Shown here piece after piece: positions 1 through 64,000 of a stretch of DNA of 64,000 bases. Source of the DNA: Mesodorylaimus sp. YZB2_4. Taxonomy: Eukaryota; Nematoda; Enoplea; Dorylaimida; Dorylaimidae. Numbering within the stretch: position 1 is the stretch's first letter; each line of letters begins with the position of its first letter. The DNA lies in NCBI GenBank assembly GCA_030248295.1, contig JASANH010000220.1:825998-889997 (forward strand), given 5' to 3'. The notes under the pieces are model-generated. The model searched no databases, had not been told where the DNA came from, and worked only from the letters and a program-made list of their open reading frames with translations. The position numbers and the translations under genes are program-made.

Positions 1-47
1 TCGATTCATCTGTGCGGTAGCGAGTGGTTGGTCGATTGAAGGAAGAG

Positions 48-554
48 ATGGCGGACAAGTTGAAGCTGGAACCGGCCGAGATCGTCTTCCAACCTCCGTA
101 CGAGAAGTCGCAAGTGATCCATAAGGCCACCAATGTCAGCCCGAACCGGATCACGACCAAGATCAAGTGCAGCCACACGGAGAACGTGCAAGCGTCGCCC
201 GTCTTCGCCGTCATCGATCCGAACGAGTCCATCTCGTTGACGTTTCAGTGTCGATTCGCGGACGGCAAACCGAACCCGAAGAGAACGTACATGTTTGGAA
301 TCGTGATCGCCGACGCGCCGGCCGACCAGGCCAAAGATGTGGCCAAAATCAAGGAGGCCTGGGCCAACATCAAAGACTTCACGACCATCAAGCTCATCTG
401 CAAGTTCGGGGCCCAGCCAGCTGCCGAAGCCGCTCCACCCGCCGCCGAAGCTCCACCCGCCGAAGCTGCGCCCGCCGCCGATGCGCCTGCCGCCGATGCA
501 CCCGCAGCCGATGCGCCGCCAGCTGATGCTCCAGCCGATGCTCCGGCCGAATGA
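48..554 (+). CDS. MSP-domain (major sperm protein-like) protein with Ala/Pro-rich tail
   Basis: Single-exon frame of 168 residues. Residues 1-120 or so read as an MSP beta-sandwich: an opening LKLEPAEIVFQPPYEKS strand, then a KATNVSP segment, IKCSHTENV and a late DFTTIKLICKF strand. These match the pattern in nematode sperm proteins and VAP-like proteins. The remaining 45 residues are almost only Ala, Pro, Asp and Glu in short repeats (AADAPAADAP). I start at the ATG at 48; the frame is open upstream to the window edge region, but only with GTG/TTG codons. MSP domains serve either as cytoskeletal polymers in amoeboid sperm or as membrane contact adaptors; no transmembrane anchor is present here, so a VAP role is unlikely. 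A 5' exon outside the window cannot be excluded. Confidence 0.75.
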   Translation: MADKLKLEPAEIVFQPPYEKSQVIHKATNVSPNRITTKIKCSHTENVQASPVFAVIDPNESISLTFQCRFADGKPNPKRTYMFGIVIADAPADQAKDVAKIKEAWANIKDFTTIKLICKFGAQPAAEAAPPAAEAPPAEAAPAADAPAADAPAADAPPADAPADAPAE

Positions 555-2411
555 ACGAGGTGACCAGAGTGACGAGATGATCGATGATGTGCCCTTGATG
601 CGTGTTCGTGCCAAGCGTGTGACTCGGTGCTGTGTTCTGGGATGAGAGAAAGAAAACGTGGTTGCTCGAGCAAATAAGGATGGTAACAGCAAGGCACATA
701 GCCCCACAGGAAATAGCGCACTTCATCATCACAACTCACCATACAGACAAATCACGGCTCGTAGCACGAAGAGCCTGGTATCACGTCGTCCTAGGCTCGC
801 CCTGCCAAACTAAGGCCGACCAGAGGATGGGTCAAGCCACAGACAAGGCCACGCAGTCCACGACGGTTTGCGGAAAGTCCGTCCCCCTATTTCGTTCCCC
901 ACAGTTCGTCCCCGAGCAGTTCGTCCCCTTACACTTAGTCCCCAGACCACATTTTCTATGGGGAGTGGAAGATGCCGCTAAAGCGGACGTCCATTTTTAG
1001 GTGGTCACAGCAAAGCGAAATGGATGAAAGGTAAAAAGGTGGATAGGGGCTGGGGTGCCAAGCACATGCTTTTTTGTGGACGTCCTTTTTGGATGGCCCC
1101 TTCATAAATTTCGCTCCCTCACTTACTCAATTTTGGTAAAATCCTACAGTAGGTTGTGTGCATAAAAACTGATAGTTAAGGGGTGGCGAAAAAGTCACGT
1201 TTTTGTGATGATTTTTATCTGCCCCTCACCTCTTGAAGAATATGATCATCACGGACCTGAAGGCGGCCTGATTATGTCCACTACTGCAGAGACAATGTGG
1301 AGAAAAGATACATTTTAGCTGAAAATGTTTGACATGTGTGCATGTTTTATGCAAGCAGAGTGAGCGAAATATGATTAAATAAAATTCAAGTTGAAACAAA
1401 TGAAAGTGTTTTCTGTGATTTGAAGAACGTTGCACCTTACTCCCTCCCAGCTTCACTCAAGGAAAAAATGAGCTGAAAAAATCTAAATGAGCTTGTTTGG
1501 TCCAGCCCGTTGGTTCCGTGCTCTTAGCTCAAGGACTAGCTATTTCGTAGAACAATAGACTTGCTCGAAAAGCGTTGGTGCCGTACTCAATCTCCCATCG
1601 ACGAATAACGAGGATCAGTGTTATGTCATAAGACCTGTAGTCATTTATTACCTCTTGAATCTTTCTTGAGCTTTCAATATTTGATGTGGGGACGAATGGT
1701 GCGGAGACGATCTGTGGGGACGAACTTTCCGTATCCCGTCCACGACCTCATGTTGAGTTTATTGGCAACGTACCACCAAGGGCCGTATGACTCTCAGCTC
1801 AGGGAGCAGCCGCACGTGTTGACTGTCGAAGGGGTTCAGACGGACCTGAGCTCGAAGTGCTAACAAAGCACGTTCAGACCAGGCACGCAAGACCAGGATC
1901 AGGACCTCAGTCCGATGCCTGCAGACAAAACCGGACTGTAGACTCGATTTCGCTCTTGGCCTCGCGCCGCCCTGACTCAGGAGAGGTGATGGAGTGGCGC
2001 TCCAAATCAGCTCACTGATACGTGCGGAATGACTAGTCCACGCCTATTGCATTTACGAGACTTCCCTCCGCTTTGGATGCTGACGATGAGACGAGCCGAG
2101 TCGAACTCGATGTAGCAGAGAATCCTGATAGGACCCCTGGGTCGTACTGATGATGGGCACTCGGAGGATTTCAGCACCATGATCTCTTCCATACTAGCTT
2201 AACTTTCACATACTGTATGCTCTCCTATATTGTGATGGTGCTCAACACCACACTGGGATGGACTACCAAGTGTAATCTAATAATCGTATGCGAGGGTGCC
2301 CTACACTGGTTCTGGATTTTCCTGTTTCAATAAAGTCATCCGGTCTGGTTGATCCATCAACTGTTATCACGATTATGAATTTGTCATCTTTCGAATAGCC
2401 GTCTCACGCAT
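555..2411. other. Intergenic region with a small transposon, no gene seen
   Basis: No frame in this stretch shows a recognisable protein or convincing splice structure. It contains the transposon described at 865-1737. Confidence 0.5.
865..1737. mobile_element. Non-autonomous DNA transposon (MITE-like), family A
   Basis: The ends form imperfect terminal inverted repeats. The left end starts GGTTTGCGGAAAGTCCGTCC, and the complement of the right end starts GGGATACGGAAAGTTCGTCC, 18 of 22 positions alike. The element is flanked by the direct repeat GTCCACGAC at 856-864 and 1738-1746, which looks like a target-site duplication. Several copies of TTCGTCCCC lie just inside both ends in opposite orientation. 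There is no transposase frame, so it would need enzyme from elsewhere. An 8-9 bp duplication would suit a hAT-type element; the family is inference. Confidence 0.6.
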
Positions 2412-3079
2412 GTGCAGATATCGGTTGGTGAGACATTGTGGAAGAGCATAGCTCCTACAATACAGATGACTGGTGCAAATACGAGCCTGGTCTGTTTTAT
2501 AGTAGGCCATTACCAAATGAGAAGTCACGCAGGCGCACTCCTCCGCCCCCCAGCACACTCGAGGTTCATTGAAGTTGACAGATCGAAACCCAAGGCTTCC
2601 TGGGTTTGGCAAGACTGGCTCGACTACAGCGCGTTCCATGGAGTCCTCGACCTCACACGTCCTCGGTATGGCAAGTGCTGGAAAATAGGATGGTTGCTCG
2701 TCATGGCAACATTCATGGGCATAGCAGTATACAGCACGAAGGAAGTGATCAACGAGTACATCACCAACCCAACAGTCCAGAATTATTGCGAGGAGTCCCT
2801 CACTTCTTTCAAGCTACCAGACGTTGCCGTGGGCACTTATCAAAGGTTCAATTTCACAGAGTTGGAGGCGATGGGGGCCCCGCAATCCCTCATTCAATCG
2901 CTGACATCTCACCTGGAGTTGTCAGACATGACCAGTCTCCTTCGCCAAAACCAAAATAAACAGTTTGTGGAGGGCACGAATCAAGAATACGCCCAATTTT
3001 GTTCGAAAAACCCAAACATCACATTCGAACAAATCTTACGTCGGGCTAGTGTCAAATGCGAAAGTATAGTGAAGGGATG

Positions 3080-3126
3080 TCGACAACAAGGGAAGTCAGG
3101 CCAAGCCTGACTTCCCTTGTTGTCGA
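3080..3126. repeat. Perfect 21-bp-arm hairpin inserted in channel exon
   Basis: Arms 3080-3100 and 3106-3126 are exact inverted repeats separated by CCAAG. Removing 43 bases (one copy of TCGA plus the 39-bp core) joins the upstream codons to TTA GCC CAG in the downstream channel frame. The insertion therefore explains the +1 shift, and TCGA looks like its target duplication. Confidence 0.7.
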
Positions 3127-3470
3127 TTAGCCCAGCCTTATTTGGATCGTGTCTACGGCGTCTGATATCGATACAAAAACACAAAAAATTATAATTCGCC
3201 TCGAAGGTCCTCGCAAAATTATCCTGGACCAGCATCGGAGTTGCAAATGGCCTTGCAAAGTCAAGCTTCGGATCGCGGACGAGTCAAAAGCAGTGCATTT
3301 CGAGGCGTGTTGGTGGAATTCGTGTATCCTGATGAGCCAATGACATTCAGCTACGTGCAAATCCCGCCTAATGTCACTTGCGCTAACTTTAAGCTTCGTT
3401 TTCTGGTAGGCGCCAGAAGGATATAGCTGATTGGGACTAAGTTCCAAAAAAAGAGGGCAGCTGAATAAAC

Positions 3471-4369
3471 GGTATCCGGGCAATTGTTCGCCAGCAATTG
3501 TTCGCCGGGCAATCGTTCGCGGCCAGTTGTTCGCTGGGCAATTGTTCGCCTGGGCTTATTCTTCGCCGGGCAATTGTTCGCCATGGCAGGGTATTTTTGG
3601 TCAATGGGAGGAAGTTATTTCGTGACCTTTATCGTATATGCAGTACACTGCCTTTTGCAAGACGCTGCTATCGTTCCTTTGATAGGTACTTGTCCCCACA
3701 TGTACTTGGAGTTTGGGATTATGGGCTAGTCAAAGCATAGCGGAGCACCTGCTATCACATCCACTAGTCTCTTTCACTGCGACAGAAGGGTATTCTTCCG
3801 GGCATTTTACTTCTTCTTGAGCTACTCCTAAGGTCACTCCTAAGGCCAAGATACAAAGTATTCGCTAAATTTTACTGACGTCTTTGGTTTTTTAAAAATC
3901 GGGTCAGGCAAATCAGAGAAAAGAAGTGGCCGGGTTCGGCGTTTGTTGCGCATCGAAGAGGAATCAGGAACTAGATCAGCAATCCTGGTGGCCCTGGTCA
4001 GCAATTGATTAAAGCAAAATAAATGGCCGGATGGCTGGCTAGAATTATCGCTATTTTAAGTTAAAGACACAGAGCGCCTATCAGCCAATCAGCAATGGGA
4101 TTAGGAAATCATGAGCTTGCCCCTAAAAATCAGGCAAAGTCACCCAGGATGATGGTACTAGTTTTTCTAAATGTATTGCCGACAGATTTGTGTTTTCAGT
4201 AAAAGGATCAGGGTTTTCTGTCGACAATTTTAAATCCTAGGGTGTTGCCTTATCTTCGCATAAAATAGAATCCTTACAAAGTTACTCAGCGAACAATCGT
4301 CCGGGGAACAATTGCCCTGGAGAACAATCGCCCCGCGAACAATTGCCCGGGGAAAATTGCCCGTGATTC
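3471..4369. mobile_element. Non-autonomous DNA transposon (MITE-like), family B
   Basis: The left end has an array of the motif GGGCAATTGTTCGC (about 3478-3590). The right end has the same motif in inverted orientation (about 4287-4365). The direct repeat GAATAAAC at 3463-3470 and 4370-4377 flanks the element, like an 8-bp target duplication. No transposase is present. It lies in the big intron of the DEG/ENaC gene. Length (899 bp) and design resemble family A, although the motif differs. Confidence 0.6.
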
Positions 4370-4394
4370 GAATAAACTGACGTGATAACAAGTT

Positions 4395-4765
4395 TGTCAG
4401 ACAGCGGCGGCGGTGGTGCAGTAGTTCGGCATCCGCCTATCCGTATGGCCTGGTAGAAACCAGCTGAACTCGTCCCGGGTTCGATACAGGAGGTCGGTTT
4501 CCGAACCATAAGCCCCCGCCAGGCCGCTGGTGACTCAGCCAGTACCGCCGAGGTGGTCCGAGTGGTGAGACGAAAGCCAAACGAGGAGACAGTCTCGGCT
4601 TTCGGACACCGACAGGGTTCAAAGCCTGCCAGGATCATCTGGGATGCTCAGTGTCCTGCCCAGGATTCTCTCGCGTGGAGGTGCTCCTATTGGATCCATG
4701 GAGAGGGACGCTGCTGTGTGTGCTGGTCCCCGCGCAGCCTTGCTTATCATATCATGACTGGGGTC
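4395..4765 (+). repeat. tRNA-derived SINE-like repeat, copy 1
   Basis: The head GGTGGTGCAGTAGTTCGGCA resembles a pol III A box, and GGGTTCGATAC downstream resembles a B box. The 3' part (from about 4640: GTGGAGGTGCTCCT ... CTTATCATATCATGACTG) is shared with copies ending near 10480 and 25695. The shared tail suggests mobilisation by one LINE partner. Confidence 0.55.
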
Positions 4766-5203
4766 CGGGTCAAAAAAATTTTAAGCAAAAAATTGTCAGA
4801 CACACACGTCGAAGCCGCGATGGTGCCTTGTCCTCCTCGTGTGGTCTGTTGCAGAATGGGAGGAACTTCTACAATTCTTCTGCTCCAACTAACCTTGAAC
4901 ACTTACGAATAACAGCCTAAACAATCTTTCGCCTCACTAATTCGCTACTAGGCTTTTCTGCCGTTTCTGGCTAACATTTCAACTAAATTCCAACTCACTT
5001 GCTTGTACAGTATGCTTGTTCAGTACTGTATGTCAAGATTATGTTTGGGCACATAGTTAACGTGCAAGAAACTGGTCGATCCAATTGTCCCTCAGAAACA
5101 AATTTACTGCGCCAGCTCAATAAATCCCAGCGACGAAGCTGACCTTGCGCTCCAGGTCGTGGGAGGTTCACCGGTACCGTCGAGATGCTCCAAGCGGAGG
5201 AAA

Positions 5204-5625
5204 GAGTAAGGCTAATCTTAACTGTCTCGCCCATCAGTGAAAGCGCTTCCGGCCTTCAAGGACAAGGTCCCATGCTCCATGCTGGCACTCGACTTTCTGA
5301 GCTGTAGACTATGTAGGCTGGCTACACACGGCACCCTCTCTTTGCGACTCCGCCCGGCGCATCTCCACATGGGCACTGGCAATGGCAATGTTCGGCAATG
5401 AAAGAGTCAACAATCTGGGCACAGCCCAGATTGCCGAACATTGCCATTGCCAGTGCCCATGTGGAGATGCGCCGGGCGGAGTCGCAAAGAGAAGGTGCCG
5501 TGTGTAGCCAGCCTACATGGTCTACAGCTCAGAAAGTCGAGTGCCAGCATGGAGCATGGGACCTTGTCCTTGAAGGCCGTAAGCGCTTTCACTGATGGGC
5601 GAGACAGTTAAGATTAGCCTTACTC
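5204..5625. repeat. Long foldback: 196-bp near-perfect inverted repeat
   Basis: Arms 5204-5399 and 5430-5625 are reverse complements with only a few mismatches and equal length. The 30-base centre contains AATCTGGGC-ACA-GCCCAGATT, which suggests a once continuous palindrome with about 15 bases inserted in the left half. It lies in the intron of the DEG/ENaC gene, so intronic RNA would form a long hairpin. Confidence 0.8.
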
Positions 5626-5901
5626 GCACAAGATCAGGCAAAGCGAACACAGATACTACATGTTAAGCCCCAACTTTGCACTGCAATCTCAAGAGCCGCT
5701 CCACCTATTTGTTTGAAACTTCGCAGGCACTAATGTTTCATCGAGCTTAATATACCCGTATGAGCTTGAGAGCTTGACCGGCCGCCTGCCACTTTTCTTG
5801 CCGATATTTGACATACTTTGCACGATTCAATGCCAATTTTATATATAGGTACACGTTCGGTTTTTTTTTGCAGCACCACATTTACGTAGTCATCCGAAAA
5901 T

Positions 5902-7359
5902 TCATGGCCAATACATGACACGAGTACTATCATATTCTTTTGAGATCTCGTCGCACATGTCAAACCCGATCACCTCGTTCCAATTCACATGCGAGTTTGG
6001 GTGAGCTCTGAAAAATTCCTCTGCAGCGATCAGCTTCAGCGATGGCTGACACACCCAGCGCCGAATTAAACCATGACCATTTGCAGGTGCAATCATGGCT
6101 GAACCAGTCAAGGAGAGATTGTTTGAATCGAATAGATGTCTTGCTGGCAAGGCTGGGGCATTTGGCTGTGGTTCAAGTGTCCAATAGGTGCGAGCAGCTT
6201 CGATAATTTGAGCTCCGATCGCTGTGCTCCCAAATTCTTCTAGCCACCGTGCCAAAGTGTGCACTCGCCAAGTTTTGGCATGATCGAACGATACGCATAA
6301 GTTGACACGATCGTCGTCAATAGTTGATCGATCGTACATAATAATAATCGTGGTCTTGCCATAAAAGGCGTGGTACCAGTCCCGTCGATCATTCATCGGT
6401 ACTTGAATGGATTCCCCTGGAGAGCACGGCCTCAGAACACGATCTTCATGCGAGGACAAATCGTAGGCGACATTAATAAATTCTCGATGACTGGCCATCG
6501 CAGTTTCTCCCTCCGGGTACTTGAGCTTTTGAAATGCCATATGCAGATGATTGCTGCACAGAGGGTCGATATAAGCGAAAAGGGCGTATGCGGTTTGGCC
6601 AAGAGGACAGCGAACAGTTACCAGTCGAAATTTCCGTCCAAGTGCGTCGACTAGCACAATTCGATAAGTCACCAGATTAGTGCATGACTGAAATACAGAC
6701 GCGATTGTACAGGGCGTGACATAACACGAGAATCTCCAATCCCATTCCTGCGGATGGTACCAAATATTTAACAGTGTCATCGCTTCAGATCGAATCAACG
6801 AGCGTCGATCGATACTGAATATTGCTCGACCATCGGGTAGTGGATCGTTGTAAGATACTGCCACGCTGCCTCCAACATGACTCCACGTTCCTTGTCGACC
6901 ATCGGTTAGGCAAGGTGACAGAATACTCTGACTAGCTCGCCATTTCAAGTCCATACTTTGACAGCATTCAATTTTATGCCAACCATTTCTTTGTTCACCT
7001 TTAAGAACGCGTTCGAAATCGGTCGAAATTTTAGTTCGTTTTAACCACGTTTTTACAAAGTCGAAGATCGTAGCTCCGAACTGAAGGGCTGAAAGGGTCG
7101 ACAATGTGGCAAGCCAGCTGATGCTGACCGACATTTCGCTGATGCTGAAACTGGAGTGCAAGGCGAGCACGCAACAATACGATTGTCGTGCAAGAGATGC
7201 CCTGCCTGAAAAAAATATTGTAATGTACAAAAGATAAAAGTTACCAGCAAATAGGATTTCTACAGAATATTTGTAGCTCTCGTGGCTAGAATGCTGCAGC
7301 GGATCCACCATCGCAGTAGTAACTGCATACACATACTCCAGGGCAGCGCCAGCGGCCAT
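5902..7359 (-). CDS. Unrecognised protein gene nested in the channel intron
   Basis: A long minus-strand frame runs from an ATG at 7359 to a stop at 5902. A 39-base GT-AG intron (gtaactttta...ttttttcag, about 7242-7204) interrupts it; because 39 is a multiple of three, retaining it keeps the frame open. The spliced product is about 470 residues. It has several Cys pairs (IECCQS, PCLTDG, SCYVTPC) and one hydrophobic stretch near the N terminus (SISWLATLSTLSALQFGATIF), but no domain I recognise. The start is tentative, since dispersed repeat sequence begins just beyond it (7368). The long open frame in AT/GC-balanced DNA supports a real gene. It is opposite in strand to the host gene. An old transposon-derived gene is an alternative. 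Confidence 0.5.
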   Translation of the reverse strand: MAAGAALEYVYAVTTAMVDPLQHSSHESYKYSVEILFAGNFYLLYITIFFSGRASLARQSYCCVLALHSSFSISEMSVSISWLATLSTLSALQFGATIFDFVKTWLKRTKISTDFERVLKGEQRNGWHKIECCQSMDLKWRASQSILSPCLTDGRQGTWSHVGGSVAVSYNDPLPDGRAIFSIDRRSLIRSEAMTLLNIWYHPQEWDWRFSCYVTPCTIASVFQSCTNLVTYRIVLVDALGRKFRLVTVRCPLGQTAYALFAYIDPLCSNHLHMAFQKLKYPEGETAMASHREFINVAYDLSSHEDRVLRPCSPGESIQVPMNDRRDWYHAFYGKTTIIIMYDRSTIDDDRVNLCVSFDHAKTWRVHTLARWLEEFGSTAIGAQIIEAARTYWTLEPQPNAPALPARHLFDSNNLSLTGSAMIAPANGHGLIRRWVCQPSLKLIAAEEFFRAHPNSHVNWNEVIGFDMCDEISKEYDSTRVMYWP

Positions 7360-7367
7360 GTGTAGTA

Positions 7368-7620
7368 GGTGTGTTTTGCCTGATGAGGGGAAGGTTGTAT
7401 ATCTGGTTGCCTTGACTGCCCGCCGGCTACAGCGCATCAGCCGGGGGCCGTTGCGTTCGTTGGCTATATATATGGGATACGCTCCTCCTGGCGAGGCTGC
7501 AGCCCGTCAGGTTGACGTCTCTGGCTCCTACGAGGCCTGCTTGGAGGGTTTTTGAGACCATCCGCTCCCCTCGGAATCTTGTCCAATGTAGGGCTATTCA
7601 GCCTATCACATGCCAGCTGC
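7368..7620 (+). repeat. Dispersed repeat R3, copy 1
   Basis: It shares GGTTGCCTTGACTG...CGC, then GGATACGCTCCTCC..GCGAGGCT and GTTGACGTCTC with the copies at about 42650-42880 (opposite strand) and 61245-61465. This is a degenerate family of about 250 bp with no coding content. Confidence 0.6.
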
Positions 7621-8349
7621 AATATAGGGCTTTAAAATGATCGCGAATCAATCGATGCAATCAAATGCTCTCTTTCAGGTATCCGAACGCATCAATATCT
7701 TTGAGCGCACTCAAACGCGTCAAGAATCAGATTCGGATGAACTAGCGAAATATGACGAGGACGGTCGTTTCAGCATGGACACGCTTCGTAAAAGCGCCAA
7801 TGGTTGTTACTACGCCATGTGGTCCATAGCCACGGCCAAATATTGCAACTGCACCGAAATGCGTAACATCATCAGGTATCCCTTGTGCGAACCATTCGAC
7901 CTCTGCCCCTCAGCTTACATGTTGAGCATAGTAAATGACACGGCTAGTCTGCAGGAAGCTAATTGCCTCCCGCAATGTAATCGCCGATCGTACTTTATCT
8001 CAGTCAGCTATGTCAATTTCGATGTGGATACGTACAACGAAGTGGTAAATGGGACTGGCGAACATAAATCGAGAAGGATATGATCTTCTTGGACGTGTAC
8101 CAGCCCAAAATGGAATACTTTAAAGTGGAGGAGGTCGAGGTCTACAGCATTATTACATTGGCCAGTAATATCCGAGGGGCCATGGGCTTATGGTGCATGA
8201 GAGATTTTTAAAGTCTAGGTTTAAATGGAACACTCTTACTGATTTTTAGGCTTGCCGCCTCCTTAATGAGCGTTTTACAGATGGCATTTTATTTTACTAA
8301 ATGGATGTCGATCAGATATCAGAACAAGACGCACTTATCGATCGTTTAA

Positions 8350-8671
8350 GCCATCGATTTGATGTGATTGGAAATGCGGCAACTTCGGCAAGAGACGACA
8401 CGATTAGGTGTCGTCAGGGTAATGCTATACTCGGCTGTCGCCTGTACTGCGTCATACAGCACTGTAACAGCTCTCTGCAAGCACGAGTGCACCTACAGTA
8501 CATTACTTAACACGTACGAGTACAGAAAACAACAGAAGATAGTATTCTCTAGGTTTTGCCCGCGATGTATACTTTTCCTGACATTCAGACATTCACCTTT
8601 GGCTTGCTAAACATCACATGTGTCCCCTTGCCCTTGAAATCGTATGGATGTTTACCCTTCTTCCACGGAGC
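8350..8671. other. Short convergent intergenic gap
   Basis: This stretch separates the plus-strand DEG/ENaC pseudogene from the minus-strand receptor gene. I see no gene, repeat or clear polyadenylation signal in it. Confidence 0.4.
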
Positions 8672-11600
8672 TTAGAAAACGCTTTCAATAAAAAACAAGT
8701 AATAACACCAATAAACCACGCAAAAAGCGAAGAAGAGGGCTGGAAATAGGACTCGCGAACACAAGTCGATAGCCAGCGCCCGTTTTCGATACAGGGCTTC
8801 AATGGACATGCGCAAGACTACAGGATTTGTATCGTCCTCGCTATCGCTCGAGCAATTCTTATTTACCAGTGCTGAAGTTTTTCGGAGTGGAGAAGTCACC
8901 TGAAAGTGTGGCTGGGCAATCAGAATTTGAGGGCTACGAGGAAGGAAAAGGACTTACGCTCACTTTCGGAGTCATTGTACAGGACATTCGCCTTTTGGCC
9001 GCTATACTTTCTCCCCTCCTCGTGTACATATTGACCAATGCAAACTCTACCAAGGCAGCGAATAGGAACAGCAGACAAGCCCCGAACCATAGGTCCTGCG
9101 CCTTGGCATAACTGACGGGTGGCAGTTGATAATGAAGACCTATGGCTTGCGTGGAAAGGGTCAACAGTGTGGTCACTGATAAGCCCACACGACCTGGAAC
9201 CGATGTTGGATCGATCCAGAAGGAGATCCTAAAAAGGGCCGATTGATGGGGCTGATAGTCTCAGACAAGAAGAAAAGCAAACGGATTTTGTGAATGTCAG
9301 AATAGATATGGGCTTACCATGAAATCATAACGATGAAAGCGGTAGGGATATATGTCTGCAGAAGACTATAGCCAACATTACGTTCCAAGTAGAATCGGGC
9401 CAGTAAGCAGCTGAATTCCACTAGAAGTCAAAACACAGTACATCTTTTTTCTTGTAGTACATTTTTCATCATCATAGTTTTAATCCGATCGTTTTTTAAG
9501 AGTTGTTCAAAAAACTTTTAATTAAAATCTTTGCTTACTATTAAAATAAGTTCCATTACACTCGATCGCTTCGAATTGAACCATTTTTAAATCAGCTTCA
9601 GTAATGTCGGTGCTAATATCGATTGGTGACTCATCAGACCATGTTACGTTGACCATATCACGCGTACTGCCATCTGAAGAAATGATGTGATTATGCAGAT
9701 ACGAAAAGGTGACCTGTCGGCAAAGCTTATCACTCCGCTTATCAGTTGCCATATCGATAGAGAAAGGAACTTACACGTCACGATTTTCAAATAGCACAGT
9801 TGCTTATCGACCGGATACGCTTTAAGATTCATGTGGCAGGAGACTTTCATTGAAATCCTACCAAAGAATGTATTTGTAACTTAACAGTGAGCTGGCAATG
9901 TGCCCATAGAGAGGCGCCTGAGTTGGGGACCTTCTTAAAAAATTTTGAGGGCTGGGCGTAGCGCTGCCCCAGTCCCCCCCCCCCCCCCATGGGACTTCCA
10001 ACCGTTTTTCCTGTAGCCGGCCAGCAGTCAAGATAATCGCATGATAAGCGAGGCCGTGAGGTGACCAGCTCTCACGGCAAGCTCTCTCTAGGGGCACGTC
10101 CACCCGAGGGCATCCGGGACCAGACAAGAGCTGCGGTGGCTCATCGTCAGCTGGTTTAGGAGTTGGTCCCACAACACTGACTGGGAGGCCGCATTTCTGT
10201 TCCAATTGAACGGCAGTTTAGCAAGTCCGTCGCTGGGCTTGCATACTTGGCTCTGGGCACTCACCGGTACCGTCGATTAGAGGGCGCCGAACGAGCAGAG
10301 AACCAGGAAACTGGTGCTCAAACACCAGTCGGGAAGGCCCGCTTTTCGCCCAGTATCATCTTGGGACGCTCTTGTTGGCACAGGATGCCCTCGTGTGGAG
10401 GTGCTCCTGGTGGAGACACACAGAGGGAAGCTGCCGTGAGAGCTGGTCTCCTCGCGGCCTCGCTTATCATATCATGACTGCTGGCCGGTGTGATAGGCAC
10501 GGACTATGCATGTACTATGCTGTCTGGCCTATTGGTGCACTTGTTTAGGGAACCGGTCCCTCTCCTCTATGTCAGGGCCAAAACGAGACCGAGAGCAAGA
10601 TCGAGGTCGAGTGTCTGGTTTGGTTGCAGGCATCGGTAGAGAACTGGTCTAGAGTTCCTGGTCTGGACTTGCTCTACAGTATGAGCATTCCGGGCTCAGG
10701 TCCGTCAGAACCCAATAAACGATATCGCAAGGCGTCGTGGGCTGCGTGGCACTGCTCCTGTGGCTTGAGCCATCCTTTGGTAAGCCCTAGTTTGCCCTGG
10801 TGTGAGCCAAGGATTTCACCGGCTATAGGCAAAGCGGCTTGGAAATCCCGTGGTGGGAGCTGCGCCAGCGCGGGACCCAACCCACAAAAATTTAAAAAAT
10901 CATGGAGCAGACACAGACTTCCTTAAGCGATGGCGGCGGGTGGGCTGTGGACCCTGTCGGTGTTCGGCAGCCGAGACTATCTCCTCGTTTGGCTTCCGTC
11001 TCTTGATTCGGAGCACCTCAACCTGACTGGGTGAGTCACCCATGGCCCGGCGCGCAAGGTCAGCGAGGGTTTATGGTTCGCAAACTGTCCCCCATCACCG
11101 GGGATCGAACCCAGGACGAGTCCAGCCGCTCGCTATTCGAGTCCACCGGCCTCGTGTCCTGGTGGGTTAGGCGTCTGCCTCTCACGCCAGGTGCGCAGTT
11201 AGGGGCGAGTGTTCGACTTGCAAGCCGGTAAATCATTTCGTGTGAAACGTGTCCCTTCACCCTCGAGTGCCCATAAGCGTTTGGTGATGTGGTAAAACAT
11301 GAACATGAACATGAACATGTAGAAGAATGCCGAACCATCTCTTAAACAACGTGGCCGCTGAGTTATGGACTTGATGAAGACCCTTTCATACTAAGGGATT
11401 TGGCCCAGCGGCCCCTCTTCTCATGTCCCCCCCATACTGTACTGTACCTGACGCTGTATCGAAGTCTTCCGTCAGGCCATAGCTTGAGGATATAGTTTGG
11501 TACAGTGACGTAGTTGTATTCGGCCTTTTTGGAGTTGGCGAAATAAATGTCAGGCATCCAAATACGATCTAATTGTTTCTTTTCGTTGAATGCCATGTGA

Positions 11601-12437
11601 GCGCTATGATTATGTTGCAAGCGAAAGTCTTGCCAGAATTCAACAAAGTATATGTCCATATCGTAATCCTGAAGGAAAAAGGGCCGGGTAATGGGGAGAT
11701 TAGAAAATGACAGGCTTCAAAATTGAGAATAAAACGCAAGGACGAATAAAACGTTCAAGATAGAAATCCTCAATTTGTAAGGATTGGACCGAGGTCAATA
11801 TCGATAACGTAGGACACGAGGGACGTGTGTGGGCGTGCCTCCCACTAGCAGCCGGCGCAGCTTGTTATCTGACAGCTTGCGGGACGGGTCGAGTCATAAC
11901 CATTTTAAACCCGCCTTGCTATCCCCATATGTCATACTGTACCTATATCTAGCTTGCCACCCGCCAACACAATCAGAGCACAAGTGACATTCTATCATGT
12001 CAGTGTAAGGCCATGGGGTTCAAAAAACCTATCATACCATTGTAGCAGCTTTAAAATTACCAACACTCTCCACAAATATTTGTATTCGAACATCTGTCGT
12101 CTTTCCTAAAATGGTCCCTTCGAAATGAATAGCAAACCACACCTTTCCTAGTGATCGTACCTAATAGATATCCTGGAGCAGTCAGTCGATCATAGCCATT
12201 CACCTCGCATTGATGAAGCCAGGGAATGGCATTGCAAGAACTGCAGTAGAACATCGATACAGTATGGTATGCAAGTGAAAATGGTGCAGAGAGGCAGGAT
12301 TTTCAAAGCACTCACTTTCTTCTGCCAGGTGCAAACACCTTGTCAGCCGCACCATGACTTACAATAATGGACCATAAAACTATGAAAAATAACACTCGTT
12401 TGATCGAACATTGACGAAAATAATTAGTTAATGGCAT
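8672..12437 (-). CDS. Cys-loop ligand-gated ion channel subunit (GABA/glycine/GluCl-like)
   Basis: Nine exons join in phase: 12437-12316, 12240-12161, 12105-12038, 11668-11448, 9857-9782, 9713-9539, 9420-9318, 9228-8958, 8899-8672, giving 447 residues. A signal peptide (VLFFIVLWSIIVSHG) opens the protein. The ligand-binding domain follows, with DYDMDIYFVEFWQD, IWMPDIYFANSKKA, VPNYILKLWPDGR and a Cys loop CHMNLKAYPVDKQLC of 13 spaced residues. M1 is YIPTAFIVMISWISFWIDP, M2 GRVGLSVTTLLTLSTQ, M3 WFGACLLFLFAALVEFALVN and M4 LFPALFFAFCVVYWC at the C terminus. The M1-M2 linker reads VPGR where anion channels normally have PAR. Intron 4 (11447-9858) is full of SINE repeats, and intron 5 uses a weak donor (GTGACG). 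It is probably a neuronal or muscle membrane receptor; ligand and ion selectivity cannot be read safely. Confidence 0.88.
9955..10485. repeat. SINE-like repeats in receptor intron
   Basis: At 10120-10485 (+) a copy starts GCGGTGGCTCATCGTCAGCTGG and ends with the shared tail CTTATCATATCATGACTG. A reversed tail fragment lies at about 10010-10110. A C homopolymer of about 14 bases sits near 9975. The 25395-25700 copy aligns with the plus copy throughout. Confidence 0.55.
10494..10825 (+). repeat. Dispersed repeat R2, copy 1
   Basis: Matches 40128-40502 over most of its length, from ATGCATGTACTATGCT through GAGATCGAGGTCGAG... to TGGCTTGAGCCATCC and GAGCCAAGGATTTCAC. No coding content is seen. 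It lies directly after a SINE copy. Confidence 0.65.
10935..11320. repeat. Two head-to-head SINE copies with (ATGAAC)n tail
   Basis: Positions 10935-11165 are a reversed SINE; its complement carries GGGTTCGATC as B box and the CTCGGCTTTCGGACACC-like segment seen near 4590. Positions 11150-11320 are a plus-strand copy with TGGTGGGTTAGGCGTCTGCC as A-box region and GTGTTCGAC as B box. It ends in ATGAACATGAACATGAAC. A fragment with the same 3' part lies at 37085-37145. Confidence 0.55.
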
Positions 12438-13962
12438 CGTCGTCAAAAAGATCTAAAATTTTAAACTCGTCATTCTGAGCTGTTTATGATTGTGAGTCTG
12501 CAGAAATGTTGCATCTGCGCGAATCTTGACTTTGATTAACCAAAAGCCATAAAATGCAAAAGTACATACTAGGTAATGACGGGCATTCAAAGAACTCAGT
12601 CCATTTCTATTCATTCATTCTTCTCCGACAGGCCAAATGGGCCTCAGGAGTCAAAAAAGCGATTGCACGTCGAGCTAAGCTAACAAAAGTTACTGCGACT
12701 AGACTTTTATGGCTCTGCCATCCATTTTTGGCAATGAAGGTGGAAAATGGAGCCGAATCCCCAGATACTTTCTGTTGATATCACCCGCCTCGGCGCATCC
12801 TAAGCTCGTGCCTCTCTCTAATGAACTTGCACGCACGCATTTTTCCAGTGCCGAGTGCCATTGAATGGTATCGTTATGCTCGCTATTGAATAATACAAAT
12901 TTGATCATATAGGCCTGGTTCTGGTAGCAGCATACTAGCTAGCTAAACCCCATTCGACTGACGTCATATTCCCCACATGCTAGACGAGCATCGAGATTGG
13001 ACGAGCGGAGGAGGAGATTACTCCCCTCAATTTTATGAATAATGCTTATTATGAGCTTGAATAAAATAAAGAAATTGCATTTTCGAAATAATGCATTCAA
13101 CGATGCCTCTTGCTAAATCAACTGTTCTTATCTTGAACAGGAATAAGATTGAACGTTTTTATGATTTTCAACGCGCTTGGCGACTGGACAAAATGGTTAA
13201 AAAACAAGACTGATGGAGAGTTTTTAAAGTTCTTTTTTGGTTCTTTTATTGAAAAGATGCCAAATGAAGTTCCCTCGAGAATATGGCCCAGCGAAACTAT
13301 CCGTTGGAACAGAACTCGATAGAATGATTGACGCGAGGGGGGAGGGATTAAAGACTTCAAAATTTAACTGCGTAAATGCGAGAAGAGACCAAACTGCAGA
13401 ATATCTGTCTCTTTATGAAATTTGCTCAACAGATTCCAAAAAGCTCACAAATTTGAAACGGAATGCCTCTGAAAAGTAACACAAACAAGCAACGCCAGTT
13501 TTACCAGGTGACTCTGTTGGCCTCGAATTGTTCTTACTTCGTAATTCTAAACTAGTCTGAGGTAAAAAAGCCGCAAGACAACATCTGGGATAAAAAGGAT
13601 TTGAAAACCATGCAAAACGATGCTGCACAGCAGGGCAGCAAGAAAGCGTTCGAGCTGCGGTGTCTTTTTCGGGAAGCTTTTGCGTTTGCGATAAACGTCA
13701 GTTAATCTCTATGACGCCAATGGAAAGATCAGTGGCCGGACTGATGGAGTGGAAAGACGATGGGTGAAAAGAGTGTGACGAATGTTCAAAGAATGAACTC
13801 GAGTTTGACAAGGCAAAAACAAGTTGATGAGAGTGGATCAACTTGGGCTAGGTGGCTTGGAAAATCTGTCCAGACAGTTGTCAAGGCGATATAATAAGGA
13901 TTTGCGATTGGCTATTGAAGAGCAATGGACGTAGAAGGCAGGAGTGTGCCATGCATAATAGG
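12438..13962. other. Intergenic stretch, no supported gene
   Basis: This is the upstream region of the minus-strand receptor. Only short, unsupported frames occur, and no repeat family or TATA element stands out. Confidence 0.4.
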
Positions 13963-14800
13963 TTACTGTACAGGCGATGCTGGAGGGAGTAGTTCCGTCA
14001 ATGGCTCATTCAGGTCGTTCGTCCTGCTCATAATGATACTCGGTATCTGCCACATTCTGAAGATATAGCGTGGTGGTCTACACGGCTTGATGGGGCAGTT
14101 TTCGACTAGCTGATTGTCCTCGGCGATTCGAGTGACGTCACCCGTAAAGGTGCGGATCGCCGTAAGGCTTTGGCTGGCTCCTCGGGTTTTGGTGATACAG
14201 GATACAGGTCTTGACTTACAGCACAACTCCATGAAGACCGTGGTGTGCCTGGAGTCGTAGTGCTCAGGAACAGGTTAATGTCCCTGGCGTTTAGACCAGA
14301 AAAAGCATAGGTTTTGTTGAAAGAGGAAGTTGGATCGCGAAGCAGAATGGAAGGGTCAAAGGAAAACTATAAATAAGGCCTCCTTCCTATGCTGGCATAC
14401 AAAGTGCGACCACGCAATTGAAGTCGACAATCTACAGAGTGTTATTGATAGGGCACCAGACCACATTAGACAAATGCCATGCACACGAAGAGGAGAACGG
14501 AATGAAAGAAATCGGCACAAAATGCGTGAGTTGGTTTTTAAGTAAACGAATCAATTTTCGTTGGCCTGGTCGGTGATAAGTTTTGTTTCCTATTACGAGC
14601 TACGCATGGCATTCTAAATTGCTGAGAACGCTTTTCGATAGGACCAACCATACTCGAACAATCGAGACTGACAGCATCATAAGCATTGTCGTAATCATAG
14701 GACGGTGTGATAAGAGTCATTCTGCTCATTAGCAGCAAGCGGGCAGTGGCAGATGCAGACCTGCTGTTTGGTTTGCGGGCTGTCAGAGACTGCTGCTCTG
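13963..14800 (-). CDS. Possible dermatopontin-like gene, exons only partly resolved
   Basis: Two segments on the minus strand look like the two halves of a dermatopontin-type domain. The first (about 14720-14595) reads YDYDNAYDAVSLDC...VGPI...QFRMPC. The second (about 14247-13963) reads HYDSRHTTVFMELCCKSR, followed by a Cys-containing extension and a stop at 13963. The same F/Y...C, then CCK pattern occurs in the genes at 35818-38971 and 45606-47441. I could not join the two segments in phase or find a sure start. It may be a diverged gene, a fragment, or chance likeness. Confidence 0.35.
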
Positions 14801-14913
14801 ACACTAAATGACAGCCGCGAGTGTTTTGTGCACTGGCAATTGGGAGAGTGATCCTGAGCGGCCTTCTTGATAGAAGTGCAGGCACAATAAAAAGAATCAA
14901 TCACTGTGTGCAT

Positions 14914-15697
14914 TTGGCAGTGAACCGGAGAGGAGGCTAAAGGTCCTTTTATGCCAAACTATGACTGCAGATCAATCACCGCGATCTACTTATGGGCATT
15001 TGAGCCTATTACTCAAGCAACCTAGTGCGAAGTACAGTGCCTCCGAACTCAATCCGCGACCTATTCTTGATATGCGACCAGAGAGGTATAGTATAGAAAC
15101 TCGACTCTTGACCGCAAGTTGGGGCAAGAATGAATCGTAGCGCGAATGTGGCCTCCCTCTTTTTGACCTACCTAGCCAGTGCGAATGTGTTGTTGCGTGA
15201 CTAGTATAAAATGGGTTTGCCTGTTCTACTGCTGGCCATTATGCCCTGCTTTTGCGGCGGGGTAATATTTATCGTGTTACTTTTTCCATCATTCGTTTTT
15301 CGTTTGATGTTGTTGGTTGTTATTCTCCGTCTATTCGAGGCGGTGTCTGTACTGCCCAAAAATACCGTTCGTCCTACGCTGTTATCGAAAATAGCTAGTT
15401 TTTCCTGTCCTTGCGTACATAAAGTCTGCCAGCAATGAGTTGGCCGAGTTTGAAGTCCTCGAAATTGCGAAAACCCAAGGCCAGACTCGTTTAGCTGCTC
15501 ACTTCACATCGCTTACGCCGACAGACTCCGATTGTTGACATTGAGGTAGACTGAGTATTGTGCATTGTGAAAAATTTCCGCACCACGACACGCAAACGGA
15601 TTAATTGAATCCGTCGCTCTCGAAATTTTGCTCGTCCCAGTTTCACTTTTTCACATTTTGCAGCTGTTAGTAGCGACGATTAGCGCGTGAGCCAACC
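14914..15697. other. Intergenic stretch upstream of receptor 2
   Basis: Upstream of the plus-strand receptor. A TATA-like TATAAAAT at about 15205 is present, but no gene is convincing. Confidence 0.35.
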
Positions 15698-17563
15698 ATG
15701 GTTTGTGGATTGGTGATATTTTTGGTTTGTGCAAGCATCGTGCAGGCGCAGTTACCATTTCCGGATCCCACTTGCGGATGGGTGGCTAACTTAACAGGTA
15801 CAGGAGGTCAGAAATGAGAACTGGGCACGAGTATTGGGTCACCTGGGATGTACAGTAGGGTCGTGAATAGGCAGCTTGCATGACCAAGGTCCGCTTTGAG
15901 CGATTATGCAAGTTACAGTTTTCAGATGTGCAAGACTTGCCTCAACATCGTTACATGATTCTCGAGGACTGCCTGTACTATAATCTCAGTCAAGAAGCTG
16001 ACACGGTGACTGGAAAAGGAAATGCCTTAGTGCTCTTACCTCCAACTAAGGACAACGGAGATAAGGTCACATTTAATGTACATAAGTTAATAGTGCGGCA
16101 AGTCTGGATGGTAAGAACCTTTTTGGTGACAGAAGACACAGGATGAGACTACCTTTTCTAGAACGAGCTGTGGAAGGACATGACCATAAATGGATACATG
16201 CAAGTGGTGAGTACTCAGATTCTAGATAAACTGTGGCTCAAAATAAGTCCTTGCGCTTTCGTGCTGCAGTCTTGGATTGACCATCGACTCAAATGGAACA
16301 CCCAAAAGTGGAAGTTGGACACGCTCACGATTAAGACGTATGGTCATTTGTGGGTCCCAGACATCAACAGTGAAAGGTGAGGGGACACTAAACGGATGCT
16401 TTTTTAAGAGGTCTTCGCAAACAAGCGGGTCCTCCGTAACACTCGCCTATAATCCCTGTAGCCCTCGTGAGCATGGCCTTATAAGCAGGAATATCGCAAA
16501 GGAATGCTTCCGCTTGCTGAGACATCTGTGATTCTGGCTGACCCCCCCCCCACCCACCACGAATGGCCTGAAGGCATGCTGCCGACTTACAGCATAGATT
16601 GCATGCTTCATCCAAAAATTGGCTACATGGAGTTTTTATCCTTTTAGGTATCAAACTGCTACTCAAGCAGCAGATTTCACCATGTACCATAATATTCAAG
16701 CTAAAAACAGTGGCAACGTGACCGCCACATTCGAATACCGCATGCAAGGCATATGCGAAACAGATTTCGAAAATTATCCTCAAGATGTCAATTCTTGCTG
16801 CTTCACTTTGAAATCTTACCTTTTCGATAAACTGATCGATTATAAAGTTTGGAAACGAGATGGCCAGCTCGATCAAGAATTGGCCCAAACTAACTGGGAC
16901 CTGAGGGATATCACGGTGGAAACTCAAAGTGGAGACACGGGCAGCAACAAACCTCAGTCTTTGCGAGTGTGTCTCAAGGCGGCTCGCGAATCTTCCACTC
17001 TAAAAATCGAGCTGACCGTGCCCATGGTCGTTTCGGCAGTGCTTGTCCTTATAGCACCTCTTTTTGGGACAATGCAAAGTCAAATTTATGTGAAACTATT
17101 CGCTTTGTTACTGCAATTCTTGTGTTTCCAATTCTTAGTCACACGGACGCCGCAGGCGGGTTTGGGCGATGCTACACCAAAGTTGTGTAAGTGAACATTT
17201 CTTGACCTGCTTCTTCGATCAGTTCATTCTAATTTTTAAGATCGTTTTTACGAATTCACATTGGCCATGACCCTGGCTAGCCTCATAATAACCCTATTGG
17301 CCAGCGCCATATCGCATATGGAACGATCAATGCCTCCTTCGCATCGTCTTGTGCTCATGGCCACCGCATTCAATAATCATTTGTGCTGCGGGGCTAACCG
17401 CTGGGATTACCCAGGGGCTGCAACGGGCGATCCGCAACAAAATGGAAAACCAGCTGTAGATTACAGACGCGATTGGCGAGAAATATTTATTGCAGTCAAC
17501 AACATGTGCTCGATATTGATGATCATCTCTTACGTGATCGGAGTGATCACATTGACCTCCTGA
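15698..17563 (+). CDS. Divergent Cys-loop receptor subunit (nAChR/LGC-like)
   Basis: Six exons join in phase: 15698-15797, 15875-16110, 16162-16206, 16270-16376, 16648-17186, 17241-17563, for 449 residues. A signal peptide (MVCGLVIFLVCASIVQA) is followed by a ligand-binding domain with WIDHRLKWNTQKW and HLWVPDINSER, which matches the conserved W..PD region. The Cys loop is C-13-C (CETDFENYPQDVNSC). Membrane segments follow: M1 VPMVVSAVLVLIAPLFG, an M2-position helix IYVKLFALLLQFLCFQFLV, M3 FTLAMTLASLIITLLAS and a C-terminal M4 (CSILMIISYVIGVITL). The usual GEK before M2 is absent. No vicinal Cys pair of an alpha subunit is seen in loop C. It fits the orphan LGC channels known from nematodes better than a classic acetylcholine receptor. 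Confidence 0.82.
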
Positions 17564-17939
17564 ATGAAGCCTATGCCTCCTCCTTCAACTTTCCTATCAC
17601 GTGTCTTTTCTGGAGATACCCTAATTCTTTTTCTGAACGCTTATTGGGGCAGTTATTCTTGGGTCTAACGAATTCACATGTTAGCACTGCAGCATGTTGA
17701 TCAGAGCAACTGTGAGATATCGCATAAAAAATAAAACGAAATCGAAAAAGCAGAAACAATGCACACGACGAAAGATGCATTTAATGCCGCCTGACACACA
17801 GAGTGCACATCTATGCCACCAAGACCTACTGCTGCACACGAACGACTAATTTCCATCTTATGCCTGAGATCTGTCCTGAGTGCAGACTCGTTAATTACCA
17901 GGTTGGCTGAACCATGCAACTTGGTCAGACACTCCATGG

Positions 17940-18464
17940 TCAATGCGAGTGAGGACGTGTAGTAGTGGTTCCATTAAGAGCCACATTGACTGAGCCATAT
18001 TTGCCTGGATCTCTGATCGTTGGCGCTAAGGTCTTTCCCAAAGCGCTCATACCAGCAGCGATGGCCTCGGAAATGTTGGCTCGTAACAAGGCCAGAGCTG
18101 GCGATTCGAGAATGAGAAACGAGGTCTTTTGGGGGCCGTGCTCGTGCTCATTCTTGGTCACATCGATACTGGCTACTGGTATCTTCGGAGATGTATCGAC
18201 TGGCCATTCAAGTGCAGCCGCATGCTCTAACTTCGGATGATCATCCAATGCTGGAGAAATGATGGCTGATAAGTTGCGACGAGTCATCACCGTGTCGCCT
18301 GGTGTCTCCACTATGACCCTGGCTGGGGGCATTGGATGATCCTCGGCGGCAGTGTCATTGATAGCTCCCTTTACTGACATGAAAACGGCGGTTGTCGTGG
18401 AGTCATTGTTCCTGTTTTGCAAGGAGCTCCCGATCGTAAAAAATATGGTCAAGTTGTACCACAT
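17940..18464 (-). CDS. Hypothetical protein, serine/threonine and proline containing
   Basis: This is an open frame of 174 residues with an ATG and a hydrophobic start (MWYNLTIFFTIGS), then a polar body and the segment ALLRANISEAIAAGMSALGK. I recognise no family. It partly overlaps in another frame a 72-residue frame starting at 18621, and I could not join the two with a good splice. The next gene, at 18836, starts 215 bases beyond 18621 on the opposite strand, so a shared promoter is possible. It may be chance coding potential. Confidence 0.3.
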   Translation of the reverse strand: MWYNLTIFFTIGSSLQNRNNDSTTTAVFMSVKGAINDTAAEDHPMPPARVIVETPGDTVMTRRNLSAIISPALDDHPKLEHAAALEWPVDTSPKIPVASIDVTKNEHEHGPQKTSFLILESPALALLRANISEAIAAGMSALGKTLAPTIRDPGKYGSVNVALNGTTTTRPHSH

Positions 18465-18835
18465 GGCTACAGAGTGTAGTAGGAAAGCGAGCAGACGCGA
18501 ACCAGTGCCACATGCCGACTATGGTAGTCCCGTTTGGTAACTCGTTAGTCAAGGGAGTGACCATTGTTTGCGAAATATGAGCTTGTGCAAAGACGTATTT
18601 CAAAACCCCTCCGCTTGCCATAATGGTTTTCTAATTATGGAAAAAGCTCTTGCTTAAACACTGTTCATCAGTAAATAAATTATTTGTAAACTGGCTCGCG
18701 CCGACTCTAAAATTCCTTGACTGCTACAATTAGGAATCTTTGCTTATCAATAGCGTGAACAAAGAAATAGATTTGATCATTCACAGACCTCAGGCTTGTT
18801 TTTCTGCTCCTAAGTAACTGATCATACACAAGATT

Positions 18836-19156
18836 ATGGCCGAAAGATCACACTCAACTTCATTAGGATTGTATCAAGTAGCCATTTCCACAGCCTCAGG
18901 ATGTTTGGGGGCACAACGACTGATGGAAGATCTGGCTGAAAAAATCTGCCATCCAATGCGATCCCAGATTTCCCCCCTCATGAACAGCACTGAAAATTCA
19001 TTCCCAGCCCAGCTTGTCCCAAAGATCGATGACACAGCATACATTAACGTGGCTGCTACACTCACCCAAAAACATGGAAGGACTCACGAAGTCTCACTGC
19101 TAGTGTCTGCTTTCGATCAAGTTTCCATCTACATAGACGAGATCATCATGAGCTGA
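18836..19156 (+). CDS. Hypothetical 106-residue protein
   Basis: This is an intact single-exon frame from ATG to TGA. It is mixed in composition with no signal peptide or membrane segment, and I recognise no domain. The matching region in arm B (about 32065-31745, minus) is broken by a G run and other changes, so only this copy could be expressed. The frame could also be an exon of a larger gene or non-coding. Confidence 0.35.
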   Translation: MAERSHSTSLGLYQVAISTASGCLGAQRLMEDLAEKICHPMRSQISPLMNSTENSFPAQLVPKIDDTAYINVAATLTQKHGRTHEVSLLVSAFDQVSIYIDEIIMS

Positions 19157-19385
19157 ATGAGAAACTTTCGCTTTCTGCTCGGGACAGGACCTCCATGCGA
19201 CCAGATTCTGTCACCACAGGCTCCCTGTTGTATTTGACGGCTACGGTTAATCACGCTACTCACGGTACACACATCAGCGAATAGTTTGACTCTGAATACA
19301 TCTTAGCTGCGCACTTCTAAAGAAACAGTAGAAAAAGAGACATCATCACATAATCGACGCAGCAGGTCCCCGCAGTCGGCTCGGG

Positions 19386-20984
19386 CTAATACCATTGGCA
19401 CAAACGCCCCATGTACAAGAAGATTTGAGCGCGGTAGTCGTAGATGACGAAGAAGAATGGCCGGTTGGCGATGAACTCGACTCGATTGTAGCCAGCAATC
19501 TCGACGGCGTCCCTCGGTGGTCGAGCGAATCGGTTGATTTCTCCTCGCTTGTCTTTTGCCACCTGGAAGCGACGCGACATCCGTTAAAGACTCGGCAGGT
19601 CAGCGTTCTCTTTCGACTCACAGTCAGGCTGACGAACTGGCTGACAGGACCCATGGGGGACGGCTTCTCGACGCGGGGGGTACGAATCGCATTCAGATTG
19701 ATCGAATCGTCGAACAGCGACTTCATTTCCATCTCGTCTCGAAACACGCCCGTCAGATCGTGCGACTGGCGCAAGCTAAACTGGGGAATTTCGTACTAAA
19801 ATCGAAGACCTTATTAAAGTCTTGACCAACTAATGTCGGATGGGTTTCCTTACCTTGACCACGTACTTCTTGTGGACGCGGTGCAGAGCGGCCGCCTCCA
19901 GCAATTCCGTCAACAATTTGCCCGTCAATTTCTTTTCCGCATTGCCGAACTGCTCTTTGCTCTTGGGTAGGAACACGTAGAATGTCAGATTCCCCCAGCA
20001 GCATTCGATCCCGAGCACCTGCCACTCGTCGCTCTCGGCGTACTCTCGGATCGTCTCGTTGCAAATGAAGTCGCACACGACACCCGACTCGTCGTCCTGA
20101 GGATTCGAGTAGAACTTGCGAGATTGCACTTGGTCGAAACGAGTGCCGTTGATGAACATGGTGCTGTAGTCGATGGCACTCAACATGGCCAAGTTGGTTT
20201 GCGGCTGCGGCAACATAATTACGGTCGAGAGGACCCACAGTTGCGCGCAAGAAAGTTGACTTACTTGCTCATCCAGATTAGATGTCAAAAATGCGCCGTT
20301 GGTTTCCTTCTCGATGAATCTGTCCAGTTCGCTCAGCTGTGAATTATTGAATCCGTCGAGAAAGCGCACTCCGTGCAGAACATTTTCGAAGCACTTGAAC
20401 TTGATGGCCAGATTTTGATCCCACTCGCCGCTCTCCGGCATCAGCGACCTTTTCATCAGCAGCAGGCTGACTGGGTGCAGGTCCCAGTATTTGATTCCGT
20501 GCGGGCGCCATTGATCGTGACGACGGCCGTTCTGGCTCAAGCGATAATAGACGTTCGAAAATCGGGAATGCAAGCTGTCGTTGTCCCAGTCGACCAGGCC
20601 CAGGGCCCTCTGAAACGAGATTGCATAATTCAATCGAAAATATTCCACGAGGCATCCGCGGACTCACCTTGATTTCGGCCTTCGTTTCTCCCTCGGCTAT
20701 CGTGAACAACGGCAGCAGCGGCATGGCGGCCAAGCACGGCGCGACGAGCACGTTGTTCGCGGGGTCCTTCTGCACACCGAAGTAGAGTTTCAACGAGAAA
20801 TCGGCCACCGATTCTCGAAACTGGTCGAGGTCCTTGAACATCGGCGCCGCAAGCATGGGCGTGGCTGCGTCACGACGCATCGCTAAAAACATGATGGATC
20901 GAACTGAAACTTTGCGACAAAAAAGGAGGTCGACTTACTGAACTTGACTCGCTTTTCGAGTTCTCCTGATAAGGCCGCCTCCAT
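19386..20984 (-). CDS. Intracellular serpin, copy A
   Basis: Six exons mirror those of copy B (20984-19386, positions = 50,900 minus copy B positions). The protein has no signal peptide (starts MEAALSGEPEKRVKF). Serpin marks are an N-terminal FSLKLYFGVQ helix, a central NLTFYVFLPK strand, the YVVKYEIPQFSL segment and the C-terminal VEFIANRPFFFVIYD...MGRLC block. The reactive loop region (VAKDKRGEINRFARPP) lacks the small-residue hinge (E-E-G-T-E-A-A-A) of inhibitory serpins. It is therefore probably non-inhibitory. It differs from copy B at only two residues that I can see (N for T before NVLVAPC; I for V in FFFVIYD). Confidence 0.82.
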
Positions 20985-21220
20985 CTTCTCGATTTCGTAG
21001 AAAGTTATCAATGTTTCACAATCCGACCGCTCGTGCCCGCGCAATTTTCAATTATGACTCCGTCGTGTCTTTTCCTCTGCACTGTTTGCACAATGTAAAG
21101 TGTGTGAACGGTGTAAAGTGACAGCGTGAGTTTCTGCCTACCTCAGCACCGATTGGACGAGACTAGTGTCTGGTGTCTGGTTGGCTAGAATAAAGTCACG
21201 TGATAGGCTTGTCATAAAAG

Positions 21221-23417
21221 TCGGCTTGTCGTTTTCCTCTGCCATCTTCCACCTGCTATGCTGCACCCATTTTGTTCTGCTTTGCATTCTGCTTATCCGC
21301 TTTCCAGCTGTCGAATCGGAATTCTAGGAAAATCGGCAGTTTAAACTTTCAGCCTGAGTCATAACTGATGCAAGCTGGACTGATGTCAAAACGGGTGCCA
21401 ATAGGAGAGCCATCAGAACGGCTGACGCTTTCCTTGGACGAAGCGCTTTGTCCGAGCCTCACTTGTTGCCTTTGGCGCTGAAGGCTGAAGCGGTGTCGAA
21501 AAGAAATTTAGAAAAGTTGTTGTGTGTGAAACTTTGACAATGGAACGAAAAACTTTAGGAAAATTACCAGATTTCTTTAGTCCTACCGCATGTAAAGCCG
21601 CGTATCTTAATTATGACAGGGCACTATCGAACTCCTTCCTCCTTGCGTACGACTGTTTGCGCCACGTACTGACAGAGTGAGTGCCTGAGATCTAAGCACT
21701 GATTGGACGGTATCTGATTGGCTTGAATAAAGTCATGCGATAGGATTGTCATAAACGGTTAAATTTAAATTTCTTTCACCTGATCGTCGCTGGACATAAT
21801 CACTTGGCGCTGAGCTCAAAGTGTTGGCCGTTAGAGGTCGCAATGTAAAATTTCACGCAAATTTCACCATAATGTCTCGCATATGGCATAATTGTAGCGG
21901 CGGGGTATTGTAGCCCTACGTAGAAACTCCAGTTTGCGGCCAGCTCCCGTGCAGAATTTAATGTTACTTTCTTTGAGATAGCCATCTGCGACTAATCAGG
22001 AATAATCAACCAACTCTAGCGCGGCTGCTCTTTGTCGCGACGATCGCGAGACACAACATGCATAACACTGCTGGCTACTGTATGATTCACCTTGGCTTTT
22101 CTCTGAACCAGCCCTTTACTTCTCGCGAGTAATATCGTTAGTGCCAAGTAAAATGTAAGATCGAGTGGTTGCGCCTAACATCCACTGCGCTCCACACAGC
22201 ATGGGAAATGGGCACTCCTCCTGAAATGGTAGCAGAGCGGTGACCATCCACTGCTTTGTCTAACCATCCTCGTTGGGGAGGACCCAAGGGGAATTTTCCA
22301 TTTTGGACTTGACTTTCGATTCTCGAAGGAAGTGGAAATATGTATAACCGCTTGATCAAAATTCCTGGATTTCGAGCCCACCAGGGGGAATGTGTCTTCA
22401 AGTCAGCTTGGAAATTTGATCTAGAAAATTTTCAAGCCATCAACGAGTTCCCGTATTATTCAGGGTATTGGACCTGGATTTCGAGCCTACCAGGAGGCAA
22501 TATGTCACGTCCACTAGGACATTTTCCCAGATTCCCAGCCCACTGGGGGGCACCAACCAAATTTCCTCTTTGAGGACAAGCCAGCCTGGATTTCCCGCCT
22601 ACCAGGAGGCAACCAAAATTGTGCATTAACTTCACGCGTCTCGAGCCTAATGTGGACAGCACCCTTTCGAGTCCACGAAGGGTCTGCTCGTGCCATGGGA
22701 CATGGAACTGTCTCATGCTGCGAGCAGTTTAGAGGTAATTTCAACATGCTGTTGCTAAAACTTCGTTCGGAAGCAACCTTGGTTCAGCAAGGCGGGTACG
22801 TCACGCTGGCCTTGTCAACATGTTGATTCGACTATGGCGATGATCACATTCGCTATCACTACCTTCAAACAATAAGCAATTTTAAGCAATTTAAGAATTT
22901 TAGACTTACTGAACTACTGATTGTTTTTTTGTTTGCATTCTTCTCTCGCGGGAGTGTTGCGTCTCGCAAGTATTGTAACCTTTCCTATCTACCTCTGACT
23001 CACCCTTTTCCCACTACCACCTGTCATCTGTCTGAACCTATCCTGTTAGTGCCAAGTAAAACTGTAAGATCGGGCGGTTGCGCCTGACATCCACAGCGCT
23101 CCACATAACATCGGACATGGGCACTCTTTCCGACACTCTTCGTCCACTGAACTGTAGACCTAGAACTCGAACTGTAGTCAATATTGCTCCCACAGAAGAT
23201 CGCGAGTCAGGCTGCAGGAACAATTTTTTCGATTTCGGACCGTCACTTTAGGTCAGAAATATTCCGCGTCAAAATAACTAGCATATAAACACGCCACACT
23301 CTATATTTGCCCAGATTACTGTACAGTATTTACAGAAACTAGCAATGAATCAGCAGTCGAACAGTAGAATCCACACTCACCAAGTCTCCGCAGCAGAATG
23401 CAGCACTATAAATAAAT
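21221..23417. repeat. Gene-free spacer with tandem and dispersed repeats
   Basis: Four degenerate units around CCTGGATTTCGAGCCYACCAGG occur at about 22366, 22470, 22528 and 22585. A second repeat starting GTTAGTGCCAAGTAAAA occurs at 22138-22240 and 23045-23140, where it continues with TGTAAGATCG.G.GGTTGCGCC. I see no gene. Confidence 0.55.
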
Positions 23418-24893
23418 TTACAAAACAAGTCTCTCAAAGTGATCACAGTGAGTAAAATTACTCCTGAAAATATTCTCCACATGATTTCCCGAAAAATTCA
23501 CTTTTTTTAATTCCTTATTTGTGTTGAATAATCCATCAGGCAATAATCTAAGTCTATTATAATTCAATAAAACGTATGTCAAACTGACTAGATCGTCGAA
23601 TGCACCAGCCTCAATCGTGGCTATGCTATTATTGTACAGGTGCAATACACTCAATTTTTGTGCTCCTCGAAACATTTCGGTTGTAATTTTTTCTAATTTG
23701 TTTTCTGCCAATTTTAATGTATTCATTTTTTTTAAATTTTCGAAAATTCTATCTGATATACTTTTTATTTGATTTTGTTTCAGAAAAAGCCAATTCAATT
23801 TAGTCAATTTATCAAAAACTCCCAATTCTAATGATGTAATTTTGTTGGATGATAAATCTAAATGTTGTACATTTTCCATTCCAGATAACATTTGAGATGT
23901 AACTTTTTCAATTTTATTTTCATTTAAAGAAATTTGAATTAATTCTTTAGTCTTATTAAAAAGACCATCAGGCCAGAATTGAATTTGATTTTCTTCTAAA
24001 TGAATAAACTCGACGTTGGCTAAATCGTCGAAGGCACCTGACTCGATGGTGTCGATATTATTATGTATCAGCCATAGACTACTCACATTGTGCAGTCCTC
24101 GGAACATGGTCGATGTGACACGTTCGATTTCATTGTATGACAAATCCACACTGCCTCTAATATTTAATTTTGTAAATAAATTATCTGGCAAGTTTTTAAT
24201 TTTGTTTCGATTCAAATTGACTGAAAAAAGATTCGATAAATCGTCTAATGCTCTTGATTCGATGAAACTGATGTTATTATATTTCAAACTTAAGAATTGT
24301 AGGCTAGACATTGCCCGGAACATATGCGAGGATATTGTGCGCAGATCAGCGCCTTCTATGGTCAAAGATTTTAGAGCGGAGGCCGAAGAAAATGATCGAA
24401 TTGTAGATTCAGCCAGGGCTAAGCCATCGAAATTTATCCTTTCCAAAAATGGAGTATGTTGAAATTCATCCGACGATATGGTCAATTGCAATGGACCATT
24501 TGTGTGCATGTTGCTGTAAAGATGCAAAATTCTCAAATCGGGCAACATTCTCAATGTATTTTGCGAAATGATTAAATTGGCTTTGGTGTACAGAAAGAGG
24601 GTTGTTGTGGGATAGGTGAAATCGGAGAAACTATGATTTCGTCCATCGTCATCCATAAATGATACTCTACGTAAAAAATTTTCATCAAATGGCTCTCCAT
24701 TGCCGCTGAGATGGCAGCTGATGGTTGTCTTGCTGACTGATTCGACATCAGCAGAATTTGTGTCATTCTCATCTTGAGTTTGACGGGTCTCAATTTTTAA
24801 GAAGCATATTGGTTCAATATTAGTTTCATTGGCGGTCACTTGGGCTCGGCAGATTTGATATAATATGAATATTAGAACATAAAACAGGGGCAT
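23418..24893 (-). CDS. Secreted leucine-rich-repeat protein
   Basis: Intronless frame of 491 residues. A signal peptide (MPLFYVLIFILYQICRA) is followed by a Cys-containing N-terminal part (residues about 25-100). About 13-14 leucine-rich repeats of the 24-residue extracellular type then fill the rest (L..L.L..N.I..I....F..L..L). There is no transmembrane segment or GPI-like tail; the frame stops after a short CDHF segment, so a C-terminal cap is incomplete. The gene is strikingly AT-rich against its neighbours. Its role may be adhesion or recognition outside the cell; the ligand is unknown. It lies in the spacer of the inverted duplication. A 3' exon coding an anchor cannot be excluded. Confidence 0.82.
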   Translation of the reverse strand: MPLFYVLIFILYQICRAQVTANETNIEPICFLKIETRQTQDENDTNSADVESVSKTTISCHLSGNGEPFDENFLRRVSFMDDDGRNHSFSDFTYPTTTLFLYTKANLIISQNTLRMLPDLRILHLYSNMHTNGPLQLTISSDEFQHTPFLERINFDGLALAESTIRSFSSASALKSLTIEGADLRTISSHMFRAMSSLQFLSLKYNNISFIESRALDDLSNLFSVNLNRNKIKNLPDNLFTKLNIRGSVDLSYNEIERVTSTMFRGLHNVSSLWLIHNNIDTIESGAFDDLANVEFIHLEENQIQFWPDGLFNKTKELIQISLNENKIEKVTSQMLSGMENVQHLDLSSNKITSLELGVFDKLTKLNWLFLKQNQIKSISDRIFENLKKMNTLKLAENKLEKITTEMFRGAQKLSVLHLYNNSIATIEAGAFDDLVSLTYVLLNYNRLRLLPDGLFNTNKELKKVNFSGNHVENIFRSNFTHCDHFERLVL

Positions 24894-26029
24894 TTCGGGT
24901 TCGAGCTTACTCCGTGGGTGGGTCTGGTGGGCTTAGGATTAGGAGATGGCAAAATGAATGATGCCAGGCAGTTCGCAAAAAGGTTTTTATTTCTCGTCCG
25001 AAGGCGGGTGGGTGTTGACGTTGGTGGCTTAGGAGGTTGAGTGAGCTCATAGTTTGGGAAAACGGATGATATCAACTTGTGTTAACTTGTCAGCGAGAAA
25101 GTTGCCAAAGAATTCTTGTCTTGACGAACAGCCTAACTGGCCTAGTGAGCTGGAGTATACGCGGGATTGAAGTCACTAAAAGAAAGAGGGCGTTGGAAAT
25201 TCACGATAGGCATTTTTGGGCTTGAAAATGTGTGGGCACGTGCATGGCAGCGTTAGCTGAAATTCTGTTCAGTTTGTCAGGGACGCATTTGGGAAGCCGC
25301 CGTGGCTCAGCTTGGCTTAGCCCTTAGTTGGTCTAAACGCTGCTTCGTGGACCCATGGTATCTGATAACTCACGGTTAGAGGCAATGTTACGCGGTAACG
25401 GTGGCTTAGTTGGTTACAGCGTTGGTCCCGCACTGGCTGGGCCAACAACCCTTGGTCAGAGGTCGCAGTTCTGTTCCGCCTGGAATAGCAGTAGGACCCT
25501 TTTCTCACTCAGAGTGGGGACTGGGCTTCCACGGCGATTCACTGACCTTGCACACCTGGCCCTGGGTGACTCATTGTCAAGTTGCGGGCACAGAAGGAGA
25601 GGAGAATCAGGAAACACCTCCTCCTCCCCCCCTCTCGCTCAGCATTACCCTGGGACTGGTGCTGGCACAGGATGCCCTCGGCGGAGGTGCTCCAAGTGAA
25701 TGAAAGTTGGACGCCTCCAGCTATAGGCAAAACATGTCGGATGTGAAGGAACACCTGGACAGAGGATTCAGACATCTGCTCCGGGGAAGTTGTTAAAATA
25801 AACCACAAATGATTTCGAACAATAAGGAAGATACTATATTAGTGAAAAAGGGAAACAAAGATGAACGCCATTCTTGAGCTAAAGCACATTTTATAATACC
25901 CGCTATCTGCCATAAAGAAACAATAATGTCTGCTACGAAGCGCAAACGCTCGGTCAGACAACGTGTTGCGAATGCGGACACGGTTCTGCGGCGGCGATCG
26001 GTGATCGATTGTCTTCTGGTGTAATCAAA
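24894..26029. other. Intergenic region with SINE copy
   Basis: It holds a SINE at about 25395-25700 (+), with GGTGGCTTAGTTGGTTACAG as the A-box region and a 3' part matching the copies near 4650 and 10370. It also holds the divergent upstream regions of the LRR and DCAF5-like genes. No other feature is seen. Confidence 0.5.
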
Positions 26030-29000
26030 ATGTCGGACAGAAACTCGACATTAGATGCTCATATATCAAAGCCAACATCTAAAATACCATCGAATTTACG
26101 GCACGATAGGATACGGTTATTGTTCAATCGTGAAATCGGTGGTTTTCCCAAAAAACGGATAGAAAATGGAAGGTTTGAGAATGAAATGCTGAAATCGCAA
26201 GCGCTCGGCAATAAGCAGCAGCTGCGACCAAGTTATTATCAGAAAGATATTGTTGGTCATTTCGGATGTGTAAATGCAGTCGAATTCAGTCGCTCACCAG
26301 AAGAATTTCTTGGTTCGGGTAAGTACCGTTGTCGTTCGCCCGTGCAAAACGAGACCCTAGAATCTGGCTGGAGGAAGTGTAATTGGTTAGTCGGAAAAAA
26401 ACGAGATCGTATGGGCCTCATCCGCTCGTTGATTTTGTGATTGACTGACGCGATCTTTTGGAAATATTCCAGGTCATCCTATGATACTGTATCTATGTTT
26501 GGGCCTATACCTATGTAGGGGCCAAACACATGGGCCCTGTAGATGTGTTTTTAGAACTGGCATTCCTGGAGGGTGGGAGGTCGTTACTTTCTCCTGCAGG
26601 GCAGGGAGGTCTCGGATTATTTCAGACGGGTATGCCCAATTACCTCCCTGGTCTCGCGATCCACTGTCTAGGGCGAGGCAGAAACTGTTGCTTGCCTCCG
26701 ACGGCTAGCAGGAGGCCTTACTGACAGGACAGCTACATCTCCCAAACGCCCTTTGCGTCTTTTACAGCCCTGAATGACAGGGCTGATTCCACAGTTTTTA
26801 GACCTTGAGGCAGACACAACAAAATGGAAGATCCAGTATGTATGTAAAATGTCAGCACTTGTCCCTTTTTCAGGTGGTGATGACAAGCGTGTCTTGCTTT
26901 GGAAAACATCTGAATTATTTTCGAAAGTGGATAAACCAAAAGTACACGTCATGAAGGGACGTCACGAATCGAATATTTTCTGTCTCGCATTTACATCAGA
27001 TACGCAGCAGCTGTTATCTTCTGGTAAGTTAGCAAGGTGTAACTCCATTCGCACTCTTATAACCTTTATGTTGCAGGGAACGACCACACTGTGCTCGTCC
27101 ATAACTTGATTTCGGGTGATCCAGTGGATGTGTACATTCTCGAAGAAGCTGTCTATAGTATCAGTATTCATCCGGATACAGATCGAATGTTTGTGACTGC
27201 TTGCGAAGATGGTCGAGTTCAATTATGGGACCAACGTTTGCCATCAACTTCGGAAGCTTTGATCATTGCGAGTCATCACGACGCGTTCCAAAGCGCGGCG
27301 TTCAATCCAGCCGAAGGCAAGTTAATCGCCACAGCCAACAGTCGTGACGGAGTTCAGTTGTGGGATGTGAGGCGTCCAAAATGGTAAATCATTGTCTTCG
27401 TACCGTGGAGCCAAATACGTCATTTTTGTATTTAGGTCCGTCATGCGCTATAATGTTGGCCAACGACAAGCATCGGATATCAGTTTTCGGAATCAGCAAG
27501 CCTCGTGCATGTGCATTCGATGGGATGACCGAGGAGAACGTTTATTGGCGCTGCGTCGTCGTATGATGCCTGTATTGTTTCATATTGGTAATAGTCGTCC
27601 GATCGCATTCTTCGACCATCCTGGATATTACAACAGTTGTACCATGAAATCATGTTGCTTCGCTGGACTTGACGATGAATACGTGGTAACTGGCTCTGAC
27701 AATTTTAACATCTACATGTGGCCAACACCATCGGTTGATGCCAGTCGCTTTTACAAAACTGGAAAGGAGAAACCAGTAACAGTCAAAGAGGCGACGTGGG
27801 AACTTAAAGGACATCGATCGATTGTGAACCAAGTCCGGTTCAGCAAAACGCATCAAATGCTAGTTTCGTCCGGAGTGGAGAAAGTCATCAAATTATGGTC
27901 ACCATGGCCGATGCCTGGTGGACGAGGGTTCAGCAAGACGCGTCCATTGTATACTCATCAAGAATATTTGAATATGGTTGTGCGAGATGGGGGATTGCCT
28001 GCGGCGCAGGACGCTCAAGAAGCCCGTGGAGCAACGGAAGAAGATCCAAGAATGCTGGCCTTTTTTGACTCACTAGTTTTGGTAAGCATTTTTGCTCCTT
28101 TACGTTTGATGTTTTGACACAGTGTTTTGTTTTGAAACAATGTTTTGATTCATTCTCCAGCGAGAAATGGACCATTCGTCATCGAGTGAAGACTCGAGCG
28201 ATGACGAATTTGGAGTGCGGACAATAAGTTTTGTTCCCGAAACAGCAAGCGGAGTTGATTCCGATCGAAGCGAAAACAACTTCAGACGAAGGCGACGCCT
28301 GTTACAATCAGTAAGTTCATACAGAAGACATACTTACCGATGCTTGTCTCAACGGGGATTGGATTAAATTGGTTGCCAGAAAAAAACATCAAGTGATGTC
28401 TATTTTTAGGATGAAAACAACGAGTCTTACAGCGGTGTGGTTGTGGAAAGCGAATCGTCGAGTGACTCGGACACGATAACATTGGTCAGCTCGCCGTCGC
28501 ATAGTACGATTTCAACTCTGTCATTCTCAGAAATATCTGCTGATTCTGATGACAGTACGAACAGCTCTGATTCAAATGACATTTCTATAATGAGCGATCC
28601 AGAATTCATGCGACGGCAGTTTCGGCTTTGGTCGCCCTCTTCCAATGAGAATCAACAGCAAACTGCGCAATCGGTGGCTGATCGTGCCGACTCCATGGAA
28701 TCGCGCCACTTAGACCCGGCATTAGGGTATATTCCGTCTTCACGTCCTGTTTTCGAACGTGACGTGACGCGACTGGTGATGAGGAAGAGGCGAGAAGCAA
28801 ATGCCAGAACGAATGGTCAACGACGTCGACGTGCTTTGAGTGATTCAGCTGTCTCTGGTGCTGCAACGAGCGGAGAAACTAATCTGGAGGCAAGGAATGA
28901 GGAGAATTTATCAAGAGATGAAGTTCGACGTCGGGTTGAGGCTGCTGTGGCAAGTTGTCGCAGGGGTCGGTCCGATGCTGCTCTGAGGCTCGTGATTCGA

Positions 29001-29333
29001 GACGATGATTTAATCAGCACCGACAATGAGCAACACAATGCTGCACCAGTGTTCCATGTCCCGAGTTCTCTCAGTATTGACTCAGAGGATTCTTCCACTT
29101 CGAATGGATCTATGGAGAGGGAACGAAGGAAAGAGAAGCGAAGACGGAATGACGATGGCGAGAGTGGACCACATGCTCCTTCATCAAGCAGTGCTGCATT
29201 TTGGAAAAGACGGAAAACTGGTTCAAATGAAGAAGCGAGTGCGTCGAATTCACTGGGTAAACGTAGGCAGTACCGTCGAAGAAGTCATTCATCGTCATCA
29301 GAGTCTGAGCCTGGTGATAACGCGAGAGACTGA
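26030..29333 (+). CDS. DCAF5: DCAF5-like WD40 protein (CUL4-DDB1 substrate receptor)
   Basis: Six exons join in phase: 26030-26318, 26874-27023, 27077-27383, 27436-28081, 28161-28310, 28410-29333, giving 821 residues. The first 430 residues hold WD40 repeats (GGDDKRVLLWKT, SSGNDHTVLVHN, CEDGRVQLWDQR, GSDNFNIYMWP, SSGVEKVIKLWSPWP). The order and the WELKGHRSIVNQVRFSK segment match DCAF5/WDR22. Two D-R/x-R marks after WD repeats (VQLWDQRLP, VQLWDVRRP) are DDB1-binding WDXR boxes. The C-terminal half is a long Ser/Glu/Arg-rich disordered tail. DCAF5 proteins present substrates to the CUL4-DDB1 ubiquitin ligase in the nucleus. Human DCAF5 is somewhat longer (about 940 residues). Substrates here are unknown. 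Confidence 0.85.
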
Positions 29334-29679
29334 TTTATTGGGTTTAGTTTTTCCATTGTATTTGATTTTCCAATAATGGGCAAGAGTTGCATCAGTTTTA
29401 GCGCAAAGTAAAGTTTCTTTTTCAGCGTATGAGGAATAAGTGAATCAGTCATTTTTTGACGCTGAAAGCGACACATGGCCTCGATGGCATGGATCCCAGC
29501 ATGAAAAGCATCGATTTTAGGCACCCTAGATAGCAGCTAAGTAGCGGAGTATTCCCCAAATATGACTAATGATCAAACAGGGTCCAGCCAAGAAGCCGCG
29601 TACTCAACACTTTAAGCGCAGCGCCAGATTTTTACGCCCTGGCCCTGTGATGTGCAGGTGTTGGCAGTTTAAAATGACC
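29334..29679. other. Short intergenic stretch before arm B
   Basis: It runs from the end of the DCAF5-like gene to the breakpoint of the inverted duplication at about 29680. No target duplication or transposon end is obvious at the breakpoint. Confidence 0.4.
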
Positions 29680-32125
29680 CTTTTATGACAAGCCTGTCAC
29701 GTGACTTTATTCTAGCCAACCAGACACCAGACACTAGTCTCGTCCAATCGGTGCTGAGGTAGGCAGAAACTCACGCTGTCACTTTACACCGTTCACACAC
29801 TTTACATTGTGCAAATAGTGCAGGGGAAAAGACACGACGGAGTCATAATTGAAAATTGCGCGGGCACGAGCGGTCGGATTGTGAAACATTGATAACTTTC
29901 TACGAAATCGAGAAGATGGAGGCGGCCTTATCAGGAGAACCCGAAAAGCGAGTCAAGTTCAGTAAGTCGACCTCCTTTTTTGTCGCAAAGTTTCAGTTCG
30001 ATCCATCATGTTTTTAGCGATGCGTCGTGACGCAGCCACGCCCATGCTTGCGGCGCCGATGTTCAAGGACCTCGACCAGTTTCGAGAATCGGTGGCCGAT
30101 TTCTCGTTGAAACTCTACTTCGGTGTGCAGAAGGACCCCGCGACGAACGTGCTCGTCGCGCCGTGCTTGGCCGCCATGCCGCTGCTGCCGTTGTTCACGA
30201 TAGCCGAGGGAGAAACGAAGGCCGAAATCAAGGTGAGTCCGCGGATGCCTCGTGGAATATTTTCGATTGAATTATGCAATCTCGTTTCAGAGGGCCCTGG
30301 GCCTGGTCGACTGGGACAACGACAGCTTGCATTCCCGATTTTCGAACGTCTATTATCGCTTGAGCCAGAACGGCCGTCGTCACGATCAATGGCGCCCGCA
30401 CGGAATCAAATACTGGGACCTGCACCCAGTCAGCCTGCTGCTGATGAAAAGGTCGCTGATGCCGGAGAGCGGCGAGTGGGATCAAAATCTGGCCATCAAG
30501 TTCAAGTGCTTCGAAAATGTTCTGCACGGAGTGCGCTTTCTCGACGGATTCAATAATTCACAGCTGAGCGAACTGGACAGATTCATCGAGAAGGAAACCA
30601 ACGGCGCATTTTTGACATCTAATCTGGATGAGCAAGTAAGTCAACTTTCTTGCGCGCAACTGTGGGTCCTCTCGACCGTAATTATGTTGCCGCAGCCGCA
30701 AACCAACTTGGCCATGTTGAGTGCCATCGACTACAGCACCATGTTCATCAACGGCACTCGTTTCGACCAAGTGCAATCTCGCAAGTTCTACTCGAATCCT
30801 CAGGACGACGAGTCGGGTGTCGTGTGCGACTTCATTTGCAACGAGACGATCCGAGAGTACGCCGAGAGCGACGAGTGGCAGGTGCTCGGGATCGAATGCT
30901 GCTGGGGGAATCTGACATTCTACGTGTTCCTACCCAAGAGCAAAGAGCAGTTCGGCAATGCGGAAAAGAAATTGACGGGCAAATTGTTGACGGAATTGCT
31001 GGAGGCGGCCGCTCTGCACCGCGTCCACAAGAAGTACGTGGTCAAGGTAAGGAAACCCATCCGACATTAGTTGGTCAAGACTTTAATAAGGTCTTCGATT
31101 TTAGTACGAAATTCCCCAGTTTAGCTTGCGCCAGTCGCACGATCTGACGGGCGTGTTTCGAGACGAGATGGAAATGAAGTCGCTGTTCGACGATTCGATC
31201 AATCTGAATGCGATTCGTACCCCCCGCGTCGAGAAGCCGTCCCCCATGGGTCCTGTCAGCCAGTTCGTCAGCCTGACTGTGAGTCGAAAGAGAACGCTGA
31301 CCTGCCGAGTCTTTAACGGATGTCGCGTCGCTTCCAGGTGGCAAAAGACAAGCGAGGAGAAATCAACCGATTCGCTCGACCACCGAGGGACGCCGTCGAG
31401 ATTGCTGGCTACAATCGAGTCGAGTTCATCGCCAACCGGCCATTCTTCTTCGTCGTCTACGACTACCGCGCTCAAATCTTCTTGTACATGGGGCGTTTGT
31501 GCCAATGGTATTAGCCCGAGCCGACTGCGGGGACCTGCTGCGTCGATTATGTGATGATGTCTCTTTTTCTACTGTTTCTTTAGAAGTGCGCAGCTAAGAT
31601 GTATTCAGAGTCATCAAACTATTCGCTGATGTGTGTACCGTGAGTAGCGTGATTAACCGTAGCCGTCAAATACAACAGGGAGCCTGTGGTGACAGAATCT
31701 GGTCGCATGGAGGTCCTGTCCCGAGCAGAAAGCGAAAGTTTCTCATTCAGCTCATGATGATCTCGTCTTTGTAGATGGAAACTTGATCGAGAGCAGACGC
31801 TAGCAGTGAAACTTCGAGAGTCCTTCCATGTTTTTGGGTGAGTGTAGCAGCCACGTTTATGTATGCTGTGTCATCGATCTGTGGGACAAGCTGGGCTGGA
31901 AATTAATTTTCAGTGCTGTTCATGGGGGGGGGGGGGGGGAAATCTTGGAACCCTATTGGATGGCAGATTTTTTTAGCCAGATCTTCCATCAGTCGTTGTG
32001 CCCCCAAACATCCTGAGGCTGTGGAAATGGCTTCTTGATACAATTATAATGAAGTTGACTGTGATCTTTGGTCTGGTGCCATAATCTTGTGTATGATCAG
32101 TTACTTAGGAGCAGAAAAAACCAAG
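29680..32125. repeat. Inverted duplication, arm B
   Basis: Reverse-complement partner of 18775-21220. It contains serpin copy B and a decayed partner of the 18836 frame. A G run near 31924-31939 is about 16 long; the corresponding run in arm A is about six. Confidence 0.9.
29916..31514 (+). CDS. Intracellular serpin, copy B
   Basis: The six exons run from the ATG at 29916. Exon 1 ends before gtaagt at about 29961; exon 2 starts with CGATGCGTCG after tttttag near 30017. Later joins are EIK|RALG, LDEQ|PQTN, YVVK|YEIPQ and VSLT|VAKDK, and the stop is at 31512. The predicted product is about 420 residues, usual for a serpin. There is no secretion signal, so it probably acts in the cytosol or nucleus. 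The family fold marks and the non-canonical reactive loop are as in copy A. The short introns are conserved base for base between the copies, which shows a recent duplication or ongoing gene conversion. Confidence 0.85.
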
Positions 32126-32641
32126 CCCACAGTCAGTGAATGACGGAATCCATTTCTTCTTTTACGTCATTGATTAACGTTGGCTGAGTGGCCTCGGGAA
32201 ATCTTCAATATTAATGATAAAAGTGGCAACAGAAGAACGCATTAGCCAGGAAATCAACACTGTTATTATAAGCTTCTTGTGGACAAGTGAGGTCTCTCAA
32301 TCGAGATGTATACATGATATGGGTGGGTGCAGTTTTTTCTGTTTGCCTCCCGCGATGCATATACAGAAAGGATTGTCCCCGGTTTCGTCATGCCTTAGCA
32401 GTGAGTATGAAACTGAGCTTGTTATTAATTGCGACTGAGTTATTTGGTTTTGGCCTTCTCCATTTCCTTTTCTGACTCCTTCGGCCGATAAAATCGAGCC
32501 CCTATTCGTATCTTGGGCCGGTTTTTGTCGTTTCTCGAAGACGTCGGTGACTGGTTCTGAGAACACAGTCGAAGTGGTAAGTTCAATCGAGAAGCTCCAG
32601 CAAGGCCATTTCCACAGTACAGTCGCCCGTGCTGAAGAAGC
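32126..32641. other. Upstream region of neuropeptide gene
   Basis: Between arm B and the neuropeptide ATG. No gene or repeat is supported. Confidence 0.35.
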
Positions 32642-33610
32642 ATGGCTGCCTTTAATCTCTTCTCGACATGCATGGCCACCGTAGTCCTCATCATTCTGTC
32701 CACGTGCATGCAATTCGTTGATGCCCGATCAGCTGGAGCTCATTGGACGCACGGCACACTAATGAGAGATGGTAAGGATGACGCATAAATGCTTTGGGGA
32801 TCTACAGTATTTCAAATACTTTTTCTATGAATGCTTGTTCACGTTTTGCCTGATTTTTGTCCCTTGTGTGGACCTGAGATAGAATAAAACTGATGGTATA
32901 CCCAGAGGGGCCCATGTGCTTTGTGGGAAACACTTGGAAACGTGGGAACATGCAGGCGCACGCGATGGCTTGAAGACCAACGTGGAGCATGTGGTTGCTG
33001 GGCCCATGGACTTGCATGAGTCGCATGATGGAATGGCTTACTTTCAATTAGGCCTACTCTAATTGTAAGATGGGTGATGAGAGGGTGAGGAGGAAAAGCA
33101 GAAAAAGGGTGTGCTAATCCATATTTCTGACAGACAGACAGACTGATTGTAGATCAGTTCGCCAAGGTCAAGTTGCTCATTTGTGATATCACCTTGAGGT
33201 TGCGACAGAGAAACCTGGCAGGCCACACCACATAATAAGGTCAAGCCTGCCGTGGAGCCGATAGGTTGCACTGTCAAAATGCCTTTTTGTCAGATTCGGC
33301 CTCTTGTCAGTCGACTACAGCAGTCCTCATAATATTCAATCCTACCCACTAGCTCTGCCCTACCCGTTCGCCTACACAGGTTGTGATTTCCATTTCAGCT
33401 ACAGTCTTTTGACTTTTAGCTCTCGAAGATCCACGTTTGGATTTGGACGGGCTGGCAGCGGAAGCAAGACGAGATGCTCCAATGCCGTCATACAATATGA
33501 ACAATTTGGATTATTGGATACGGGCACGAAAGGGCTTGTCAGCCAACGAGCTCCTAGGAAACCAGAAGAAAGCACCGGACTGGAACAGCTTGGGTTGGAC
33601 CTGGGGCTGA
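32642..33610 (+). CDS. Neuropeptide precursor, W(X6)W-amide type
   Basis: Two exons, 32642-32771 and 33420-33610, join in phase for 106 residues. The first encodes a signal peptide (MAAFNLFSTCMATVVLIILS...VDA). The second ends in a KK cleavage site followed by APDWNSLGWTWG and the stop codon. Cleavage at KK and amidation through the final Gly would give a 11-residue peptide with W, six residues, then W-amide, the mark of myoinhibitory/allatostatin B peptides. The WN.LGW.W core is closest, from memory, to the nematode NLP-42 peptides. A second possible product (DAPMPSYNMNNLDYWI) lies between RR and RARKG. One copy of the peptide per precursor is unusual for MIP genes, which usually carry many. 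The intron donor and acceptor are canonical. Confidence 0.65.
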
Positions 33611-34232
33611 TCCATATTTTTATTTGCTAAGAAAAAATCTGAAATGTGGCCGGGTAGATACATATCCAATTTTTCCTATGTAACCCGTCAATGTCCAAAG
33701 ATACATAACTCACGGCTGAAAAATGAAACAGTAAACGAAACGGGAAAAGTGCAAGGATCGGGAAAACGATACGTGCAATACAGTATGTGTGCGTAAGAAT
33801 TAGTGGCACTGACAGCAGCGAAAGTAGGTGGCCCCTGCCAGCACTTACAGAGCGAAAACAAAGCTTGGAATGCACAGTCGGTCACCAGATGTCGCAGTGA
33901 CCCTTCACCTATGTACCACCAGCTGATAAGCGCTGCGTCCGCCCCCATAGAAGTGCAAAGCGTCTCACTATTTGCGAACAATGCATTTTAGAGAATTGAT
34001 CCGCTGTCAGCAGAGTTGCCTAATGCAAGTCTAAATATGCCTGGAAAGCCCCAAATGGTTTCCTTATCTCGCATACTTCTCATAGTGGAAGGCTAGACTC
34101 CCTTTACGCCTAAATACGCGCGCCAAAGTTTCTTTCATGGAGTGATAAACAAACTAAGAAGCTCAGCGATTAGCACGTGCTCCTTATCAGTGAATCTTTC
34201 GCTGCTTGGCTGGAAACTCATCTCTTTATGAG
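33611..34232. other. Intergenic stretch, nothing seen
   Basis: Only short frames without support lie between the neuropeptide gene and the TATA box of the ML gene. Confidence 0.4.
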
Positions 34233-34240
34233 TATATAAA
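34233..34240 (+). promoter_or_regulatory. TATA box of ML gene 1
   Basis: TATATAAA stands 73 bases before the ATG at 34313. This spacing allows a start near 34265 and a short leader. Confidence 0.55.
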
Positions 34241-34312
34241 TGAAGAGAAAACGAAGTCAGCTCATACTGTACAGGCAGCAGACACCAGCAAAGACGGGTT
34301 TGAAGAAATTCG

Positions 34313-35333
34313 ATGAGAATGTCGACAAAAGTTTTGACCATCCTGGCTTTGGTGTGCATCGCCGCAGCTGTGGCTAAAGATTGTATTCCAGATCAGGCGG
34401 GAAAGCTGTATTACAAGACTCCTTGCGATGGTAAGCCGCGCTGGGAGAAAAAAGTCCACAGTATAGGAGCTCACGCGTTTGCGGGAAATGCTTCCGACAA
34501 TTTGTTTGACCCGTTTTGGACTTAAATACTCAAAGCTTTCTTAACCCACTTTAGCGGAGTCCCGTTTCTCTGTATCCAGCCAGCAGTACTAGCAGCGATT
34601 CAGGCTGACCTCAATTTTCCGGGCTTTCATTTTTATTTTTCTGATTGAAACGTCACGAATAATGCTAGCAAGCACCAGTGGTGTGGTAAAATCGCTGCTT
34701 TGATCACGTGACACAGCAAGTCGCGATGGTGTCGATTCGCCTTTCAAAAAAGTGCGTTTATGATCTTCGATATTTTAGGCCAAAAATTCGATAATCGAAT
34801 CACGGTCACCAACCTTAAGTTCACCCAGAATGGTCAAGATGTCGATGTCGCTGGGGGACTGGACCTGTCGACTGATATCGATATGAAAATAGATTTCAAC
34901 AATAACTATGGCGCTATCAGTAAACCACTTTTTGATGTCGCGCTTCGAATCTACACTCGCCTACCACTTGGCAGCTGCAAATGGATCGACATCCCAACCT
35001 TGGGATTCGCGTAAGTCCCCACACCCTCACCACCTTAACATGAACCACTTGGCTGTCTCTTTGCAGGAGCAACTTGGATCCATGCAAGATCACCCCAGAA
35101 TGCCACGTGGATAAGAATGAGACTTCGGTTACTGCTACAGTCAATCCCACAGCCATTGCTGGTCCTATCATCAGTGCTGTTATCACTGGGGTAAGTGGGT
35201 GGCAGGTGGTCCCTATCTTCGTTAGCTTCAAAGCATGGATTTTCAGGATTACTATTCTGCTGCTATCACCTACAAGGACGATCAAACTCCAATATCTTGT
35301 GTTTACGGACAGCTCAAGGTGATCAAGAAGTAG
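34313..35333 (+). CDS. ML-domain (MD-2/NPC2-like) secreted lipid-binding protein 1
   Basis: Four exons, 34313-34430, 34779-35010, 35067-35190 and 35247-35333, join in phase for 186 residues. A signal peptide (VLTILALVCIAAAVA) precedes the mature protein, whose Cys set (DCIPDQ, PCDG, GSCKW, DPCKITPEC, SCVYGQ) fits the ML fold. Such proteins bind sterols or other lipids in a cavity between two beta sheets; NPC2 and mite group 2 allergens are examples. The DVALRIYTRLPLGSC strand and the closing CVYGQLKVIKK strand are also typical. It is paired with the gene at 40955-42245. An AATAAA at 35487 may end the transcript. Confidence 0.82.
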
Positions 35334-35817
35334 TGAATGATGTCCCGAATGTATGTCCTGCATTATGAAGGGTATATACTGATGGAACCAGTCATCAATT
35401 GTAAGACGTTCGCAATGTCATATTAGTGATTGACACTATTATCAACCTGTATCAAATCATGGATTCATTTAGATCAGATCACTGAAAATAAACTACCATG
35501 AAACTAAAGAATATCTGGCACCTACTCGTATATTACTGTGTATACACAGTACCATGCATGGGCTAATCGCGCTGGTTACCATATACGTATTATCACAATG
35601 GTCGTCTACCCATATCATATCTAAGCATCTGACCCTTTAAAGCACTTGTCACGTAGCCTCCGAGCGGTACTCGTATACTGTACCGCTGTCACTGAATCTT
35701 GATTCGGTATTGTATCGATATGATTGGAAGACAGCAATTATGGTAGGGATTTGATCACTAAAAAGGGCCGTCATTGCACTGAATCAGCACAGGATTACGA
35801 TCGCAATTAAAAATTAC
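35334..35817. other. Convergent intergenic gap
   Basis: Region between the ends of ML gene 1 and the dermatopontin-like gene. It has the AATAAA at 35487 and nothing else evident. Confidence 0.4.
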
Positions 35818-38800
35818 TCACGTCGTCGTGATATAAAAGCTTTGAATCCTCTTTTGCCCACTGGCGGAAACAGTTTGACTTTGACCACCTTTCTTGAAAA
35901 TCGTAGTTGGTTCGTCTTCGTCAGGACTGGCAGACCAGTTTGAACCTTCGCAACAAGCGAATGCGTAACGCCGTTTTGGAGCCTTGCTTCGATTGAACAA
36001 TCCGTAGAAGCCGCATAGTGTTTCATTATCGTGGCAAAAAATAGTGTCGGTTTGATTGACGCGAACAAACCTGGTAACGCGTTTTTTCACCGCTTTCTGC
36101 AAAGAGAACTTCAGTTTTTATCTTGGAATTGAATTCTCTGCTTTGCGTTTTGTGGTTTTGCGATGGTTTTCATGCCTACTTGAGTTCTGATCAAGGGATA
36201 CTCGATGTACAGTAAATTAAGTGCTGTTGCGGAGATCCGCCATATCAATTGTTTGGGCGTTAGATGCAGCACTTTGATACTCATGTAGCTGTTTCTCTAT
36301 CCCTGGGAGATCATAACCGTCTTCTAGACTAACCCTTCCAAACTAGCACGAATCCCAAACTACACTAGCTCAACTGTCCGCGTCACTTTCTTGCTTTTCC
36401 AACTGAACTAAAGTTGGTGCTGTTCATATTAACTATACATAAAAATCAGGTCCCAGCCTGAGAATCCTCAATCCCACATGATCTAACCAACAAGTACCGC
36501 ACGTGGTGTCAGGCGCAGAATATATAATATACGCACAGTAGGTGGCCCAGGACAGTACCCTATCAAAGGCCGATACATGCCGGCATAATTAGCAGCCAGG
36601 CACTGGGCGCATACGATGTCAAACGGACTGGACGCGGGCCTGCGATAAATGGCGTCGATTTAGATGTCCACTTGACATCAGCACCAGCTTTTAAGAATCT
36701 CTTGTAAAAAAATGCTGTACAGTATCTGATATTCACTACCATAAATATTTGAGCTTTTATAATTTGCCGGACAAATTATTGCTTCAAATAGGTTAGAGGC
36801 GGGAAAGCTATTTGAAGTGGGAAACTAAAATTTGCAGCGCATTTCGCATTCAAATTTTATCAAGAACTAATTACGCCCAAAATCAGCCGCAACTTGACCG
36901 TTTTCTTTACTCTCTTCTCCATTAAACGTATCACGGCAGGGTAGAGTGTTTATGGGGTGGGCTGCAGTCGCAGCGCAGCCTACAGTAATTGTCCCACACT
37001 ATACGGGGAGGCTATTGGAGCGAAGTGTACTCGTAACCTTCTCACCCTTCCAAAGATTGCTTAGAACAAAAGCAACAGAAGAAATGCGTCCCTTCACCCT
37101 CGAGTGCGCAAAAGCTTTGGTGATGTGGTAAAACATGAACAGAACCCAATGCCCGTCCTGCGTACCTGCCTGTTTTGCATGGCAGGTGTCACATGGCACG
37201 GAAGAAGCATAGTTCCAATTGCCCCTAATCCAAGGTTTATAATTGATAGGCACTACGGCCAGACCTTGCTTTGCGAAGAGACCATAGCGGTTAGCAGCAA
37301 TTCGTGTTCCTACTCAACTCCTGCTTACGAGAGAGATGCATAAATCTGGCGATGCCCGCAAAAGGTCTCGCCAGACGTAGCACATACTTACAACAGGCCT
37401 AACAGACTGCCTGTAAACCATTCTGAGGGCACACTAATCTGGTTTTACACCAGCAGCCTTACCTGGCTCTCATCAGTCACAGAATTGCATGACATTCGAA
37501 ACAAAATATCCTCGCCATCAATTCCTCCCACATAACGAGTTTCCAATTTATCGAATGCATGATTCGGGACTTCGCAATCGATTTGAAACGACTGGCCGTA
37601 TTCTGTCTCTTCATCTTTAGCAACCCGTTGCAACTGGCTGAACTTTTGGGGAGGGATACTTTTGTAAGTAACGCTGTCTTTTCCAGCATTGTTAATGGTC
37701 TCCAACTCTTCGTCACTAATTGCAACATTGTCTTTTCGCTTGAAGCCAGGGTCGTTATAGCAGTCTAAGAGAGAAAAAAGTCAGATTAATGCACAGTACT
37801 GTACAAGGGGTTTAGAATTTTGTGCATGTGTGATAACGTTATTTGCCTCCTCAACCTAAAAAAAAGTCCAGTCATTAAGTGAGTTCTGTTCCAATACCAG
37901 TGCTGAATTAGTGCGATATATTCATTCGGATACGTCAAAACAGCGTAATCGCTCCTTTGAAATCAATATACACATGTCCAGCCTTGAATGCAAACGCCTG
38001 GTTTTCACTCATCGCCTTGTCATTAATTTGTTTTTAGGTGTCCGTGTCCTAACGATAAGATTGGGCGGGACCAGTTTTCTGTTTCTCAACAAAAATTTTC
38101 ACGTCAGGTTGTTTGTAAGTCGCGTAAGTCGCGTATTTGTGTTCTATCGGCAGCAAAAGCTAAGATTTAGGTGGACGAACGGAAAGGTACAATAACTTGC
38201 CGTGAGGTGTAGACCACTAGGGGAAAAAGTTGGCTTACACGACTCATATTTGGCACCATCCAAGGCTAGAGCACAGAATACCACGGTCAATTTGCCCCTG
38301 GATACACTGAAGCTAGAAAGCACGTATCGTGGGCACCCGCTCTTCGGTTGCACGGGGTCGCGTAAGCCAGTTACGGCAACTGCGGCTACACTCTCTGGGC
38401 CCACTGTCCTACAACCGAGTGACTCGTCCAAATGACTATTTGCAGGTTTGCAGCAGCGAAGACGTAACCTGGAAAGGAAAGAGAGAGATCCTTAACCTTA
38501 GGTTTGCAGAGATAAACTATGCTTACATTCTGTAGCTTTTCTCAAACGTTCCTAAAAACCCGTTAATATACTCATCAGTTTTACAATCTGAATTCTCTTC
38601 CGATGTCAAAGCATTATTCTGCAGTCGAAAAGCTTCGCCATATCGACATCGCGGCTCGTCAATGATCTGCGAAAAATCTAGGTCATTGTCACGAGGTACA
38701 TGATACAGTATATCATGTGACTCACTGGTACGGGGTCTCCTGGTCCGCCAATACTACGACAGAAAATACTCAATTCCCAATCAGCCGTCCCATTTGACGA

Positions 38801-38971
38801 GACAAACTTTTTGTACACCAGACCAGATACAGTTTCGGTTGGTAAACATTTCAAATCAAAATTTTGGAATGCCTTATTTGTCAAAACTCCCCCGTCCGCC
38901 TCCGCTCGCTGAATGAATAATACAGTCACAATCAATACAGAGTAGATCAGAGACCACACACACAGCCGCAT
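35818..38971 (-). CDS. Two-domain dermatopontin-like secreted protein
   Basis: Five exons, 38971-38726, 38666-38527, 38468-38239, 37764-37463 and 36096-35818, join in phase for 398 residues. A signal peptide (LIYSVLIVTVLFIQRAEA) is followed by a first domain: FDLKCLPTETVSGL...ELSIFC, then CKTDEYINGF...MLRLRCCK. After a Cys-bearing extension (CRTVGPE, CPRYVLSSFS, VVFCALA, KYES) comes a second: FQIDCEVP...ILFRMSC and IFCHDNETLCGFYG...YAFACC. The alternation F.F.C......I.GI then R.F.F.CC is the dermatopontin pattern. The extension after the first domain recurs in the gene at 45606. It probably belongs to the extracellular matrix or cuticle. Family membership rests on pattern, not on a search. 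Confidence 0.68.
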
Positions 38972-40954
38972 GTCATTTGAGAGGAAGCGTTGAGAATTAC
39001 GTTAAATTCCAGACAAAAATCCAACTTTTCCGGAAACGAAAGTAATCAGACCAAAATAGTCACCAGCTCGGCGTGCGTAATCAACTTGTTCATGGCGGCC
39101 TCATATTCTCACGGCGGGTTCGGCAAAAGACACGTTTGCGCTTTCAGACGGCAGCTACTCACCTTGTATGGCGAGGAGCAAGATGACGTGTTGCCTGAAG
39201 GCGACTCACAAATTTCAAAAGGACTTACACTTATTGATACGCGGAGGCATAAATAGTAGATTCAGAAAGAGATGAACTTTAAAAGGCTGGGACGAGAAAG
39301 CCAGCAAACTCGATATTTGGGCAAAGTAGAGACGGAAAAAATCCACTCTGCGTGATGATGAAGGAATATGGAAATGCCTACACTCTTCATAGAGAACTTG
39401 TTGAGGCGACCTTTTTTGATACAGGTTGGCGTCGAATATGCTCGTGAGCCAACTTCAACAAGGTACAATAGACGGGAACTAGTTCTGTAAAATAGAGGAG
39501 ACTTTTTCACGGCGCGGATACAACATTAATTCACGACGAATGACGTGAAAGTGGTGGCAGTAATCACGCGGACCCGAGTAGGCGGAAGAGGTTGATTTGG
39601 AAGTGATTGACCTGATGCCATGCGATACACAGTTTATGCGGGTCGCTGCAAGGCCAGCGTTAAATTTTTTATTGGCCTTGATCGTTGGAGCATACCAGTT
39701 TAAAGCACTATCATTGAAATTTGTAGGGATATCTTGGCGCATACGTATCCAGTAAAATTCAATTTCATACAGTCGCTTTGAGGATTAGCGACGAGGTTAC
39801 TCTTTACTCGTTGTCTGCCTGGCTGACTCGTAATACCATAAATACCTCCTTCATAAATTATATCGACTGTAGAATTGTAGAAGTACCTCATTTTACCAGT
39901 CGCCATTCAGACCGACCTGTGGGTGTGATCGTACGGCGCTCGTGCTGTTGGCTGAGCTTAGGTTGAGGCTTACTCACTGTATTAAACCTACTCCCTCGCA
40001 TGGGTCGCAGAAATCATTGCCATCAGAAGGTTTTTCACCCTTATCTGGTTGGTTGGCACTGGTGCAATGACCCCCAGCCACTTCACCCCTTGGTAACATT
40101 GGGCCGCTGCAAGGGCTGTTGTAGTAGTAGGCATGGAATATGCATGTACTATGCTCTCCGGCCAATTGGTGCACTGGTTCAGGGAACCGACCCCTCTCTC
40201 TCCTGCCAGGACCATCGCGAAACTGAGAGCGAGATCGAGGTCGAGCCCCCCGATTTGGTTTGCAGGCATCGGTCTGAGTTCCTGGTCTGAACTTGCTCTA
40301 TGAGCACTTTTGTCTCAGGTCCGTCAGAACCCCTTTGACGGCGCGTGCGGCTGCTCCCCAAATTGTGACTCTATACGTGGCCCTTGTGGTGACAGTAAAC
40401 TATAGCACGAGGTGTCTGTGGACTGCGTTGGACTGTTCCTGTGGCTTGAGCCATCCTCTGGTCAGCCCTAGTCTGTCCTAGGGCGAGCCAAGGATTTCAC
40501 TGTGGCATTAAATACGGAGCACGCCTAGAGCGTTACATCGGACCTCGAGGCTGCATTCAGAACTAGGCACACTAGACATGAATGGCAACGCCGTATTTCG
40601 TCTTTCATTAGACTGCAATAGAATCTTTTAAAAATCATGGAAGAAAGAGAAATGAGGAATGAAATCGTAGGCGTATACTGCGATAATACGGATACAGTTG
40701 TCAGCATGATTAGCCTATGCATATGTACAGTTCACATAACTTAATATATGAGTAGATGCTAGTTAAAATAGTTCTAGATCTGGCTTACTTTTTCAGTGAT
40801 CTGATCAGAATAAATTTATGATTTGAAGCAGATCGTCATGAGTGTCACTTAACCAGACATTGTATGCATCTTACGACAGATAACTGGTTTTATTTGTGCA
40901 CCCTTCATGATGCAGGTCATACACTTTGACATCATTGACATCATCTCTGACTCA
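38972..40954. other. Intergenic region with repeat R2 copy 2
   Basis: 40128-40502 (+) is the second copy of R2. Minus-strand frames at 39480-39900 hold INCVSHGIRSITS...HFHVI, faintly like half a dermatopontin domain. I could not build a gene from them. Confidence 0.4.
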
Positions 40955-42245
40955 TTACTTCTTGATCACCTTGACTTGTGAGTACACACAATATAATGGT
41001 GTTTGGTCGTCCTTGTAGGTGACAGCAGAAGAGTAGTAGTCCTAAAAGTCCATGCTTTTGTAGTACGTTAGATAAGGAGCACGTGTGCTTCACTTACCCC
41101 AGTTATAATAGCACCAATAATCGGCCCAGCAACTGCTTTGGGATTAATTTTAGTAAGTATTGAAGTCTCATTCTTATCCAAGTGACATTCGGGCGTGATC
41201 TGGCACAGATCCAAGTTATTTCTTAAAAAAGAAAGCCAAGTGGTACGTGTGAAGCTGTTGAGTGGTGGGAGCTTACGCGAATCCCAAGGTAGGGATGTCG
41301 ATCCACTCGCAGCTGCCAAATGGTAGACGAGTGTAGATTCGGAGCGCGACATCATAAAGTGGTTTCTTAATAGGACCATAATTGTTAATAAAATTGATTT
41401 GCATATCGACATCAGTCGACAAATCCAGTCCTCCCGCGACGTCCACGTCTTGACCATTTTGGGTAACTTTTAGACCAGTGAGCGCGATTCGACTTGCGTA
41501 TTTCTGGCCTAAAATGAAGAAAGAATCTAAAATGGGCTTTTTAAAACTTCAGAAAGGGATCGTTTCATATCTGGTGTGTAACGTGGTCAAAAGAGCAGAC
41601 TCTCAGTAAATCTGTGCGGCCATGCTTATCAGCAAGCAAACTCGCTTGTTGTCCAGAATCTCCTAACTAATAGCTAGTTGAGCGAACTGCCTCTTTCAGT
41701 TTGACCCCAGAGGTGTTTTGAGTTCTGGCATGTGCAACACGCGCTTACCACCTAGTTCCTGCCTGATTACCGCCTCTAGAGTCTACGCACCTGATTCCCC
41801 TCGGTCGAATCCTTGGGGCGCGTAGGACCCACAGGAAGCTTAAGCACTCCGCTTGAAACTCACGATCAGAGCAGCGGTGTCCGGCGACCTCTAGTAGTCA
41901 AGACTGGTGAACTTTAGCCCGAGTGATTGACGTTCCACTTGTGCCAATCAACGGGCACACTGCCGGCTCCGAGCACATGATATCAGTAACAGGCAAATCG
42001 GTCTTAAAACTAGGGGTAAGAATTCAGGAGGTTCCAAAGCACAGGTGGACAAAACGGATATAAAGGAAGGTGGATAAAATTATCAAGCACAAAGTCAGGG
42101 GGCTGCATCGACGGACTCTTTTACTTTGCTTACCATCGCAAGGACTTTTGTAGTAGAGTTTGTCCCCTTGATCTGGAATACAGTCTGCAGCCACTGTCAC
42201 AGCGATGCTCACCAAAGCCAGAACGGTCAAAATTTTTGTCGACAT
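40955..42245 (-). CDS. ML-domain (MD-2/NPC2-like) secreted lipid-binding protein 2
   Basis: Exons 42245-42134, 41508-41277, 41221-41098 and 41041-40955 join in phase for 184 residues. The last three exons have exactly the lengths of those in ML gene 1 (232, 124 and 87 bases), and most residues agree (QNGQDVDVAGGLDLSTD in both). The signal peptide is VLTVLALVSIAVTVAA, and the same six-Cys plan is present. The two genes are a clear duplicate pair, placed end to end with the dermatopontin gene between them. An AATAAA on the minus strand lies about 60 bases past the stop (40889-40894). Confidence 0.82.
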
Positions 42246-43567
42246 TGTCTCGTCGAATTTCTTCAAGCCCGTTTTAATGGCATCTATGGCTTGACTTCGT
42301 TTTCTCCTCATTTTTAAACTCGGCAGAAGATGAATTTCTGGCTTAGCAGTTACAGATTCACTGATAACGAGCGCTTGCTAATCCCCGAGTTTCTCGTTGC
42401 TTATGACGTCATAAAAAATGCGTATTTTGAGGATAGAGATTGTCCTTTCGAATTGTATGCTAAGTACGCGAGATAAGGGTGCTTTATTTGGGGCTTAAGA
42501 GGAGTTTCAGACTTGCACCGGACGACTCTGTGCAAAGCCGATCGAGTCTAAACTGTTTGCAGGTCTAGCGATAAGTGAGGCGCCTCGCGCTTGCAGAGGC
42601 GGAGACAGTACTTATGTAATAGGCGGAATAGCCCTAAATTGAAGAAGATACCGCGGAGAGCGGATTGACTCAAACAAACTTCCACGCAGGTCACCTAGTC
42701 GTAGGTGCCTGAGACATCAACCCGACGGGTTTGAGCCTCGCTTGGAGGAGCGTATCGAGCGGGCAACGAAGGCCTGATACGCTGTATGTGGCGGACAGTC
42801 AAGGCAACCACATACTGCTCTGTGTATAAGGCGGCCAGTTAAGGCAACCAGATACACTACCTTCTCCACAAGCCAAACACACCTTCTGCACTTATCAGGT
42901 GAAGGGTCAAATTTGACATATGCTGACTGGTTATGCATTCCAAGCTTTGCTTACGCTCTGTAGTGCTTTTATGGCCTACTTTAGCCTATTCAAGTCTCTG
43001 TCAGTGCGTCTAATTCTTGCTTAGACGCACATAACTGTATTGAACATATCGCTTTCTTGGTCCTCTGCAAAATATAGTTTTGGATTACTTTTGTATGCAA
43101 GCGTGCTTTTTGCTTGATGATTTCAGTATTTTGCACAATTAACCGTCTTTAAACTGGACACAGGATCCACAATCCAGGACAGTTTCCATTCACAGTCACC
43201 AAACTGACGTCACAACTCTTATACCCGTTGTCCATAGATCCGTGCTGATCAAACCTGGTGTCGAAAACCTTGGAAAACAAGAATGACAGAACGAGAATTT
43301 ACAGTTAGATAGGTACCTGTCGGGGAGCGTTGCTGAGCGCCTGAAGGCAACATAATTTGAAAAGAGGATGCTGTTTTTGTGCTTAACTTTTTAACGACCA
43401 AGGATATATTTGAATTTGAATTGTATCCGGTATTGGGGGGCGTAATTTCATTCACAGCAAATAGATAAGAATGCGATGAAGGATTTCCGGTCAGACGCAT
43501 TAGGATCTTTTGTAAAGTGCCAAAAACAGGAAAAATCAAAGCATTTTTACCGTTACTTGCGTACGGC
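42246..43567. other. Intergenic region with repeat R3 copy 2
   Basis: 42650-42880 is R3 in reverse orientation, here with an inner duplication of the GGTTGCCTTRACTG segment. Minus-strand frames at 43145-43540 (ending in a Cys-rich GLWILCPV) may be exons, but I cannot join them in phase. Confidence 0.45.
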
Positions 43568-43575
43568 TATAAAAG
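43568..43575 (+). promoter_or_regulatory. TATA box of the Ser-rich gene
   Basis: TATAAAAG stands 101 bases before the ATG at 43669; a start near 43600 would give a leader of about 70 bases. Confidence 0.55.
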
Positions 43576-43668
43576 GCAGCAAACCAAGGCCAGATTAACA
43601 GAGCGAACGAAGTGCGAACGAAGAAAATAGACTTTGTCGTACTTGCATTCTTCAGTGAATTGAGAAAA

Positions 43669-44346
43669 ATGAAGTTGATTATTTTGGTTTTGGTCGCTTG
43701 TGCCTTTATCGGAGATCAACTGGTGCATGGAGCTGCATCAAAAACTGTTGCCTCTTCATCTTCATCTTCCTCTTCATCATCCGTCGTAGTTTCCTCATCG
43801 TCCTCCTCCTCATCATCTTCGAGCTCCCGAAACAAGACCGCCGGCTCTGATGAAGGTAGTGCGCATACAGTAGATGGCATGTCCGTATATTAACCTGCAG
43901 TTCACTTTTTAGATTGCGTTTGCATCTGCAACCAAGTCTGTGATTCGAAAAGTAGCAGTGGAAGCAGCTCCACCAGGAGCCAAAAAGGAAAGGGTAGCGG
44001 TAGTGGCAGTGGCAGTGGCCAGAAGAAGCATCTGCCTCCTGGGCAGGCCAAGAAACGAGGAAGTGGTAGCAAATCTCGTGGAAAGAGATCGAGCGAGCAT
44101 GGCCACGGCCACCACGGCCGTCACGGCAAGCATAGCGGTGAAAGCAAAACAGTGAGGCACGAACAACGCAGCAGCTTTTCTCAACGAAGCTCCTCCAGCA
44201 GCAGCAGTTCCAGCTCCAGTGTCACAATTCTGGAATACAAGGAATCCAGCTATCAAGGCAAAACTGTGTTTATCGTTTCCAACGATAAGAACCTTAAGCG
44301 ATGCCCTCCCGATCAATGCAGCTGCCCTTGCGTGTGCAAAAATTAA
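43669..44346 (+). CDS. Secreted Ser/Gly/His-rich protein with two Cys motifs
   Basis: Exons 43669-43855 and 43913-44346 join in phase for 206 residues. A signal peptide (LIILVLVACAFIGDQLVHG) is followed by poly-Ser, then DCVCICNQVC, a basic Gly/Ser/His stretch (SSEHGHGHHGRHGKHSG), a second Ser run, and a C-terminal block ending TVFIVSNDKNLKRCPPDQC and CxCVCKN. Both Cys motifs recur in the gene at 45606-47441 (SCVCLCNQKC and CPPSKCRCDSVC), preceded there by AFVIVNSDRLQI. I know of no named family. Basic and Ser-rich composition fits a structural or adhesive secreted protein. KKR and GKR sites could be cut by proprotein convertases. Confidence 0.72.
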
Positions 44347-45605
44347 CCTGGATCCAAAATTATTTTGAGCATTGGCTAAAGCAAAATTTTAATGGTGAAA
44401 GCCTATCTCGGATATTTGATTACTTGTTACAGCCAGTAGTGGGGCAGAATTACGGGTTATGTACGCGCTTGCAAAGGTTTTTCTTACAATTAGTAAACTG
44501 CTGCAATTGCTGGCTCTGCTATTCAGAAGCGAAGACACGCGAATGCCGGTACAAGTATGCTAGCAGAAGTAGCGGTGCAATGCATGGAGCAATACAATAG
44601 GCGCAGGTAGGCCGGGCCAATAGACTTTGTAGTAGGGCCAAGCTAGAAAGCGAGTTGTGCAGACCGAATGATGTGCTAAAACACACGCAACTGCCAAAAT
44701 ATGATATGCGTAACAAAGTGTTCTTGAGGGTGACACTGTTACCTGGAGGGCCTAAATGCCAGTGGCAATGTGCGCACCAGACGTTTCTTCGCATAATGCA
44801 TGTACAGTAGCTGCTGATGAGGATTGTGCGAAGTGACAGGACGGCTAGACTCCCATGCCGAGATCCGTCTCCTTTTCATACATCAACCATTACCCAGCAC
44901 TTTACCTCTGTATCCGGAGCACCCTATATCACTATCGAGGACGTACGAGATGGCACTGAAGGTTGAGTCTGACAGAACATGTTCTGCCGAATGCATCTGT
45001 TGCTTTGCTCACTTTCCAACGTTTCGTCCTTTCATCATGCTTGTTCAGGCGACAAACTTACAGCGACATATTTTAGGTGCGACGGGACCAAAATTTTAAA
45101 GATTTATATCTTTCGACACAAGTTACGGCGTTTTTTGCAACCCACTTTGTATTTTCAGAAAACTGCGTCTTTTGCAGAAGTTAGGATTAGAGATTAGCCC
45201 TGGTTATGTAATGTCAGGGTAAAAGATGGTGCAGCTCACACATTATTTTGTAAAAATTTGGAGCTACACACTTCAAAAAAGTCAAACCAGAGATTTCCAC
45301 GTACGTATTGTCCAAAATAGAGGCCGTGGGCGTCCTTTGGCATAGGTATAATGGCGCGCGGACGGAACTCGATGGCCCTTGGTAGTGATCGTTGGTATTG
45401 TTAGTCTATTACTGAAGTCGGGAACAATAGTGCACTCTGGTTCCTCAATTCAAGGGAACAGGATGTTCGTCAATGCAGGTTAATTACCACATGCTATTCC
45501 TTCTTTACTCGTGCAAAATGAATGTAGGTTCTTCAAGACTGAGGTTCTGCGTTTTTAGTACTACCATCGTCAGACCTAAGAGTTCCAAAACAGGCAATTC
45601 TGAAG
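44347..45605. other. Intergenic stretch, no supported feature
   Basis: Short frames only; no repeat, TATA element or RNA gene is seen between the two Cys-motif genes. Confidence 0.4.
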
Positions 45606-47441
45606 ATGGTTCTTTCTCAGTTTTTGCTCCCACTGCTCTTATCGCAGCTGCCCGCTGTCCACACGGCATGGTTTCCAGAATCAGAAGCTCAAAAACCATT
45701 CGACATTGATTGTCCACTTGGGGAGGCTGTAAATGGGATTACGATACAACATGTTTCGACTGGCCAAGCTGTCACTGGTGTGCAGACATGGTCCGATAGC
45801 CTATGGCGCATATTCTGCAGCCCGTTAGTTAACAAGACTATCGGGGCGGTGCAGCCTCCTCAGTCCCCACCCCGAGTTGCACAGGAATTCTTTTTGGCGC
45901 AAGGAGTCGATATTAGGGATCCAACTAAAAATTGTGCACCTGAAGAGTACATATGCGGCTTGACAGGTGCCTACACGAATAATCAGAGATCGTAAGTGAC
46001 TGTTATAAATTTGCATCAATGTCAGAGCTAGTTTCGTGCACTGTGCTCTAAATCTGAAGACCAGATCCAATAATAAAACTTTGTTTTTAGGTTAAAATAT
46101 AAATGCTGTAAAAATCCAGACTTCAAGCGCAGTGAATCATGCCAGCTGGTTGGTCCTGAGAGGCTCAACAGCTTTAATCCAAATGAGATTAAGAATCCGA
46201 CAATGGGCAAGAAGGGCAAGGGCTGTGCGCCTGACGCAGCTGTGGCCTTCGGATTGAGCAATGATGGAGCACAAGTGTTGTTTTGCGAGTTCAGGGAAAA
46301 TGGAAAGCAATATGAATGTAAGCAGGTGGTGTATGCATTAAGGCACCTCCTGACTACTGCTGACACGGGCCAAGGAACACTTCCCTTGTCAGCCGTAGTT
46401 TAGGGACAGAATTACGACTACTTGGTTATTTTTTAGACTTTTTTGACGGGTGCTATGTTCTTTGCATGTGCAATCTTTAATTTTCTCTTAGCCTGCGAAA
46501 CAGAACAGAAATCACAATCCCAAACCAACCAGCAGAGTACCCAAGGTGGACTGGGTCAAGAGGCCAGCACGACCATATCTTCATTCCAGACCTCATCCCG
46601 ACGGTCTCCAACTTCTGGTGAACATCGACCTTCGACGCAAGGTCCCCGCACACGAAATGAAGGGAATTTTGTGACCAGAAGCAGCTTACAAGTTCAACAG
46701 AGGAGTACACCCCAAAAGTTTACGCGGCATAATTTGTTTGAAAGGGGCACTACAACTAGCCCGTTCTTTGGTCGCCGTGGTGGTGGGAACGATCGGAATA
46801 AGCCCATCGCGTTTGGCTCCTTGGGTCAGCCTAACATACCACAACTGCCTATTCCACCTGGTCCTCGGGGTCCGCCGGGCAAAAGACATGGCACAACACC
46901 GAGCGTCATTCCTAATCTTAACCTTGGACCCGGCTTTGGAGGAATTCCTCAGCCTGAAGGCTTGCCAAATGGGCCATCTATTCCAGCACTACGGCCGTCC
47001 CTGCAAGGCTTAGGTCCATCGTTTCCAGCCGTTGGGCAATCCCTACCAGGTTCAGGCCCTTCTCTCATCAGTCTACCAGCCCCTGGCGGACTGCCGCTAT
47101 CACCATCCATCTCAGGCGGTTTGCCGCTTTCCCCTAATCAGCAGACGGGAGATTCTTGCGTCTGCTTATGCAATCAAAAATGTAGCCTCCACAGCAACCA
47201 GCCGTCATTGTCCCTCGATCACCAAGTGAATACGGCAAGCCTGTTGTCTGGGAGCCAACTTCAAAGTGGTATTCTGAAGCAGACGGAACTTGGTGGCACC
47301 CCCCTTGGCACTGCAAATAGCGCATCGCTGCCGTGGAAAGAAATTACATTCGAAGGAGCCAGTGCCTTTGTTATCGTGAACAGTGATCGATTACAAATAT
47401 GCCCGCCTTCGAAGTGCAGGTGTGACTCCGTGTGTAACTGA
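45606..47441 (+). CDS. Dermatopontin-like protein fused to Pro/Gly-rich and Cys-motif tail
   Basis: Exons 45606-45991, 46091-46317 and 46492-47441 join in phase for 520 residues. After a signal peptide (LPLLLSQLPAVHT) comes a dermatopontin-type domain (KPFDIDCPLGEAVNGI...LWRIFC, then EYICGLTGAY...LKYKCCK). The extension shared with the 35818-38971 gene (CQLVGPE ... VLFCEF ... QYES) follows. A long Gln/Pro/Gly/Ser-rich region with IPPGPRGPPGKRHG, then SCVCLCNQKC and the terminal block FVIVNSDRLQICPPSKCRCDSVC, complete it. The last two are shared with the gene at 43669. The protein is thus a bridge between the two families. It is probably an extracellular matrix component. Confidence 0.72.
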
Positions 47442-48761
47442 TTATTTTGTTAATCAGAATTCAGCACATTCTTGAATAGCGACCAGGTTTTTTGAGAATG
47501 CCTTTTGTAGATGTTCACTCATGATTCGCCCGCCTCGTAAAAAGTGTTCTTTACTTTACGTGAATAACGACCTCTGGCTGTCTTTCTCAAAAAGTAACCA
47601 GACATCAATCAAAATTGTTTATTGGTGGACTCAGGCCTGATCGATGCATCACCATCTTGCACCCTATTGCGAGCGCAACTGCATACCTGCGGACCCCGTT
47701 TCCGGACTCTTGTCAGTGTCTGGCCTGGCCGACAATTTCGATTTAGCGTGGGTGTACATTGCAAGGTGATGATGATATTTTCACTGCGTCTTGCGTTGCT
47801 GCTAATGTCGCTCGCCCAGCAGAAGGCAGATTGTTGGTGCCTATACAGAAAGACGGAGTGCATGAGTCCCGGGATAACTCTGCGAGGCATCTCCGAGCAA
47901 GTTCGTTGTGCCAGCATTTATCAATGCACCAGAGAAGTGCGAAAAAAGGGGCCTGACGCTATAAGCTAGAATATCATTTTGACATTGCACGTGCTAATTG
48001 GCGTCATTCAAAAGAAAAGAACACGTTCACTAAAAAAAACAACGATGATATAAATATATAATGCGATGCCGGAACGCGAGGAGATGCAAGAATTTGCTCG
48101 CTCCGATTAGATCAGAAACTAAACCCACCCACACGAGTCGAAGCGAATCCGTGACACGTCCACCTATCATTGGTACAGGATTTATCAAAAACATTGATGT
48201 CAAGCCTAACCAAATATGAACCAGCACAGCATGCGGGGTGAAGAGTGTTATTGTCGAGTCGATTTCCAATTCGATAAAGCGGATACAATGAACAAGTTTC
48301 GTCCAGTTTTCGTCTTTCCGAACGTTCGTTCAGGCGAAAAACAAAAACCTGCAAAAAGCCGATCAGACGTTGAATACGGGGGTGCGAGGGTGTGCAGTGC
48401 AACGACCTTCCAAAACGGCGAAAAGTGTGCAAGTTAGGTATGACGTAGATAAATATGCCTTCCATCAGGCTAATCGAAAACGAAGACGAAGCATAGACAC
48501 TCTTCGAGATGACATTGCCTCGGGCTCAATTCGATGTCGGCCTATCGGAAGTCGAGTGACGACAGCCCAAATATATAATGGGCCTAAAGCCCCCTTCAGC
48601 AGTCAATGATACTTGATCGCTGGGAAGGACTCGCGCACTCCAATTATACAGTACAGCCGGACACTTGGCCTAATTACCTTTTTTGTATTTCAGACTGCTA
48701 GTCACTCAACATTCGACGAAAGCGAACCTTGACGGGGCGCTAGCGACAATCAGTTACGACA
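47442..48761. other. Intergenic region before the giant gene
   Basis: Contains the small frame at 47769. The rest shows only short frames; no repeat is evident. Confidence 0.4.
47769..47969 (+). CDS. Possible small secreted Cys-containing peptide
   Basis: ATG-initiated frame of 66 residues with a good signal peptide (MMIFSLRLALLLMSLAQQKA) and then five Cys (DCWCLYRKTEC, RCASIYQC). No family is recognised. It lies between the two matrix genes on the same strand. The odd Cys count and the lack of introns leave chance as an alternative. Confidence 0.35.
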   Translation: MMIFSLRLALLLMSLAQQKADCWCLYRKTECMSPGITLRGISEQVRCASIYQCTREVRKKGPDAIS

Positions 48762-51700
48762 ATGAGCAGATTAGGGTTGTTTGTCGGTGTACTCTTTTTG
48801 GCTACCATAGTCTTGACTTTAGTTAATTCTCAGGCCTTGTCCCCTGGAAATGCTGGCGTGGACGCGAAGAAGGGAGGCGGATCGAAATCGGGCGAATCGA
48901 ACAGAAAATTCAGGCTATTAAAAGATGGTGAAGAATCACGACCGGGCGAAAATTTCGAATATTCCGTTGATGACGATTCGGCCATCTCATCGTTCGGATT
49001 TCAGTTGGTCAAGACGGCCAGCGGAACCGACGATCTGGTAGTCGTATTCGTCAGCAGGAAACTGTTTAACGGCTTGAGACAAGTAAGCCCTTGCATGGCC
49101 ACCTCTGTGAGGCTATTTATTGTGTACACTGAACCTGTTTGAAAACCCAAACCGTGAGGTAACAAGCTAGGATTTACGGCACTCACCACTCTGTACATTT
49201 TGTCAGGTGGCCGTGAAACGCCGTCACAGAAGATTCATTCGGTTGCGTGAACTGAAATCATTTAAATTGGGCGATAACGAAAAGATCGCTGGAATCCGCA
49301 GCTATGTCGAAAACGGCGAGCGATTTGTTTCGTTTGAAACTATCGATCAATCAAACGCTGAGGAAGACCAGAGTCAAGAAAAGCAAGAATCGCAAACAAT
49401 TAGCAGTTCGGACAGTGCTATCAAGCTCTTCTCAAGCTCCGGCGACTTGGTCATCCAGAACATTCAAATTTCATTCAGGTAAGAGCTTGCCTTTCGAAGC
49501 AGTTATCTTCCTAGGGGAGCGCAGTCAAAGGCTCACGTAGTGGAAAGGGACTACAAAGAGTTCGTGCAATCCTGAGCGCACATGTTTTTCGATTGACCAT
49601 CAGGAGCTGTATGAGCTAACCGGAAAACTTTCTATACGCCTTTTTTCTTGATTCCGGGCACTTGACCCTATCCATCATCCCATGCTCTGGGGCCCACTCA
49701 TTCTCTGTCCAAACATCTGCGCACGCAAGGGATCAAAAGAGAAATAGTTGGAGACGCATTTTCTACTCCGCCCCATTTTGGTATTTCGAAAAAAATAACC
49801 AGTCGTGAACAGTGAAATTTGACTGCGACGGAAAAGACTGCGGAGGCGTGTGTCCACACCTCTGTTCAAACCAGGTGACGCTGCCTTGAAGATTATCCTG
49901 AACAACATAATCAGTCACTGGGTGAACACATAAATCATGAGACAACTAAAGTAGAGTTATGGCCAGAGCTGCTTTGTCCACTCTCGTGCGGAGTGCTCAT
50001 GCACTGGGAGGTTTTTTGGACGGACATTTTTCCCCAAAACAGGGTCTAGCTCACAACATATTTTTAAATCGATATGGCACACTGTACTAACGTTATGACC
50101 TTTGACAAAAACAAAGCCACTTGTGAAAATCTAACTGCGGACGAGCAGAAGAGACGGCCTTTTTTCTCACAGAAAATTCCAGGTCTTTCTGCACGCGGTG
50201 AAACTTAGCGAGTGTGGTAGAAGAGAAAAGGCGTGGCATGGTCGATATCTGCACCGAATACTGTAGTTCGCAGCCAGCAAACTCACATTTTCCCCTTGAC
50301 AGGTCTTTTACGTTTACCTGTGTTTTCAAAATGAACTGTTGACATTCGTCAAACCTAATATTTGATGGCCTGGTTCAAGGCGCATACGTAGGATGTTAGC
50401 GTAGGTGTAACAGTAGTCGGGAACAATGACGTTATCTGACGCATATGCTATCCGGGTTCGTAATTGGCTGTGATCATTGACATGGGGTGCCGATCGCGCA
50501 CAGTACACTCAGTGCGGGCAGGAGTGTGCCAATGACGATAATCCGGTTTCGCTGGTTTGCGCTGAGGTGCGTTGCATCAGCACTACGGGTGAAGATGATG
50601 AATCGTATCCTGCTGGGTGTGATTGACCGTTTTGTATTGTCCAACCCTGTGGGCTGATGGTGCGAAGGGGGCACGCGATACCAGGCGTTGGCCAATCTCA
50701 TGTAAGACCAAGCTGACCAGAAAAAGCGAGAATCTCGGAAGTGTGCCCTTATAATTGCCTTTCAATTGCAGCATCACTATCAAGATCACGGTTACGTATA
50801 CAAAGTACAAGTCTCTTCAAGTGGCGCGTTTTCAAATTTCATCAGAGAGCCAGGATAGCAGCTCAGCTGGTGGAGGAAATGGAAGCGGAGAAAGCGGTAA
50901 CAACAGTGGAGAACAAGTCGACCGCGATAGCTTGCCCGATTTGCCCGAGGGTCAAGAATCGAGGCCCAGTCAACCATTCAAATACAGTTGTTCGGACAAT
51001 TCGGTCATCACCAGAATCCGAATCCGCACCATTTTCATCCGTCAACGAATTCAAATTTTGTTCATTTTCGAAAGTGCCAAAATTTCGATTACCGAAATTC
51101 AGGTAACCTTGCTTCGGCTCGCTGAAATGCGTGACGTGATGCTGAAACACGCGTTTTATAGATCGCTGTTCGTCGTCGTCGTTCCATTTTCTATCGCGTT
51201 AGCAAATTGCACGACTTCCATTTAAAAGAAAATGAAGAGATTAGCGGTATCCAAGTTAGCTACGCGAGTGATGGAGAGCAATTGATATCATTCGAAACCA
51301 CCGAAAAGTCAAACGCTGAAGAGGACAAATCGGTTCCGGAGCAGGAAGAGCAACAGACTATTGACGTGAACCAGAGTGTCACTAAGGAGTTCCAAGCCCA
51401 GAACGGGTTGAGTATCAAAAGGCTCTCCATCATCTTAATTCGGTAAGTACAGTATGTTTTATGCTTCTCTGCTTTGACTTTTATTTCATTTTTGTTTCAG
51501 GAAGCGGATTGTGGTCAAAGTGAAAATTGTCAAGGTGATTCACGTCCGCGTTGCTCGATTTAAAATCTCGAACACTACGAATGATGTTAATTTTGACGAG
51601 GCTGGCGACAATGGCGAAGAGAATTCATCGCCTTCAGAGTCGGCCCCTGGCGAAGAACCAGACCGTGATAGCCTGCCCGAATTGCAAGATGATCAAGAAT

Positions 51701-54700
51701 CGCAACCAAGCGAGCCGTTCCAATACAGCGCCTCTTCTGGCTCAATCATCATCGAAGTCCGTATTCGCACGATCTTCGTTCGTCGCCGGCGACAGCTTTT
51801 GTTCATTTTCAAAAGCAAGAAAATTTCAGTTGAACGCCAAGTAAGTCCTGATATCTGTGTTCTAAAATGGCACTCCCAGATCTGATTTATTTTTTCTACT
51901 GTAGTTGGCTGTTCGCAAACGCCGCACCAAATTCTACTCAGTTAGCGAATTGCCCGAATTCCAACCTGGCCCAAACGAAGTGCTGAGCGGCGTGGCAGTC
52001 AACTACGACGAGAATGGTCAGCAGCTGATTTCCTACGAATTCAGTGAACAGTCGAACGCCGAAGAAGACAGCAGCGCACCGGAGGAACAGAAGGAGGTGC
52101 CAATTGACGATGACCAATCTAGCACGCAGGTGTTCTCGAGCAGCGATGGAAAGTCGATCAAGGTCATTAACATTATCGTTATCAGGTATGAATTTGGTAA
52201 CCACCATCTTTGAACCACATCTGAGCTGAGAGCTTTTTTGTAGGAGAAAGAGAGTCGTCAGAGTTAAGCTTGTGAGAGTGAAATACGTCAGGATCGCTCG
52301 TTTCCAAGTATCAAATACGACCAATGATGATGACGGGCAGATTGAAGATGCCAATGAAGAGGGAGCAAACGATGCTGATTCAAGTAGCGGGTGGACACTT
52401 GAAAGCTCAACCGCTGGTCCTGGTGGTTCGTCTGAAGCACCTGATGGTTCATCTCCTGCCCCTGGTGGCTCTTCTCCTGCACCTGGCGGAAGTTCCAGCC
52501 AACCACAATTACCAGAATTGCCCGAGGGCCAAGAATCTCAAGTCGGCGAACCATTCTCATTCAGTGCCCCCGATGATTCTACTATCAGCAAGATCCGTAT
52601 CAGATCAATATTCGTCAACAGACGTCTGGTGCTACTGTTCATCTTGCACACAACAAAAATATCAGTTCAGGAGCAGGTAAATCAGACTAATTTATTTTCT
52701 TTGATCTGGCAATATCGACACACCTTTTTTAGAAGTTTATTCGCCGCCGTCGCACTAGTTTCCATCGGCTGGAAGAACTCGATAATTTAAGTCCCGGCGG
52801 ACAAGAAAAGTTGACTGGTATCTCAGTGATTTACGATAGCGAAGGCAATCAGTTGTTCTCGTACGAATTCAGCGACCACTCAAATGCTGAGGAAGACAAT
52901 AGCCAGTCTGAAGAGACACAGGTGCAGGAATTCGACACTTCGTCAAGCAGCGTTGCTGAGTTCCAAAGTCAAAGTCAAAGTCAAAGTGTTAAGACAATTG
53001 TGATCAAAATTATCAGGTAGGCTGCCACAGATGAACAGCAGCATGGGAGCTAGGGAACTATTCAGTCGATTCAGTTACTGGTTTGTTGCTTATATTTCAG
53101 GAAAAGGATTGTTATCAGATCCGTGTTCGCTAAATACATCTTTGTATCACGCACCCGATTTGAGAACTCATCCAACGAGAGCGAAGATGATTCTGGTGAT
53201 GAGGCTGCTGCTCTTGCTGCTTCTGAAGCTCCGGGCTCATCGACTGAAGCGCCAAGCAGTGAAGGCTCGTCGGAAGCCCCCAGCGAATCTTCATCAACCA
53301 CATCAAATGAAGGTAGTTCTTCCGCTGGTCCCACCGGTGGTTCGTCCGAGGCACCTTCCGAAGGTTCGTCTTCCGCTCCTACTGAGTCGTCTGAAGCACC
53401 GAGTAGTTCGTCTGAGGCGCCTGGCAGCTCGTCTGAGGCCCCTGGTGGGTCGTCTGAGGCCCCTGGTGGTTCATCTCCTGCCCCTGGTGGCTCGTCTGAG
53501 GCACCTGGCGGGTCGTCTGCTGCACCTGATAGTCAATATGACGGTCTTCCTGCACTACAAGAAGGAGAAGAATCTAAGCCCGGAGAGGACTTTAAATTCG
53601 AATGTCAAGAAGGCTATTCTATCATCGAAATAGACATCCGCGTTGTCAGTATATCAATTACTCAGACTGATGTCCTGTTCAAATTCAAGACAAAGAGGAC
53701 AATTTCGCAGAGACAAGTAAGATATCCTCCAAAATCATAATATGCGACCATTATTAAAAATGCTTCTTTTAGTTGGCCACCAAGTCCCGTCGGACACATT
53801 TCTACCGCTTCAGCGAATCATCGAGCATCAAGGTCGAAAAGAATGAACAGATTACAGCCGTGTACAGTCACGTCGAGAATGGTGAACGCTACATCGCTTA
53901 CGAAATCTCTGAAGAATCGAACACAGAAGAAAACAGCAGTTCCGAAACTTCAGAGACTATCACCATCTCGTCGAGCGACCGCAGCGAACATCAGATCAGG
54001 GGACGCTCCTCGAGCTTAATTATCAAGTCTATTACCATTATCATCGAGTAAGCTGGAGTTAACATCTGACAGCTGGCTAGTCATTGAAAACCAGATATTA
54101 CAAGGCTGGTAACGGTCATAACATACAGGGATGGTGTTGAGTAGAAAAGTTATTGTATATCACCAATCTTTTCAGGCGAAGCATCTACATTATCAAGATC
54201 ACCTACACTGAATTCAGGTACACAGCGATTGCTCGATTCACAGAGTCAAGCTCAGGCGAAATCAGTGACTCTGGCGAGGCTTCTGGAGCTGGCTCTGCTT
54301 CTGAATCATCAGGTGCGACATCAGAAGCTCCTAGCACTCAAGCAAGTGAAGCATCCAGCCAAGCCGCAAGTGAAGCTACAAGCGAATCCAGCACTCAGCC
54401 ATCTGTCATTGAGGCGTCCAGCGAAGCAGCCAGCACCCAAGAGTCTGTCAGTGAGGCATTGAGTGAAGCGGCCAGCGAGGCAACCAGCGAGGAGGCTAGC
54501 ACCCAAGCGTCTGTAAGTGAGGCGTCCAGTGAAGTGACCAGTGAAGCAACCAGTGAAGCGACCAGCGAAGAGCCTAGCACCCAAGCGTCTGTCAGTGAGG
54601 CGTCTAGTGAAGCGGCCAGTGCAGACACAAGTGAAGCGACCAGTGCAGCGACCAGTGAAGCAACTACTGAAGCGGCCAGCACCCAAGCGTCTGTCAGTGA

Positions 54701-57498
54701 GGCATCCAGTGAAGCGGCCAGTGCAGCAACCAGTGAAGCGACCAGTGCAGCAACCAGTGCAGCAACCAGTGAAGCGACCAGTGCAGCAACCAGTGCAGCG
54801 ACCAATGAAGCGACCAGTGAAGCAACTACTGAAGCGGCCAGCACCCAAGCGTCTGTTAGTGAGGCATCCAGTGAAGCCCCCAGCACCGAACCACCTGCTT
54901 CGACTTCCGCTTCATCTAGCGAGGAATCGAGCCAAAATAGTGGCGTGGTTCAATCGTCTGTTTTAAGTTCATTGTCGTCGAGTTCTTCGAATTCATCTTC
55001 CAGCTCTTCTTCAGTTTCGTCTTCGAGTAAATCGTCTAATTCTTCATCGAGATCCTCGTCGATTTCATCATCAAGTTCATCGTCTAATTCTTCATCCAGT
55101 TCGTCATCTGTCATCGAATTGCAAGAAGACGAACAATCGATCGCTGGCAGCTCATTCAACTTCAATTGCGGCCAAGGTCAAACTATAGTGAAGATCGGTT
55201 TGGTGCACAAATTTACAGATTCAGGAGAGAACGATTTTGTATTCCGCTTCAAGTGCAAATCGTCTTCCAGATTCGTAAGTTGTCTAGCACGCTTCGTTCT
55301 TGCATGTTTAGATGAAAATTTTGACATACTTCCAGAGTTCTTCTTGGACAATTCGACTGACCAGTTTTGTCAGCGCCTCACAGACGTCTTCGGTCAAATG
55401 CCACAGCAACGAAGTTGTGGTCGGCGTGAAAAGCAAGTACTCAAACAAGGACCGTCTATTCGCTTTTGAATGCGCCCAGCTACCATGCGAAGCAGGAAGC
55501 AACAACACCAGTGTTAGCAGCAGCTCCGGCAGTGGTGCCAGCAGCAAAGGGGGAGCAAGTGAGTCTTGCGTTTTTTTTTGTTGTTTCTCTGCACCGCGAG
55601 TACGGTGGTCCTTTATTTCTAGTCGCACGCCTGCGTCGTCAAGCATTGTCATCTTCATCATCCTCTTTCCAATCGTCATCTTCGTCTTCTTCTTCCTTCC
55701 AGTCATCATCTTCATCTTCCTCTGGCAGTCAGTCGTCGTCTAGCTCGAGTTCAAGCAGCTCAAGCTCTTCTGTCACAGTCAGCGCCAGCTCCACTGTGGA
55801 ATCGTCGGTGTCCGCGTCCTTCAGCTCGTCTTACCTGCAGTCGTTCTATTTCTCGTCTAGCTCCTCGTAAGTGCAAGTTGATGATGGTAGTTGATGCAAG
55901 TTGATGATCATTAGTAACTTTGAATACGTTTCAGGGTATCCGTCTCCTATACGATCACCGTTGAATACTCCTCGACATTTGCTGTGTCATGCAACTCAAA
56001 GTCGAAGTCCTCTCAGTCACAGTCAAGTAAGTCACCAGTCATACGTTCTCTTTGTATAACAGCATGTGTTTTATAAACTAACATGAGTTTTATTTGCTTA
56101 CTTACAGGTAACTCATTCAGTGTGGGCGACTTGGCGTCTGTGGGCGTTCTCGGTGGTATCGGCTTAGGAAGATCGTCGTCAAGCAAATCATCATCATCAT
56201 CTTCATCATCATCATCATCCTCTTCTTCGTCCTCTTCTTCATCTTCTTCAACTTCGTCTTCTTCAAGCGGTCATCACAGTTCTAGCGGCCATCATAGCGC
56301 CAGCGGTCGTCACAGCGCCAGCGGCCATCACAGCGCCAGCGGTCGTCATAGTGCTAGCGGTCGTCACAGTGCCAGCGGCCATCACAGCGCCAGTGGCCAT
56401 CACAGCGCCAGCGGTCGTCACAGCGCCAGTGGCCATCACAGCGCCAGCGGTCGTCACAGTGCCAGCGGTCATCACAGCGCCAGTGGCCATCACAGCGCTA
56501 GCGGTCGTCACAGTGCCAGCGGTCATCATAGTGGTCACCATAGTGCCAGTGGTCGGCATAGCGGTCATCACAGCGCTAGTGGTCATCATAGTGGCCACTT
56601 CAGTGGCAGCGGACATCATCATGCCAGCGGAAGCGGACTTCATCATGCCAGCGGAAGCGGACTTCATCATTCCAGTGGAAGCGGACATCATCATGTCAGT
56701 GGAAGCGGACTCCATCACTCCAGTGGAAGCGGACTCCATCACGCCAGTGGTAGCGGACATCACGGTAGTGGTCACCATTTAAGTACTCCTCATCCAACTC
56801 ATCTTACCACCCCACACCATGGCAGTGGCTCGCATCCTACTCATCACACCACCCCGCACCATGGCACTGGGGGATCGCATCCTACTCATCATACCACCCC
56901 GCACCATGGCACTGGGGGCTCGCATCCTCCTCATCACACCACCCCGCACCATGGCACTGCGGGATCGCATCCTACTCATCCTCATCCGACTCGTCCACCC
57001 CACCCAAGCCACCCCACCCATCCAACCCATCCCCATCCAAGCCACCCCCATCCAACCCATGCTCCTGGCCACTCGATGCCTCCTAAAGGTAAACCAACAC
57101 CCGCTGGAGGAAAAGGTGGCCTAGGTGGGAAAGGGGGCAAAGCTGAAGCAGGTGGCAAGGGTGGAATCCAAGCTCAAGGAAGTGCCACGAGAAAGAAGGG
57201 TGGCGGGCTTGGAAACGCAGTGTCAATGCCTGGCGTCTTGGGGGCTGGTGGTTCGTTCGGCATGGGAGGTGGCGCTGCTGGCAGTTCAAGTAGCTCTTCT
57301 TCGTCCTCCTCTTTCTCATCCTCCTCTAACACCCAAACGGAGATCCAATCAGGAGGTGACGCTTTTGGATTTGGGGAGCTCGGTCAAATCATAACTGGAC
57401 GTAAGAAGCGTGACCTACCAGAACCAGCTGACGGCTCTTCTTCGTCGTTCATCGACACCTTGGTCGTGCGCAAGAAACGAAATGCCGCCCAAATGTGA
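48762..57498 (+). CDS. Giant modular secreted protein: six dermatopontin-derived modules, Ser/Ala linkers, His-rich tail
   Basis: Fifteen exons join in phase for 2160 residues: 48762-49082, 49207-49478, 50772-51102, 51162-51442, 51501-51840, 51905-52185, 52244-52676, 52733-53016, 53101-53716, 53773-54047, 54176-55274, 55336-55558, 55623-55866, 55935-56026, 56108-57498. A signal peptide (LFVGVLFLATIVLTLVNS) opens it. Exons 1-12 form six A+B pairs. A ends with LPELQEGQES, an F.Y/F strand, then IRIRTIF and LLFIFK. B starts with a basic stretch (VRKRRTKFY), then NEVLSGV..NYDENGQQLISYEF and SNAEED. This matches dermatopontin halves (I.GI.S....DR.F.F.C) with the Cys lost, except in module 6 and one Cys in modules 2 and 5. 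Exons 13-15 add poly-Ser, (G/R)HHSAS repeats, THHTTPHHG repeats, a Gly-rich part and basic sites GRKKRD and VRKKRN. It is presumably matrix, cuticle or adhesive. Confidence 0.72.
54310..54890 (+). repeat. Ser/Ala/Thr/Glu coding minisatellite
   Basis: Repeats of about 12-15 bases (AGTGAAGCGACCAGTGCAGC and variants) nest inside larger units starting with ACCCAAGCGTCTGTCAGTGA (five copies). They encode SEATSAATSEA and STQASVSEASSEA. The unit length is a multiple of three, so the antisense and shifted frames are open too. Confidence 0.8.
56265..56960 (+). repeat. His-rich coding minisatellites
   Basis: An 18-base unit (AGCGGCCATCACAGCGCC and variants, H or R alternating) gives SGHHSA/SGRHSA about fifteen times at 56270-56530. 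A different unit giving SGSGLHH follows to 56780. Then units of about 57-60 bases encoding PTHHTTPHHGTGGSH run to 56960. About one residue in four is His in the first block. Confidence 0.8.
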
Positions 57499-57870
57499 AG
57501 TCAGTGACACGATGAAGATGTAAGGACTTACTCTTGGTAAAGGGATGTTCTGATTTTGGTTTCTGTGACTTTTCTCATCATTTTATGGGTCTGGGAGCGT
57601 GTAGAGAATAGATCCCAAGCATGCAGTACTCTTCGCGTACTTACTTTGTAAGGTATTTGTAAGGACGGGTCATCTTCACTTCAGCCGTATGACATGTTGG
57701 TTAAGGGTTGCGCTTATGAAGGGTAAAAATGGGTTATCTTGGGATTTGCCAGATCATGCATAGAAAGTCAACATACAAGTAGTTTTCATTTATGTCGCAT
57801 GTAGAACCAAACAGTGCCCCAAAGATTATCTTGGAATAGTCACAGTCGCCGTTGCTGCTCCTCCAAGGAT
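57499..57870. other. Convergent intergenic gap
   Basis: Only 372 bases separate the stops of the giant gene and the PAN/ZP gene. No canonical AATAAA is evident on either strand close to the stops. Confidence 0.4.
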
Positions 57871-60800
57871 CTACTGGCCCTTCTTTGCTCCTCCATTAAT
57901 CACGTACTGATGAGCGACATAAGCAGCGATGGCGACTACTTGCGCGAAGCAGACCAAGCTCAAGAAGGTAGAAACACCAAGAAAAGTCGCCTTTTTAAGA
58001 CAGATCTGCCGCTTCTTGCTGACGGCATCGTACGTAATGAATTGCTCCATGTAGCCTGCAAAATAAGACATAAAGAGCACAACAGGCTAAATGAGGCAAA
58101 TTACTTGCCTCGCCTTGCATCTCGATTGACAAAATGCACGCGCTCCATCATGTTACTGACATTTGAGCGGGGTTCAGGATTGGGTACTGATTGAGTCAGT
58201 TTGTCGATGACGGTGAAGACGATGCTACTGGATTCAGTTTTTCTTGAATTTTGGTCAGATAAAGAACGTCGACGACGTTTACCGTAAGAAGCTACTTGCT
58301 TTCCATCAATGGGGCATTGAGTCTGGGAGCAAAAAGCCGTGTTGGGATAAAGTTGAAACCATCAAGAAGTCACTCACAGGATGACATCCTTTTTCGCACA
58401 TGTCAATGGCGCAGCTGATTTTGACCGCATTGCTGCCATCGAAGCGGAATGCTGTGAACGGTAGAACAAATCCGTCCGCACTTTCCAACACTGCAGTGTG
58501 CACAATTTTGCCACGAGCGGCTGCTGATGGGCATCCGTCGTCTAGCAGAAGGAGGGGAGCGGGTTCAGGAGGTGGGCCAAAGTATCGAGAAGCGTTGCAT
58601 TGGCGCACGAATAACCCCATGCCAGTTCGATCTGTAAGAGCTCAGTGCTATCTTATGCAAGAAAATACGCAAGGAAAAGCTTACTAAATCCGGGATAATA
58701 ACGGAAGTTCAGATTCAGTTGTTCTCCTAGCATGGCCGTCTGTATGTGATTGCCATCCGCACTCGGCCTGCTTAGTTCCAGGTTGAGCGGAGACGGTATA
58801 ACCACCACACCATCTGGATACAGTCCGGGTGTGTCCTTTGGATTACTGAAAATTTTCGATTCCAAGCAACATGATTGACGAGATCTGATATTGATTCTTA
58901 CTTGACAGCCATACCCGGCCCAGTGGCTGTGACCAGATTGGAAAAACTGTCAGTGAAATCGCAAGTAATGTTGAAGAATCGATCTCCCTCGGTCACCAAG
59001 CCAGGAATGTCCATGTTGTTGGCAGTGACTACAATGATGACAGTGTACTTGCTACTACCCTAAAAATTAAGACTCTATTACTTAGACTGGCTTTTACCAG
59101 CAAACAATACAATGGTACTTACGATTTCAGTCACGCCGCATGGACTCTCAGGGTTTTGAACATCGGGGAACTTCAATGGTAAGACCACTTCCGCCCTGTT
59201 CTCCACATTCGCACGACAAGTTCCAAACTTGTTTTTAGCGAATACAAAGCCTGTGAACGGCTGCTCAGCCAGCATTCGAACCCGCATATCCGAGTAATCG
59301 CAGATAGGTTGCATTTCCATGTTGGGTACAGTTGGATTCGCCCTGCTGAGTTTCGGGCCGTCCGTGGCATTGAGATGGTCCACATCAGGCTCGGCCATAA
59401 GTCTTGATGGACGGTTGCCAATCACTGAAAAGAACAGGACAGTCAAACTGCAGCGTGCCATCGATGTCAAAGCAGCTTACGTGGTTCGGGCACTATCGCC
59501 ACATTGGCATGACACATATTTTCGTAATACACTGCCGAAACATCGACGCCAGACACGTCTTCGAATGATGCATCCAATCTGGTAGCGTTATTGAGTTCGC
59601 ATAAACTGGTCTTTGTCACGTAGTTGACTGAACGGCATCGATTCGATGGGTCCAACAGACATAAGCTAAGGCATTCGTCAGGACTGATACCCGAAAATGC
59701 CACAATCAGATTATCGGTCGGAATGCGCATATTGAAGATTACATCGAAGGCTACGCAATTATCGACTCCGCATGCCAAACGTGCCCCTTCGATACAGGCT
59801 CGTTCATAATGGTCGTACTCGGAGAAGTTTCCGAAGCGCCCTGATCGGTGAGAGATAAATGACAAGCCGCAGTACTGGTCCTCTGATCTATATTCAACTG
59901 AGTTACAAGTAAAGTTTTCAGCTTCATTGCATCTGAAATGAGAAGAAATATATACTCTTTCCCGCCACAGCAACAGCATGTGACATTATATAAAACTAGG
60001 CAAGCCCTTGATTGCTGGCTGCACTTTGTCAAAAAATGTGATGCAAAGGACTCAGAGATCTACAGTCTCACCGTTTCAAACATTCAGGCAAGCCCAAACC
60101 AGTGTAGGCAACGAGGTCATGTTCCGGCTTCCTCGTCCCATTGTAACGAAAAAAGGTTGGGGTTGAGCGATCGGGGCAAGCGTTGAATGGGATTCCTGTA
60201 AGCATAGGTCTCTTGTATTGTAGAGATTCGGCTGCACAGAAGTTCAGCTGGGTTTATCATCCCGGACTGGTGTTTCAACCACAAAGCAAGCCGAAAGATC
60301 CTAGTAATTCTATGGCAGACTATGCTCTAACCTGGGTCCTTAAAAAAAATGCAGCCATCATGATCGAGCACATCAGTGCAGATTTTGGCGAGACCAGAAA
60401 TGACTAATTCTAAGCAAAAGCAAACTGGCATTGTTTGAGTCAAAGCGTTGAAATGCTAGCAGCAATATCAGGTTGGGGCAATCATACAAGCATCAACATA
60501 GGCTGGTGGAAGCGAGAGTGACTATTTTCAAGTCCCTCTCAAATACTGGACCTCACACCAAGGATGGAGCAAGGCATAATCGGAAAGCGGAACCCATACC
60601 CTGGGATTTCAGTCCCGGTTCTAGAGGATCTTATGGGAGGAGGCTCCATTAACATACCCAGGCACTCCGTGGGGCCATGGTAGGAGAGCCAGGTTTATTT
60701 CGTTTTCGCTGGCCTGACTTTGACTTGGTGAATTTCAGCAAGGTGATGGGGCTATTTAATCTCTTACCTCCATCCCTCTTCCTGATGGCGCATAAATTGT

Positions 60801-62928
60801 CATAATAGTCTACATTGTAGCTTTCTGTTTGATTGGAAAAGAAATCAGACACTCCAGGTGTCACTTTAGTGTCGAAGTTCAATAAGCATTCTCTCGTCTC
60901 GTAGTAGTACATGACAGACATGCATTGAAAATCGTGATCCTCACTAGCATGAAGGCATTTGGTCAAGCACTGAAAAGTATGATTGCCAGTAATCTCTGGC
61001 ACAAACCTGACTTGTAATCCTCACCTCTTCTTCAGATGGTATCTTTTCTAGAACCACGTGAGTGAACCCATTCAGAATCCGATTTGGACTTCGTTCGAAT
61101 GCTGGTATGATAGTGCAGGTTTGGGAGGCTAGAGGAGACAGACCGGTCCAGAAGTAAATAATTTGCGCTTTTCCCGTTGAGCAGTGAACTAATAAACTGA
61201 AGCTATAGCGATGTCTTAATCGTACACTGGTAATAGGTGTTTGACCTCCGCAGGTGCGGAGGGTTTAGTATTGAATTGCCTTGATTGACCGCCTCATCCA
61301 GCGTATCAATCGCTTTGCTGGTCATACCCAGACGAGGCAGACACTCGTTAGGTTGATGTATAGGTCTCCTACTAGGGGGCCTGCCTGGAGGGTGCCAGAG
61401 ACTATCTCCTGTCTGCGGTAACTTCTCCAATGAAGGTTTATCCAGTCTATCACTCACCGACCCAACGGTCTTACCAGTCAAGCACAATTTCTCGAAGACG
61501 AATAGCCCATGAGCCTCAGTAGAGTTGGCCAGTCCTCTGCGATAAGCTTGTTCTTCGTGCAGGAAACACACTTTGCCTTCTTCCTGATACCCGAATGCTT
61601 TGCAAGAGTACGCTTTCCCCATCTCGTCTCGATTCACGTTGCAAAAGTGAGCGCACGTGGCCTTGGTCACGTGGTGAATCTCGTGCTTCCGGCTACCGAC
61701 TATTCCCGAGTTGACCATTAGTGCGTATTGAGGCACAGTGCCTGGGCCACAGCTGTCTGAAAAGCAAACCAACAAATGTTTGGGACAGGTCTTATCTATC
61801 AAAAAGCAGGAAGTGATAAAAGGTGAAAACGGGACACAGGAAAATATGTGTGCCGCAAGCAGCAGTGTACTCCAGCAGCTGGAGACGTTCAGTAGTATTA
61901 TTCATGAGCATACTGTACTCCAAGAGACGCAGTGTAAGCACAAAGGCGTATAGGACAGAGAAAAGTAAAGAGAAGACAGCCAATCTAGAAGTCTCACATC
62001 CAAAATCCCTCAATTCGAAGTAGTCAACTGTAAAAATTTCAGGCTCCTTGTGAAGAAGATTGTAGTCTCCAAATGAATTCAATAAGCACTGTTTGCTATC
62101 ATAGTAGAACATGACCGATCGGCAGCCAAATTTAAAATCTTTCCTTGACTCGATGCATCTCTGTAAGCATTCTCGCACCGTCTCTACGACTAAGATCCTT
62201 TCAGTGGCAGCATGCAGAACTCGATTGGGCGTTTGCTCAAAGGCAAATGGAAACATGACAGACTGTAAATCAGAGGTTGCTAGAAGAAAAAAACTTGAGA
62301 CTAGGGTGGCGTTTCGAAGGCGTAGATTGTACCTCGTAGACAAGTCTTCCAGTAAAATCCCGCTTCATCCGTCAAGTGCCCAGTGGCGGACTCAAATCGC
62401 AAATCACGCACTCTTTCAACAATTTTTACTCCTTCCACCTCATTGTCCACTATGAGCGCGGACTTGACGGGACCTTGACGATTCGGCACTGTCGTCACAA
62501 ACATGCATTCTTCAAGGGGTCGACTAGGATCGTAGGAAAAACCGGCGCAAGATAATGAAGACTTCGATGGAAGCTTGCTAGCCGAACATGCACGCGAGCA
62601 ATCATCCAAAGTTTGGATACCTTGAGCAAGTACTAACGGGACGTCATGCAGAGACGCCGAGAGGGGCTGACGAATGCGGACATAAGTAGGAGTTTCATCT
62701 CTTTTACAAGCAGCTAAAATGGAATTTTGTTTCTGGAAGTGGTCACCGGTTTGACTCACCCACGTACTCCACGTCGACATGATAACTATGCACTATTAGC
62801 TCATGTCCTAGTTGGTCGCCGAGGTAATTTGGGCGACAAAGCTTACTTATGGACTTGTCCTGGCCGCTCACAGCCACTGAACTTGCGGCTATTACAGCAA
62901 TCCAAAAGTGAGGCGAGGTCCATTCCAT
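57871..62928 (-). CDS. PAN/ZP apical extracellular matrix protein (NOAH/NompA-like)
   Basis: Fourteen exons join in phase for 1089 residues: 62928-62760, 62713-62333, 62279-61998, 61756-61475, 61128-61025, 60969-60768, 60195-60072, 59932-59481, 59424-59123, 59059-58902, 58845-58685, 58631-58378, 58322-58109, 58055-57871. After a signal peptide (FWIAVIAASSVAVSG) come about six PAN/apple domains (C..F....N..L, then EECLTKCL...F.C.S..Y....CLLN, then VDYYDNLC). A ZP domain follows (ICDYSDMRVRML..QPFTGFVF...C, CGVTEI, FNITCDF, VKISCAIDMCEKGC), then the furin-type site GKRRRRS and a C-terminal membrane helix (FLGVSTFLSLVCFAQVVAIAAYVA). This order is that of nematode NOAH-1/2 and fly NompA, which link epidermis or sensory endings to cuticle. 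Intron 13 has a GC donor (G|GCAAGT). Confidence 0.88.
61245..61465 (+). repeat. Dispersed repeat R3, copy 3
   Basis: Lies in intron 4 of the PAN/ZP gene, directly next to its splice donor. It shares the GTTGATGTATAGGTCTCCTAC...CCTGCCTGGAGGG segment with the copy at 7368-7620. Confidence 0.5.
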
Positions 62929-64000
62929 TCTTGAATCCGATCAGTAAGGCTGTTTGCGAATTCAAATCCTTCCTCAAATCCTAGACTCGCTTAGGGACGG
63001 CGAGTACGAAGGGGGAGGCTGGATTTAGGTGGACGGTAACTACTCGAATGGAGGTTCATGTGGGTCACTCTTCTCCGACCTTTACACAATAGTCCATTAA
63101 GCCCCCGGCATGCATTGATCATTTGTACGACCCGTCGCATTCTCATTCAGGTGTCTCCTCTTTGATACTTTCTCATCCTCACTCGCCCCTGTTGGACCGA
63201 AAATAAAGAAAATGGCATTCGGGTCGTGCGTCCAGACTGCATTTTTACCCCTTCAAGGACATCATAAAGGCAAAAAAGGGTGCAAATAAGGCGAATCCTC
63301 TCGGTCGTTTCTCTTTCATTAGTATCGAAATGTGTGCCAAGGGCGCGTTTCTCTCTTCCCTGCCCAAAATACAGTCACATTTCCTCGAGGCAGGAAGCGT
63401 GACCTCCGAGTGAGAACTCTTTGGCCAGGCCATCAAGGTCGTTAGGTGGTCACCATACCGTACAAATTAGTTATGGGGGAAACCAACGGAGTTTTGTTGC
63501 GGTGACATAAATGCTGGTGCATGCAAGAGCCACAACGGCAGCATCGTGTAGCGCAGTGCATACAAGCATGAATTGCTTGTGGATGACAGATCAGTCCAAT
63601 GTCCAGCATCCTCACTGAATAGTGGCATCACGAGCTCCTTGTGTAATAACGACTGCCTATCACCTCAAAAATATTCTAAGTACCTTTTGCTTTTGAAGGC
63701 ACTTTTTTGCAAGTTTTCGAAATTTTGCTGCAAATTAGTTGGCATTTTGTTTCTGGCAAAACCTGGCTGACTAGAGAAGTTCAGTAATTTGCACAAGCCG
63801 TATTTTCAGTGAGAATTACTGTTAATTTTTGAATAGGAAGATAGAAGCCGCACAAGCAGTTGCCTGTTACGAATTCTGAGGGTGCGATAGGAGTATTTAC
63901 TCACAGTCAGTGTCAGTATAGATACTTTGGTTGGTGGACCTGTCGAGTTCGGACGTCGAGTTTGAAAACTCAATAAGGACTTGATTGGATAAAACAAGCG
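62929..64000. other. Upstream region of the PAN/ZP gene, no gene seen
   Basis: Short unsupported frames only. It should contain the promoter of the minus-strand PAN/ZP gene, but I see no TATA box at a usual distance. Confidence 0.4.

Follow-up and report, generated by a model that had tools for sequence, protein, structure and literature searches.

The DNA analyzed here, a 64,000-nucleotide stretch of the genome of the nematode Mesodorylaimus sp. YZB2_4 (hereafter the window), is part of contig C30; genome-wide searches covered 145 Mb in 1067 contigs. On its forward strand lies a 15-exon gene (48762-57498) and on its minus strand a cysteine-bearing paralog. Scripted splicing of the 15 exons yielded a single frame of 2160 codons plus TGA, starting with the ATG at 48762 and with its stop codon ending at 57498. 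All 14 introns have GT-AG borders, so the initial annotation, which had proposed 15 exons joining in phase into 2160 residues, is borne out. Introns 1 to 11 alternate in phase (0,2,0,2). The N terminus (MSRLGLFVGVLFLATIVLTLVNSQA) resembles a signal peptide, as judged by eye, and serine accounts for 23.9% of the whole 2160-residue protein. The Ser-rich and His-rich additions that had been noted before were found as well: exon 13 is 62% Ser and the last exon (exon 15) 17% His. At the C terminus encoded by exon 15, the motif LPEPADG is flanked by two RKKR sites.

Rfam and tRNA scans of the 64-kb window returned no matches, and neither did a search for pectate lyase, which is uninformative. The possibility of chance open frames was rejected on the grounds of the intron phases, a paralog with the same plan and low dN/dS values. 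The features are listed below, where A, B and C denote the successive parts of each repeated module.

48762..48830, + strand: probable signal peptide, residues 1-23, by eye from the spliced frame
48762..49082, + strand: exon 1, with the probable signal peptide, a Gly/Lys/Ser stretch and the A half of module 1 (48912-49082)
49207..49478, + strand: exon 2, B of module 1 with the SNAEED motif; B HMM 131.8 bits
50772..51102, + strand: exon 3, C of module 1 (50772-50853), linker, A of module 2 (50929-51102)
51162..51442, + strand: exon 4, B of module 2; B HMM 135.8 bits
51501..51840, + strand: exon 5, C of module 2, acidic linker, A of module 3 (51670-51840)
51905..52185, + strand: exon 6, B of module 3; B HMM 140.9 bits
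52244..52676, + strand: exon 7, C of module 3, Ser/Pro/Gly linker, A of module 4 (52506-52676)
52733..53016, + strand: exon 8, B of module 4; B HMM 126.5 bits
53101..53716, + strand: exon 9, C of module 4, Ser/Glu/Ala/Pro linker, A of module 5 (53543-53716)
53773..54047, + strand: exon 10, B of module 5; the joined module 5 scores 18.3 bits with DERM, sub-threshold
54176..55274, + strand: exon 11, C of module 5, long Ser/Ala/Glu/Thr linker, A of module 6 (55107-55274)
55336..55558, + strand: exon 12, B core of module 6; together with A6 the Pfam DERM match
55623..55866, + strand: exon 13, Ser-rich insert (62% Ser)
55935..56026, + strand: exon 14, probable C of module 6 (VSVSYTITVEYSSTFAVSC), with a phase-2 intron ahead as in the other modules
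56108..57498, + strand: exon 15, Ser run, His-rich repeats (GHHSASGRHSASG; SHPTHHTTPHHGTGG), Gly/Lys stretch, C terminus
35818..36117, - strand: B exon of the Cys-bearing paralog in the same window
37445..37780, - strand: A exon of this paralog (FQIDCEV...LFRMSC), found by HMM

Six modules of three parts

The chain contains six modules, as had been claimed. The repeating unit, previously described as a pair of A and B, has to be extended by a third conserved piece, C, which in modules 1-5 forms the start of the exon after B (e.g., RKRIVVKVKIVKVIHVRVARFKIS). An HMM built from the six B exons recovered five of them at 120-141 bits and the sixth at 62.9 bits; as it was trained on the same exons, these scores are not an independent test. 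The candidate C piece of module 6 was placed after the Ser-rich insert, in exon 14, and scored weakly (17.3 bits) with a C HMM that includes this very piece. In position, and in position only, the C piece fits the third repeat of dermatopontin, a small disulfide-rich matrix protein; a profile match between the two was not detectable. Comparing the A, B and C profiles with each other gave no significant internal-repeat signal (best score 4.4).

The window protein possesses eight cysteines: one in A2, one in A5 (residues 271 and 1016, the only two within modules 1-5) and six from residue 1476 on. This agrees with the earlier description of modules 1-5 as nearly Cys-free and of module 6 as Cys-bearing. 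The A half of module 6 (exon 11) bears FNFNC and FRFKC. Cys-poor and Cys-bearing modules alike have SN followed by mostly acidic residues after the B core (SNAEED in four of the window modules 1-5), and the phases of the A/B and B/C introns are common to both types.

Paralogs and a second six-module gene

Protein searches of the genome, using one module of the window gene, module 6 and one Cys-bearing paralog as queries, identified related exons on contigs C84 (28-67 kb), C26 (397-399 kb) and C96 (175-176 kb) as well as on the minus strand of the window. Hence, the family spans four contigs, and the window gene is not alone: at least two six-module genes exist. Outside these two giants, most B exons encode four cysteines of the type C-x6-CG...CC-x2-SN.

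The second giant is located on the minus strand of C84, with six B exons between 66.8 and 59.0 kb, all six preceded by AG, followed by GT and matching the window gene in phase. Its plan is the same, five Cys-poor modules (three Cys in total in the A and B parts of modules 1-5) and then a Cys-bearing sixth module, the A half of which retains FDC...FNC. Ser-rich spacers lie between several modules, followed by a Ser/Gly/His-containing tail and the motif LPDPEDG near the end. Both giants therefore combine Ser-rich spacers with a sixth module that bears Cys, and both end in a low-complexity, His-containing tail and a basic C terminus. Near the C termini, RKKRDLPEPADGSSSSFI and RSARSLPDPEDGFSSSLV align with a score of 53, which none of 2000 shuffles reached (highest 51), the motif pair having first been picked by eye. 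Altogether, this paralog of the same order, with the same phases and a similar C-terminal motif, constitutes the strongest argument for treating the window gene as a single unit. A scripted splice path through the C84 gene comprises 2596 codons with the final stop only, keeping a probable intron at the A3-B3 junction and with C84:71038 as a candidate for the signal-peptide exon. The path encodes 22 Cys, many of them in spacers and tail, which speaks against a general escape from disulfides.

Between B exons, dN/dS (Nei-Gojobori) was 0.08 for modules 3 and 5 of the C84 giant (dN 0.21, dS 2.49) and 0.30 for modules 2 and 3 of the window gene (dN 0.48, dS 1.61); these ratios suggest function, with dS values of 2.5 and 1.6 being near saturation. 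The relative on C96 seems to end in a hydrophobic, GPI-like tail.

Relation to dermatopontin and probable loss of cysteines

Module 6 is a dermatopontin domain. Joined across the intron, A6 and B6 matched positions 5-96 of the 152-position Pfam profile DERM (PF14704, curated cut-off 28.3 bits) with 49.3 bits (8e-13), above the cut-off and with agreeing Cys positions. The B6 exon alone scored 28.1 bits in the genome search, and 28.7 bits with its in-frame neighbors. A PDB sequence search with module 6 returned no relative (best E = 1, a zinc finger). The joined module 5 stayed below the cut-off with its 18.3 bits, and neither modules 1-4 nor a hand-made consensus of modules 2-4 matched DERM in Pfam.

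For profile comparisons, a sequence of human dermatopontin was used, to which Pfam DERM assigns 144.7 bits; as a direct genome query, in a search with no positive control, it gave no match. Using hhalign, the nine Cys-bearing modules including module 6 reached a probability of 83.1 against this sequence (100 shuffles at most 2.8), all 19 modules 70.1 (100 shuffles at most 1.4), and 88.8 was obtained when the C96 module was added. The ten Cys-poor modules of the two giants reached 4.8, within the range of 100 shuffles (highest 8.1). The eight Cys-bearing modules without module 6 scored 19.7, a value with no shuffle baseline, and A+B+C sets lacking module 6 scored 5.6 (14 rows, leaving out W6, D2, G3, G4, M1 and P1) and 25.4 (four Cys-bearing rows) against whole dermatopontin. 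Much of the dermatopontin signal of the Cys-bearing profile comes from module 6. Because the Cys-poor set falls within the shuffles and modules 1-4 lack a DERM match, the dermatopontin relation of modules 1-5 is not directly demonstrable.

It can be approached via the paralogs. Two of their joined modules passed the DERM cut-off by themselves, the one on C96 with 36.5 bits and the first on C26 with 29.4 bits, and a C84 module (32 kb B exon) fell just under it with 28.1 bits. The minus-strand module of the window (23.6 bits) and the sixth module of the C84 giant (15.9 bits) were below. No DERM match was found in Pfam for the second C26 module and the C84 36.6 kb module, both Cys-bearing, or for the single Cys-poor module of C84 that was scanned. 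Three genes (C96, window-minus and C84 71-kb) likewise have N-terminal exons without a Pfam DERM match; motifs resembling dermatopontin were seen in these exons by eye. Aligned to each other, the ten Cys-poor modules and the eight Cys-bearing modules without module 6 (a set including B exon G4, which has no adjacent A and is absent from all trees) reached an hhalign probability of 99.8 over 148 columns, and 99.9 after the Cys columns had been removed. A chain results in which the Cys-poor modules match Cys-bearing paralogs, two of which pass the DERM cut-off. Modules 1-5 are therefore most likely relatives of module 6 by descent, judging from these sequence comparisons. The earlier assignment of the whole array to dermatopontin accordingly holds directly for module 6, has good support in modules 1-5 by way of the Cys-bearing paralogs (99.8; tree support 99/97, see below) and finds no direct profile evidence in modules 1-4.

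Columns 92, 99, 119 and 120 of the module alignment, all in the B exon, hold Cys in seven or eight of nine Cys-bearing modules, and none of the ten Cys-poor modules has Cys there. Column 26 belongs to the A half and is Cys in 7/8 Cys-bearing vs 2/10 Cys-poor modules. Maximum-likelihood trees were calculated from 20 rows (19 modules of the genome, the C96 module included, and human dermatopontin), from 18 rows, and from 19 rows without dermatopontin after removal of the 7 of 174 columns with at least two Cys. In the 20-row tree, the ten Cys-poor modules fall on one side with support of 99/97 and dermatopontin on the opposite side; without the Cys columns, the Cys-poor branch is supported at 96/96. 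Since all ten form one group, the cysteines were probably lost once, before the Cys-poor modules multiplied. The tree thus makes the loss look derived, as had been guessed, with the very long dermatopontin branch (length 4.08) leaving its use as an outgroup unsure; a Cys-poor ancestral state was rejected on the same tree and with the same caveat. In the 19-row tree, two long branches, those of the C96 and window-minus rows, join each other. Modules 1-5 of the C84 giant form one group in all three trees (97/95 with 18 rows, 99/99 with 20 and 96/97 with 19), and window modules 2-4 group in the 18-row and 19-row trees, two of the three. This within-gene grouping indicates that each gene probably amplified its own middle modules.

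Composition differs between the types as well. As group means over related sequences, given without a statistical test, the C piece contains 25.0% K+R and 28.3% I+V in Cys-poor modules (n=10) vs 13.5% and 9.7% in Cys-bearing ones (n=6), whereas basic residues are not enriched in the A+B part (K+R 13.6% vs 14.5%) and acidic ones are more frequent there (D+E 16.9% vs 12.3%). Packing and charge may hence have taken over from disulfides in the Cys-poor modules.

A possible matrix protein and its alternatives

Taken together, we consider it likely that the locus is one gene for a secreted 2160-residue protein with six modules descended from DERM, which serves as a structural part of a nematode matrix. 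The probable signal peptide, the matrix-domain family, the Ser-rich spacers, the His-rich tail and the basic C-terminal sites suit a structural role in an apical matrix, and the protein could be a component of the cuticle, the stoma lining, the eggshell or a gland secretion. In its Cys-poor modules, packing and charge would stabilize a beta-rich unit, the charge residing in strongly basic, Val/Ile-rich strands of the C piece and in the acidic loop after the B core. Flexible Ser-rich spacers, probably modified, would link these units; the Cys-bearing module 6 would serve to anchor or cross-link the C-terminal end, and the His-rich tail would bind metal. A His-rich protein of annelid jaws is reported to bind Zn (PMC13120676). 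Another study describes the removal of cuticle disulfides at the moults of C. elegans (PMC11304992). By analogy, Cys-free modules could place the protein largely outside this cycle, and the loss of disulfides would free most of the chain from their moult-linked making and breaking in the cuticle. The full scenario, in which a single Cys loss, the replacement of bonds by packing and by charge between the Val/Ile-Lys/Arg strands of the third piece and a conserved acidic loop, and five-module arrays in two genes produced a moult-independent polymer anchored by module 6 and the His-rich tail, appears rather unlikely. The cysteines in spacers and tail of the C84 giant and the A+B part that is not more basic make charge replacement and moult independence less likely.

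Several other readings have to be weighed against a single structural array. Exons 13 and 15 are of low complexity, and the match to the C84 tail is short, its score barely above the best of the shuffles (53 vs 51), as might be expected if two or more genes were present, one for a dermatopontin-like array and another, at 55.6-57.5 kb, for a secreted protein rich in Ser and His. However, the intron phases run through, exon 14 within the Ser-rich region probably encodes a C piece and is preceded by a phase-2 intron, and the C84 locus repeats the same order including the Ser/Gly/His tail and LPDPEDG, all of which makes such a split distinctly unlikely; the idea that unrelated genes had been fused at the Ser-rich region was rejected in view of exon 14 and the similar C-terminal motif. 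That modules 1-5 are some other beta-rich module of convergent shape, fused to a true DERM module 6, would be in line with the missing DERM match of modules 1-4, with a Cys-poor profile that does no better than shuffles against dermatopontin and with the mere 19.7 of the Cys-bearing profile without module 6. We regard this as very improbable, given the alignment of the two types over about 148 columns at 99.8 (99.9 without Cys columns), the two Cys-bearing paralog modules that exceed the DERM cut-off alone, the motif of SN plus acidic residues that both groups share along with their intron phases at A/B and B/C, and the weak DERM score of module 5 itself.

The function allows for further alternatives. 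Basic RxxR-like runs at the A/B junctions could be proprotein-convertase sites of a polyprotein that releases module-sized peptides: modules 1-4 have R-x-[KR]-R where B begins, module 3 also has it within A and at the start of its C piece, and further copies lie ahead of the Ser-rich region and, twice, at the C terminus. Yet the basic run at the B start is kept in Cys-bearing relatives (type [KR][KR]R.T[KR]F), which points to a structural role, and no full motif is found at this place in modules 5 and 6, so that we judge a polyprotein unlikely. An immune or adhesive protein of the surface coat or of a gland secretion, rather than of a load-bearing matrix, is a possibility that we view with some doubt. 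Some invertebrate relatives of dermatopontin are lectin-like, the family is duplicated and diverged, the spacers are mucin-like and the C96 relative seems to have a GPI-like tail; the low-complexity architecture common to the two giants, on the other hand, suits a structural role.

Compared with dermatopontin, the likeness lies in module 6 and the two paralog modules (49.3, 36.5 and 29.4 bits). Dermatopontin is one small domain, whereas here six modules form a 2160-residue chain, Cys is nearly absent from modules 1-5, no third repeat can be recognized, and Ser- and His-rich regions are added. The molluscan shell-matrix dermatopontins are, as far as is known, single-domain and Cys-bearing, in contrast to the arrays and the Cys loss of the nematode protein. 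According to a study on them, the family was duplicated and co-opted for the matrix, a parallel in being a duplicated invertebrate dermatopontin family in matrix use (PMC4897951). Chromera MACPF-WSC proteins also have DERM within a multi-domain extracellular protein; there it is the C-terminal domain of a perforin-like protein, and the passage describing it mentions no Cys-free array (PMC4501334). The matches listed in the dermatopontin literature concerned mainly vertebrates and molluscs. No title among them dealt with a nematode dermatopontin or with Cys-free arrays, a weak absence as subscription journals are mostly outside the search.

Among nematode proteins, DPY-6 is a low-complexity cuticle protein. 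It resembles the window protein, as do the epicuticlins, in being a secreted apical-matrix protein of low complexity. In a report on them, epicuticlins are termed intrinsically disordered, and the word "dermatopontin" does not occur in its main text (PMC11304992). The His-rich tail suggests metal binding as in the His-rich zinc-binding jaw proteins of Nereis, a resemblance at the level of composition only (PMC13120676).

A nematode family of giant arrays would extend dermatopontin to the best-studied builders of cuticle. The loss of Cys from an extracellular domain on one branch, apparently under constraint and followed by multiplication, amounts to a natural experiment on domain stability, with the Cys-bearing type persisting beside the Cys-poor form in the same genome, and it may point to a self-assembling matrix material with disulfide-free modules. 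In the same genome, the N-terminal domain of nematode cuticle collagens gave 133 matches.

Cys-bearing relatives of the giant gene's modules

Pieces of a separate gene, a Cys-bearing relative of the modules that make up the giant gene (A, B and C being the successive pieces of a module), lie on the minus strand of the window:

window 35818-39001, minus: span of these paralogue pieces
window 38678-39001, minus: signal-peptide-like exon, upstream of the A exon
window 37445-37780, minus: A exon
window 35818-36117, minus: B exon

When joined, A and B scored 23.6 bits against the Pfam dermatopontin family (DERM, PF14704), which is below the curated cut-off of 28.3 bits. The upstream exon contains a dermatopontin-like stretch, FDLKC...ADWELSIFC, not recognized by Pfam.

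Another contig of this genome, C96, encodes a compact relative:

C96:174.3-176.5 kb (L027:6253-8452): compact relative, exon joins partly modelled

It possesses a single Cys-bearing A+B+C module, of which A+B matched DERM with 36.5 bits (Pfam). Judged by eye, it starts with a putative signal peptide; the motifs DRQW and CKPGEYIVGAL follow in an N-terminal part that Pfam did not recognize as DERM, and the C-terminus appears hydrophobic and GPI-like.

Flanks of the second six-module gene

Two minus-strand sequences flank the giant gene of contig C84:

C84:70356-71131 (L025), minus: signal-peptide-like exon
C84:42438-42887 (L023), minus: nearly identical partial copy of the sixth B exon

The former, ~3.5 kb upstream of the first module exon, may either belong to a gene of its own or supply the N-terminus still missing from the giant gene. 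Its segment CQPGQWISGIG...QRWTPRLRC appears dermatopontin-like by eye and was not classed as DERM by Pfam. The copy, ~16 kb downstream of the sixth B exon itself (58961-59248), lacks the exon start.

Neighbours of the giant gene in the window

window 46437-47441, plus: open frame of 334 codons, Pro-, Gly- and Ser-rich
window 58306-59985, minus: pieces of a PAN-domain and ZP-C gene (Pfam), adjoining

The open frame, without any Pfam match, contains the stretch GPRGPPGK and ends in a Cys-rich region. In the adjoining gene, the PAN domain scored 43.0 bits with Pfam, and ZP-C, whose cut-off is 24.6, fell short of it at 21.4 bits. Apical matrices of nematodes are known to contain ZP proteins.
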